From Thunnus maccoyii (taxonomy: Eukaryota > Chordata > Actinopteri > Scombriformes > Scombridae): a DNA stretch of 64,000 nt. The position numbers and the translations under genes were made by a program. Below are positions 1 to 64,000 of the stretch, in pieces. The notes beneath the pieces are model-generated. The model ran no database searches. It worked only from the letters and a program-made list of their open reading frames with translations, and was not told the origin of the DNA. The stretch is from the NCBI RefSeq assembly GCF_910596095.1, contig NC_056535.1:22026505-22090504 (forward strand), read 5' to 3'. Each line of letters begins with the position of its first letter. The stretch's first letter is position 1.

Positions 1-37
1 GTAAATGCTACACAGCCTGTGAATTCACAATTCAATA

Positions 38-437
38 TTAAAGGACAGTTCAACCATTTAGTGCCAAAGTTCCTCTTTTTGTTATAATACTTCCACCACA
101 GCTCAACAAAGAAACAAAGTGAAAAAATAGGGCATTTATGCTAAAAAAGACTGTAAATGTGGCAGATATCCACTTGATATGACTAACTCAGACTGCTGAG
201 GCCTCATATAAGCTTCAGATAAACCTTTAAATGCATTTGGCACAAAATGACTGTGTGGACACATTGTGCATTTTGGTCCTCATCACTTACATTGAAAGCG
301 CATTTGAAGGGTCAGCATTTTAATAGTCAGCATGAAAAGAAGGAATGATTACAGCGAGGAAAACTCTTTCAGCGTTCATATGGACACCTGACTGTTGTTT
401 TAAGTGTCCATAAAAAATTGTGAACCTATCCTTTAAC
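38..437. mobile_element. MITE related to the one at 20853-21222
   Basis: Ends TTAAAGGACAGTTCAACCAT and TGTGAACCTATCCTTTAAC correspond to the 20853 element's termini. Shared interior blocks include GGCAGATATCC, GACTAACTCAGACTGCTGA and GGAATGATTACAGC, partly in inverted order. Degenerate, non-coding. Confidence 0.6.
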
Positions 438-3400
438 AAGGCTAATTAACATTATAAACAAAATGTGAAACACGACATTACATATCTTATTTTTTGTACA
501 AATCAAACCTTTGGCATAAAAAGTCTGACAAGAGAACATGGTTCAAAAGTGCCACATGACTCCTCTAGTTTTAGGACTATTAACTCTCTGCTCTAAACAA
601 CAAAACTATGCCAAATAACCATAAAATATGATTATTTCTTTTCCAAAACATGTTAGCTACAGAGATCTGCTGTTATGCTGATTTGAAATTTCAAATCACA
701 ATCAAAGACCAGTTGGCTTTGTTTCAGAAAAAAGTATAATAATGTAAAATTATGCTTTTACATTTTGAGGACAAATGCAACTTTACAATAAACATTTAAG
801 TTTATTCTTTCTGTTGGTTACTTCACTGAATGTATTTCACCAACAGGAGCTGATAAGTGGCAAGGTATTGACAGCAAAAATGCTTTAATGCTTTAAATGC
901 TGCGCTGTACAGCCATTGTTGTGTGGCTGTTTTCTAGTAAGACTGCATTGTTGTCTTTGTGAAGACTTCTATGAAGGAAATGAGGAAAAGAACTTCTTGA
1001 ACTTTTGAGTGACATCCGTGTTTTGTGTTTCTGTTTCAACATCTGCCATCACATTGTGAAATAAATAACTAAGATAACTGCTCACAGAACCAAAATAGTA
1101 AAATAAAGTCATTGTTATTGCATTAAGTACAAACTAAACCAGCCATTTAACTGGTGTAGTGCACCTTTTACTCATATTTATGAGGACAATGTTTTACCCT
1201 TTAACCTGCAGAGTGTAGAAACTAGTTGGCAGCATGACGACGCGCATTAGAACAAAGTCATGATGGTATGGCCATTTCTGATGCCTTCTCACCCAGAATG
1301 TAATCAAAGGACTCACAGAGAGTTTTACCACAAAATTCACCATAACAAGGCTCTTAAAATGGACTTTGCAGGCTTTTTATTGACAGTGAAATAAAACTAA
1401 TGCATATATGATAGTGATCTCCTGTTATTGTGTTGAGCTATAATGGTGTCAGTTGTGTGAGAGATTTGTTTAATAAAACTTTTTTTTTTCATTGTTCTTA
1501 TCAGCAGACTTACTGGTGTGCTCTGCTCCTGTGGATGTTATCTTTTCATCAGACGTTATTGTCACGCACATGCATACCTTAAATACAACAAAGCTCTTAT
1601 TCAAATCAGTAAAGAACCTACAACTAGAATGGCCAGCTGCTGTTGGTTTACTGATGTTGTGAATAGTTGGATTGAAATGTCTTTTAAAATGAAATCATTT
1701 TAGGAAAAGAGTTAAGAGTATAATGGCTCATTCCTGGACTTTCCGACTCCATTGACTTTTTTATTGTTTTTAGGGGTGGAACTTGTGTTGGGAAATTCTT
1801 TTTCAGAATTGAACCAGACAGGAAATGAAAATGGGATGTCTGAGAAGGAAACTCTAGACTAAATGCTGGAAAATTATCAGCCGTCTAGTGACGACGAAAG
1901 CAACAATTACTGACTCTATGTTACCTTTATACATCCTGGTTCCTGGTTAGGCAGCAGGCATGTGCAAAGTGACTCTGGTTTTATTAGGGTGAAGGCTGCA
2001 ACAGGTAACACATGTTCAAACAAATATGGAAGATATTACCAACTTTTACATGAATACTTACATTACAAATAATAACAAAGACTCAACATATAACAACTCA
2101 AATATCCAAGGTCACTTTTACAGAAATATTCTGCCTGTAATGACCCATTTAATAGCAACTACTGCTGTTAGTAACAATAATAATAGATTACTTTGACAAA
2201 TAGAGATGAAATTATACCACAAGATTAAAAAATATGTTTTAATACTGTTTCTGACCTTGTTATCTGTCTATGGAGATGCTTCTAATCAAGGACAGAGAAA
2301 ATGAAAGGCCAAAGAGGGTGAAGAATGTCCAGCTGGTAAGCCTGGACACTGGCCCATCTATGTCTATGTCCGAGTAGCAAGGGCAGTCTGATGGCAAAAC
2401 TTCAAACTTCTCATGCACTATAATATATTTCCTGATCCACTGGGTTTCATATGTTTTCAATGGGACCTACACTGTCAAATTAATTTTTCTTCAAGATCAT
2501 TGACCCCAAAGACAACAATATGTTATTTTTATCCTGCTCTGTGTTGCAACCTCTGTATAAGGGTTTCAGAGTTTGAGGGATTACAAACAAAATCCCCTTG
2601 AATCAGAGCATCTATTTTAACTGTCACATTCGGAAAAGCTCTACACAAAATAGCTTCAAATGTCAGCCATCACTTAAAATAGCAAGCTAGTGTGTGAGGG
2701 TGTGTGCGAGAGAGATAACTGACTGACCCTCAATCGTCCAACAATCCAGTCAGGGTAGGGATAATCTTGCAGCCTATTAGCACGGAGAGTCTGACTCCTC
2801 TCTGATCTCATGCTCTAGTAAGCCAAAGAGGAAACTTCTACAGTCATAAAAAAAAAACACTCATAGTAAACAAAGCTAATCAAGGTACTTGTACATTGCA
2901 CCCAATAAAAACTATTTCCGTAAATGGGTTGGCCAGCATTAGGTGTGTCACGTGAACAAAACAAAAACAAAGATTAAACTAAGTGCACTTGATTGACTGA
3001 CGAGAAAGGTGAAAATGAAAATGGGTGGACTTTTCTGACACATTTCTTGCTGGAAAAAGACCACTCTAACAAACAGACTAAAAAGGAGTTTATATTTGTA
3101 TGTGCTTAGATTTTGTCATTGATGGTGGTTTTCAAGTCCTACTGCTTATGATTTGAAACTTCCCATGAATCCATTAGCCTGACAATGTAGTCACAAGGAT
3201 TAACACAGTATGACCAACACTTTTAATTGGCAAACACTGAGGAGGATTTTCCATAGAAAATCTGTGAACTTGTCTTTTGTTTACTTTAAGTGTGATGGGA
3301 AGTCCTTCTTATCCGTCTTTGGGGATTTTTTTTCCCTGCTGTGTTGCAAGAACAGACGTGTCTCTTGTGATCTTTTTCCACTACAACAGAAGTACTTGTG

Positions 3401-4102
3401 CAACAGTCAGTGCAATAACTGCTTGTCCTTGGTGGTTAATGACAATAAAGTTACACATGGAGTAATCATCAAGCATTTCAGAGTGACTCAGAGTTGTCTG
3501 TGTTGAGCTATAAGGAGTCAGTGACACCCATTAATTCAATTGATTATCCTCTTCTCAAAACCTGTATTTCTTCTGCTCTTTGTTAATCCTCACCTGCATA
3601 AAACAAGGCTAAAACATCAAAAAGTAGGGAAACATTTTCTAAAGAAAATGTGTATGATTGCTTATTGCATTGATACTAAATGGCATGATTTATATGGTGT
3701 GAAAACTCATTGACTGAGTTATAGATGCAATGTGAGTGAATTGAGCACTTCATCATTATGGTATATAACTCATAAACTGTACAGGTCATAATAATGAGCT
3801 AATTCATGACTGATCAGTGTACAGGTCTGAGCATTTTTAAATATGAATTAAGTCTGTACTGTATACAGGTGCTTTGTCATATATAGAATGGGACTGAATG
3901 ATCCTCCACAGTCTTTAATGTATTATATTACTGATAATAACTCATAAACTGTGAATGTCATCACAATGAGCTTAAGTACACTCAATCAGTGTGCAATGCT
4001 GTGTATTTTGAAGTATTACTGGAGAATGGAGAATTTTTTTACTATATACATTTTCTGTTAAAAAAGTATAAATACAATATGAGTGAATGGGCCACCATGG
4101 AC
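438..4102. other. No gene seen
   Basis: AT-rich non-coding DNA. Short open frames lack splice context or protein-like composition. Nothing recognised beyond unplaced repeat scraps. Confidence 0.6.
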
Positions 4103-4761
4103 TAAAAGGATTTGGCTCACAATTTTCTATATTTTTTCTTATTGTCAACAAATCTGTATTGTAGACCTCGGTTGTTGTCCAAAAACTATTAAAAACACGT
4201 CAATGAACCACACCACTGCAGTGGGTGACATGTTCCTTCGCCAGTGATCATGAACAGTGATCATGTTTTCAGTGTCTGGAGAGTAGTTCTGTGTAAATAT
4301 TTTGTTAGCTTGTTGTGCTACATATCACAACCTCTTGACTTTGTGCTACATTATAAATTTCACAGAGAACTTAAGTACAAAGTTAAGAGGTTGTTATGTA
4401 GCACAACAAGCTAGCGAAGCTCTGTAAATGAAACCGCGTTCCTGTGCATGCACAGTGGTGTCCGCTTTACACAGAACTACTCTCGAGAGACTGAAAACTT
4501 GATTGCTGTTATTAGTCTTTGTAGCCTTTTCTAAACAAACTACCATGACCATAATCTTCGTGGTGAAGGAACATTTCACAGGTGTTTGTAATAGTTTTTG
4601 AACAATGACTGAGGTCTACAGCACAGAGAAATATGATATATTGGGCTTTGGATACACACACAATACTTGTAATTAAGATCAGTTCATTGTTGGTTTGGCT
4701 CTGCACATAAGATTTGTTGACAATGAGAAAAATACAGAAAATCACTAGCCTTATCCTTTAA
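4103..4761. mobile_element. Long-TIR non-autonomous element, about 660 bp (copy 1)
   Basis: The outer arms (starting TTTCTTATTGTCAACAAATC on the left, inverted at the right as GATTTGTTGACAATGAGAAA) form a long inverted repeat. An inner palindrome (4310-4420) pairs GCTTGTTGTGCTACAT with ATGTAGCACAACAAGC and CAACCTCTTGACTTTG with CAAAGTTAAGAGGTTG. The right end is CCTTATCCTTTAAA. Related copies lie at 57317-58022, 30032-30360 and 42845-43075. Confidence 0.7.
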
Positions 4762-7700
4762 ATCCAATATATAATATCTGTTGCACAGCAAGCCACTGTT
4801 TCGTCCCCGCAATTACATAGCTCACTCCTAAAGTATCTTAAGGCGTCTGTCTGTGTGCATATGATTGCACGCAATTCATGCAGACACATGCACTGTTCAC
4901 CTTTCATGCTAGCTAACAGTGAAATAGTCACATGGTAACATTCCAGGAGGCCCCAAGGACCTGCAGTTATCTGGACCCTGATGGCTGCAGCAAGGCAGAT
5001 AATGAGTTCAGTGTCAAACACAAACAAAGCATGAGACTGGATAGAACAACCATTTCCATTAACATCAACCATTTTCATTAAGAATAACATTAAGACGGCA
5101 GCCACAGACATTTTGTCATGATGGAAAACAGAAATGCTACTAAGTCTGCATCAATTTATCTTTTTTATTTGAGTTTGACATTGTTTTGGACTGCATGCAT
5201 CTCTGTGCAACATGTACCATACTTTTTTTTAACAAAATTAATATTCTGCTGTAGCTATATTAAAACTGTGCAGAGCAAATGACACTAACCCCAATAAATT
5301 AACACTTCTATCTAGTATAATTCTGTGAAGCGGGCAGACCACAGACAGATGAAATGACCATTTCATTTCAAGGAAAATTAATTTTGAAAGATGACATTGC
5401 AATCCCAATAAGGGAGGTATTGTTTTCAAAAACCCAGCTGCAACAGGGGCCTCTCCCTGAAAACAGTAAGGAATGTTTTAAACTTTGAAATTTAATGCTG
5501 TTCTAATCAGCTTCATACCAGACAAGGATATAGACAGAGATTTCAGAAAATGTTGTGTTGTGTGTTCATGTATATGTGTAAAATAGATCTGCTGAACCTC
5601 TCTGACATGTTGAGCCTCTGTGGCTCTGGCTTTTTAGCCAGTTAAGAGTCATCTGTCTCCAAACCTTTGTGTGCTCAATGTAATGAGGAAGTGACCTTTC
5701 TGAAAGCGATAAAGCTCCACCAGGCATCGGCTTTCAATCAGTTTAGCTGATGTGTTTGGCCCAGGGGCTGATCACTTCTGCTACTCTGAAACAAATACTG
5801 GAATAAGCACTGACTGCCATTTAAATGCTGCTTTTTGTCTCTTGCACAACCAGAGCATGACAAGCTTCTCATGTATTTTTTCCCTGCTGTCATGTGGGCA
5901 TGAACTAAAAGAACCATTGTTTTATTTACTGTGTTCAGCTTTATTATTCTGGCAGTTTAGGTTGGTCTTGTTACAGGCTACACTACCTTGATGGTCTGAG
6001 GAAAAACTGTTTAGCTTAGTTTCCAGGATTGGGTTGCACCAAGTATTCATAAATCCATAAATCTGCATGAAAAGTCCTTCCTAAGTTCTTATGAAAAGTT
6101 GTGATTTACTGAATCGTGCTGCACCATTAAAACATTATAAATAGCTTACCTTGCTCAGTCATCAGCAGCGGAAACAGGAAGTCACTGTCGCATCACAAGC
6201 TAACATAACTTCCAAAAATATCAATTTTAGGTGGCCAAATGATATAAACTTAACAACCAATCCTTTGTGGATGTAGAATTTTGTTTTATTTATAGCTCCA
6301 TACATGTAGAAAATTACAAAATGTATTTCATAGTCAGTAGTATTCATCCAGTTTAGAGTAAGTGGGAAATATCCATTTATGCTAATCTAACTGATGTTAT
6401 ATTGTGTTTTTTGGGGGGAAATCTTCTCAGTTTACATCAATATTAAACAGAATTTTAATCAAATGTTTATTCTGATATGTCAATATTTTTCAATTACCTT
6501 TTAGTACTCTTCAATCTAAACAGGTCATATAATGGCAAGTTAACATTAGCCTTGTCAGTTGGTTCAGTTAGCCATGCAACAGTTACACCTGCAATTATCA
6601 TGTGTAATGAATGAATGAATGAACTTTATTGGTTTCAGCAGGGGAAATTCATGTGATACAGCAGCTCAAAATTAGTTGAAAAGTAAGATAAATAATATAA
6701 GATAATGTGGGAGAAAACCTTCAGCTGAGCCAGATGTCTTCAGGTCTTCAGCACACTGCTCAGTTTCTCATAAAAGAAAACACATTGATCTCAAAGAGTT
6801 TGATATAGAAATAGGTTTACTGTAAATTCAAACAGAGTACATGCAAACTGAGCTGGTCCATGGAGCAACTGTTAAAGAATCAGAAAACACTCACTTTTAC
6901 ACCTTAACCCTAACCCCTCCTTCTGTGGAGCCTAACGGTAAATTACCTCCTACTGTCACTCCTACCTGTACAATTTCCAGGTATTGCCTCATTAAAACCA
7001 CATCCTCATATACTCAGGTTACATGAGTTGTTTTTTTTTTCAAAACACAATGGTGGCTACTTACATTATGCCTGTGCTTAATTGTCAACATCCTTTGAGT
7101 GGTCACACTCTGCTTTGATTCCACAACATGTCCTTGAATGAAGCACTTGTGCTAATCCCATTCTGCATCCCTCTGGATCAAATTCATTAATCAATGGTCA
7201 AACTCATTAATCAATACACCATTATCTCATATTCTTGGGCACTCCCTACTATGCTGCTGACTGTTTTAATGATATTTTGGCCAATTATTTCTATGGGAGT
7301 AGGCATCAAACACATCTAAAGTTACAAAAATTTTATATGATTAACCTTAACTGTTTGTTCACTTAGTAAGAGAAAGAGACTGGAATAAAGACTGGAATAG
7401 AAGAATAATGATTTTGCAAATGGTATAAAATGACTGATTCATTTCCAAAGTAAACAGTTATACAACTTGATCAATACTATATTGATGATATTAAAATAGA
7501 TAAAAATTTCCCACAATAATAAGACAAAAGATAAATATAAACTAAAAACTTAAGACTATATATACACATACTGTATACACTACACACACCTGTCACATAT
7601 ACAGATATAACCTGTAGTGATAATACATAAATGGTGGTAATACAGAAATACAGCGATAAATACATGTATCTCTACATAAGAACTATGTGTGGTGCAAAAA

Positions 7701-8636
7701 TTTTTAATTTAATCATGTGTAAATCTCAACTTTAACCAACTAAACACACAGTAAATTAACTATGTTTGAGAAGAGCAGCTGGTGCAACCGGTTCTTGGGG
7801 CCTGTTCCTCCTTGTTGTCAATACAATTAAACAGACACCACCATTTCTTTCTAGAAAATGGTGACTGAATTGATTTAGCTTGGTAACAGATCCTTAATAT
7901 GTCCAATAGTGATGACGGATGTCCTTTTAGGTGAGTGGATGTCTGGTTTCCCGTTGTGGCGTTTCAAAAGTGTGATTCAGTGTTGTTACCTAGCAGATAA
8001 GTTGAATCGTTCAGTGTGAGAAGTATTTGACACCTTTAACCTCGGCCGTGAGCCTGCTGTGGATTTCATTGCTCTTTACTTTTGTCTGGACCTTGAGAGT
8101 TTGGCAGTCATGCAGGACTCAGTAGCCATGGAAATGGTGGATAATGGTGAAGCACATGCAACTAGTGGGGTCAAGGGGATCACAAACGAAGCAAACAACT
8201 CAAAATATCTTGCAGAAGACCAAAACACACATAACAAAGAAAAAGAAGACGAGGTCTGCATTAATGATGGAATGAACAAAGTGCACAGTGAAATTATAAA
8301 ATCCACAGTCAAGAGCAACCTCCACACATTCACCAAGGCTCAGCTCAAAGTTTACGGTGGTTGTGAAAAGCTGATGATCAGTTCTTGTGTTGTACATGTC
8401 CAAGGACATTAACAGATGGGTGACAAAATAAAGGAAAACCACAAATAAAGTAAAGAAACATAATGAATGCTGATGTGTGCAGGACACAAGGAGTCACTGA
8501 ATGGTTTGGCACTCAAATTGCTGGGGGAGCTTCTCAGCTCTTGCCTGCCACATTTTCTTTGGTGAATCCTTTGCACTGACCTGCACATTTACATATTTGC
8601 ACTCAATCGTCTACAAAACAAATGGATTGCTGTGAA
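4762..8636. other. No convincing gene
   Basis: A (GAAT)n patch with LINE-tail-like sequence at 6605-6650 and the doubtful open frame at 8110. Otherwise nothing supported. Confidence 0.55.
8110..8412 (+). other. Unassigned hydrophilic open frame, 100 codons, doubtful
   Basis: The ATG at 8110 (CAGTCATGC) opens a 100-codon frame (MQDSVAMEMVDNGEA..., acidic middle NKEKEDEVCIND), closed by a stop at 8410. Composition is more protein-like than neighbouring frames, but no domain, splice-site pair or homologue is recognised. It could be a retrocopy scrap or chance. Confidence 0.2.
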
Positions 8637-8850
8637 CATTCATGTTCCCCAGAGGATGAATCCTACCATCTTGCCTCTAGCGCCAGCATGAGGTTCAGTG
8701 AAATATCCTGACAACTATTTGATGGATTACCATAAAATTTACAACAAAAAATGCATGTTCCCCAGAGGATATACTCTATAAATTTGATAATCCCCTGACT
8801 TTTCCTGTAACGCTACCAACAGGTCAAAGTCTCTCTCAACTCTTTCAATT
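8637..8850. repeat. Teleost 'CATGTTCCCCAGAGGATGAATCC' repeat
   Basis: Two sub-units: ATTCATGTTCCCCAGAGGAT and then TGCATGTTCCCCAGAGGATA, separated by TCCTGACAACTATTTGATGG. Related copy at 56975-57300. Confidence 0.6.
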
Positions 8851-8869
8851 AAATATCTCATATTAAAAT

Positions 8870-9105
8870 GATTATAATGTATTACAACTATAATACACTA
8901 TGATCCTTGCAAAATAAATGTCAATGAGTGACAAGCAATAACGAAATATTATGATACTTGACCTTATAAGTAATTTTAAAATGCTTTATAATGTGTTATT
9001 ATTGTTATAAAGCATTATGAATATTTATGTGTGCTTATAACTATAACTATACAGTGCTATAAGCAGATTATAATGCATTATAGACATGGTTATCATAGAA
9101 AGTGT
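8870..9105. repeat. AT-rich TTATAA/ATTATAATGC repeat
   Basis: Repeated TTATAATG, CATTATAG and CTATAA motifs ending GACATGGTTATCATAGAAAG; resembles degenerate palindromic MITEs such as the one at 33390. No clear ends. Confidence 0.35.
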
Positions 9106-9228
9106 TAGCATTATTCTTTATAGCATACTAGCCTTTTTAGCAGAGTACACCACCCTGCACGCTGCACATACTGTATGAGCATGTGACAAATAAAACATTT
9201 GAATCTTGAACATGTGGGTTTATTTCTG

Positions 9229-9288
9229 TGTGTGTATTTCTGTGTGTGTATTTGTGTGTGCATGTGTGTGTGTGTGTGTGTGTGTGTA
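9229..9288. repeat. TG microsatellite
   Basis: Interrupted then pure (TG)n. Preceded by ATGTGACAAATAAAACATTTGAATCTTG, a LINE-tail-like sequence. Confidence 0.9.
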
Positions 9289-9552
9289 GGGGGAGTGATG
9301 TGAGCCACATAGTTGAGAGTATAAAAATAGCTATGGAGTCAATTAGCCAGTAGATACTGTATTAAATGTGGCTGACCAACCCACTGAACCCTACACTCTT
9401 AATCCTTCTTACTGTTCAAACTTAGTCAGATTACTTTGTTATCATGAGTGAATCTGCTGCAATATTGATAAACACAAAGTATAGCATTACTATTCAAACA
9501 ATACATGGATACATTACTATGCTGTTTGTTTAGGTCTTTATAGCACTGAATT

Positions 9553-9650
9553 TATAATATAATAATAATAAACTTTATTTATGTAACAGAAGGAAGAAAA
9601 AAGAATTTAAAAAAAAGCAATTAAAACAAAAGAAAAACAGATCATAAAAT
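9553..9650. repeat. LINE 3'-tail-like A-rich fragment
   Basis: ATAATAATAATAAACTTTATTTATG followed by an A-rich run, the pattern of fish L2 tails. No coding part attached. Confidence 0.35.
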
Positions 9651-9769
9651 GAACTTGGTAATTTGGTCTTCTTAGATTTTATAGAGACTTATAGAGATTT
9701 TTTAGACTGCTTCTGAAGTAAAACAGTTGTTTTAGTATTTGACAAGGACAAGCTGGGGTCACTTTTTTC

Positions 9770-10010
9770 TATGCGGACTCATTATTTGATTTCTCTTTTT
9801 GAAAGAGTTATATCAGTTTGATGGCATTTTTGTTTAGTTTTCCATGTACCCACAAAGTACTTTTGCATAACTCCAACTGGACAATCTCTATTTATATTTT
9901 TCCCATCATGAAAAATTTTGGCAGGTCCATAAATTGCAGAGGGGCTCTGTTAGTTGTCAACATGATAACCTGCTCCCATTTTGGTATACTGTATGGCCAC
10001 TAATATGAGA
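9770..10010. repeat. Dispersed repeat R1, copy 1
   Basis: TTTGATGGCATTTTTGTTTA, CAAAGTACTTTTGCATAACT, CCAACTGGACAATCTCTATT and CTGCTCCCATTTTG recur in direct orientation at 12066-12285 with similar spacing. Confidence 0.6.
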
Positions 10011-12778
10011 AATGTAAGAGCAGTACTGTGCTTGTTGTTATAATGCTCTCACATCATCATAAGAAAAACATCATTATAAACACATTTCCAAGAGTAATTT
10101 GGAATATTGCATTTTATTGCACCCAACTCAATATTTCAAAGGGTTCTTTCAAACATACTCAACCTCCTAATCACTGCCCAGTGTACCACATGTGACAAAT
10201 CATGTAAAGTTGTGCAAAATTCACTGTAGTGAACAAAATTATCTGATCTTATTTTGTACCATAAAGAGCTGAAATGGCTTTTGAAAAGCGCTTTTTCTCC
10301 TCCTGGCCCCAAATAAACTCTCCTCTCTAGATTTAGAGAACTAAGCTGTTTATTGCACCACTGTTATGTCTTCATCTGTCTTGTGTAGACAGACAGAAGT
10401 TCACAGACATCTACCAGCTTTCAATTCAGGTTAAAATTACAGTGCTCTTGTTCCCTTTTTCTGATGTGATTATCATTTTATTAGCCAAATAATCCTTTCT
10501 GACAGCTAAATAGGAACAATCAAAGAGACAAATGTTCCAGATTTCAACACAATGCAATCATCATCACTAACAAGCTGCACAGCATATATAGTAATTCATT
10601 AAAATATTGACCAAGATGTACATTTTGCTGATATTTTCACTTTTTTCACGACAGATTTCACCTCAAACTGTCTCCTTTGTCACCCCTTTGCATCTCATTT
10701 AAAATCTCTAGTTCTCAGATTTCAGAAATATAGTTAAAATATAACCAAAAATTCAACTTAACACGTTTTAAGAAGTTCAGCGATCATCTTTTTTGTGATT
10801 GAACAGTGACATAAAACCCTTTACTTAAACTTGTTTGTGTCGACAGCTCATGTATGGTGTCCAAAAGTGGAAGTCTCCTTATTTACACACAACAGTGGCA
10901 ACATAAATTATTTGTAACAGCAAACACTTCCATTTTCAGAGTAGTCCAACCTCTGAGGCAACAGTGTCTTTTACAACACCTGAATGCTTGAGAAACAGTT
11001 AAATTAATAACTTGTCTACACAAGACTTTGTCATATACACTCACATATATCCATCAGGTTTAAATTTAAGTACTTTTGGAAGAATGAGACTTAATACTGT
11101 ATAAGAGGGATCTAAATTACTCCATAAGTCCAGTTTATGTGTGTGACAGTGAGGTGAACAGTCAACTGTGAACATGAGTCACTCTGAGGCTTATGTGGAT
11201 CTTGAGGAAGGGGTTTGTGTGTTTTTGTTATATGGCTATGACCATTGTGGCCTCTTTTCTTCTGTGTATCTGGGTCATCTCAAGTTTCATAGAATTATTT
11301 ATGTCATCTCCTTCTGAATTTACAGGACAGTGGGTTAGTAGGTCCACCGCAGACAGGCAATTCAAGATTTCACCTGATAAAACGGCGCAGTGTGCAATCA
11401 AGTTTTTGCCATCTGCCGTGGATTAATATCATGTTACTTTCACATCTCTCTGAGTATAAAGTACGTGTAAACAGACCTTCATAATCATTTGTCCCTCAGT
11501 GAATTGTGATTCATCTCTTCCAGGTGTTTATCTGTAACAGTCTTTTTTCACAGGCACAAGTAGGCCAGTGGATCAAAATAATTAGGTTACTCACACAGCA
11601 GCCAGTAATACAAAGATTTATTCTTCTCTTCAACTGATTGGGACCAATTATTGTGACCTCAGTTGTGACCCATTTTTGCAGCCATGCAAAACTACCTCTC
11701 TGCATCAGAAACATTGACCTAGTGTCAGTTGTTTGCCTTCTTGTGATTGTACGATCATGTCAGTTCAGTCAATGAATGCAGTCTGTTCTGTTCCAGCATC
11801 ATTCGCCATTTCAGAAAATGTAATTACATCAGCAGTATCACAACATCAACACATTTTTAATTTTATTTGTGTTGCCTCTTATGGACTACAGTGGGGCAAC
11901 TGTTGCACACACCAAGACTCCACAGCTTTGGGTGCATGGAGGTGGTTTGATCACATTACACCTACAAATATTTTTTCAGTTTTACATCTATTGAGGCCCA
12001 CATGAAAAACAAATTCAAGCATGTGTTTCCTGTTATGGTATGTGTTTGGTTTCTTTGTAAGATTTATGTCATTTTGATGGTATTGTTTGTTTTTTGTGTG
12101 CTTGCAAAGTACTTTTGCATGGTTCCAACTGGAAAATCTTTATTTATTGATATTTTTCCCATCATTAATAATTCTGGTAGGTCAAAGGTGTCCATACATT
12201 ACAGACTGGCTCCGTTAGTTGCTTGGAGTTGCCAACATTACAATCTGCTCCCATATTGTTTTACTGTATGTCTACCATACGGTACAACAAAGGAACAATT
12301 GTTGCACACACTAAGACTCCAAGGTGCTGTAAGAAACTCCCTACAAATATTTGCTCAGTTTCCTGCGTGTCTATTGAAGCCAACACGACAAATGTACACC
12401 AGCTCTGATAGATTCACAGGTCAGAGTTCACCTTTGTTCAACTGTGACCAAACTTCTGCGGTCAAACTTCTCTAAGCACTACAGCAGTGTTTGGAGAAGT
12501 TATTATTTCAGTGCATTTCATCACCATTTTTAGTCCATTATCACCCCACAGCACTAACTGTAGCATTGATCTTATACAGTTCATAGTTCGTGATCAATAT
12601 CTATTTATTACCTGCATCAGAAATGTGACAACACACCCCTTTTTGAGGAAATCTCTGAATGGAAATGTAATGTGACCATAACTTTACTCATCGTTCCTTA
12701 TAAAGTTAGCAGTCTTTGCTTTGTAAAACTGAGGGAAAAAAATACCAAACAAACACAGACTTACTTTCTTTCTCATAT
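10011..12778. other. Intergenic, downstream of alas1
   Basis: Contains repeats R1/R2 (11880-12475). A 77-codon frame at 11193-11426 with a hydrophobic stretch has no supporting context and is not called. Confidence 0.55.
11880..12475. repeat. Dispersed repeats R1 (copy 2) and R2 (two copies)
   Basis: R1 occupies about 12066-12285 (TTTGATGGTATTGTTTG, CAAAGTACTTTTGCATGG, CTGCTCCCAT). R2 occurs at about 11890-12005 and about 12285-12400 (CAACTGTTGCACACACCAAG against CAATTGTTGCACACACTAAG, then ACAAATATTT and CAGTTT and TCTATTGA). The 157-codon frame 12002-12475 runs through these repeats and is not a credible gene. Confidence 0.55.
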
Positions 12779-12784
12779 TTTATT
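12779..12784 (-). terminator. Candidate poly(A) signal of alas1
   Basis: AATAAA on the minus strand about 150 nt past the stop codon, implying a short 3' UTR of roughly 170 nt. No cleavage site is visible directly. Confidence 0.55.
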
Positions 12785-12932
12785 TTGAGCATATAGAACA
12801 TCTGGACATAGAATACTTTAAATAATATTGAAGGGGGACTTATCAAAGATAATTAATACATTCTATGACAGTGACAGAGGAATGGGCATTGAACGTGTAT
12901 GTGCCATCTCGAGCCAGCAGTAGTGAGTAGTG

Positions 12933-15900
12933 TTATGCGCAGGCTGAGATAGGGTGGCTGAGGCCACTGAAGTAAGACTTTTCTCGGTCGCTCATCAGCT
13001 CAAAGTGCAGCGGCTGCTGGCAGAAGGTGCACTCTGCTGATGAGTGGGGTTTCAGCTCCAGACCCACCTCCTTCCATGTGTCAACCAGCCTCTCTGTGGA
13101 GGGAAAACAGAAAAGACAGGAGGTCAATTTAATTTTTATTAACGAAATAAAGCAACCATCTTTGTTCCAGTCTTGTTCCATTAACTAAAATGTTAAGGGC
13201 TGCACTTATCATTTAGTACAACTTGTATTTGAGGAACCAAGGAACTTTGACTTTGATCTTTTAAAGAATGGCGAAAGCATGAAGAACATATGACAATGCA
13301 GACCAAAGCTTAACATCAAAACATAACTATACATTTAAGACAAGAAACTGGAAAAAACAATTCCCCATTACAAAAAATGAAAGGGGAAGTATCATGTCCA
13401 GAAGGGAGAAATACATTTTTCACCATCATCTTACCAACAAAGTATTTCATCATCTCAGGAGTGTGATGAGGTGTTGGGGCGATACGCAGAAGCTCCTCTC
13501 CCCTGGCAACCGTGGGATAGTTGATGGCCTGCACGTAGATGTTGTGGCGACTCATCATGAGGTCGCACACCTCTGTGTTCTTCTCTGCATCTGATACCTA
13601 AAAATAATAGGGGACGCATACATTAGAATGGAAGCACTGGGGACTAAAGACTACCTGTAGATTATTCCTGATAAGGTTCAGGTTGTTTGAACTGTAATGT
13701 GTCTGATGTAATGTCTGTGTGTGTGTGACAATTTTCATGTATTAGGGGAGAAATATCACTTACCCGAACTGGGATTATGTGGCTGGGGCAGTGCACTACA
13801 GGCAGCCCTGAGTCCATCAGCATTTGTCTGAGTAGCTTGACATTGCGCTGGTGTTTACGTCTCAGTGTGCGGCCCTCCTCCCCTTTCAGGACCTGGATTG
13901 ACTGCCTGGCTCCAGCTAACAGCATCGGTGGCAGAGAGGTGGTGAAGATAAAGCCAGCGGCGTAGGAACGAACCATGTCCACCAGCGCAGAGGTACTTGC
14001 GATGTAGCCGCCCACGCAGCCGAAGGCCTTTCCTGGAAGAGAACATGAGATATAGGTGATTAATTTTAAATTTAAGTTGTTGCTAAAGCCCCAAAGACAT
14101 TATTTTATTTATGTTCAACTAAGAATCTTAATAGAAAAAGCAACTTTAAAAATGCCCAACAGTCTATACAAAACCCGCCCCACTGTAATCTCACAAACTG
14201 AATCATCCTGAAATGGCAGCTGTAGGAGTAGCTCAGTTGCAGAGCTCTCTGTTAGGAATAATTGTCCCCTCAGCTTGATAGTGACAGGCACAGAGAGTAA
14301 TTCAATAACAGCATTACAAGATCCCACAGTCTCCTAGCAACAACAGAGCTGCTCCAGCAGCATACTGGATGACACAGCTGAGGCTTCGTTTCGAGTATAA
14401 CAACAAAACAGAGAGCTAGAAGATTCCTACTATCTGAGAGTAGTTGTTTTGATTCATGAAATTATATAAATCAAGAATACAGGGAATTTCCAATTGATGT
14501 TGGGGGGATTTGAGACAGGAAAATTTTTTATTCTACATTGTTATTAAGTTGTTTGTTCATTTCCTGTGTAACTGTCATTTGCTTGAAAAACAACTATCAA
14601 TCTTGAGCCCCTTTAGCTTAGACTCTCAGTTTTATGTGAACTATAAATGGCTCAAGCGATGGTTCAAAAGCATTTTGGCTTGGCTTGAAAGTCAGTGATT
14701 TATTTAAGTAGAGATTATAAGCTTACCTAGTGTCCCTGAGATGATATCCATCTTATGCATAATGCCATCCCGGTCTCCGATGCCTCCTCCCCTGGCGCCA
14801 TACAGGCCCACAGCATGAACCTCATCTACAAAGGTGATGGCACCAAACTCGTGGGACACATCGCACATCTCCTCCAACGGACACACAGCACCTGCATTAC
14901 AGAAAGAAGAGTTTAGCTATGAGTCAACGTACAGGCACAAACTACATCATTTTAGTCACATTTATAAACTATGTTTACTTTGCTAGACAATTATTAAAAT
15001 AAATTATTCTGATAAAAGGGTTTTTGTGCAAGCAGAAACTCAAATGTTTAGCTGTAATTTGCATTCCTTGGAATACATACATCAAGACACTTCAAAAACA
15101 ACCTGCAACTTTAGTCGTTAATATGGCCTGACCAATGATTCTAACAGTTGTCAATGTACAACCATGTAATAAGCAGATTTAATGAATGTTTTTATAATGG
15201 TAAACTGACCATCCATGGAGTGGACGGTCTCAAAGGCCACGATCTTCGGTTTGCTGGGGTCTCCCTTCTGCAGCAGCTCTCTGAGATGGGCCACGTCATT
15301 GTGGCGGAAAATGAATTTCTTAGCCCCACTGTTCCTGATACCCTGGATCATTGAGGCGTGGTTGCCTGCATCAGAGTAGATCTCACAACCTACAATAGTT
15401 CAGGAGAGAGAGAGAGAGCAGGTGAGAGTGAGAAATCTTTAAAAACAGAGTTAGCATCATTTACCACATGAATGAGACTCACTGATTAATGAATAGCTAT
15501 TAGTGTGATGGATATGTTGTAGATCTATAGACGTTTTTTTGCATACCAGGCAGCATCTTGGCGAGGGTGAAGAGGGTGGAGTCATTGGCGACAAAGCAAG
15601 AGGTGAAGAGCAGTGCTGCGTCCTTTTTATGGAGGTCAGCCAGTTCTTGTTCCAGTTCCACATGAAATTTACTCGTCCCAGAGATGTTCCTGGTGCCTCC
15701 CGCTCCTGAACCATGCTTTCGTAAAGTATCCCTGGAGACAGAGGAAGAAAGACCAATTAAATTTTATTTTCTATGTTTTTTGAAGGTGAAAAACAAGAAT
15801 GGTACACATTTGTGTGTCAGATGAAAACTTAAGGTGGGGCAAAACTGCAATAAATGGAAAAAAGAAATTAATTAAGCTGTTGATGTGACACCTTGCTTCA

Positions 15901-17587
15901 AGGTGTTACTGCTGTACAGGGAATAGGGAGGTTGGGCAAGTTCAAACAAGCTAAATGAAAAACAAAAACATCACCCTTTCACTGGGGCCCGTGAGGTTTA
16001 GGTGTAAACTATGGCCAACTAACAGTCTATACCCACACAAACAATGGAACGGGTCGCCCACGGGTGTCAGGTTGTACCAAGCTATTATATGCCATAACTC
16101 ATTTTTGTTCTCAGTTTCGTTCGCTCTCGGATTTCTACTCTCAGTGGGACAAGAATTTAACAGCAAACAGGCAAGACGAACAGCAAAAAAAAATATTTGT
16201 CTCATTACATGTATGCACATCTAGACCCAAATGACTGCATCAAGTGTGGTCACAACTTCTCCGATACTCACATGATGGATTGCAGGACCCGAGGATGTCG
16301 ACTCATGCCCAGGTAGTCATTGCTGCACCATACGGACACCTCCCTCTTATCCTCTAAAGAGCCGGTGAAATCGTCGGCCATGGGGAACTCGCTGGCCAGA
16401 CGATTCACCGTTTTAAACACACGGTATGTGTGGTCACTCTTCTTCTCTTCTATCTTCTTCTCAAAAAAGTCATCGTACTGGAAGCCGGACACTGTCAGAA
16501 CAGGAAGAGAAAACTTGCTTAATGTGGCTTGACAGAATGAAGCAACTCCTACTATGATGAAAGGTTCACTTCATCTTAGTTAAAAATGTCATAACATACC
16601 GACAAAACGACTAATTAGTAATTAAATCAAAATAAGAGAGTGAAATGGTTGGTAGCATAATCACACACTTTGAGTACAGTGTAATAGCTCCACTGTAAAT
16701 CAAATGAGTATGGCGGTTTGAATTTACTAATTTTACACTTAATTTATTTGTTAACGCTCCTAAAAAAAACTTACAACTGCCTGCCAGGTTGTCCTGCAGC
16801 AAGTGGGAGACCCTTTTAGGTCGCTGCTTCAGGAGGGTCTTTATTATATTAGTTTGGCTCCCTCCACTTTCCTCTATGGTACTGGCCAAGGATGGCTTCT
16901 TCAACTGGGAAGGGGACACTTCTGAAAAGGGTCAAGAGAGCAAAAAGAAAATAGTATCAAATTATGTCTAAAATAATGGGCAAAAAACAACACAGACTAA
17001 TTAACTTCTAGTCTTACCTTTCTGGACAGTGCGGACTTCCTGAACATCCTCTTGGAACTCCATGCCGACCTGGCGGACCACACTGCTGTTCTTCTGGCCC
17101 ATCTCTGCAGCCAGGAAGGGGCATTTGGAGGCCACAACCTGACCAGAGGGAGGCATAGGGTGGCCAGCAGGCAGCTTGGGCTCCCCTTGCTGTTTGGGGC
17201 CTGCAAGCAGGACAAAAGGAGTTTTAGAATTCAGATATATCATCACTCAAAACCTATAACCAAAACCATAAATAGCAATAATTATGTCAGTAATTAATAC
17301 AATTAACTCTGATATTTTACCTAATATAATATAATGTAATTAAGTGTAAAAAAAATATCTAATCCTTTGTGACCCTCACCTTCACTGGCAGACATGGGGT
17401 CCTCAGTCTTCTGGTGGGAAGAGGACGAACAGAGGGCACGAGCAAGTGGTGGGGCCATAGGTTTGGATGCCAACTCCATCATGACGGGGCATCGCTGAGC
17501 ATAGACCACCATAGACTTTTTGGGCTGCTGAAAGAAGGCCTGGGGCACACGAGCCAGGAACGGACAACGGCGCACGATCACATCCAT
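12933..17587 (-). CDS. alas1: 5-aminolevulinate synthase, housekeeping (ALAS1), ten coding exons, 626 aa
   Basis: Mitochondrial PLP enzyme that condenses glycine and succinyl-CoA to 5-aminolevulinate, the first step of heme synthesis. Coding exons, read on the minus strand: 17587-17380, 17200-17018, 16921-16775, 16491-16272, 15731-15547, 15389-15210, 14891-14727, 14032-13764, 13597-13435, 13093-12933. Every junction is GT-AG and phases join without a break: 1881 nt including the stop. Heme-regulatory Cys-Pro pairs lie at residues 8-9, 33-34 and 96-97. The catalytic core (about residue 170 on) carries [38 protein letters not shown] and SGTLGKAFG, whose Lys431 is the Schiff-base lysine and is split across exons 8 and 9. 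The C-terminus ([19 protein letters not shown]) and the N-terminus ([13 protein letters not shown]) are of ALAS1 type, not erythroid ALAS2. Human ALAS1 is 640 aa, so this is full length. Identity is very secure; only the N-terminal processing site is not visible. Confidence 0.97.
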
Positions 17588-18105
17588 TATCAGCGGTGTC
17601 GATGATTGTCAAGAGGTCTAAAATAGACAGGGGAGGGGAGAGATCAGATACCTCTGTTCATGAGCTGCAAAAACCTGTTTGGCAGGCTGTTGGCTAAAAG
17701 GAACATTACACCAGAAAAACACAAAGTACATTTCTTTCCTTTTACCTGGAATGCAATCAATCCATTCAAACGAATTAAGTGAGAAGATTTTAGATATCAG
17801 CAGTAGGTAACACCAAAACACAGTTCAAACTGGAATATTTCTACTTCAACTATTAGGGCACAGTAACTTTTTTCTGAACAGTGTTTTCTTCTTTCTGTGT
17901 GGAGCACACATTAATTGGGTATAACCTGGCAGAAAAATAGTATTCTATGAATTTATTAACAACAAAGTTAGCGGATATTTCAACTATAGCTGAGGAGAGA
18001 CATCAATTCTTTTGAGCTCAGAGGAAATGTCACTGAGTTTCAATGCAAATCAGACTGAAACTACTCATACAAGAGATTACACTCCAAGGGGAAAGTATTC
18101 TTTGT

Positions 18106-18480
18106 AGGACTGCAACTGATGATTATTTTATTTATTATTCAATTAACCTTTTAGTGTAATTATTTTATTGATTAATCAACTAATCCTTTGGTCTATAAAA
18201 TTTTTTAAAAAATGTTAAAAAAGGTTGATCACTGTTTCCCAAAGCCCAAGGTGACATCCTTACACGTCTCGTTTTGTCTCAACCAAAGATTTACTGTAAT
18301 AGAGGACTAAAGAAACCAAAAATATTCATATTTAATTCTTTAATTTTGCATTTTTTTCTTACAAAAAATTAATAAATAGACAATAAAATGGTAACAGTAA
18401 TAAAATAGTAGTAATAGCAATAGTAATAACAGTGGGCAATTACTGTCGATCGATTAATCATCTACTTGTTGCAGCTGTAA
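18106..18480. repeat. Degenerate 'GGGCTGCAACTAA' family repeat in alas1 intron 1
   Basis: Begins GGACTGCAACTGATGATTAT and ends GATCGATTAATCATC...TTGCAGCTGTAATT. The middle contains CCCAAAGCCCAAGGTGACATC and GACTAAAGAAACC, hallmarks of this very common teleost hAT-like repeat. Confidence 0.65.
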
Positions 18481-19641
18481 TTCTTTGACTGTGTTTTTTG
18501 TTGTTGTTTTTTTACTCTTTAATTCTCTAAGCAATTCAATAAAATTTAGGCTTTGGAAAAAAAAACAGGACATTTCCAGAAAGTGATAAACCTTGAGATA
18601 AGATGTGTCTACTTTTCCGAGGTCAATGACGAACCCTGGAGCTCAATGTTTAGTCTGTTTCATCATATAGGATGTTTACCTCCCCCGAGATCTTAAACAT
18701 TTCGTGATCATTAGTCTCTTTAGTTTTTCCAAGTTTGTGTCATGTATCCTGTTTAAAGCAAGCGGTCTCTTTGTATCAACATACATGTTTGACGGTTGGA
18801 CTGTTGTGAGGATTGCAACAGCTGTCTGCTCACGACATGGACATACAAAAATTATCTCTTTCTCTCTGTGTTTTATCTCATTGCGTAAAGACAGAAAGTC
18901 CATAACCTCTGACTATCCTTGTATTACACCCTCCCCCCAGCTGGAGCCCAGTCGGTCGAGGCACATTCCTCGACAGAGTAATCATTCACACACTTTTTTC
19001 AGCCTTGGAGTTCGTCGGAAAAGGGATACGAGGAAGTAGAAAAACAAACAAACCGTGTACTCTGAAGTCAGCGAGCTACCTGAGCTTGCCTTTATGTACC
19101 TTACCTTTCCATATTAATGACAGGTTGTATTTCTTCACCGCAACCTTTGAATCACTTCACCGGTGTTGCCTGAGCTCAGTCAGATGTCATTGTAACTTTA
19201 AATAGCGCTGGCCTTACTTGCACTCGTTTTTTTTTTGCCAGCTTGATAATAACAATGACACTATTTTTTACTGTAGCTAGCTACCTTTACAACAGACTTG
19301 CCCCTTTTAGTTGCATTCAGTCGTTTTGCAAGTTTTCATAACTCCCCTTCATGTGTGTTACGTATTGACTCCCAAAGCATTAAGCGGTTATTACACATTG
19401 AATAAGCAAGATACATATTTAAATACCACCAGCTATTTTATATTCAATGTATATATCATATTTATATAAACAATAATCTGTTAATAATAATGTTACAGCG
19501 CGTTTGGAAACCCTGAATTTAAGATCCGACCGTTCGTGATCCTTGCCGGTTGACCTAGCTTAACGTTAGCTAACTAGCTAAGAAGCTACAACCAGAAGTG
19601 GAAATGATGATGACCGTGAGAGCGGCAAATAAGAAACTTAC

Positions 19642-19803
19642 CGCTTTGAATCTTCACCCCAAACAACGAAATCTTCTTTATCAGACGTGCAGGTGACCGG
19701 CGAATGGCAGCGATGGTGATATGATGTGACACTCTGACCAAATGCTGGTATTTAGAGGAGATGAGGCTGGCGACTGCTTCGTTATCCTGCACTGAGGACG
19801 AAC
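19642..19803 (-). other. alas1: alas1 non-coding exon 1 (5' UTR)
   Basis: The 3' edge is a strong donor (AAGCG then GTAAGT, exon ending at 19642). It joins the acceptor ending at 19617/19618-equivalent in exon 2 (TATTTTAG before ACCTCTTG, exon 2 starting at 17617), which leaves 30 nt of leader ahead of the ATG at 17587. The 5' edge is inferred as about 30 nt downstream of the TATA box and is uncertain by several bases. The exon contains no ATG, nor does the leader part of exon 2, so scanning ribosomes would meet the ALAS1 start first. It carries the IRE-like hairpin near its cap end. Intron 1 (17618-19641) separates it from the coding exons. Confidence 0.75.
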
Positions 19804-19807
19804 GAAA
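19777..19807 (-). promoter_or_regulatory. Canonical iron-responsive element (IRE) hairpin in the alas1 leader
   Basis: Read on the minus strand. The 5' lower arm UUUCGUU (19807-19801) is followed by an unpaired C (19800), the 5' upper arm GUCCU (19799-19795), the hexaloop CAGUGC (19794-19789), the 3' upper arm AGGAU (19788-19784) and the 3' lower arm AACGAAG (19783-19777). The upper stem has four Watson-Crick pairs plus a G-U closing pair. The lower stem has six Watson-Crick pairs plus a G-U. Loop sequence, bulge identity and the five-base bulge-to-loop spacing all match the consensus bound by IRP1/IRP2. It would lie within a few bases of the predicted cap, the position at which IREs block 43S loading. 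The uncertainty is the exact transcription start: a start at 19804 would trim the outer lower stem to about four pairs. Confidence 0.8.
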
Positions 19808-19827
19808 AGGACGAGGACGTGCAGCTG

Positions 19828-19833
19828 CTTATA
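19828..19833 (-). promoter_or_regulatory. TATA box of the alas1 promoter
   Basis: TATAAG on the minus strand, inside CCTTATAAGC. It predicts a transcription start around 19802-19806, immediately 5' of or inside the outer stem of the IRE-like hairpin. A pyrimidine run (CCTTTTC, 19810-19804) sits at the expected start. An ACGTG core (19817-19821) and a CAGCTG E-box (19822-19827) lie between TATA and start; their use is not shown. Confidence 0.7.
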
Positions 19834-19849
19834 AGGAGCTGAACTGAAA

Positions 19850-19859
19850 TCTCGCGAGA
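19850..19859. promoter_or_regulatory. TCTCGCGAGA palindrome upstream of the alas1 TATA box
   Basis: Perfect 10-bp palindrome TCTCGCGAGA about 17 bp upstream of the TATA box. This sequence is an established vertebrate core-promoter motif, common at CpG-type housekeeping and bidirectional promoters. In otherwise AT-rich DNA its position supports a real promoter here. No divergent gene is visible on the other side within 4 kb. Confidence 0.6.
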
Positions 19860-20559
19860 TCGCATTCGTTTACGTCAAAGGTCATTCCAGCCATAGCCAG
19901 CCTTGAGCTGCCTGAGTTTCTGAGTGCAAGTTTATTGATTTTACCAGGAAAATTTCACGTCCATAAATCAGTGTTCTCGAGGTCTCGCCCATCGTTTTAA
20001 CTTTTAATGATTGAATTTGGAAAGTACTTTGAGTCTATTAACTTACAAACAATAAGAAATGTGCACATACAGTTAGTACGCTCCAAGATTTTTTTTTAAA
20101 CAAATCTGATTTTATTGACTACCTTACCCTAAGTTATTTTTCTATCTATTTATTTAATTATTATTATTACTTTGACCCTTCAGCCTGTTTATTACTTTGT
20201 TGACTGTATCAACAAAGTGACGTCATGTCCCTTATCTTTATTTCATTATGATGCCTAATTGTTCTCGGTTATTGTATTATTGTCACACATGTTGTAAGTG
20301 ATGATTTCTATAAATAAAGTGATAAAAAAAAAAGGTGTTGTGTGTGAGTCATGCATGACATGAAAACACACGAGTATTTTTATGGATGGGAATTTCCTTT
20401 CTAGCTACCGGGAAGTAGTATTTTTTATTATTTTAAAGCCTAAATGAATTGTTAATCAATGCAACCTTAACGAGATTACTGACATTGTTTTTGCAAAGAT
20501 TTCACAAGGACGCCAATATATCTGTCAGCTGTATTTCAAAAGTGGCATCTCAAATATAA

Positions 20560-20775
20560 CAATAACAACAATACATTTAATTTGTACTGCACTTTTCATT
20601 TGCAAAGAATCTCAAAATGCTACAGCGTTCAAAACATAACACATAACATGAAGAAAATAACAAGAGATAAAATTTTAAAAACAACAACTCCCTGAATAAA
20701 AAAGGTTTTTAAGCCTGTTTTTAAAGAGTCAAGGGTCTGTGCTGCCCTCAGATGGTTAGGAACCTCATTCAACCA
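20560..20775. repeat. LINE 3'-tail-like fragment
   Basis: AT-rich stretch resembling the untranslated 3' end of fish L2 elements (CATTTAATTTGTACTGCAC, AGAATCTCAAAATGCTACAG, then a block of A-rich DNA and AAAAAGGTTTTTAAGCCTG). Assigned by resemblance to the LINE tail at 30380 and to the general family pattern. Confidence 0.45.
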
Positions 20776-20852
20776 GGTCTTTCAACCTAACTTTGATATT
20801 AGGAAGAAATCAATGTATTCCTTGACATACATGACATGAATTCTGAAAAAAC

Positions 20853-21222
20853 TTAAAGGATAGGTTCAGAGTTTTTCAAGTCTGTCTTAAAACAACATGT
20901 GAACACTGAAAGAGGTTTTCCTTGCTGTAATCATTCCTCCTGCTCATACTGGCTATTAAAAGATCCCCTTCAATTCAGTGTAAGTGAGGGGGGGCAAAAT
21001 ACACAGTGTGTCCACATAGTCATCTTATGCAAAAGTTTATTTGAAGCTTATATAAGGCTTCAGCAGTCTGAGTTAGTCATATCAGGCGGATATCTGCCAC
21101 ATCTAATGGTCAGCATGAACAGGAGGAATGATTACAGCAAGAAAAACATCTTTCAGTGTTCATTTGGGCACCTCACTGTTGTTTTAAGACAGACTTGAAA
21201 AAACTGTGAACCCGTCCCGTAA
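20853..21222. mobile_element. Palindromic MITE, about 370 bp, with about 60-75 bp TIRs
   Basis: The left arm TTAAAGGATAGGTTCAGAG then TTTTTCAAGTCTGTCTTAAAACAACA...GAACACTGAAAGA is repeated inverted at the right end (CTTTCAGTGTTCATT...TTGTTTTAAGACAGACTTGAAAAAACTGTGAACCCGTC). A relative sits at 38-437. Confidence 0.75.
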
Positions 21223-21537
21223 AGGTCAGTTGATGTGGTGGAGTAGAGGGACTTTGTACACTTGTGACCTCTGGTGTTGAAACAGAGACAGTGCCCCTGA
21301 AGTGGTTGATTGAAGTTAAACAGATGAGGTGGAAATCCTGTATAATCTATCTGTGTATGTGAGTGTTGGTGGTTGTGGAAGAACCACTGAAAATATTAAT
21401 AGTTGAAGAACAATTAGTGGATTTTCCTTTTATGTCTCAACTATTTAAGTTAAACGCAATAGACAGAGGTTTAACATTAACAGTTAATCGCCAGTTTATT
21501 AGGCACATTTATCTATAATTACAGTTTCAACTTCAAC

Positions 21538-21905
21538 TTCAGTTTATTTAAATTTCACATCACACAAATGTGCATTGGTAGTTTATTCCAAAGAAGGGGA
21601 GCTCAGTAGGCAAAGGCTCTCCCACCAAAAGATTATTTTTTAAATCGAGGAACAGTTAAGTAACCAGCATCAAGAGATCATAAAGGACGTGATGGAGTAT
21701 ATGGAGTAATAAGGCTGTGGATATATGAGGGAGCAAATGCATTTAAAGCCTCATAAATAAGAAAGAGGATGTTGCAATTAGCTCTTGCTTGAATTGGTAG
21801 CCGATGCAAAGACATCAGGACAGATGTTATATGATCCAACTTAGATCGTGAGAGGACTCTGGCTGCTGTGTTTTGGACCATTTGGAGACCTTTTAGTCCA
21901 GAAAA
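21538..21905 (-). mobile_element. LINE fragment (L2-like, 3' part of the RT frame)
   Basis: The minus frame 21881-21678 reads VQNTAARVLSRSKLDHITSV, then SLHRLPIQAR and APSYIHSLITPYTPSRPL, the conserved C-terminal part of L2-type reverse transcriptase ORFs. Flanking sequence matches the 3' region only. No longer coding. Confidence 0.75.
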
Positions 21906-24593
21906 AAGTTCATTACAGTAGTTGTAGAAATGTAGTCGATATAATGCAGTCTGTTAAAACAACCCTGCAATAAATTTCACATTCTTAAAGATTCTTTTAC
22001 TAAATTAATCTTGCGATGAGATTGTTTTGTCAGCTACAAGGTCGAGAATGAACTTTCAATCTATTCATCAAGGTTATAATGTTCTGTTCAGTTTTTACTG
22101 AAATTGTTTTCCAGAGGTGTTGATTTAACTTTTCGGAGGTCATTTTGGAGGCTGTTGTTTATAATGCTGATGAACTGTATTGCATCACACCATTTATGTC
22201 AAAGAGTAGACTATAGACTGTATGGGGTGGACTGTTATTACAGTAAAACACAATTCAACATCACCACAAACTACAGAGTTCAGAATGACCATTCATTTGA
22301 ATCAATGCCTCTCTGAAACACTTTCAACAAAAACTGAGCATTATAACCTTCATAAAGGTAGATTTATTGCAACTGTCTTGAGTGTATCTAATAAACCAGC
22401 AACCTAGTTTACATTTTATTAAAATGTAATAACATGTTTTAGATACACAAATAGCTCAGAATCTGAGGTTTAAATGTTTTGTGCTTGTTTAGCAACAGTA
22501 ACCTTGATAAATAAGTTATGAACAAAAATAGCTTACATCCAAAAAATCTGTAGTGTTGGACCTCTGTGCAAAGAGATGCATACGTCTCATCTCATCTTTG
22601 GCCACATTTTTTATTTACAAATTTAATTTCCGTGATATCTGAATCTGTCTAGAAAATCTTCACACCCAGCCATAAAGTTACGTTCTCAGTGTGGATCACC
22701 ATGGTGTTTTACTACCCTCTACAGATTTCTTCAGGCTCTGGCACAGTTTGGATTGGATTTGTTTTATGCTGTGATTTATATCTGCCACCATATCTGACTT
22801 GGACTAAACAGTTCACCTCCATGACAGCCAGAACAAAGGGTCTATGTTGGAAAACAGCTGGAACACTTTTTAATGTCATACTAGTCCAAATGCAGATCAA
22901 TTCAACAAACTATATATCTTTTAGTACACTAAGGAAGTTCTTATTTTTAGGATGTGTGGCCATTTTGAGACACTTAAAATACAAGCAGATCTTTAAAACT
23001 CTATTTGTGTATGTCAATTAAAAGTAATTAATCAAATTTAGTGGTTTATATGCATTGTTTTAAATGAGAGTGGCAATAATGTAAATAGTGAATGAAAATA
23101 AGACAGAGGAGCTTATATGATGATATGAGACTGATAAAAATTTATATGTCTGACTAGTATTTATTTGTTGGTTTGATTGCTTACAAGTCCGTTTACATTC
23201 TAGTTTGTTCCATATTTACCCTGAACACAAGATTTTCAGCAGTTTTTAAGTCCTGTGTGAGTCTGTGTTTTAATTTAATCTGCTGAACTCCACGTCTCTA
23301 GTTCACCTTAATGTTTACCTCATTTTTATTCCATTTCATTTGTCTGACAGCTACTTTGCTGATTACAATTTTACAAACAAAACCAATGACAAGCTTATAA
23401 AATAGGATGTGTTGTTATAGGTTAAACTGCCTGATAGTATATGAAATTAATTAACAAAAATACAATTAATTAGCTCCACCTTCACCAGCTACAACATTAA
23501 AACGCTGTTTACATAGTAGTAATAATTATCATCAAATGATGATGACAGTAATGAGATAAATAAAAATATAACAAGAACTATTCTTCTCCATAATACCTTT
23601 ACTTTTGATTGTTTTACTAGTATTTGCTCATAATGTGTTTGTACTGTAAAAAAAATCTGAATACTCCTTCCTCCACTGCCCCTGATACCAGCAACATGAT
23701 CATATGAGAGTCACAAATAGCCAATAAGAGGGATCACGCATATCAATTATTATTCTCAGTAATTACAGTTATAGATTATTTTTATGTTTGAAACAGTCAC
23801 CACATAATTATCACTCAAGGACAAGATGCTTTAAGTGAGTCCAGTAGGGATTCTACTTGAGAGGAAAAAAAAACTAAGATGTCTTCCTCTCTCACCAATT
23901 CCTGATACCACAAATATCCTCGTACAGTAGGATCTGCTCTAGCCTGGTAGTCTGACTGAACTGCCATTTCTTTTTCACTTCATTATATTAAATAATTTAA
24001 TTGAACTAAAAAGTTACCAACAATTTTTGATAGACAGATTATATAATTTAAAGTCACCCTCCATTCAAAAATTTGTTTTTCTTCTTGTTTATTCACTTAG
24101 ATGTTTGAGCGTCACTGTGCAGAGTCTGACACTAGAGGGCTCTTTTCACATTCATCAACTGAAGGAGGAAAGTTTCTCTGTTCTCACCATAAATCTGAGT
24201 TAAAGATGTTTAGCTGTAAGCATGACTTGTGACATCACAAATAATTTGGAGCCAGTTGTGGTGATAGATAGTGTACTATTGGTGCCACCTACTTTTTGGT
24301 CGTCTTACTAGCTTTTCTACTTGTACTGTATGAGGAGGTTTAGATTTAAAAATTGTTATTTGCACATATATATACAACAACATAAAAAACAGAGTAGAAA
24401 TAAAATAGATGTAATAGTAAGAAGGTAAGCAGTTAAGGAGCAAATAACATCTTGTTAATCAACCTCCATGTTTCTTTATTGTTTCACTTCTATGACAAAG
24501 CAGAACCTCACTGTCATTCAAATATAATCAATATAAAAAACAATATTCCAAATTTGAAAATGAGAATTAGAGAGGAAAAAAAACTAAATAAAG
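21906..24593. other. Intergenic between alas1 and shisa5
   Basis: AT-rich DNA with no supported exon. The 110-codon frame at 22689-23021 shows no recognisable domain. The two genes point away from each other across about 5 kb. Confidence 0.55.
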
Positions 24594-24655
24594 TAGGGCT
24601 GCAACTAATGATTATTGTCATTATCGATTAATCTTTTGAGAATTAATCTTGTTTG
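24594..24655. repeat. 5' end fragment of the 'GGGCTGCAACTAA' family
   Basis: AGGGCTGCAACTAATGATTA followed by CGATTAATCTTTTGAG, about 180 bp upstream of the shisa5 A start codon and immediately outside the block duplicated in copy C. Confidence 0.6.
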
Positions 24656-24831
24656 AGAAAATACATTGAGCGAGATCAGAACATTAAGTAACCGGAGATG
24701 TGGGCGGAACCACGGCTGAGTGAGGCAGCTGTGTGTATAGACGATCTTTTCAGGAGCATTCCGGTTCAGTTCAGACCTCCTCCTCCTCCTCTCACAGTTC
24801 TCTGCCTGAATCCGGGAGTCTCGGAGTAGCT

Positions 24832-27800
24832 ATGGCCTCAGGCCTGTCCGCCGCTGTTTTGTTGGTTGTATGTGTGTTCCTGGCCCCTTCTGTATCAGGT
24901 GAGTTTGAATTTTAAACGTCCTTTCTTTCTTCGTTCGTCTGGCATGTTGTTCCGTTTACTGCGGGTTTTAACGTTCGCTCGGTGTGTTGAAACGGAACTG
25001 AAACGGACCGAAGCGGGGCGATGTGAGTCAGTGACGTTTGCTTTGCAACCGAGATCTGGGTTGTCTATTTAAAGTTACCTTTTGATGATCAAACATTGTG
25101 TGTGTGTTTTTTTTAACTAACCGCTGGCTAATGGATCCAGTCCATTTTTATTTAGGCCTAACGATTTTAAGGTCAATATTGGTTGACAAAGCAAATAAGA
25201 TCCACTCCCGAGTGAAAACACAGCTTCAACTCACTAGTCATCGCCAGTGCTTGTTTATTACTTTATTTTAACCACCATGTACCTTTTGTTCAGTCTAATC
25301 GGATCATTTAAAAATAGAAATATATAAAAGGAAAAAAAATAAATTCTCTAAAAAACATGTACATGTTGTGTGATTATTTATGAAGATGCTGCTCTGTCTT
25401 CATTGGACAAAATATAATCTCCATGAGGGCATGAGGGCATGTCTACCATAGAGGCCGTTTACTCTGTGGCACGTCGCTCGACAGAAATTACGTGTTTTCG
25501 ACGGAAAAACCTTGGCTCGACACTTTCCCTGTCCATTCGCGCACTTAGAGTTTTTGTTATGTCGCGGACACCGTAATATTTTGTCGCGCGATGTGAATGG
25601 GTAGTGTTACCAACGTCGCCATGGAGATTGTAGTTTTCACTGAACTTCCTTATTTATATTCAGGTCTGTAACTTTAGATAACTTGTAACATCCTTGTTCA
25701 ATTAGTGATGATATAACGTATATATTAATAATAATATAACATTGGGATAATGTAACGTCCGAGGCTGAGCAAATACTCAGCAGCCAACATTTCTCGCTTC
25801 TCCGTTTAAGAGCAGCTGGTCCACCATGATAACGGAGGGTGTTATCATGCTCGCACAGTGTGCCAGTGAAAATCATTAGTAGCTCATTGATATTATTGAT
25901 CTTGTGAAATTTTAGCAGCGGTGCTCACAATGAGTATAGGGGAAGCACTGGTATATTAGGACTGAGTGGCTGCAGTCTTGTATGTACTTTTATTGTTGTC
26001 AAATAAATGTATTTATCTACCAAAGCCCCATATAGCCACACATAGTGTCAGGGAGCTGTTCCATGTTCACAATATTGATTGCGATGAAGAGCTGTTATTA
26101 CTTGTTATTGTTATTATCAAATAGCAAAAAATGCCGATAACAACATATTCAAATAGCTGTTTTTGTCCGACCAACAGTCCAAAGATATTTAGTGTATTAA
26201 CATATATGATAAAGTAAAGCAGAAAATCCTCACACTGGAGAAACTGGAACTGGGGAATGTTGTAAAATTACTAAAGTGATTGTCTAAATAGCTGTCAATA
26301 CACTTTCTGTCCATCGATTCATCAACTAATTGTTTCAGCTACAGATTTTCCTAGACATAGAACATCAAGTTAATATAAGAACGTCTCAAATGAACAGGTT
26401 GAGTTGTGTGTGTGTGTGTGTGTGTGTGTTTCATGCAATTCTCTAGTGGTAGCAAGACTAACCTTTCCTGCCTCCTCTGTGCTCTCTGTCTCTGATGTGT
26501 TACAGCAGGGACCCGGGACTGTGAGAGCTACAGAGATGTGTCCAACACGTACCACTCATCCAAGTCATGCATAACAGGATTTTGTTGTGGTGACTGCTAC
26601 AACAGATACTGCTGTCACGATTCTTTCTGGAAGTTAACTGAGGAGAAACAAGATGACTGGTATTCTACTCTTTTTTTTTTACTCTCTAATGAATTTCTGT
26701 CTTTGTTGTGTGACAGTGTTAAATTTAAAGGTGGTGGTGGTGGTGAGACAGAAAGACTTTTCTGGGTTCTTTTCTACCGTAATCACAGTAAAGCTGTGAT
26801 GACGTAGCTTCTTATGCAACAAGCATGCAGTCAAGTACAAAGCACCTGCACAGGAAGCAGCATCTTCCTGTGCATGACCACCAGCATAAAGCTAACGCGT
26901 GAATCAACAGCAGCTTGCACTAGAAGTCTCCTGTTCTTCACATCGTCACGATCAGATTAGTAAACATATTTGGCTTACGCGTCTAATGTGAATTTCATCA
27001 GATATGGAACTAGGGTATGGTATTTTACAGACTGGACATGTGTGTTTTTGAGTAGTAATCAATGCAAAAGGCATAGTCATGACACATTGTGTATTGGTAA
27101 TGTGTACTATCCTCGGTGGTCTGAGTGCTGTAGGATTGATCTGTAAGATAGCAACAGCGGTGCATGCAGATGCAGCAGTTAGTAGCTCCCTTGAATTATT
27201 ATTTATTAATGCATTTATATAATTTCTGTTTTTGTGAGTAGCATAAAGGGACTACAAACTACATTTCATTATACAACCTTGTGTTTTAAAATGATAATAA
27301 TAAATGAATCTTGAATCTTGAAGGTAATAGACAACATCATTGTTAAAACAGTTTTGCATTCATTTTTCTTTTGTTTCTTTTTTAGTGACGCCAGTTTTTC
27401 TTCACCATTTCCCATGATCTTTGGTATAAGTGGATTTGTCGTCATTTTGCTCATTGCCATCTGCTGCTGTGTCTGTCCCTGCTGCTGCCTGTACAAGATG
27501 TGCCGCAAGCCCCGACGTAAGTAACCCTCCACTAATGAAAAATGAAGTCTATAGTTGTTGGTGATGCTTTTTAGATACAGAACTGGCCGCTTGTTCTTTG
27601 GATAAGTGTGTAACTGTGTTGATATTTACAACAACCAATGTTGAAGGAGCTCAAACTGACTGTGACTTGATTTATCGAGTTGGCAGACTTAAAGGAGGAG
27701 GTACCATAATGTGGTTGCAAAACATTTTTGTGTGAGTGAGGCACTGATTGCCTCACTTTGTTTGTATTGGTGTTGGCAGTCCAGTGGTGCAGTTTTGCCG

Positions 27801-30800
27801 GCTTCCAAAACAGATCTTACAGAGTGGTTCAATTTTTTTGATAAATTAGGAGGATGGTGTGTGTTACTCACTGATAGTTGGGCTGGACGATATGAAGACA
27901 TGCGCCAGAGATTTTGCCACACCGTATACCATCGCTATCCCTTTAATATCTCTGTTTGTATTATTTACCAGTTCACCAGCCAGATCCTGGCAAGTTCACA
28001 TCCTGGATCTGCCTGAGCTGCAGGCTAATATAAAAGAAGTTGAACAGGTGTCAAAGATAAACAGAAAATTGAATAGAAAGTGAAAGGGGAAAAGTGATGA
28101 AATATGTTGAACTGTAAGCCATTTAATTCACTGTACTACCCCAAAAAACAGACATTCCCATCTGGCTATTTTATCCATTTTTTCAATTTATTTTACTGAA
28201 AATAATGGTAGTGATATGATATGTTGGTTCAGGCCTGTGACATGTGTCAAAACATGTCAAACATTTTAAAAAGAAGCTTTAACCATCAACAGTATACAGC
28301 ATATTCTGTGTATATTTCTGATGCTTTTTACTTCCTCTCTATATTGTGGAAATATTAGAAAGATAAAATCTCAGTCTCGATCTACTGGATCACATTTTAC
28401 GTTCACTGATATGACTACCAGTGAGTAGCTCATACAACCTTATGTGCATAACACACAGATCAAGTTACCACTGAATGTATTTGTTCTGCAGACTCAGGTC
28501 AACCAACCCTGCTCTGACCCTCTTTACATATCTGAATCCAACCCATCTTGACTCTTTTCTTTACTGTACATTAGTCCCAAACCTAAGATTAACTCTTATT
28601 CAAGACACATACCAGCTTCTCACGGTAATGTGAGAATCTCCTAAGACTCAATTTCCTTTTTACACATTTTAGTGATCTGATTTTGTGTATATTTTTGTGT
28701 CAGCAGTGGACAATCAAAGGAAAATGCTACCACAAACTTTAAAAGAAAAGGGGGTGTCTTTAGAGATTAGTAATCAGTGTTTTTTTTTAAATCAAATAGG
28801 AGTCTTACGAAAAAAAACTTGTAACAGAAGATGAATCAGCAACAATTGAACAATCTTTTAAGTCATTTTAAAGGCACAGATACCAACAATCTTCTGGTTC
28901 CAGACCCTCAAATTTGAATAATTGCTTGTTTTCTTTATCTGGCATGAAAGTAAAGTGAATATTTGGGTTTTTTAAACTTTTGCCAATAAAAAACATCAAA
29001 ATATGTCAACTTTGGAAATTTTTTAGGCCAAACAATTAGCTGATTAATCAAGAAAATAATATTCAGATTAATTGATGATGAAAAAAGTTGTAGGAAAGTT
29101 TAAGGTGTTTCACTAAACGTTACTAACACATAAGCCCATGTATTAGTATTAGTTACCTTTTTGTTTCTAGAAAGGCCAGAGTGACAAATTATGCACGTAC
29201 CAGAACATAAATAATGACCTTAACAGACAGTTAACACTTAATTAAGCTAGTAAAAAGTCCATTGACAGCTTGTAGTCGTGTGCTGCTGCTTCTGCAACAT
29301 GTAGTTGCACATGTGTAGGTTTCCTGTGCACCACCAAAACCAAACACATTCTTGAGTGGCTGTTGAGGTTCTCAATCTACGTAAAATGCAGCTTCTTATT
29401 TTTGCTTGGCATAAATGAAGAAGACTAGACTCTTGGTTTCCAGTGTGTTGGTGTATGTGTCTGTCTAGTTTTCAAAGCAGAACATCAGGGGACTCATTTA
29501 GGCCTGTCGGCACTCCCACCGCATGACTTTCATTACTGCATCAGCTTGGTCTTATACTAATAACACACCGACAGTGAGACACGGAGCACAAACTGAATGA
29601 ACGTTCCTCAAATCACAAAGATATGCAAAAGGTTATGTGACACTGACGACAGTTACAAAGAGACACTTTATTCATTGAAGTAATGAAGTTCCTCATTTGA
29701 GATTCGTGTTTGTTGTCACCAGGCTTGCTGTGCAGCGTTTCATGTGTCTTTTTAGTGATTTTCTGTGGTGAGCAGTGTATCTCACAGGTTGATGACTCAG
29801 TATAATCATCTGTGATAATTGCTGTTTGGAGTTTATACCAAACTTGAATACCAGTTGAAGGACCATGCCCTTACTTAATTTCTACCACTGTTTTACAAGT
29901 CAGGGCCTGTTTTTTTATTCAGTGCTATGAATTAGGACATAGATTTGTTAAATTGAGTTTCCTGTATATCTCATTCTATTATCATAGAATAAGATATTCT
30001 ATTTATATTTTCATCAAATCTCATGAAAAGACCAAAGCAAACAATAAATTGATCTTACTAACAAGTATTGTCTGTGTAGCTAGAGCCTGATGGCCTCATT
30101 ACCAACCAACATTAATGTCCAAAAAAACTGTTAATAACACATCAGTGTTGCACTGAGTGACATGTTGCTTTATTACGATGAACATGGGCACTGTGTTTTA
30201 TTTTCCGTCAATCCCACATAAACAGTCCTGCTGCCGTAAATACTCACTAGTGCACCAATTCTGTAGCTGAAAATAGAGTAAACAAATACACTATTTACTC
30301 TGGTTTCAGTGACATTTGCTAAAAACTACAGTGCCCAGCTGTTTATGGAAATTATTTGACTGTTTTTAAAAATGAAAGGAAGGGCGAGGCAAGTTTATTT
30401 ATATAGCACATTTATGCTTTACATAAAACATTAAAAGCATTGAGATAAAGTGCAAAAGAAACACGCCATAAAAGGACACTTAAATATACCTAAAAACAGT
30501 CATTAAAGAGATAAGATAATAAAGAATAAAAAAAAGCTAAAATAAAATAAGATACATAAAATACAAGAAGAAAAGTTACAGTGCAGTGTAGGAAATTAAT
30601 AATTATTTGATTTAATAAAAGGCAGCGGCAAACAGAAAAGTCTTCAGCCTTGATTTAGAAGAACTGAGAGTTGCAGCAGACCTGCAGTTTTCTGGGAGTT
30701 TGTTCCAGATATGTGGATGCATAAAAACTGAACGCTGCTTCTTCATGTTCAGTTTTGATTCTGGGAACAGAAAGCAGACATGTCCCAGATGACCTGAGAG

Positions 30801-33800
30801 GTCTAGATGGTTCATATCATAGCAGAAGAAGTTGGTTCATAAACCATTCAATGTTTTATAAACCAACAGCAGTATTTTAAAGTCAATTCTTTGACAGACA
30901 GGAAACCAGTGTAAAGATCTGAGAACTGGAGTGATATGATCTTTCTTGGTCTTAGTGAGTACTTGAGCAGCAGCATTCTGAATCAGCTGTGGCTGTCTGA
31001 TCAATTTTTTTAGCGAGACCTGTAAAGACACCGTTACAGTGGACGAGTCTACTGAAGATAAATGCATGGACAAGTTTTTCCAAATCCTGCTGAGACATAA
31101 GTCCTTTAATCCTTGATATATTCTTCAGGGGATAGTAGGCTGACTTTGTAATTGTCTTAATGTGGCTGTTGAAATTCAGGTCTGAGTCCATGACTACACC
31201 AAGATTTCTGGCTTGGTTTGTGGTTTTTAACATTGTCGATTGAAGCTGGGCACTGAATTTGAATCATTCATCATTGGCTCCAAAAACAATTACTTCAGTT
31301 TTGTCTTTGTTTAATTGAAGAAAATTCTGGCACATCCAATCGTTGATTTGTTCCATGCACTTACTTAGTGCTTGTATTGGACCATAGTCCCCCGGTGATA
31401 TAGTTATTTAAATTTGTGTGTCGTCTGCATTATTATGGTGACATATTTTTGTTTTCCAATCTGAACCAGTGGGAGCATGTAGATGTTGAACTGAAGAGGC
31501 TCCAGAATGGAGCCTTGGGGAACTCCGTATGTCATTTTTGTCCACTTAGATGTGTAATTACCTATAGACACAAAGTAGTCCCTGTCCTTTAAGTGGGATT
31601 CAAACCAGTATAGTACTGTGCCAGAAAGTCCCACCCAGTTTTAGAGTCAGTCTAGTAATATGTTGTGGTCGACTGTGTCAAATGCAGCACCGAGATCCAG
31701 TAATAATAAGACTGAATTTCTGCCACTGTCTGTGTTTAAGTGTATGTCATTGAAGACCTTAACAAGAGCAGTCTCAGTGCTGTGGTGTGGTGGAAACTCC
31801 TGACTGGAAGACATCAAAACAGTTGTTTAGTGCCAAGATATTGTTCAGCTGATGAAAAACAGCTTTTTCAATGATTTTGCTTAAAAATAGGATGTTTGAT
31901 ATGGGCCTATAATTGTTCATTAGTGAGGCATCTACATTCTTCTTTTTTAAGAGTGGCTTGATGACGGCAGTTTTCAGGGCCTGTGGGAAGACACCATAGA
32001 GAAGAGACAATTTGTAGAAGATCTGAGGCCATGCAATTAGAACCATTTTTGAAAAAGCCTGTTGGAAGAATATCAAGGCAGCAGGAGGAGGATTTCAGAT
32101 GTATAATGTCCTCCAGGTTTTTATGGTTGATCGGATTAAATTGTGTCATACCACTTGAATTGATTTTAAGTTGACACAGGAACAACACATGTCCTGTACC
32201 TTATGTGGAGGCACTGGATGCCTGTATAATTTTCTGAGTTTTGTCAGGGAAGAAGGAGGCAAATTCAATGCAGGCCCTGTTGGATAGAAGTCCAGAGGAC
32301 ACAGGAGACACAGGAGGGTTTGTTAGCCTGTTGACTGTAGCAAACAAGGCACGTGCATTATTATTGTTTTTGGAGATGATGTCTCAGTTCCAAATTATAA
32401 ATGCAAAGTCTCTCTTAATAGATGTCATAATGAACCTGTGAATTTGTTTTTCACCACCTGCGTTCAGCTTTTCGACACTCTATTTTTATATTCTGACCAG
32501 TGTGGCATTTCTGTGTATATCTGTGAGCCGTTTTAAAAGATTTACATTTTCAGTAGGAACCAGTGGGCTTGTGAGCAGCAGGCATTAACAATAACAAAAA
32601 TATAGAATATGACCAGTCTTATCTAATTCAAATTAATTCAGCTTTTTGTTACTCCCAGTATTAACGTAGTAGCTCTGGAACTACTAGGTACAGCTTTGTT
32701 CACACTTTCATTACAGTAACACTCATCTTTGCATTTCTTTTTTTTCTATCCCATGCCTTTAGCGTAGATACATCAAAAATAGTCCTTTTCTCCCCATGTA
32801 TTTGCCACAAAGTTGTACTTAGTGTCTGTCTTATCTGATGTTCCTCTGGGCAGGTTTGGCTCTGAGCAGCAGACATTGAGGTTTTAGTGTTGCTTGCAAG
32901 CAGACTGCTTCTGCTTGCAAGCAGCTGTTGTGTTTCCATAAGAGTTTAAGGTTTTTGAGGCAACACGTCAGAATCGAACTCGCCAGCCCCCTATCATTAA
33001 GTCTGACTACTAAGTCTTCAGGAACTAAGCTTTTGTTTTATGACCTTGCACACACTCCCACAGGGTTTGCTATCACACTGCAGCCTTGAGTTTCAGCACA
33101 AGTATTTCATTTCAACCTGCAAATTGTCCACATCTCACATCCAGATCATAACCAAATGTAATCAGTTCTTCCTTTCCCACTTGAGTAATCCTACAGACAG
33201 GGTGCAAAATTAAATTTTTTGTCCACTGGTCAAATGACTAGTGAGTGAAACAAATCTACCAGCCACTTGCATATTTTACCAGCATTAGGCAGGTGGCTGG
33301 TGCCAATTTAGTGGTCTGCCTGCAGAGAGACAGATGACCTACTAAAGACAATGTGCTTTGGTGAGGCAAACATATTTGGAATGAAGGAAAGGTGACACTT
33401 TACTTTAAGTCCCCCTATTTAACATTTATAAGCAGTATATAAATAGCTAATAAATGGTTTATAACACACTATAATGCAGTTGTCAGTAGATATTAGACAT
33501 AGTAATTAATGTAGTATGTATTAATTAATGTAATTAATGTAATAGAAGTGTTTGCCATTGTATTTGTCAACAACTGTAACTCCTCCTGTGGTCAGCCTAA
33601 ACTAAATGCTGCTAAACAGATAATGAATGACAACATAGTAAAACACAGTTGTATTAATATAAAAAATGTCTTCATAGTGTGTCATACTGTACATTAATAA
33701 ATACTTATAAATGTTGTTATATCTGCTTATTACAGAATTATAGTCTGTCATAAACTATTTATTAAAGGTTTATATACTGCTAATAAGTGCTAAATAGGGA

Positions 33801-36800
33801 GACTTTCAGTAAAATGTTACCTACATAATTTGGGCTGAATATCTGACATCCTCAGTTTAGTATTTGAGGACAGACATTTATGCAAACTGCTTGCAGTGAC
33901 TTTGTACATATACGGAGAAAACGTTGGCATTTGAGCCTCCCTACCATATTTTTTATGAGCTCTGTGAAATTGGGGACAGACAGCTCGCATACACTGCTCT
34001 GGAGTCTTTCATTTCCACTGTGAGCATTCTGCTTTTGTCCTCTTCTCTTCACTCTACATAGACTGAATATTACTTATTTTTATGTCCACTGTTAAAATAG
34101 TTTCTTTAGAAATGCCCCAGATTAGACAAAAGCACCAGAGCTCTGTGGTTATTTGTGTTTGCACTGCACATTGTTTTTAATACTTCACCTCTTGCACTTC
34201 CTGTCTGTTCGGTTTTTTAGCCAGCTCGTTATAGTTTGCCATGCAGTGACGAATAAGCTCTGGCAGAGAGCAGTAGGCTAAACCACAGCAAGAATGTGGA
34301 TTCCCCCGACTGCGGCTGCTGCATGTCGGGATCATATCCAGGAATGTCAGGGCTCCACCTTGTGTGACTCATTGTTTCCACGACAACCACAGTGGAGAAA
34401 AGTAAAGACCATCCCACGTCATTTACAGGAAATGGTCATGATGACTCCTACTCTGTTAGGAAAAAAAAACTTGGTGGGGAAGTGACTGACACACGCCCAT
34501 CTTTCTTCCCTCAGGGTTTTTTTTAAACAATGCTGTCTCTCTGTTTCATTTAAGTTGCCCAGTGACGGGTTTAAACTTCAAGTGTTAACACTAAAATTCC
34601 TTGCAAGAGGTGGGTTTGTATTTATATAGATTTATATAAATCTAGCAAGTAGCTGGTTTTCATACTTCCCATAACAATGGTAGCATAAATTATGATGTTG
34701 TATTTTTACTTAAAAAAGCCCTGGCCTTTACTGCCTCATCTTTGATTAATGTTCAATTCTAGTCTCCTTTTATTATTACTATTATATTATATACTGTGAC
34801 CACTAACTATTACTATTACTATTAACTATAAATAAAAATATAGAATAAATGTACAGGTGGTCTACTCTTTTTAACCTAAGTATTATCTGCTGGTCTTCCT
34901 TTCAGGCTGCACACGGACTCAACAACATCTGTAAGACTGTATGCAGCCTGAAGGGCAAAACCCAGGGCAAAAAAGTCCACAGAGCACACACTTCAGCTAA
35001 TGAAGCTAAATTCCTGTGACAAGTTAATAACTTAATATGACTGGACAGTTTTATCAAACTTTCCTCTTCTCCTGACTGGATTTTGGCAGCAGGGCAGTCA
35101 GAGGACACTGTTTTGAGAGCTTAGTGAGTAAATCAAACTAAAACTGTAAAAATGAGGGGTGCAAAAACACTGGTTTGGAAAAGTTTCCCCTGTGGAAATT
35201 ACACCCTCGAGCTCCTGTATCCTCCTCCATTTAAAATAAAATGAAGAAAGACCATGCAAGAATTTTAGCGACACCAAATTAAGTAACATTCATAGAACAG
35301 GACAATTATAGAAACTAACTTTACTTAAAACAAGCTTCAGCTCTCCCTGCCAGGTTGGTAAAGTTGAATAAATGAAGAAATAATGGTTTATGTTTTGCAG
35401 CATGTTTGAGGAACAGACAATGATATCTCTGTGTAAATCTGAACTTCCTGTTTGTCGCAGTGCTTTGTATTTACCATTGTGAACTCTGTGCTGGTGGTCA
35501 TGCTCTGAAAATAAATGCTGTTTAAAGGTAGAGTCAGTCATTCTGGAGGAAGATTGTTGACCAAAAGAGGAATATAGCGGAATTCAGAGCGATGCATCAG
35601 CTGTAGAGTCACTTCTGTTCCTCTGACACATCATCATGAGTGTAAAAAAAACTTTCGTCCCATGTGAGCACAACAGTCCATCCACACTCTCTGCAGCCTC
35701 CCCACTTCTCACTCGACCTGCGTTCAACGTCTCTGTCCACAGAAGCAGCTGTCTGTCACCTGCAGCTCCTGATGAGCTGAGAGGACAGCGGCCAGACACA
35801 GGAAGAAATCAACAGTGTTTGTATTTCTTGATTCATTGATACAGTTAATAAGTTGAAAACACGTATACAGCGGGATATTTGTGTGATTTCAACAGCTGCC
35901 TGCTCAGATTATGCTTCACTAAACACAACAGAACAGACTTGGAGTGTAAAAAAACGCAGGGGGGTCTCCGTGAGACTGTCTCGGATTCAGTGTGGATTGA
36001 TACATTTAATAAAATGGAAGTGTATCTGTCCCATGAGAAAACACTCACTATGTAAACTGGCTACGACCTCTCTCTCCCACCATTCAACGGGTGCTGGAGA
36101 CAGGAGACTTTGATGTCCTCACATAGACAGCTGATGGCTTCCCCCTGATCTGTGCACGAGCACAAACGCCCCCTGCTGATTGGCTGGAATAGTGTTGTGT
36201 GGATAGCTCTGAGCCACTGTGTTTATATGCCCATTTACAGAGCCAGTGCTGTGTATGGACACAAGATTTTTTTTCAGCACACACACAGAACGGACAGCTA
36301 TGGAGATATTCGCTTAATTTGACATAAAAAGTATTGGATTAGAATCGCTGACTCTACCTTTTAATCTGGTTAACACTTCCTTCCTCAGTTGTACTCCCAC
36401 CTCATCTGAAACTGTGACTGAACCCCCTACCAAGTTTTATATGGTATGTTTCTCATCTGTTTCTGTGTTGTGTCTGTTCACAGCTGTGATAGCTACCACC
36501 ACCCACACCACAGTGATGACCACCACTCCTCAGCAATACCCCCAGCAGCCAATGGTATCACCTGGACATCCCCAGTCCTACCAGGGGGCCCAGTATCCAC
36601 CCTACCAGCCTGTACCAGTCCAGTCAGGTTACGGAAGCCAACCTGTGCCACAGGGCTATGGGCCTCAGCCCATGCCCACAGTGCCCTACCCGGGACAACC
36701 TTTCACACCAGGACCACCACCAACATATCAGGAAGCCAGTGAGTGTAGGTTCCTTATAATCTTGACAAAGAGTTACAGGTCTGATCAAAGGTCTAACAAA

Positions 36801-37436
36801 AGCCAACTCACCTCACCCCACTGTCAAATGTAGTCACTCTTACAAAGAACGTTAAACTTACTGTAGGAACTGTGGATGATGCATTGTGGGTTACAGATAT
36901 TTAAAAGATAGACAGAAATGAACATTCTCATTACAGATGATTAGATGATTACAGTCTTTTTTGAGGAACACCCAGCATACTGTAGAAAAGCACCCTTAAA
37001 ATGGGGTAATGACACATCACAGCGTAGGCTTTAAATAGCAAACACATGATGCAATTTTGGTGCTTCAGAATAGCTGCAACCGGACGTGGAGGTGGAATAA
37101 TGGCTGCTGGTGTAAAGTTGGGTTATGTCTGGATCTTGTAAAATAGGAAAAATGGTCACTTTGCTCAATAGAACTTAAGTTGTGGTTACTGTCAAAGCAT
37201 TTACAGCCCTTTCATACTCATGCCATGTTTTCTTTCTGTGTCCAGTCGGTCCTGTCTACCCTCCCAATCCAATGCCTTACAGCCAGGCTGCGTTCAACCC
37301 CGGCCAGCCGTCGTACCCTCTACAGCCTCCTGTGCAGCCGCCACAGCCCAACGCTCCACCTGCCCAACCAGACTTCCTTGCCCAGCCAGCATATAACCCG
37401 GATTATGTTGCAGCACCACCGAAGACTGGATATTGA
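24832..37436 (+). CDS. shisa5: Shisa-5/scotin-like single-pass membrane protein, copy A, five exons, 264 or 265 aa
   Basis: Coding exons 24832-24898, 26506 (or 26509)-26659, 27386-27516, 36484-36738 and 37246-37436, with GT-AG junctions and continuous phase (1, 2, 1, 1). Exon 1 encodes a signal peptide (about 1-23, hydrophobic [13 protein letters not shown]). Exon 2 is the Cys-rich Shisa domain (DCESY...GFCCGDC...RYCC). Exon 3 gives one membrane span (about residues 84-108) followed by a CCC-rich stretch and basic KMCRKPR. Exons 4-5 are a Pro/Gln/Tyr-rich cytoplasmic tail with a PPTY (PPxY, WW-binding) motif near residues 196-199, ending KTGY. Human SHISA5 is about 240 aa with the same order; it is known as a p53-inducible ER/endosomal protein. 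SHISA5 and ALAS1 are both on human 3p21, which fits the linkage here. Intron 3 is about 9 kb and full of repeats. Confidence 0.9.
26120..26345. repeat. 'GGGCTGCAACTAA' family fragment in shisa5 A intron 1
   Basis: AAAAAATGCCGATAACA, TTGTCCGACCAACAGTCCAA and CGATTCATCAACTAATTGTT then TCAGCT follow the 3' half of the family. Confidence 0.6.
26405..26430. repeat. TG microsatellite in shisa5 A intron 1
   Basis: Pure (TG)n about 75 bp upstream of the exon 2 acceptor. Confidence 0.9.
28880..29100. repeat. Degenerate 'GGGCTGCAACTAA' family fragment in shisa5 A intron 3
   Basis: Ends CAATTAGCTGATTAATCAAG...ATTAATTGATGATG, resembling the family's 3' part. A smaller piece with TTGATTAATCAGAG and GCAGCCCTAA lies at 44635-44690. 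Confidence 0.4.
30032..30360. repeat. Fragment of the long-TIR family in intron 3 of shisa5 A
   Basis: Contains GAAAAGACCAAAGCAAACAA, CTTACTAACAAGTATTGTCT, CATCAGTGTTGCACTGAGTG and ACAGTGCCCAGCTG; the first, second and fourth recur at 42845-43075, and the third resembles copy 1 near 4210. Confidence 0.55.
30380..32515 (-). mobile_element. L2-clade LINE, 5'-truncated and broken, reverse-transcriptase part
   Basis: Minus-strand frames carry reverse-transcriptase blocks in the right order but in shifting frames: [24 protein letters not shown] (32076-31774 frame), [17 protein letters not shown] and [21 protein letters not shown] (31634-31404), [19 protein letters not shown] (31233-30952), and the end motif [26 protein letters not shown] (30815-30612). 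Upstream [14 protein letters not shown] and FFPDKTQKI (about 32440-32200) match the region before the RT. The 3' end is the usual fish L2 tail (GCAAGTTTATTTATATAGCAC read on plus from about 30388). Frameshifts and stops make it inactive. Confidence 0.85.
33390..33822. mobile_element. Palindromic MITE, about 433 bp, with about 50-bp imperfect TIRs
   Basis: The left end AGGTGACACTTTACTTTAAG... and the reverse complement of the right end AGGTAACATTTTACTGAAAG... match over about 50 bp, both continuing into TCCCTATTTA and GCAGTATATAAA. The interior is AT-rich with TTATAA/TTAATGTAA motifs. No coding capacity. Confidence 0.7.
35526..36359. mobile_element. Non-autonomous DNA transposon (MITE), 834 bp, in intron 3 of shisa5 copy A
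   Basis: Terminal inverted repeats AGGTAGAGTCAG...CTGACTCTACCT are flanked by a 5-bp direct repeat TTTAA (35521-35525 and 36360-36364), or TTAA if the extra T is chance. The duplicate locus C has no insert at the matching point (about 48430-48445), so this is an insertion after the A/C split. No transposase frame inside. Confidence 0.8.
36898..37215 (+). repeat. Intron 4 segment of copy A, present three times in the window
   Basis: Begins TTTAAAAGATAGACAGAAAT and runs through AAAGCACCCTTAAAATGGGG, ATAGCTGCAACCGGACGTGG and GTCAAAGCATTTACAGCCCT. Counterparts at 49889-50232 (copy C intron 4) and 52919-53265. Confidence 0.75.
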
Positions 37437-39561
37437 ACCACAGTGACAAACTCTCAGCCTCTTAAAGTGTGCTGCAACATTTTGGAACCTGGTAGAGCTG
37501 GAAATGTGTAATTTGAATAGAGATGCGAGTTGCTTTTGAGCATCTTGATCCATGTGTTTTAGTGGTTAAATATGAGAATGTTAGGACACGTTTTGCAGTT
37601 GATGTAGTGCATCTGTTCTGTCGGAAGAGATGCCAAGTGAAAATGTTGATACCTCTTGGCTTGTATTGCATGGACTTACAATATACAAGTGGTGAGATTT
37701 TTTTTTAACAGTTTCTTTGTGGCTCCATCTTAGTCATCTTGGTGAATTTAACATTAAGCCACTGAGTCTGATTTTTTTTTAAAGAGTAGATTGAGTAGCT
37801 TTGTCATTTGTCTGCCTTCTGAACATGCCACAACGTCTCCCTCCTATTATGAGTCTATTCTGTAAAAGCCGAATTTGTCTGAGCTCTTAATCCATCTAAA
37901 ATGATTGGAGTCAGACTCAGTGGTCAAATGTTGGAAGAGTTTCAGCGCTCATAACCATAATGTCTTTTTTTCACTGATAAAGTGCTTTGAACCTTTTTTC
38001 ATACACTGTCTAACATTACATTTTGTGCCTGGTGCTTTGTGAGGTGTATAAAGCATTATCTGTGTTATATCTTCCTACTGAAGGATTTATGGTATATATG
38101 ATTCATATCATTGCCAGCGAGTGAATACGGTGTGTTCAGGAAAAAAGGTGTTCTATTAACCTCCCAGCAAAAGGGAAGATATAACATGTCAACTCAAAAA
38201 ACTAAGCCATGCACACGGAGAAAGTTCACTTTATTTTCTATGTGTTCATGCAGAAAGGTGATTTTGCATGACGTTTTTTTTCTTTCTTTTTATTTTTGCT
38301 CAGGTTTTTTTCATTTGTCCAACTGCACACGCGCTGAAATGCATCGGCAGCTTTGAATGAAATAACCAAAGGTGATTTTGTTTTGTTTTTTTCAGTCAAC
38401 CAAACATTCACATAGAGACATGGCATGTTCACACAATGCAAGAAACAATTGTGCCTTCCTAACCATATGACTTTTATCAAACAAAACTGTACATCATAAA
38501 ATCTGTTTCTGTTACTGTTGTGTTACGTTCACTCAGCTGTCCTCTTAAAGGCTTTCATTCACTTGAGACAGCCTCAAAATTTTGCAATGTGCCGTGTTCA
38601 ACATTACTGCCATTAATCTAGTCTAGATGAATTTCAGCTTTTGTTAGAACCCAATCCTGTGCATGTTATGAATCTTTAAAGGTCATCATTTTCTTATTGA
38701 GTATTGTGCTATTTGCTTTCAAATTCATTTTTTTTCTTCTGGAAACTGTCGTCACCTTTGTGTTTATAACAGTCAGGATTGAATAAGTAATTTTTTTTGT
38801 TTTCAAATCTAAAAACTTGACCGAGAAGCCTTCTTTGCTCTGCTCTGCTTTGTCACCTGTTTTCCTGCCACAAAGCCGCCACTTCTGCTTTCTGCTGATT
38901 GGAATTACATGAAAATAGTTCTGCAAAAGTGACCTTTTTTCATGTAACCCAGCTCAACTTGGAGAAGTACAGTCACAATTCATGTGACAGGACAGACTTT
39001 GTTCTGCTGAGCCACTCTGTTTGAAATCCCTGACTTTTCTACTTCTTTTAGTTAGGCTTTTATTGCGGTCAAAGAAGATAGTATCTAACATGTTCCATTT
39101 TGATGTGTCTTCATCAAGGGTACAGGTTTCAGAATGATTTTCAGTCAAATCTGGGCTGTGGTTTGTTTTATCTACCGATGTATGACCACATGTTAGCTAT
39201 TGAAAGTAGCCTAATGTGCTCACATATCTTTGTAATGTGCATGTCTGTGTTTCTTACGTCGACCGAGTGATTCGTCTGTCGAAGTAAATACTTGCTTTTG
39301 TCTGTCTTCGTAAATGTGTTCTGCCTTTGATTTCAGTCCTTTTGGCCAGTGTTGATTCTTCAAGATGACTTAAATTGGGAGTATTTTTATTTGTGTGTGT
39401 GGATTATAGCCATTTGTGTTCTTCATGAAAAAAAAAATACCAGCAGAGATTTATTCCTCCATCTGTGTTTCTCATTCAAAAATAATTGCCATTGATGCTA
39501 CTTTGAGAATTTATGTACTTTTTATTTTTGTTAAAAACCCACCACTTATTCTGCAGAGTTC

Positions 39562-39567
39562 AATAAA
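39562..39567 (+). terminator. Candidate poly(A) signal of shisa5 copy A
   Basis: AATAAA about 2.1 kb past the stop codon, followed by a T-rich TTTTCTGTTTTTCC stretch. It is the first canonical hexamer seen with a good downstream element; earlier variant sites cannot be excluded. Confidence 0.4.
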
Positions 39568-39756
39568 ATATATATTTTCTGTTTTTCCTCAATTTTGGTT
39601 ATTGAATTTTCGGCATAGAAGTTGATCATGCAGAGTGCACTTATATGTTTACATATACACATAAAAAAGACAGAAGGGAACACTGTTATTTTACAATCAA
39701 TTTCTGGAAAGTTTCCTGTAGAAAAAAAACAAAAACTATGGTACTATGTCACTAAT

Positions 39757-40051
39757 TATGGGGGAAATGATGACCCTCCGAGCCGGTTCAATCCCACGGA
39801 CTGGCAGGATAAATCAGGGTGGGGAAAGTGAAGAAGCAGCGCATGCCCCTCCCTCATCATCACCACTGAGGTGCCCTTGAGCAAGGCCATTAACCCCATC
39901 TGCTCCAGTAGAGCTGCCCAGTGGTCGATCAGACTGGTTGCACTGGGCAGCTTCCAGGTGTGAATGTGTACCTGTGAGTGTGATCAGGGTGTTCCTGAAA
40001 ACTCAAGAGAAACTCCCCTGAATGAATAAAGGTTAAAAAAAAAAAAAAAAA
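39757..40051 (+). mobile_element. tRNA-derived SINE with poly(A) tail
   Basis: A B-box-like GGTTCAATCCC (39785-39795) is followed by the conserved fish SINE core GAGGTGCCCTTGAGCAAGGC and a GTGTGAATGTG/GTGAGTGTGATC region. The element ends AATGAATAAAGGTT plus a run of A to 40051. The tRNA head appears 5'-truncated. It lies just beyond the shisa5 A 3' UTR. Confidence 0.75.
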
Positions 40052-40066
40052 CACACAAATTAGTGC

Positions 40067-40150
40067 TCAGTTCAAGATCAAGATGTACTTTATCTGTCCC
40101 CATGAGGAAATTTGTTTTGGTCTCTGCACTGCAGTTCCACAATAAATAAA
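40067..40150. repeat. LINE-tail-like fragment next to the SINE
   Basis: GATGTACTTTATCTGTCCCC followed by ATGAGGAAATT resembles the teleost 'ACTTTATTGATCCCC..GGAAATT' LINE 3' end. A weaker match lies at 6624-6650. Confidence 0.4.
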
Positions 40151-41442
40151 CAAACAACAATACACACATAAACAGCACACACAGTCACAACACAGGTAAT
40201 TAACACATAAAACCAGTAGCACACATTGTACCTAACCTAAAGATAAAACATAAATCAACTGCATAAGAAACATAAGACCAGCAGCACAAAAAATATTTCC
40301 AATTTATTCGTTCCAGTTAATTGCCAGTTTAACCAAGAGAGTCGATCAGTCAGTGCAGAGCACGTCTGCTGAACATGCTAAAGTGTAAAATTTGTCAACA
40401 TGGAAAACAAACAATTCAACATAATATGAAAAATAAGTTTTCAAGAATAAATGAATATTTACTCTGGTTTAAATAGAGCAGTTCCTCCAAGGAAATGTAC
40501 ATTTTCACTGTACCACAGTTCTCTCTAGGAAACTAACCAGGGAATTATGGACCCATTAAATAAAACACTACCCAGAACACTCTTATATCATTTCATTGCT
40601 TTTCAGAAATATTTATGAAGTCACTTCTTAGCAAAACAGTATGTTCAACATGGAATAGAGGCAGACCAGCACAACAAAAGCTAACCCTGAAGTGGATTGG
40701 ACTTTTGGAAGCATTCTGATGTACATGGTTTGAAGAAGTGGAGCGTTTTTGGTTTTTTTTGATGTGTTATAAATACAGAAGTGTCAAGGACAGTTAAAGA
40801 GAGAATGGGTGGAGGCAGACAATAATACTGGCTCCTGAAAGCAAGCTGGGGTGGCGTTAACTGACTGTATTGCCACAACATGTTGCTCAACTGTACAGGA
40901 ATGGAAACGGAAACTTAACAATACAAGACCTGCTTGAGGCCTGAACTTTTATATGAGTGCAAATTCAGTGGTTTCCTTTGTTACCATATTCGTAGTAAAT
41001 AACGTGCCAGGAGGAAAGAGATGTAATACTTGCAAAAAAAAAGTTCTTTTGAACTGAATTTGTGCAGCTAAAGAGATGTGAAGCAATAGTTAGTCTGCAA
41101 AACAAGCATTTCCAGTACATGGGTTTATGTTTGCCTGTTTGTCTGTGTTGTATTTATTGTCATAACACTGTTTCTCTTACATCTTATAGTGCAGGTCCCT
41201 CTTGAAAGAGGTTTTCATCTCAGTGACACTTTAATTATTAAAGTCAAAGAAAAGAAAAGACAGGCATTCAGGTGTTGATGTTGAATTGCTGCAACAATCT
41301 TTCATAAATCACGTGGTGGCAAGTGTTTCCCATGAGATGAGGAATGTTGTTGGGTTACTTCTTGCAGGGCGGGACGGACAGACAGGTGGAAACGGTTGTC
41401 TCGTTGTAGAGTAATTTCTTTTTAGTTCAAATCATAGAAGTT

Positions 41443-43508
41443 ATGGCATCAGTTGTCGTGTCCAGTCTTGTGTGTCTTTTATGTGTGATCCTGCCCCCGG
41501 CTGTGTGGGGTGAGTTTCATTTTGGTATTTATTTGTAAGGTTTGGGATGTTAAAGACTGTATCTTCCTCAGTCATATGACGACAGTCACAAAGTGAAACT
41601 AAAATGATAACTCTCATTTTACGTTCTCAGTGGGATCGTTGTCTGTGAAGTATGTGTACTGTATGTTTAATGTACATTCAGAGACAAATAAACTGCACTA
41701 TTTTAGCCGTTTGTCTTATCATTTCAAATTATACTGTAACTCCTCAATCTCTCTGTCTCGCTTCTCTTCACCATGACTCTGTGTTTTATACATTGCAGCT
41801 GATAACTGTAGTGGCTACTGGGACACCAATGGTCACTACTATGACCCTCAGCAATGTGGCACTCGATACTGCTGTGGAAACTGCAACAGTAAATACTGTT
41901 GCAGTGAAAAAGAAAATCGTCTACCTGAAGAAAAACAAGAACTCTGTTCTATGAGGTGAACTTCAGATTTTGTGCCTATGTTTCACTCTCCATGATGCAA
42001 AAAAATTTAAAAAGTAGCAGTTACAGGATTTGATATTCTGAGAAGTGATATTAGTTCACCAGCTAATCAATCTCTAAGCATTCTTAAACAATATAATTTT
42101 TAAGAAATGTCATTGTTTGTAATCCTTTTACTTCTTAAAACTGCTGTTTTCTATCTCTCTCTCCAGGTCCAGTTATGGGAAAAAAAGCAAAATTGCTATT
42201 CTTCTTGGAAGCATCATAGGGTCTATTATTCCCATTATCCTCTGTGTGTCTCTTATCATCTGCTGTGTGGCACCTTGCTGCTTGTGCTACAAAAAGTGTT
42301 GTCGAAAAGGACGCAACCGAAGTAGGACACACACTTCTCATGGTAAGTTTGTGTAGACATCCTCTCGCTAAAACTTTTCATGTATCTTAAGAAAATTACA
42401 CAGCAAACAATGTGGAAGTGATTACAGCTACCCTGATCTTTACTGCTTGACAGTGTAGTGTCTTGGATGTACTGGTGGATCATGTTTGCAAACTAAACTC
42501 AATCTATGATTTTACCTATAGTTGTGATGACCACTCTGACACCAGCCAACACACCCCAGCAGCCAGTCTTACCCTCTGGATATCAGCCGTCCTACCCGGG
42601 TTACCAGTCTGTACCTGTGCAGTCGGGATATGAAGGCCCGCCTGTGCCCACAGCACCACCACCACCATCATACCTGGAATCTGAGGGTAACAGTACTTCA
42701 TGACATTTTCAAACTTGATAATTATGTTCACCTTTGAACTTTTTGACAGATTGAGCCTAAAAGCAAAATAAAGGCAGCTTGATTCAGTTAGGTTGTTTCT
42801 CAGCATGTACTGACAGAAATACTGTTGTAATGCTTAAATTCACTGAAAAGACCAAAAACAACAATGAATGTATCCTACTAACAAGTATTGCCTGTGTACC
42901 TAAAGCAATGAATTAGTTTATTTTGAGTCACCCCCATCCTGCTGCTGTAAAATGCTCACTAGAGCACTAAACTTGTATTAATTCACAACAGAAAATATTA
43001 ACCAACAACTATACTATTTATTCCTTTTGAGTACTGTTTTGCTAAAAAGTACAGTGCCCAGCTTCTTTTTATGAAATTACTGAGCTTTGTTTAGAACTTG
43101 AACTATATATACTATATTAAACCTGTTATTAAAGATTTATGTCCTCAGTAGGAACCATTGGGCTTAGGGCTGAGAGCCACAGACAGGGTAGGATGGACTA
43201 ACATGTTGTTGGTTTTGGTCTTGACAATAACAAAAATAAAATATAACACCAGACTTATCCTCTAATTAGGCCTACATCTTAATTAAAACAAATATGAATT
43301 AATAATAGGAAAAGCGACACACAATTCTTCTGTGACAACAAGTTAAATATTAGTTTTTCTTTTCTTTTTTTTAGCTGATCCAGCTTACTCTCCAGGTATG
43401 TTCACTCCCGGACAGCCGTCGTACCCTTTTCAACTCCAACCGTACACATTGCCGCCACATTCGGCTGAGCTTGCACAGCCTCCTTACAACCCTTCCTATG
43501 GTCCATGA
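41443..43508 (+). CDS. Shisa-5-like membrane protein, copy B, five exons, 232 aa
   Basis: Coding exons 41443-41509, 41799-41955, 42167-42342, 42522-42686 and 43375-43508, all GT-AG, 699 nt including the stop. The architecture matches copy A, down to a 67-nt coding part of exon 1 with the same phase. It has a signal peptide (residues 1-22, [14 protein letters not shown]), a Cys-rich domain (DNCSGYW...[11 protein letters not shown]...KYCC), a membrane span (about 84-109, starting [14 protein letters not shown]), a Cys/basic juxtamembrane patch, and a Pro/Tyr-rich tail with PPSY (PPxY), ending NPSYGP. The sequence is well diverged from A and the introns are compact, so this is an older duplicate than C. 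A GC-box (GGGCGGG) lies near 41367, about 70 bp upstream of the ATG. An in-frame alternative donor for exon 3 lies 21 nt upstream (exon end 42321). Whether to name it shisa5-like or another scotin-type shisa is open. Confidence 0.86.
42845..43290. repeat. Intron 4 of copy B: segment shared with intron 3 of copy A
   Basis: 42845-43075 matches A 30032-30360, and 43128-43290 matches A about 32520-32630 (AGTAGGAACC, TGGGCTT, GACAATAACAAAAATA). The A version is split by the L2 LINE. The two segments lie in different introns (A intron 3, B intron 4), so this is a dispersed block rather than an ancestral intron. Confidence 0.6.
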
Positions 43509-43693
43509 AAACACTTCATGTATTAAAACCCTGGCTGAACTACCGTTCTCACTGGAAATGGAAATGAAAGGTGTGGATTACATCGTATTGATAGAGTGGA
43601 AACTGCTTTGCAGGATGTCAAATTCGAATTAAATCTGTTTTATGAAATCTACATTTTTATTGTAATATGTCCAAAATTTAAACTAACTAAACT

Positions 43694-43699
43694 ATTAAA
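43694..43699 (+). terminator. Candidate poly(A) signal of copy B
   Basis: ATTAAA about 185 nt past the stop codon; a weaker ATTAAA lies near 43629. Confidence 0.35.
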
Positions 43700-46687
43700 A
43701 CTTATTGCTATATCTTGCTGTTACTGCTTTTTATGGGTAATTCACTATGAATTAAAGCTTCAGTTATAACCATGTGTTTGGCAATATCCAATTTTATAAT
43801 ATGATTACCTTCAATTCTGAAAAATGTTGAATTTCCAGGAGAGAAATATAAGTACAAGTACAAACACACAAACTCCAAGTCAGGACACAGAAAAACAAGA
43901 ATAAAAAGAGCAATTATATGATTAAAAAATGATATAGTAAGCATGGATTATTTCTCAATCATTTAGTCACAATTCAGATTGTTTTGTGATTTTCTTCTTA
44001 TATGCAGCACCTTAAACTGTTGTGTGTCATCAGAACTGTTGAAATTATGATGAAACACTCTGGGAAATGGTGTATTTCAGCATTGAGAAGCAACTACAGT
44101 ACAATGCCTAATAAGCAAAAAAGTGTTTTTGCCAGTGATGATTATGATGACTTGTGTGTTTAGCTGACTATCTCCCAATCAGCTAGCATAGCATGTCTTT
44201 ATTTTATTTAAACACAGTAATATCACTATTAATAAAAGTATCAACTCTACAGCTCTAATTTTTGGATCCATTTCTCTTTTTAATGAACTCCAAACGCCAC
44301 CAGAGGTTGCTTATGTCCCACTTTATTTTGTGGAAAAAAGGAAACCTGTATTATAAATGCAAGACAACAAATCAGTGACCTCTTAGTTTTTGAGACAGTA
44401 AACAAGTCTCATTTAGGCTTACTTTTATTTTTTCTAGCTTATTCAAGTGATTTTATATAAGTTTTTAAATATCAAAATTTATAATGACAGCCTATGGGAG
44501 GAATGATAGACCTCAGTTGGAAAGCTGAAAAACTCTTTGTAAATTTGAAACTCACATGCTTGGATGTATGTTGGCCTACAGACCCTGTTCAAATTTCAAA
44601 ATGTTCAGCAAACTTTCAATATTGAAAGTTGTGTTCTGTGTTGATTAATCAGAGTTAAAAAAAACAACAACTGTTTTTGCAGCCCTAATCTCACATGGGT
44701 AGTGCCAATAAAATGAGCAACGAAAACTAAAACATAATGGCTGGATTCATTTTCGAGGCAACAATTATTAAAGAACCCTGGACACTTCTAAAAACTCTAG
44801 TTAACAGCAACACCCGTAAAGCTGAACGAAACACTTACTGCTCTCCTTTACTTGCCCTTACTGTATCTTTATGGTAGATCCATATATGTACCATTATAGC
44901 AAATGTGTGCATTCAAACTTGTTGCTTGGTTCACTCTTTCAACAAGTCATTTTCAGTAGGAACTGTCAGTGGTTTACCATCATTAAGACACATAGGTATT
45001 TTCTGGATAAATCTGAACATGTGAATGAGTTTCTTAGGATAGTCTAAATGCAATGCATACATTAACTACATACATTAAATAACTTAGTCTTTGTTTAAAA
45101 TCTGCTTAATTAAATTTAAATCCACTATTTTGCACCTGCATTTGTACTAACATTGGTATTGGCCCCCATGAATGAGTCTTTGGTACTTTTTGAATTTGCA
45201 TGGTGATTAATAGTGGTCTGGCCTCAAGTCTGTCCCCAGCAGTTATCTCAGACAGATACTGACTAACAGACTATGACAGCAAGATAGAGTTTGCCAGTCC
45301 TTATAAAATGGAAATGAATAACAACACATTGATCTGGCACTACCAGGTGACATCAATCTGCTTTGCTACTGTGATTGGTCAAAAACTTTTCAGTTTGGCA
45401 TAGAAATTACATCAGTGAATCAGTTGGGGACCAGCTTGTGTCCAGACCCCTGGTTACATGCACTTATAAAGTCATAACTGTGCCTCCTTCTCTCTTTCTC
45501 TCTCTCCATCTCTCTCATCAGCAGTGACAGTTTTGCTTTGGTGAGACTTGTTAGGTCCTAACTGCCATCATGAAATTTTAATGACATCTAGTGACAGTAA
45601 ACAGAAACTGCAAGTAATTTGGAAATTAATGTAAAACAAATTCAAAACTACAGATTTAGAAAATTTACTTAATTCAGCCACTTTGTGAAATGTGTTACCC
45701 TAACATTCTGAGTCTTGGTGTCTCAATTGCCATCTGAGGGGTCTAATGACTCAAGTATGGAGGTTGACAGTCAGTGTCAGGATGACCAGGATGCTCCACA
45801 TCTTGACCAATCTCTGGTTGAGACACAAACTTGTGGTTCTGACCTGCGTGGTAGTCAAGGTGGTCTACTCTCTTCACCTCCTTCAGTTGGACTTCTGCGG
45901 CAGGGTTTAGGATATATACGGTGTCAATATGGAACAGGTTTTCTGATAATTAAGTCTACAGGAGTTGATTATTAATGAGGTTTTGTGTAGTCCCATTGTG
46001 TATTAGACATGTAACAGGCATGTGGAAGGCATGTGGAATTCAGCACTTCCCAGGATCATAACCAGTCATATTTAGGTTTGTATATGTGTTGTGGATTCTT
46101 ATTGGTTGGTTGGTTTTGGAACACAGCATTATATTAAATCTGTCAAAAACGTAATCTAATGACACAGTTATTATGTTGGATTGGATGATGGAATGTGGTG
46201 ATCGCATTGCACTTAATCAAATGTGCTAAATTGGTTATATTTTACCAAAGTTTTTATAGCTAATTTAGTTAGCTAGTAGGCTAAGTTATCATTTCTGTAG
46301 AGCTGTGCCTAGAGATTGCTGTGCCTACATGACTGACCAATGGGTTTCCATGTTTGTTGACCAGGCAATAAATGTCCATACAGAAACTGAAGTGAGTGTT
46401 GGTCCTTGTCTCACAAAACACAACACAGACTGAAGAAGAGTTACAATGGTTACACATGTATATGTATATAGAGATATACAGGTATGTGTATATGTTTACT
46501 ATGTACATGCATTATCATACTACCTTTTTTTTTCACCATAAAATATATAAATATTGTAATAATTCTAGTATGAACACTATCATATGTAAGCAAATGTAAA
46601 TCAATGTAAAATGTACTCTTGCAGTAAGGCATATATAAAAAAATGTTTTAGTTTTTCAAGAAGACAGAGGGGAAAACATGAGACTGA
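43700..46687. other. Intergenic between copies B and C
   Basis: No gene. Contains a small hAT-like scrap (44635-44690) and a pyrimidine (CT)-rich patch near 45490-45520. Confidence 0.55.
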
Positions 46688-49600
46688 GACATTGAGTAAG
46701 ATCAGAACATTAAGTAACCAGGGATGTTGGCAGAACCACGGTAGCTGTGTACGGACGACCTTTGCAAGAGCTGATTGGTTAAGTGCAGACCTCTCCCTCT
46801 CTCACAGTTTCCTGTCTGAATCCGGGCATTTTGAAGTGACCAAATCTTCAGTCCTCTGTGTGTTCCTGGTCCCTTTCTTGCACAGGAAGTAGCGTCTTCC
46901 TGCGCGTAACCACCAGCATAAAGTTAATGCATTAATCAATGGCAGCTTACACCAGAAATCTCTTCTTCTTCACATTGTCACGAGCAGATTAGTAAATATA
47001 TTTGGCTTACACGTCTGATGTGAACTTCAACAGATATGGCACCATCAAGGTAAGGTATTTTACAGACTGGGACAATATTCTATATTTATAATTGATGACT
47101 GATTGTATGTGTGTTTGTAGTAGTAATTGATGCAAAAGACAGTTGTGACAGATATTGTGTATTAGTAATGTGTACTATCCTTGGTGGTCTGAATGGGGTA
47201 GGGTTGACATCATTGAGCTATTTTGTCTACTATTCTGCATCTGTAAGGTAATAGACAATATCATTATTAAAACTGTTTTGCATTCATTTTTCTTTGTTTC
47301 TGTTTTAGTTTCTTTTCTCCGGATAATGCACCAATTTTTGTAGCTATTGGATTTACCATCTTTTTGCTCATTTTCATCTGCTTTTGTGTCTTTCACTGCT
47401 ACCGCCAGCACAAATTATGCTGCAAGCCCCGACGTAAGTAACCCTCCACTAATGAAAAATTAAGTCTATAGTTGTTAGTGATGCTTTTAGATACAGAACT
47501 ACTACTGCAGCTAGTTCTTCAGATAAGTGTGTGACTGCCTTGATATTTACAACAACCAATGTTGAAGGAGCTCAAACTGACTGTGACTTGATTTATCGAG
47601 TTATCCAGACTTAAAGGAGGAGGTACCATAATGTGGATGCAAACATTTTTGTGTCAGTGCGGCACTGATTGCCTCACTTTGTTTGTAGAAATATGTAATA
47701 TTGGTGCCAATTTACAGTATGTTGGCAGTCCAGTGTTACTAAAGTAACTACCAGTTTATTTCTGCTGTGAGCCTTCTGATTTTGTCCTCTTCTCTTCACA
47801 TCACTTATACTGAATCACTTATATTTATGTCCACTCTTAAAAATAGTTTCTTTAAAAATTCCCAAGAGTAGAGAAAAGCACCTGAGCTCTGTATGTATTT
47901 GTGTGTGCACTGCACACTCTTGCACTTCCTCTCTGTTGTGTCTTTTAACCAGCTTGTTCAGGTTTACCATCCAGCAACTAATAAGCTGTGGCAGAGAACG
48001 GTAGGCTAAAACACAGCAAGGATGTGAATTCCCCCAACTGGCTGTTACATGTCGAGATCATATCCAGGAATGTCAGGGCTCCATCTTGTCTAACTCATTG
48101 TTTCCACCACAACCACAGTGGGGAAAAGTAAAGACCATCCCATGTCCTTTACAGGAAGTGGTCAGTGAAAATAATGAAGAAGAATTTTAATTGAATTTTA
48201 GTGACGCCAAATTAAGCAACATTCATAGAACAGGACAATTTATAGAAGCTTGTTGATTTATAACGAGCTTCAACTTTCCCTGCCAGATTATGGTTTAAGT
48301 CTTGCTGCATATTTGTGGAACAAACAAGTGACATCTCTGTATAAAATCTGAACTTCCTATAAGTTTTAATGTAGAATTGCTTTGTATTTACCATTGTGAA
48401 TTCTCTGTGCTGGTGGTCATGCTCTAAAAATAAATGCAATAAATCTGGTTAACAATTCCTTCCTCAGTTGTACTCTCCCACCTCATCTGAAACTGTGATT
48501 GAACCCCCTACCCCCTACCAAGCTTTTATATCGTATATTTTTGTCTGTTTAAAACTGTTACAGCTACTATCAACAACATCACTCCTCAGCACTACCCCCA
48601 GCAGCTAAATGTATCACCCTTTCTGGGGCTCCAGAATGCACTCTTCCAGTCTGCACTAGTCCAGTCGGGTTATGGAAGCCAGCCTATGCAACAGGGCTGC
48701 GAGCCTCAGCCCATGCTGACAATGCCCTACCTGGGACAACCTTTCACACCGGGACCATTACCGACATATCAGGAAGCCAGTGAGTATAGGTTTCCTTATG
48801 ACTTCGGGTCTTACAGGTCTGATTGTAACAAAAGCCTGTTGTCCAATCAAGGACAAGGAAATCTTCCTCTAGGTGTTCACTAAAGGAATATTTCTGCATT
48901 CATGTTATTTGAAGTTTTAGCTGCTTGCCTCAAGCTAAACAGACACAGTAACCAGTGCTGAAAATGTGAGCGAGTACAGCTTCTGAATGATCACGCTGTT
49001 CTGTAGTGGAGTGCACATAGCTGCAGTGCAAGGTGAGCAAGGATGACAGTGAGTGAGCAGCTCAGGTTGGGAATGACAAACTAGATTTACTGAGGAGAGT
49101 GAGTCTGTTGTGTTACCACACAATGTTTGTGAACAATTACAGTCTGGTATAAGCAAGTAAACAATGCATTTTCCACTAACCTTGTGATAGACAAAAACAA
49201 CACCGGTAACCACAGTTACTGTACAAAACAAAGATGGTGACAGCTGTTGCCTCTGAATATTGCTATTGTTAACATATGAAATAAATAAACTGGCCGACTA
49301 ATTGGAGAAAGCCTGAGAGAAGAGAGAAAAGCTCTTTATCAGGATAAGATGTAGATATGTAACTGTACTTTTTCTGAGGACAGTCCATTTTGGATTTCTT
49401 TTCTTTCTCTGCATGCCTTTGTATATGTATAGCCAGAAGATGCATGTTTTGTAAAATGTCTTTTAATCCAATGTGGGTGACAAACTGACTACAAAAATGA
49501 GACAAAAATTTCTGAGACGAAAAGTAGGCTAACTAACAAAAATCAAATGACTAGAATTTGACGAAAATAATATATTTTCATATATTTTTGTCAAACTATT

Positions 49601-51453
49601 AACTCTAAAATTAATCAAAATCAGGTCTTAAAATGAACACTTCACCCCACATATAAAGGCCAACTCATCTCACCCTACTGTCAAATGTAATCACTCTTAC
49701 AAAGAATGTTAAACTTACTGTAGGAACCGTGGATAATACATTGTGTAAATTTGTTCTGAGAGCCTTTGCTTTTAAAGCCTAGAATAAATATGTAGATACA
49801 CTCCAGTTTGTTCCCCAACTTCAGTTAAAAAACTATGCAGCATTTATTATTAACTGTCTGTTAAGCAGATTTTAAGAGGACTGCAGATCTTTAAAAGATA
49901 GACAGAAATGAACATTCTCATTACACAAAGTTGATGCACACTGTAGAAAAGCACCCTTAAAATGGGGTAGTGACACATCACAGCGTTGCAAACACATCAT
50001 GCAATTTTGGTGCGTCAGAATAGCTGCAACCGAACGTGGGGGTGAAATAATCGCTGCTGGTGTAATGTTGGGTCATGTCCGGATTTTGTAAAATAGGAGA
50101 AATGGTCACTTTAATCAACAGAACCTAAGTTGTGGTTACTGTCAAAGCATTTACAGCCCTTTCATACTACTCTATAATGGTAAACCACAGTAACTACGCT
50201 AACAATGAAACTGAGAAAAAAAGCATCAAAGTTTTTTGACTTTCCAGCCAAATGTGTTATAGGTAGAAAAGCAGTTATGTACTTATTAAATATGTATTTG
50301 TTTAGTAATTTAAGTAATTTTAACGACTTAAAAATCATCACCAGTTATTTGACCTATGACACCAAAAATGCAGATACTGCACTCTGCCACTGTACTACCT
50401 TAAACAAATATATAGGTAGTGCACAAAGTGCAGTAACTACAATCTTAGTGTCTTCTTCCTGAGAAAATCTAAATCTAATTTTATGTTATTTTATTGATTT
50501 GTTTTATTGTTTGCATGTTTAAAAAGTTAAAATAGATGAGTAAGAAAAATTCAAGCAATCCTCAAGTATTATTTTGTCAGGTTTAACTTATTAAGGTGGT
50601 TTGACATTTATTTTAATTGTAAAATTGATTTCAACCTACTTTTAGAAATTGATATATTAGAATATAATCAAGTTCCTGTCTTAATAGAAATATATTGTAT
50701 TAATCAAATCTAGGTTAATAAACTTAGCTACATAGTGTGCAATGTAACACCTGATTATGGTTGTACTATCTGCTCCCTGTAACCTCTAAAATATATGAGA
50801 GAGAGAAGTGGGAGGGGGCTGTCAGTCTGTAAACTAATGTCAGTGTACTCTCTTGTCTTGTCCTGTCTAGCTAGCTAGTGCTAGCACAGTGGTAACCAAA
50901 CTACTATCTACTATGATTGGTTTAGCTGATAATACACAGATGAAGTAAGTAAGAGTTCCAAGTGGAGAACATGAAGATTCCCTTCTTTGGATTGTCATTA
51001 AGTTGGCTAGAATACAGGATTTATAGACACTGAGGCTTCGTTCATTAACAATTTGAACGGCTGTTGCAGAGCGCAGTAACTACACTGACTGCAGTTTGCC
51101 TTGGTTTTTGGTTGGATTTTGTAATTACTGCAATTTTTAAATTGTCACAAGATAAAACAGACATTTAAAAGTTCAGTTTCAGTCATAACTCAATTTTGAC
51201 CAAAACTGTGATTTGGCTTTGTGGGGCTACATGCTCATACCATGTTTTCTTTCTGTGTCCAGTCGATCCTACCCACCCTCCCAATCCAAAGCCTGACAGT
51301 CAGGCTGCGTTCAACCCCAGCCAGCCATCGTGCCCTCTACAGCCTCCTGTGCAGCCGCCGCAGCCCAACGCTCCACCTGCCCAACCAGACTTCCTTGCCC
51401 AGCCAGCATATAACCCGGATTATGTTGCACCACCACCGAAGACTGGATATTGA
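46688..51453 (+). pseudogene. Truncated duplicate of shisa5 (copy C): no start codon, Shisa-domain exon deleted, exons 3-5 still open
   Basis: Homology to copy A begins at about 46688 (A: about 24660) and runs through the promoter and leader. The exon 1 start codon is gone (A 'GCTATGGCC' is replaced by 'GACCAAATC'), and an internal deletion fuses exon 1 at about 46880 to sequence matching A at about 26852. This removes the exon 1 donor, intron 1 and all of the Cys-rich exon 2. Exon 3 (47309-47433), exon 4 (48564-48779) and exon 5 (51263-51453) keep AG/GT borders, the same phases as A and no stops: a membrane span (starting IFVAIGFTIFLLIF), a Pro/Gln-rich tail and the terminal KTGY. The PPTY motif has become LPTY. 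Best read as a decayed duplicate; the intact tail exons could still be used with an upstream exon from A or B. Confidence 0.82.
49889..50232 (+). repeat. Intron 4 segment, copy C version
   Basis: Same block as A 36898-37215, with an extra right extension (CTACTCTATAATGGTAAACC, AACAATGAAACTGAGAAAAA) shared only with 52919-53265. Confidence 0.75.
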
Positions 51454-52084
51454 ACCACAGTGACAAACTCTCAGCCTCTTAAAGTGTGCTGCAACATTTT
51501 GGAACTTGGCAGAGCTGGAAATGTGAAACTCGAATAGAGATGCGAGTTGCTTTTGAGCATCTTGATTCATGTGTCTCGATGGTTAAATATGAGAATGTGT
51601 GCATGTTGAATTTTGCAGCTCATGTAGTGCATCTGTTCTGTTAAAGAAGTGCCAAGTGAAAATGTTGATACCATGTTGTCATAACCATAGACTTTTTTTT
51701 TTTTTACTGAAAAAGTGCTTTGAACCTTTTTTCATACACTTTCTAACTTTTTCTCTATTGTTCCTAGTGCTTTGGAAAGTGTATAAAGCATTATATGTGT
51801 TATATGTTCCCATTGAAGGATTTATGGTGGATATGATTTATGTCATTGCCAGCGAGTGAATACGATGTGTTCAGGGAAAAAAGTGTTCTATTAACCTCCC
51901 AGCAAAAAGGAACATTCATCCTGTTATATGTAACCTGCAGATATAAAAGTTCAGTGGCTGCAATAAGAGAAAGAGTGCATGTCCCAATGCCTCAACTCAC
52001 TGCCCATAAATGTTCTGTAAATATACCATAAGGCTAAACTCTACCAAAATGAGAAACATTGTGGCTACTTTAACTAAAATAATA

Positions 52085-52850
52085 TTTTTTTCAAGCATAT
52101 TCCAGTGATTTTATCTAATTTTTAAAATAAATATTAAATTTTACAATGGCAGTCTAGAGGAATGATCCATCTCACTATGAAAGTTGGAATCTCAACAACT
52201 ACAAGTGCTAAAGTGTTCATTATTCATGGACAAGTGCATATTCTATTTTCCATTTTGGATTTTTTGGTTAACACATTTTTTGCCTCTTTTGGCACATATT
52301 TCATCTAATTTTCACCAAACTTGGTGCATTCCATATTTAGATGAACCCAAACAAAACCTTTGAGTTTGTTTCTTGGTATTACTTACTGTTTGTCTGTAAT
52401 TGGTTACTAAACTTTGAAGGCATGATCTGATGCACTTAACAGGGCCATAACTCTTCAATACAAAATTCAATTGCAACCAAATTTGGGAATGCTGTACATA
52501 CAGAGACATTGCATCAAGTGTGTTACATTTCATACAATCTACCCACAGTTGACGCTGCAGTAACAATATAACATGATATTTCTACAATTGCGTTGTCTAC
52601 AATTAAATTAACCTCGGTACACAAGTTCTCCATGGGCATATGCACGACATATTGAAGCATTGTACCAATAGCTCCACTTTGTGGCCATTAATAAAACACC
52701 AAAATACTATTTATTATCTTCCATATCTCTTAAATGTAACATTCCATGGCAACCAAATTCAGCAAAGTTGTACAGACAGGGATGATGAACAAGTCTGTAG
52801 CATTTGATTCAATTTCAATTGTAGGTGGTGCTACAAGATTTAAAAAAATA
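52085..52850. repeat. Probable dispersed teleost repeat, with internal sub-repeats
   Basis: Two related sub-units carry CAATTGCAACCAAATTTGG and CATGGCAACCAAATTCAGC, each followed by a TGTACA(T/G)ACAG(A/G)GA block and CAAGT(G/C)TGT. Typical of unclassified fish repeats; no coding potential. Confidence 0.4.
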
Positions 52851-52918
52851 CTGCTGGAGCAGCAGCTCTCTACAACAGTAGAGAGTTGGAACATGTCTGT
52901 CTAAACAGTGGAGTATGA

Positions 52919-53265
52919 TTTTTAAAAGATAGACAGAAATGAACATTCTCATTACACAAAGTTGATGCACACTGTAGAAAAGCACCCTTAAAATGGGGTA
53001 GTGACACATCACAGCGTTGTAAACACATCATGCAATTTTGGTGCATCAGAATAGCTGCAACCGAACGTGGGGGTGAAATAATCGCTGCTGGTGTAATGGT
53101 TGGTCATGTCCGGATTTTGTAAAATAGTAGAAATGGTCACTTTAATCAACAGAACCTAAGTTGTGGTTACTGTCAAAGCATTTACAGCCCTTTTATACTA
53201 CTCTATAATGGTAAACCACAGTAACCACGCTAACAATGAAACTGAGAAAAAAGGCTTCAAAGTTA
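52919..53265 (+). repeat. Detached third copy of the intron 4 segment
   Basis: Nearly identical to 49889-50232, including the right extension absent from A, so the two share a more recent common source than either does with A. It lies about 1.5 kb beyond copy C's stop codon. Confidence 0.75.
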
Positions 53266-53822
53266 GCCAATGCAACAGTTAGCTTGTTGTAACAGCCTGA
53301 AGGACTCTTTATACATCCATGGAAGGACTGTTAAGGACTGTTGTTAAGCTAAAGGGAGAAATTATCTGGTCTGTGCAGTGCAGCAGCTGCAGGACGCTGC
53401 CATGGAGGCTGAATAGAGAAGCAACCGGAGAAACAACCAGGAGAGTTAGCTTGTTTGTCATTGTTGCTAATGATATCAGACTGGTTAACCAGCAGCCACA
53501 AAGTTCTGTTAACTTACTAACTAAACAAGATGACCAACAGCTACAAATGGACGTTATGACATGAATACTTCATCTCCATGAGCTCTCTACAACAGTAGTG
53601 AGTTGCAACCTGTCTGTCTTAACAGTGGAGTATGATTTTTCACCTATCTTCATCTAGCAAATCAATAGGTGAGTTTCTTTTTGCTTTGCTTTGTAGCATA
53701 GGCAAAATGCATTACATTTCCAAACAATGTGAATTGTGCTATATGCCCTTACTTCTGTCATGATAATGTTTTGGTACCATGCCATCTGATCACAACATCA
53801 AACAAAATAATCTAGTTTACTA

Positions 53823-53920
<98 letters not shown>

Positions 53921-53937
53921 ATGTATATGTATATGTG

Positions 53938-53986
<49 letters not shown>
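53823..53986. repeat. Long AT/TG compound microsatellite
   Basis: (AT)n for about 80 bp, then (GT)n about 20 bp, mixed ATGT, and (AT)n about 42 bp. Any open frame through it is an artefact. Confidence 0.95.
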
Positions 53987-53989
<3 letters not shown>

Positions 53990-54455
53990 AGTCTGAGATC
54001 TATTCTTTGAGATTCTTCATGACTTATTAACCTGTTACGGGCTAGTACAGAGAACCCCAGGGTGCAAAACACAGAGACAGAGGCGAGGAATTGGAATCAG
54101 ATTATTGGTGTTATTACAACCTGATGTTGAGGAAAAAAGGAGCAGCAGAATCTTAGTGGCAAGGGGGAGGCAGAGGCTGGCAGCCGAATCTGAAGCTGGG
54201 GCAGGTGCAGGGGGCTAAGCAGGGCAGAGCAGAGCAGGGGAATGGGCAGAATGAAGCAGGGCAGGAAGAGTCTGCAGGGCTTGGGGGAACAGAGGAGATC
54301 CAGAACAGGTTCCAAGTAGATCAGGAGGGAGTCAGAGGCAAGAGTCAGGCCAGGAATGAAAGTAACTGAGTCTACGATCTGGCAGAGTTTGGAGGTTAGG
54401 ACCAGGTATTTGAAGCGGAGCAGGATGATGATGATGGCTGGCGTGCAATCAAACA

Positions 54456-54481
54456 GAGGGAGAGAGAGAGAGAGAGAGAGG
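54456..54481. repeat. GA microsatellite
   Basis: (GA)n within a purine-rich stretch (54120-54540). The 153-codon minus-strand frame over it is Ser-Leu repetitive and rejected as coding. Confidence 0.85.
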
Positions 54482-54559
54482 GAAAGGGAGGAGGAGAGAG
54501 GCTGCCAGCTAGGCAGAGGTAGAGGGCCTGACATAACCAATCTTGAGATTTTGCTCAAC

Positions 54560-56974
54560 TTGTTTTCTTGAAGTAAATTTTATTCTGATTAAATGTGAAA
54601 AGCATTGGACTTGAATTAAGTTTTGAAATCAGTCTTGCTAACTAGCTACATCTGTACAGTTGCTGAAATAATCTCTCGTTTCAGTGGCAAAGTCAACATT
54701 TCTGAGAGTGGAGCTGGACTTGTGATTCTGATGCTCCAAATTACGTGGTGAGTTTCATTTTACTTTGTTTTATATGTCAATGTCTCCCAATTGCCTAATT
54801 TTATTTCAGTGATGTCCCATTGCTGTCTGTGTAGTAGCCTGTACTACTCTTTACTTAAGTACTAGTAGACTGAGTACTATAGTGACCTATATGAAACACA
54901 TCAGCAATATACAGCAATATCCCTAACTTAGTCCATCAGTGTTGCATCACTTCAATTCTGGATGCAAGTGAAGTATTATTATCATGATGATGATGATGAT
55001 GATGATTATATCAATAGATAAAATTCACACCTTCTCTGAACACACTCTTTTGTTTTTCAGGTTTTTCATAGGAGTTTCATAAACTCTGAGAGAGGCAGGA
55101 CGGGACAAGGTCTTGTCACAGAAGACAGAAAGTCACACAGGAAAAGATGATATCAGTCAGCCCTTGTGTGTTGACTATACTAAAGAAACTAATGGACTTT
55201 TAAGTGAGACTTCATACAAGTCAGTGAGCCCTCTCACCCACCCACACAATCAATCTCTTAGCCACACTTTTCAGTTACTCACTGAGTTATTCTTGGTCAC
55301 TCACTCACTGAAATGCAGACACAGACACACACAGCTGGTTCCAATAAGCTGATTGATATTCTCTCTCTCCCCTTTAACTGTAAGTACATTCACACCTTCA
55401 GTGGCTTCAGGTTTCATTCACATTTCAAAACTGCTTCAGTCTCTGATCAAATGATTAAAACAATTCAAACCATGATGAATATAGATAGGCATGTTACTCA
55501 CTTGCTGCAAACTGTTACACATATGAGTTTATGTAACCCCGCCCATAGATGGCGCCACAACATTAATAGAAATTGCTGTTAAAGCAGCAGGAAATGCACA
55601 TTCTAGTTATGATTAAGCTTTACCTCTTACAACTTTGAATTTATCCACTGTATGAAATGCGTTATGTAAATAAAGTTGCCTTGCCTTGAATGCAATTCAT
55701 GCAACACTTAATGTTAGAAAACTTATTATTGGCGCAATAAAAAAACAAGTATAATGAACTTTTGTGCAAAACAGATTTTCATTGTAGACACTAGTATGTG
55801 ATTTTGACAATTGTATGAGGAGTTTTCATAACATAACATCTTTTTGAAGGTTTGCATTTTGCACATGGAAACGCAGTTTTGTTTCTAACTGTGCATCAAA
55901 GCAATGGAGCTTGCTTCATAAATAGTCTTAAAATTAAATCCAGTTTTATTATAAAATCCAAATTATATTACCGGTTGTGTAACAAAACACTCCATTTAGC
56001 CTATTCCTCTGGGATCATGTGCAGTGAAATAGCTAGAATGGGTGTGCTCGCATTTCATCCTATAATAACCAGTACCACTCCCTCTTACAGCATCCCGCAC
56101 TATTCATTAATCAATACAGTAATAGTGCTGACTGCGGCTATCTCAGTCATCGAACAGAGGGGCGGCTAAAATGGGAAAAATGACCCTGCCTGTATATGCT
56201 GCTGCCTGCTTGCCGTCTAAAATAAGCTCTCTCCTTGAAGTGTGGCTCAGACTGCTGATGAGCACTTGTATTGGGATACCAGAATCATGGACGTTATGGC
56301 AGATAATCTTTACAGTCAGCCATTACTTCCTCTTTTCTTCCATCCTTCCCTCTAACTGTGCTTTGTTCTGTCTGAAGGCATTCTTGTTTGGCCTCCTGCC
56401 CTAGCTGCCATTAAGATGTTTTCAGCATTTCTTGACATCCTACGCCATTCCTTTCTTCTTTTTCCTTTTCTTCTGCTCTGTGGAATACTTCTGGTATTTA
56501 TATCTCAAATCCATGTTGCCCAATATATGGAGAATGGACAAGAGAAACACTATGTTACCGGATATCAGTTAGAAACCAAATGTTTTGTTTGTTTTTTTAT
56601 TTTAGGTAATAATCCAGGACTCATATGAACCAAGGAGTTGTGTGTGGGAGCAAATGCTGACCTTAGCACAAACTCCCATCTACACACACTCCCTCTGACT
56701 GATCCTCCTCCCAAGAGATACAGGCATGCCAAACTTTTCCACATGCTTGAAAACACAAACAGATATGACAGCATTATACACAGTTCAATATTGTTAAATC
56801 TGTTTCAGATTCTAAGGATGAGTAAAAGATTTCCAGCATTATTTATATTTTGATATTTTTAAATCTTTTCCATTACTTAAGATAATCTAAGTGATAAGAA
56901 GTTTCCAGTTAAGTTACAAAAGACTGAACCGCTGAGTTTTGTTCTCATTAGTGAACATATGGTTATATAAAGTT
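54560..56974. other. Intergenic; possible repeat- or lncRNA-like exon pair
   Basis: An acceptor/donor-bounded segment at 54685-54748 and an acceptor at about 55060, followed by AATAAA near 55670 (TAAATAAAGTTGCCTTGCCT), look exon-like. The combined frame stops quickly. No known product. Confidence 0.25.
54984..55006. repeat. ATG trinucleotide microsatellite
   Basis: (ATG)n run inside intergenic DNA. Confidence 0.85.
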
Positions 56975-57300
56975 GGTAGGTTGGTCGGGTGGTCCACCAC
57001 TTTCTTTCAAACTGAAATATTTCAACAACTATTGGATGGATTACCATGACATCTGGTGTAGACATTCATGCTCCCCCAGAGGATGAATCCTTATGAATAA
57101 AGTGATCCCCAGAATATTCTTGTAGCACCACCATGAAGATGAAGCTAAGCTAGCACCATCATCGGCTCTGAATTTTAATTTGTCCAATAATTTGGTTTTT
57201 GACCAAATATCTGCAGATCTAATGACAAATTCCATCACACTCAGATGTATTTTGTGTTTTGTACTAATTAGCAAATGTTAGCATGCTAACACACTAAACA
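56975..57300. repeat. Second copy of the 'CCCCAGAGGATGAATCC' repeat
   Basis: ATTTCAACAACTATTGGATG, GACATTCATGCTCCCCCAGA then GGATGAATCC, and GTTAGCATGCTAACAC near its end. Abuts the long-TIR element at 57317. Confidence 0.6.
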
Positions 57301-57316
57301 AAGATGGTGAACATGC

Positions 57317-58022
57317 TTAAAGGATAAGCCTGGTGATTTCTTGTATTATTTTTCTTATTGTCAATAAACCTCATGTGCAGAGCCAAACCAACAATGAACT
57401 CATCCTTCTTACAAGTATTTTGTATGTATCCAAAGCCTGACACAGCTTATTCCTCTGTGCCATAGACTTGCGTTGTTGTCCAAAAACAGTGAGACACACT
57501 GCTGCGCTACATTCACCTCGAAGAGTTTTGGGCATGTTAGTTTGTTTAGAAATGGCTCGCAAGACAAAGAGCGATAACATATTCAGTCTCAGGAGAGTAG
57601 TTCCGTGTACGACAGACGCCACTGTGCATGCACAGGAAAGTACTTCGGTTTACAAAGCTTCGCTAGCTTGTTGTGCTACATCACAACCTCTTGACTTTGT
57701 ACTACATTGTGAATTCTCAAAGAACTTCAGTACAGAAAAGTGATCACTGTTATTAGTCTTTGGAGCCGTTCCTAAACAAACAATGGTAGCCATTGCCTTC
57801 AGGATGAAGGAAAATGTCGTCCAGTGCAACGGTCTGGCTCAAAAACATGTTTTAATAGTTTTTGGACAACAACTAGGGGTCTACTGCACAGAAGAATACA
57901 ATATATCAGACTTTGATACACACACAATACCTGTAAGTAGGAACAGTTCATTGTTGTCTGGCTCTGCGCAAGAGATTTGTTGACGATAAGAAAAATATAG
58001 AAGATTGCCAGCCAAGTCTTTT
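57317..58022. mobile_element. Long-TIR non-autonomous element, about 706 bp (copy 2)
   Basis: Same family as 4103-4761. The left arm (TTAAAGGATAAGCCTGGTGA, TTCTTATTGTCAATAAACC, TGCAGAGCCAAACCAACAA) is mirrored at the right end (GTTGTCTGGCTCTGCGCAAG, AGATTTGTTGACGATAAG). The interior shares GGAGAGTAGTTC, CACTGTGCATGCACAG, GCTTGTTGTGCTACAT and CACAACCTCTTGACTTTGT with copy 1. The 57468-57743 open frame is a by-product of this repeat. Confidence 0.7.
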
Positions 58023-59440
58023 TACATTATACCTTCTTTGCATCAGCATGTTTGCAGTGTCATTGTAAGCATGTTAATATGCTGTTGCTACCATTTAACC
58101 AAAAGCACCACTGTGCCTAAGAATATCCGCTAAAGTGGCTGCAAACTTAATCTTGTTATCAGAATAAGTTCACCAGACTGTAGAGCATAATGAAAATAAA
58201 AGATCCTCAACGCTACACAACAAAGACAATGTTATATTTAATCAAAAATAAAATATATCCTGTTCAGAGTTATGAAATGTGACTATAGATACCGTAAAAC
58301 TTTTCAACCCTCTTCTCATACCTCATAAGGGCAGCAGGGGGCAGTGAGTGTTTGACACCAGAAGCTGGTTCATGATGCCAGATCACATGAGAAAAATTCA
58401 GCCTCATCCTTCTAGGAAGCCTCTGTATTTAGATGAAGAAGATAGTGCCCAGAGACACTGATATTACATCAGTTTTTAATCCTCCTTAATGTGAAAGTTT
58501 TGTAAAGAAACTCTCTTTGTCAGTGCTCCAGCAAACTTTTCTCGTGAAATTTCAGACATTAAAATCACACCAACCCATCCAATACTGGGAAGGTAACTTG
58601 CAAAAACTGCAAGAATTACACGTTCCTCAAAACCGAGTATTTTATCTGCTTGTGTCGTTAATGTGCGGCTGCTGTGTGTGAGGTTTATTGTGTGGAACAG
58701 TTGAGGTAACAAACTGACAGCTGCTCACAGATTGACACACGAGAGACAGAGATCAGCTGGTTAAAACAGAGCAGCTGTGGGTGAGAAGGCATAAGTGAGA
58801 TAGGCTGGCATTGTATTGTTTGTTGGAGCTTCTTATGTCAATGACGTGAACAACTTATGACTCATATCAATGAATAGATGAAATTATATGTGATAAGCTT
58901 TGTTGTAATTGTACAATTATCTTGTTCATGTCTCTATGAAATCTGCTCTGTCATGACGCACACATTTCTCCCACTCTCCCTTTTCAAAAAAAGGTCTGTA
59001 ATAAAGTTTCCTGGGTCACTGTGCACATTTCGGCCCCTTTTGTCCACCAGATTCATTCCAGGTCGCTGCCACCAGAAGTCAGATGTCAGGGCTTTCAAGC
59101 TCAAAGTGTAAAAAAAAGCCTTTAGATTTTTCAAAAGCTTTTTAACTTCCAAAATTGTGCCCCAGTTTTTCCCTTAATGTTCCTCAGATCCACAAGCACC
59201 TGTAACGAGTGGAGAAAGAGGCAGCTTGGACCGTGTGAACTTAACAGATAAAACAGTCTAGTGTCTTTTCACCCTCTCTGTCTCTATTCAATAGCCTCCA
59301 AGTATCTTGACAACCCTGCCTGGTATTTTGGCAGCAGTCCCTTGAGTGTTGATGTCAGCTGAGAGGAGGGTGGTGTTGGTGGTGGTGGTGGTGGGGGGTC
59401 GTTGGAGGGACTGAAAGAGAGAGGGGAGGGGGAGGAGTGA
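58023..59440. other. Intergenic upstream of the integrin gene
   Basis: No gene recognised. Becomes GA/GGT-rich towards 59360, consistent with an approaching promoter and leader. Confidence 0.5.
59361..59400. repeat. GGT-rich tract upstream of the integrin leader
   Basis: GGTGGTGTTGGTGGTGG-type repeat followed by a G run, then GA-rich DNA into the 5' UTR. Confidence 0.7.
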
Positions 59441-59774
59441 GCGGGCTATTCAAGGCACTTGTCCTCTGTCTCCCTCTGAGCATAGAGGAGGGGGGAGGCG
59501 CACATGCATCGAGGGAGACACACACTCACATACTAGTAGCCACATTTTCACAGCCTGCTCCTCAGACTGACAGCAGCAAACGGAGTTGAGAGCCAGCACG
59601 ACAGAGCGAGGGAGGAAGAGAAAGAGGATTGGAAACAAGGGAGGCATCCACAGAGGCCATAGAGGAGAGGAACAAGAGAGGATTTGCCCCTTTTTTCTCT
59701 TTAAGCTTTCTGGGAGCCATAAAAGGAATCTCCCCTATACTCCTTCTTGAACTGAACTTGCTCTGCACCCTGCC

Positions 59775-59992
59775 ATGACAGCCCCGGAGGGACATGGGAA
59801 CACCGTCTCCCTCTCATCTTGTTCCTCTCATCGTTGGACTATCCTCCTCTGGGCTCTTTTGACTCTTTTAAGCCAGGTCTGGGGCTTTAACCTGGATACT
59901 ACTCACACACTGCATAAGTTTGGGGACAATGGCACCTTTTTTGGTTTCTCTCTTGCACTTCACCAACAGCTTACCCCAGAGCCTCAGAGCTG
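59775..59992 (+). CDS. itga7: Integrin alpha subunit, laminin-binding subfamily, first coding exon only (itga7-like)
   Basis: The ATG at 59775 opens a 72-codon exon ending in phase 2 at a consensus donor (AGCTG then GTGAGT, exon end 59992). Residues 1-37 are a signal peptide (hydrophobic WTILLWALLTLLSQVWG). The mature N-terminus FNLDTTH...KFGDNGTFFGFSLALHQQL is the first blade of the beta-propeller of laminin-binding integrin alphas (alpha3/6/7); the ending LTPEPQSW is closest to alpha7 (LQPRPQSW) and stops where the alpha7 first exon stops. The protein pairs with beta1 as a laminin receptor at the plasma membrane. The purine-rich leader upstream (about 59440-59774) contains a short uORF at 59504 (ATG CAT CGA, 10 codons). 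Exon 2 (expected to start LLVGAP) is not in the window, so intron 1 exceeds 4 kb. Subfamily is firm; the choice of alpha7 over alpha3/6 is less so. Confidence 0.85.
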
Positions 59993-60473
59993 GTGAGTGG
60001 ATGAATGCGGCATTGAGCTTGTCCCTTGTGTCCTCTGCTCTCTTGACTTTTTTCTGCACCTTGCATATTCAGTCAGTTCAAATGTGTAATATGTTGTATC
60101 TGCACCTGCTCCTGAAAGAATATGTTCACTGCACCATGCGTGATCATTTTAAGGTTCTCAAAAGCTGAAATCTGAGTTGTAAGGTTACAACAGTCAGCAT
60201 TTTTATGCTGCACCAGTTCTCAGTTCTGCTAAATCATTGTCAGTGTTAAACCACTCAGAGTTTTACCATTTTTTTGTGTGACATGTACAGTGAGAGCAAC
60301 TGAGCTCAGTGAATAGTGGGTGAGAGCAGGCTTGGTGAATCAGCAGGCAGACAGTGATTTCCGAAAAATCGTGATTTTCTTGGAGCAGTTTAGATTTAAT
60401 GTTGAAGATCCTTTGATGGGGTGTCCCACTGTCAGGGGAGCTGAGATACTAAATTGTCCTGTAGTGTGTAGCG

Positions 60474-60495
60474 CTGTGTGTGTGTGTGTGTGTGC
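60474..60495. repeat. TG microsatellite in integrin intron 1
   Basis: Pure (TG)n. Confidence 0.85.
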
Positions 60496-60989
60496 ATGTG
60501 TTCATGGATGTGTCGCGCATGTATGTTTGCTTGTCTTTGTGACTGTGTTTGTTCTCTGATCCGCCACCAGCTGTTTTGATCAGTCTTTCAGTGAGACTGG
60601 GACACTCATAAGCCCTGTTCCTGTCCTCCAGAAGTCATGAATAAATTATGACAACAGGTCTGCCTGTAAATCTTTGGAAATGTTTACTGCATGAATGTGA
60701 ATACGAATCAACTTAATTTACCTCTGCTGATGCTTTGCAGTTAATGTTGAATGCAGAGAAGGTATTTCACCTGATGAGAAAGAACTAGTTTGTAATATAT
60801 CCATTCCCTACACATTTTATTACCCCTCTCTGTGCTATTTTCCACTACAAATTCAGTTGGCACAGTATATATAGCCATCATAGATGTTTGCATTAACAAC
60901 TTCCAGAATTTGTGTTAAACATTTCCTTTTAACAGAGCTGCAAAAGAGTAACAGGAGTGAGACATAAACACAACGCGCAGAAATACTAT

Positions 60990-61505
60990 GAGAACTAGTA
61001 CTCATAGTATTCAGTACTCAGATCTGTTACTTAAGTGAAAGTAACAGTCCCGCATTTAAAATCTTACTTAAGTGAAATTACAGAAATATTGTGATCAAGA
61101 AGTACTCACATTATCAAAAGTAAAAGTACAAACGCAGAAAAATGGCCCCTGTGAGTGTAAGCTTAGCTGAACTGTAAATAATTAGTACTGAATCGATAAT
61201 GCATTCTGTGTAATTAGGATTTTGCAGCTGTAGTTGGTCATGGTGGAGCTACTTTTCACAACTTTATTGTTCGTTAGTTTAATCTAGTGATATAATGTTA
61301 TGTTTTGTAAGATCATATAGTATCCTTTGTACTGTATTTATCATATATACTAATCTTAATATGCAGAGTAGTTAGGAAATAAATGTAGTTGAGAAAAAGT
61401 ACAATATGACACACTGAAATATAGTAGACCAGAAGCATAAAGTGGCATAAAAGTATAAGTATCATAAGTACAAGTAGCTCACAACTGTTCTTACTAAACC
61501 CATTT
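60990..61505. repeat. 'ACTTAAGTA' family repeat in integrin intron 1
   Basis: TGTTACTTAAGTGAAAGTAA, ATTATCAAAAGTAAAAGTAC, TAAATGTAGTTGAG, GAAGCATAAAGTGGCATAAA and AAGTACAAGTAGCTCA follow in order the very common teleost repeat built from ACTTAAGTAAAAGTAC motifs. Degenerate, non-coding. Confidence 0.65.
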
Positions 61506-64000
61506 ACTTTCCTCCTGTGAATATAACAAATGCCACATTGATGTAATGTTTATAATTAAAAATGTATTCAAAACATTCTGAGTAGGGGAATAAATTTACT
61601 ACAGGTTCCTGTTGTGAAGCTCCATTTTTAACTGCTGGTTCCTCAGTTTACCCAGGCTGGAGTCATCCTGTCGCCTGGTAAGACCAGGAGAATGACATCA
61701 GCATTCAGAGAGACACACAGACAGTCAGAAGAGCTGGAAAGCATGTCACCCCTCTGAAAAAACCTGCTCGCTGTCCAACAGCATTCCTGGAGCTTATTTT
61801 AAAAACTGACTGTAATCTTAAAGTATTACAAAGCTCTGCTTTGGCCTGTTTTAAAGTGCACCATGAAGAGGGAAACACTCCTGAGAGAATACATCAGTAG
61901 AATTAGCTGCTAGCAGAGTGTCAATAAATGAGTCTAACTTGCTGATGTGATGCACCTACTGGAAAAGAGTGGCATGAATAATGCTGTTTCCAGTACGCTG
62001 TGACGTCACACTGTATGCAGATGACTTTCATGGAATCATGGATTTATATTATATTTGTTTTGTTTTTTAAACCAATTTATTTAGTCACTGTTCAGTTATA
62101 TTGTTATATTATATATTCAGTTATTGTGAATTCTGTTTATGACCATAAAAATACCATAAAGCTCTCTGTCCTGTGAAAACAGGTATCTCCAAATCTCATG
62201 AGTCAAGAAAAGCAGTCCCATTTTGAGCTTTGTACATTAATCAGATAGTCCAATGGCTTTTAAATGGTTTATTTACATTAAGACAATGAATGCTCAGCTG
62301 CTAAAGGAGCACTTAATCCTGAAGTTTATCTGAAAAAAATCATCAGATTTGACCAAATTTTGGACTCTGCTGAGCTAAAAGGAGTCAAAATATTCTGAGT
62401 CTAAAAAACACTAAAATCAGCCAATAAACTATCTACCTGTGTAGGAGAGAAATTCCTCGAAGGTTGCTAAAACCCCAAATTCCCAGAAATAAAAGAAATC
62501 ATGACCTCAGTGTCTTCAATAGCTACAGCCTTTTTGATGATTTCATCAGCACTTTAATTGATTTCAAAACATTTGGAGTTGATGCTATTGTATTTTCAGA
62601 GGGAGAAATGTATTATTCAGACAGCAAACTTGGCAATTATCTCTCTTGTCTGAATAGTACATTTCCATTAGGCTTCATGATAATGCCCTTTGTGTGTTAT
62701 GCAGTTCATATCAGGGAATTTAGTTTCCAAGATGCTCCCATTATTATTATTTCTGCTCACATTCTGTCATGAAACAATTTGCCTGAAACTTATGTAATTA
62801 GATGCTATTGACTCATTTTCTCTTTGTATCAGAAAGGTTTGGGTTACTGTCGCCTGTGGCCGTAATGTGTTGAGCTCATTGTGTGTTATGCCACTCGATT
62901 CAAGGGTGAAAATGATATCACTGCTTTGATGCTCTGTCCTGTGCTTACTCATGATTGTATCACACAGCCCATAATGTTAAAGTGCTTATAGGAATCAGCT
63001 TAGTCATACTGTCTCACTTGGAGAGTTTCACCTTCTCTGGTATTTTGAGTTGCAAAGTTTAAAGTTTGAGGCACAAAGAAAAAAAGTTGATTGCTAAAGC
63101 ATCAGAGAAGATATGTGTAATTCATCAAAGCCAAGGATTTTAAAAAACACACATTATCGGGGCACAAGAACTTCTTGTACAGCTGTCAAGTTCATGGAAT
63201 GAATGTCTTTTTGTTCAGATTTACAGTATCTATTCAGTACGGGCTTACAGCTGCCCTCAAACCCTAAAACTCCCTTTCAGTATGGCAGCAGAAGTCAAAG
63301 GTCAACCCATCTGACAGAAGGAACTCTTACTGACTGATCGCTGTAAGGAGATCCTGGTCAATGACATATCAGGAGGAAGTGAAAGTATGCCACACTCAGA
63401 GGGGGATAAGAGCCTTGATGTGGCATCTTGGATGTCTGTGTACTTTCCGCATTATCTCTATTGGTTGTTGTTGTTGTCCTGAAGCAGCTAGAGGCCCCAA
63501 CCTGAACTTCGGGGGCTTCTTCTGCTTCTGCTCCTTCTGCTGCCAGACAGAGGATGAAATGATAGGGTATTTGAGTCTGAGTTATGTGCACGTCTGCTAT
63601 TTATACTGCTATGTGAAGTGCTTCCGCTAATAGTTCACTGCCTGGTGAAGACAGGAAGCCCCCATGTGCTTAATCCCTGCACTGCCAGTCTCCTTGAAAA
63701 CAGCTCCTGTATGTATGTGTTTACACTGGAGTATATCTGACAGTAACATATACCAGAGCCTAAAAAAATGACCCAACCTTATGATATGATACATTTTTTA
63801 GAATAATTAAAGGCTGGAATGGTAAATGCGCTACTAATATAGGGATAAATGTTACATAATGGGGAAGTAATGCCTTTAAAGTCAGACATGACTGAGAGTC
63901 TATAGACATGCCAGCAGCTCTGTGAGACTGTACTTAGGGATAGCAGTGCATAAGCTAATCTCTAATGTCAATATACTAACTACAGTAGCACACAATGCCA

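Follow-up and report, generated by a model that had tools for sequence, protein, structure and literature searches.

Within a 64,000-nucleotide stretch of genomic DNA from Thunnus maccoyii (the window), the leader of an alas1 gene, here termed alas1a, was found to harbour a hairpin that is a real and canonical iron-responsive element (IRE) by both sequence and structure. Letter-by-letter comparison further indicates that this hairpin is homologous to the IRE of ALAS2, and we consider it likely that one alas1 copy has preserved an ancestral ALAS IRE in its 5′ leader, where it would act as an IRP-controlled block on translation. Direct reading of the minus strand confirmed the coordinates, loop, bulge and pairing that an earlier note on this DNA had given for a canonical IRE (Table 1). 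The hairpin opens with U19807, followed by UUCGUU (19806-19801), C19800, GUCCU (19799-19795), CAGUGC (19794-19789), AGGAU (19788-19784), AACGAA (19783-19778) and G19777. Its lower stem (UUUCGUU/AACGAAG) comprises six Watson-Crick pairs and an outermost U19807-G19777 pair, and its upper stem (GUCCU/AGGAU) comprises five pairs, four of them Watson-Crick and the other G19799-U19784. The feature list used for comparison (cross-loop pair, AGU, N19, C8, five-pair upper helix and paired lower helix) was taken from the available text of PMC8466369, and all five of the sequence-structure features given there for true IREs were present in the alas1 hairpin. C19794 and G19790 allow the C14-G18 cross-loop pair, A15, G16 and U17 are the AGU at 19793-19791, and position 19, which should be U or C, is C19789. 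The C8 bulge is C19800, unpaired in the RNAfold minimum free energy (MFE) structure, and the N7-N25 pair of the lower helix is U19801-A19783, with five further Watson-Crick pairs beyond it.

Table 1. Positions of the three ALAS genes and of the alas1a features (window coordinates unless contig C4 is named; the window lies on contig C3)
Feature	Position	Strand	Remarks
alas1a	C3, window 12950-19812	minus	canonical IRE in leader
alas1b	C4 at 22.57 Mb (C4:22572000-22581999)		ALAS1-like N terminus; no canonical IRE found
alas2	C4 at 13.63 Mb		IRE in leader upstream of coding start
alas1 coding exons	12950..17587	minus	outer bounds approximate
Exon 2 start	17585..17617	minus	acceptor TTTTAG before 17617; 30 nt leader; ATG 17587-17585
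Putative non-coding first exon	19642..19812	minus	no ATG; donor GCG/GTAAGT at 19642; upper bound arbitrary
IRE hairpin	19777..19807	minus	read from sequence and RNAfold
18-mer GTTCGTCCTCAGTGCAGG	19786..19803	minus	identical in alas2 leader, C4:13639539-13639556 (minus)
Putative TATA box TATAAG	19828..19833	minus	sole TATA[AT] match

A strict scan, which required a CAGWGH loop, C8, five upper pairs with no more than one G-U and two or more contiguous lower pairs, returned a single site on the two strands of the window, that of the alas1 hairpin. When applied to 40 Mb of simulated sequence (one strand, following the dinucleotide steps of the window), the same scan returned four sites with two or more lower pairs, and no site had three or more. 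The loose pattern C-N5-CAGWGH was common, with 64 occurrences in the window relative to 46 expected, and none of 100 shuffles reached 64. In an isolated segment of 46 nt the IRE hairpin was contained in the MFE structure (-11.8 kcal/mol, z -1.89; RNAfold), and 11 of 200 shuffled sequences were equally stable. Since this stability is only 1.9 standard deviations beyond the shuffles, the case for an IRE rests on motif and homology and not on energy. The modest z-score would suit a meaningless chance hairpin, an explanation rendered exceedingly improbable by the rarity of the motif, its location and the 18-mer that it has in common with alas2.

An Rfam gathering search of the window returned nothing, and the IRE_I family (RF00037, cut-off 34 bits) gave no match at the alas1a site at E up to 10; the matches returned at this level were to unrelated families only and were rejected as chance matches. 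The IRE_I model also missed the fish's own alas2 IRE and found a ferritin-type IRE at 53.3 bits, hence the miss seems to be a property of a ferritin-weighted model, and the element is therefore classed as an IRE by its published features and not as a member of RF00037. Genome-wide, IRE_I gave two sites above the cut-off and, with E allowed up to 10, two more below it; neither alas1 nor alas2 was among them. This search scored no more than 82 of 441259 first-look candidates, and 6 of 14 control genomes also gave matches at the same E level. Aconitase C-terminal domains were represented by seven matches on four contigs which, taken together, are consistent with IRPs and a mitochondrial aconitase.

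A translated search with a 267-residue piece, run on the whole genome (782 Mb, 54 contigs), retrieved 16 matches, of which 12 (67-98% identical) were accounted for by three ALAS genes, with the other four (34-39%) located elsewhere. The names alas1 and alas2 are provisional and were assigned by N-terminal sequence known from the human proteins. The gene model of alas1a was built from sequence alone and its protein was spliced by hand. Pfam recognized in this protein the ALAS presequence (PF09029, E 3.7e-40) and an aminotransferase class I/II domain (PF00155), whilst its best solved relative was an erythroid-specific mitochondrial ALAS (5qqq). These ALAS domains bore out the ALAS1-type identity proposed in the earlier note, as did the residue identities over three hand-picked exon pieces (189 residues, the N-terminal piece left out), which were 159/189 between alas1a and alas1b, 141/189 between alas1a and alas2 and 142/189 between alas1b and alas2. 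CP motifs were present in alas1a, and alas2 has similar ones. The proposal that the hairpin lies on the right strand of an AUG-free first exon, downstream of a TATA box, likewise held in this gene model, in which the T at 19833 of TATAAG and the hairpin's 5′ edge are 26 nt apart.

Further features of the promoter region were also recorded. The palindrome TCTCGCGAGA (19859-19850, minus strand), which we take to be a core-promoter motif of human housekeeping genes, is located approximately 43 nt upstream of the IRE, in a promoter that also has a TATA box. Further upstream than this alas1 TATA box, TGACCTTTGACGTAA (19884-19870, minus strand) encompasses two overlapping candidate sites, presumably nuclear-receptor-like (AAAGGTCA, other strand) and CRE-like (TGACGTAA). 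A scan for sigma-70 promoters, with a model that is not meant for animals, found nothing. Elsewhere in the window, two similar proline/tyrosine-rich ORFs with two 11-residue motifs were observed on the plus strand at 36318 and 48503; we assume these to be Shisa-like, a Pfam search of both returned no match, and they are possibly the result of a local duplication.

The reading of the hairpin as a working IRE has its main weakness in the position of the cap. Were transcription now to start inside the hairpin, the element would be a relic, preserved as ancestral hairpin DNA and giving rise to an mRNA without C8 or the lower stem and without iron control. The usual TATA spacing places the alas1a cap near 19800-19805 for a TATA box at 19833, as such a relic would have it. 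Pyrimidine-purine steps occur 30 nt from the TATA T, at C19804/G19803, and 34 nt from it, at C19800/G19799, and are of the type at which zebrafish transcription generally starts genome-wide, according to the available text of PMC10695386; the TATA spacing and this zebrafish preference together indicate G19803 or G19799 as the start. Full leaders were folded from an assumed cap to the ATG, with caps at 19812, 19809, 19805, 19803 and 19800. For the first three caps the upper stem and the inner five lower pairs had probabilities of 0.56-0.85, the sixth lower pair 0.48-0.56, and the outermost U-G, where present, 0.13-0.22, whereas the probability of the hairpin pairs collapsed to about 0.1 for a cap at 19803 and about 0.01 for a cap at 19800, as is also to be expected of a relic. 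However, the six lower-stem pairs and the U-G are all intact, though nothing would require this of the pairs outside 19803 had they never been transcribed, and by a rough estimate there is a 2-5% chance of three or four outer pairs being intact if untranscribed. Three of four teleost ALAS1 5′UTRs derived from gene annotation or cDNA extension also contain IREs, as reported in the available text of PMC3904948, and even a cap at 19803 would leave the three lower pairs GUU/AAC that the human eALAS IRE has as printed, and with them the counterpart of its printed 23-nt core. On this evidence a relic is unlikely, and that the whole hairpin is contained in the mature mRNA is what we infer, together with IRP binding and a translation that answers to iron.

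The second alas1 copy was searched for a comparable element. On the coding strand of 35,961 nt upstream of alas1b, in stretches that contain no N, 211 CAGNGN loops were examined and no canonical IRE was found. Two of these loops had C8 and at least four upper pairs; in neither case was there a contiguous lower pair. Both were over 30 kb distant, on the far side of a TGF-beta-family ORF (PF00688) that runs in the opposite direction. Non-classical loops were scanned in the nearest 16 kb upstream, where this looser scan gave one candidate, approximately 4.8 kb away, with C8 and five plus five pairs. Its CUGUGU loop fits non-classical motif 3 of SIREs as given in the available text of PMC12230718, but its location in a TG repeat and an upper stem of G-U pairs alone led us to set it aside. 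Within the scanned region there thus seems to be no canonical IRE available to a putative alas1b leader, a statement that implies no position for that leader, and therefore part of the housekeeping ALAS in this fish may be free of iron gating. A blastn comparison of the 4.4 kb that precede the alas1a start with the alas1b region showed no leader similarity; the sole match, of 148 columns, lies at about 18.2-18.3 kb of the window, inside intron 1 of alas1a, and is probably a repeat.

The genomic surroundings of the two copies were also compared. A dusp7-like exon, assigned by Pfam to dual-specificity phosphatase, was located approximately 5 kb from the matched exons of alas1b on C4, and its closest paralogue (80% identical) approximately 85 kb from alas1a on C3. 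We presume the phosphatase neighbour of alas1b to be dusp7. Since dusp7-like paralogues neighbour both copies, the alas1 genes seem, from this one neighbour pair, to sit in duplicated blocks, as expected of teleost whole-genome-duplication copies.

The link between the alas1a hairpin and the ALAS2 IRE was drawn from the shared 18-mer. A genome search with GTTCGTCCTCAGTGCAGG, allowing up to two mismatches, returned 26 places, of which two were exact (alas1a and alas2), none had one mismatch and 24 had two, such that no third exact copy was found genome-wide; the control, the same pattern read backwards, gave 17 places. The 18-mer is also contained in the human eALAS IRE, printed as GUUCGUCCUCAGUGCAGGGCAAC in the available text of PMC12845348, and in an Alas2 primer in that of PMC8752087. 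Approximately eight freely varying positions and N19 agree beyond the constraint of IRE function, an agreement with a chance of about 5e-6 by simple arithmetic in which C8 and the loop were treated as fixed by IRP recognition and the 3′ arm as fixed by pairing. On the 3′ side of the upper stem, two positions differ between the human sequence as printed and alas1a, with both pairs kept (U-G to U-A and G-C to G-U).

Given the homology of the alas1a and alas2 18-mers, the alas1a IRE is probably a retained ancestral ALAS IRE. Retention and lineage-specific gain had both been offered as origins in the earlier note, and the exact 18-mer in common with alas2 and, as printed, human eALAS favours the former and counts against the latter. 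Independent gain, or copying from alas2 through gene conversion in this lineage, would be in keeping with the want of a canonical IRE in the 35,961 nt scanned upstream of alas1b, and with the available text of PMC3904948, in which none of five mammalian and none of five bird, reptile or amphibian ALAS1 5′UTRs had an IRE; because of these same cases, retention must assume losses. Yet a gain is hard to reconcile with an exact 18-mer that includes some eight positions not fixed by IRP binding, and outside the 18-mer the blastn matches with the alas2 region were weak throughout (E 0.5 or higher), hence the tract of any recent conversion would be tiny. Tunicate and sea urchin ALAS are furthermore predicted to carry IREs (PMC3904948, available text), and with the homology of the 18-mer these predictions make retention from an ancestral ALAS the simplest history, leaving gain or conversion highly unlikely.

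If the retained element is functional, IRP1 or IRP2 would, when iron is low, attach near the cap to the C8 bulge and CAGUG loop, and the bound IRP would keep the small ribosomal subunit from being recruited. Less ALAS1 would then be synthesized, such that porphyrins would not be made without iron. In iron-replete cells the IRP block on alas1a would be lifted. A more elaborate scheme, possible though rather doubtful, is that alas1a kept its IRE and would make heme only with iron, that alas1b lost it and would be iron-blind under heme control, and that the start site gates alas1a. The choice of start within approximately ten nucleotides (19803 or below versus 19805 or above) would then decide iron gating for each alas1a mRNA and, if this were true, start-site choice would constitute a transcriptional switch laid over the IRE. 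Textbook accounts of heme control set an iron-gated erythroid ALAS2 against a heme-gated ALAS1. A retained alas1 IRE suggests iron gating of the ancestral ALAS in this line, and a probable loss of the IRE in the ALAS1 lineage of land vertebrates. Two alas1 copies, only one of which has a recognizable IRE, offer a natural setting in which to compare housekeeping heme synthesis with and without iron gating within one animal.

Whether such an element had been described before was left open in the earlier note; the available text of Tzou et al. 2014 (PMC3904948) shows that it had, as a prediction, with IREs predicted in three of four teleost ALAS1 5′UTRs, called there the first demonstration in vertebrate ALAS1, and with retention of the IRE from a common ancestor proposed. 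The alas1a IRE is hence a further case of a described kind, with the same gene, the same leader location and the same kind of element. The cross-species conservation of the alas1 IRE, at the level of predicted IREs, is drawn from that text. The text available from PMC3904948 makes no mention of an exact 18-mer in common with alas2 or of an IRE-less second alas1 copy, and among the matches listed in a literature search, in the text available, none was found that tested a teleost alas1 IRE or described an alas1 pair with and without IRE. New here are the letter-level link between alas1a and alas2 in one genome, with no other exact copy of the 18-mer in the search, an alas1 copy without a recognizable IRE, and the cap-site sensitivity of the alas1a hairpin.

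Relative to other IREs, the alas1a hairpin has the loop, C8 and five-pair upper stem of the ferritin type (IRE_I), but a different stem sequence. With the vertebrate ALAS2 IRE, as far as the published sequences are available, it has in common an exact GUUCGUCCUCAGUGCAGG, C8, the CAGUGC loop and the GUU/AAC lower pairs, and, as with the IRE of this fish's alas2, its location is in the leader upstream of the coding start. The 3′ upper stem is AGGAU in alas1a, AGGGC in human eALAS as printed, and AGGUC, with one U-U mismatch, in fish alas2. Because of this mismatch and only three contiguous lower pairs, the fish alas2 IRE (C4 about 13639529-13639556, minus strand) looks structurally weaker than that of alas1a, and their MFE values were -3.6 (33 nt) and -11.1 kcal/mol (41 nt), respectively. 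The lower stem of the alas1a IRE, with its six Watson-Crick pairs, is longer than that of the ALAS2 IRE, and the modelled exon 1 of alas1a runs 135 nt past the hairpin, whilst in fish alas2 a donor-like CAG/GTGAGT follows within a few nucleotides.
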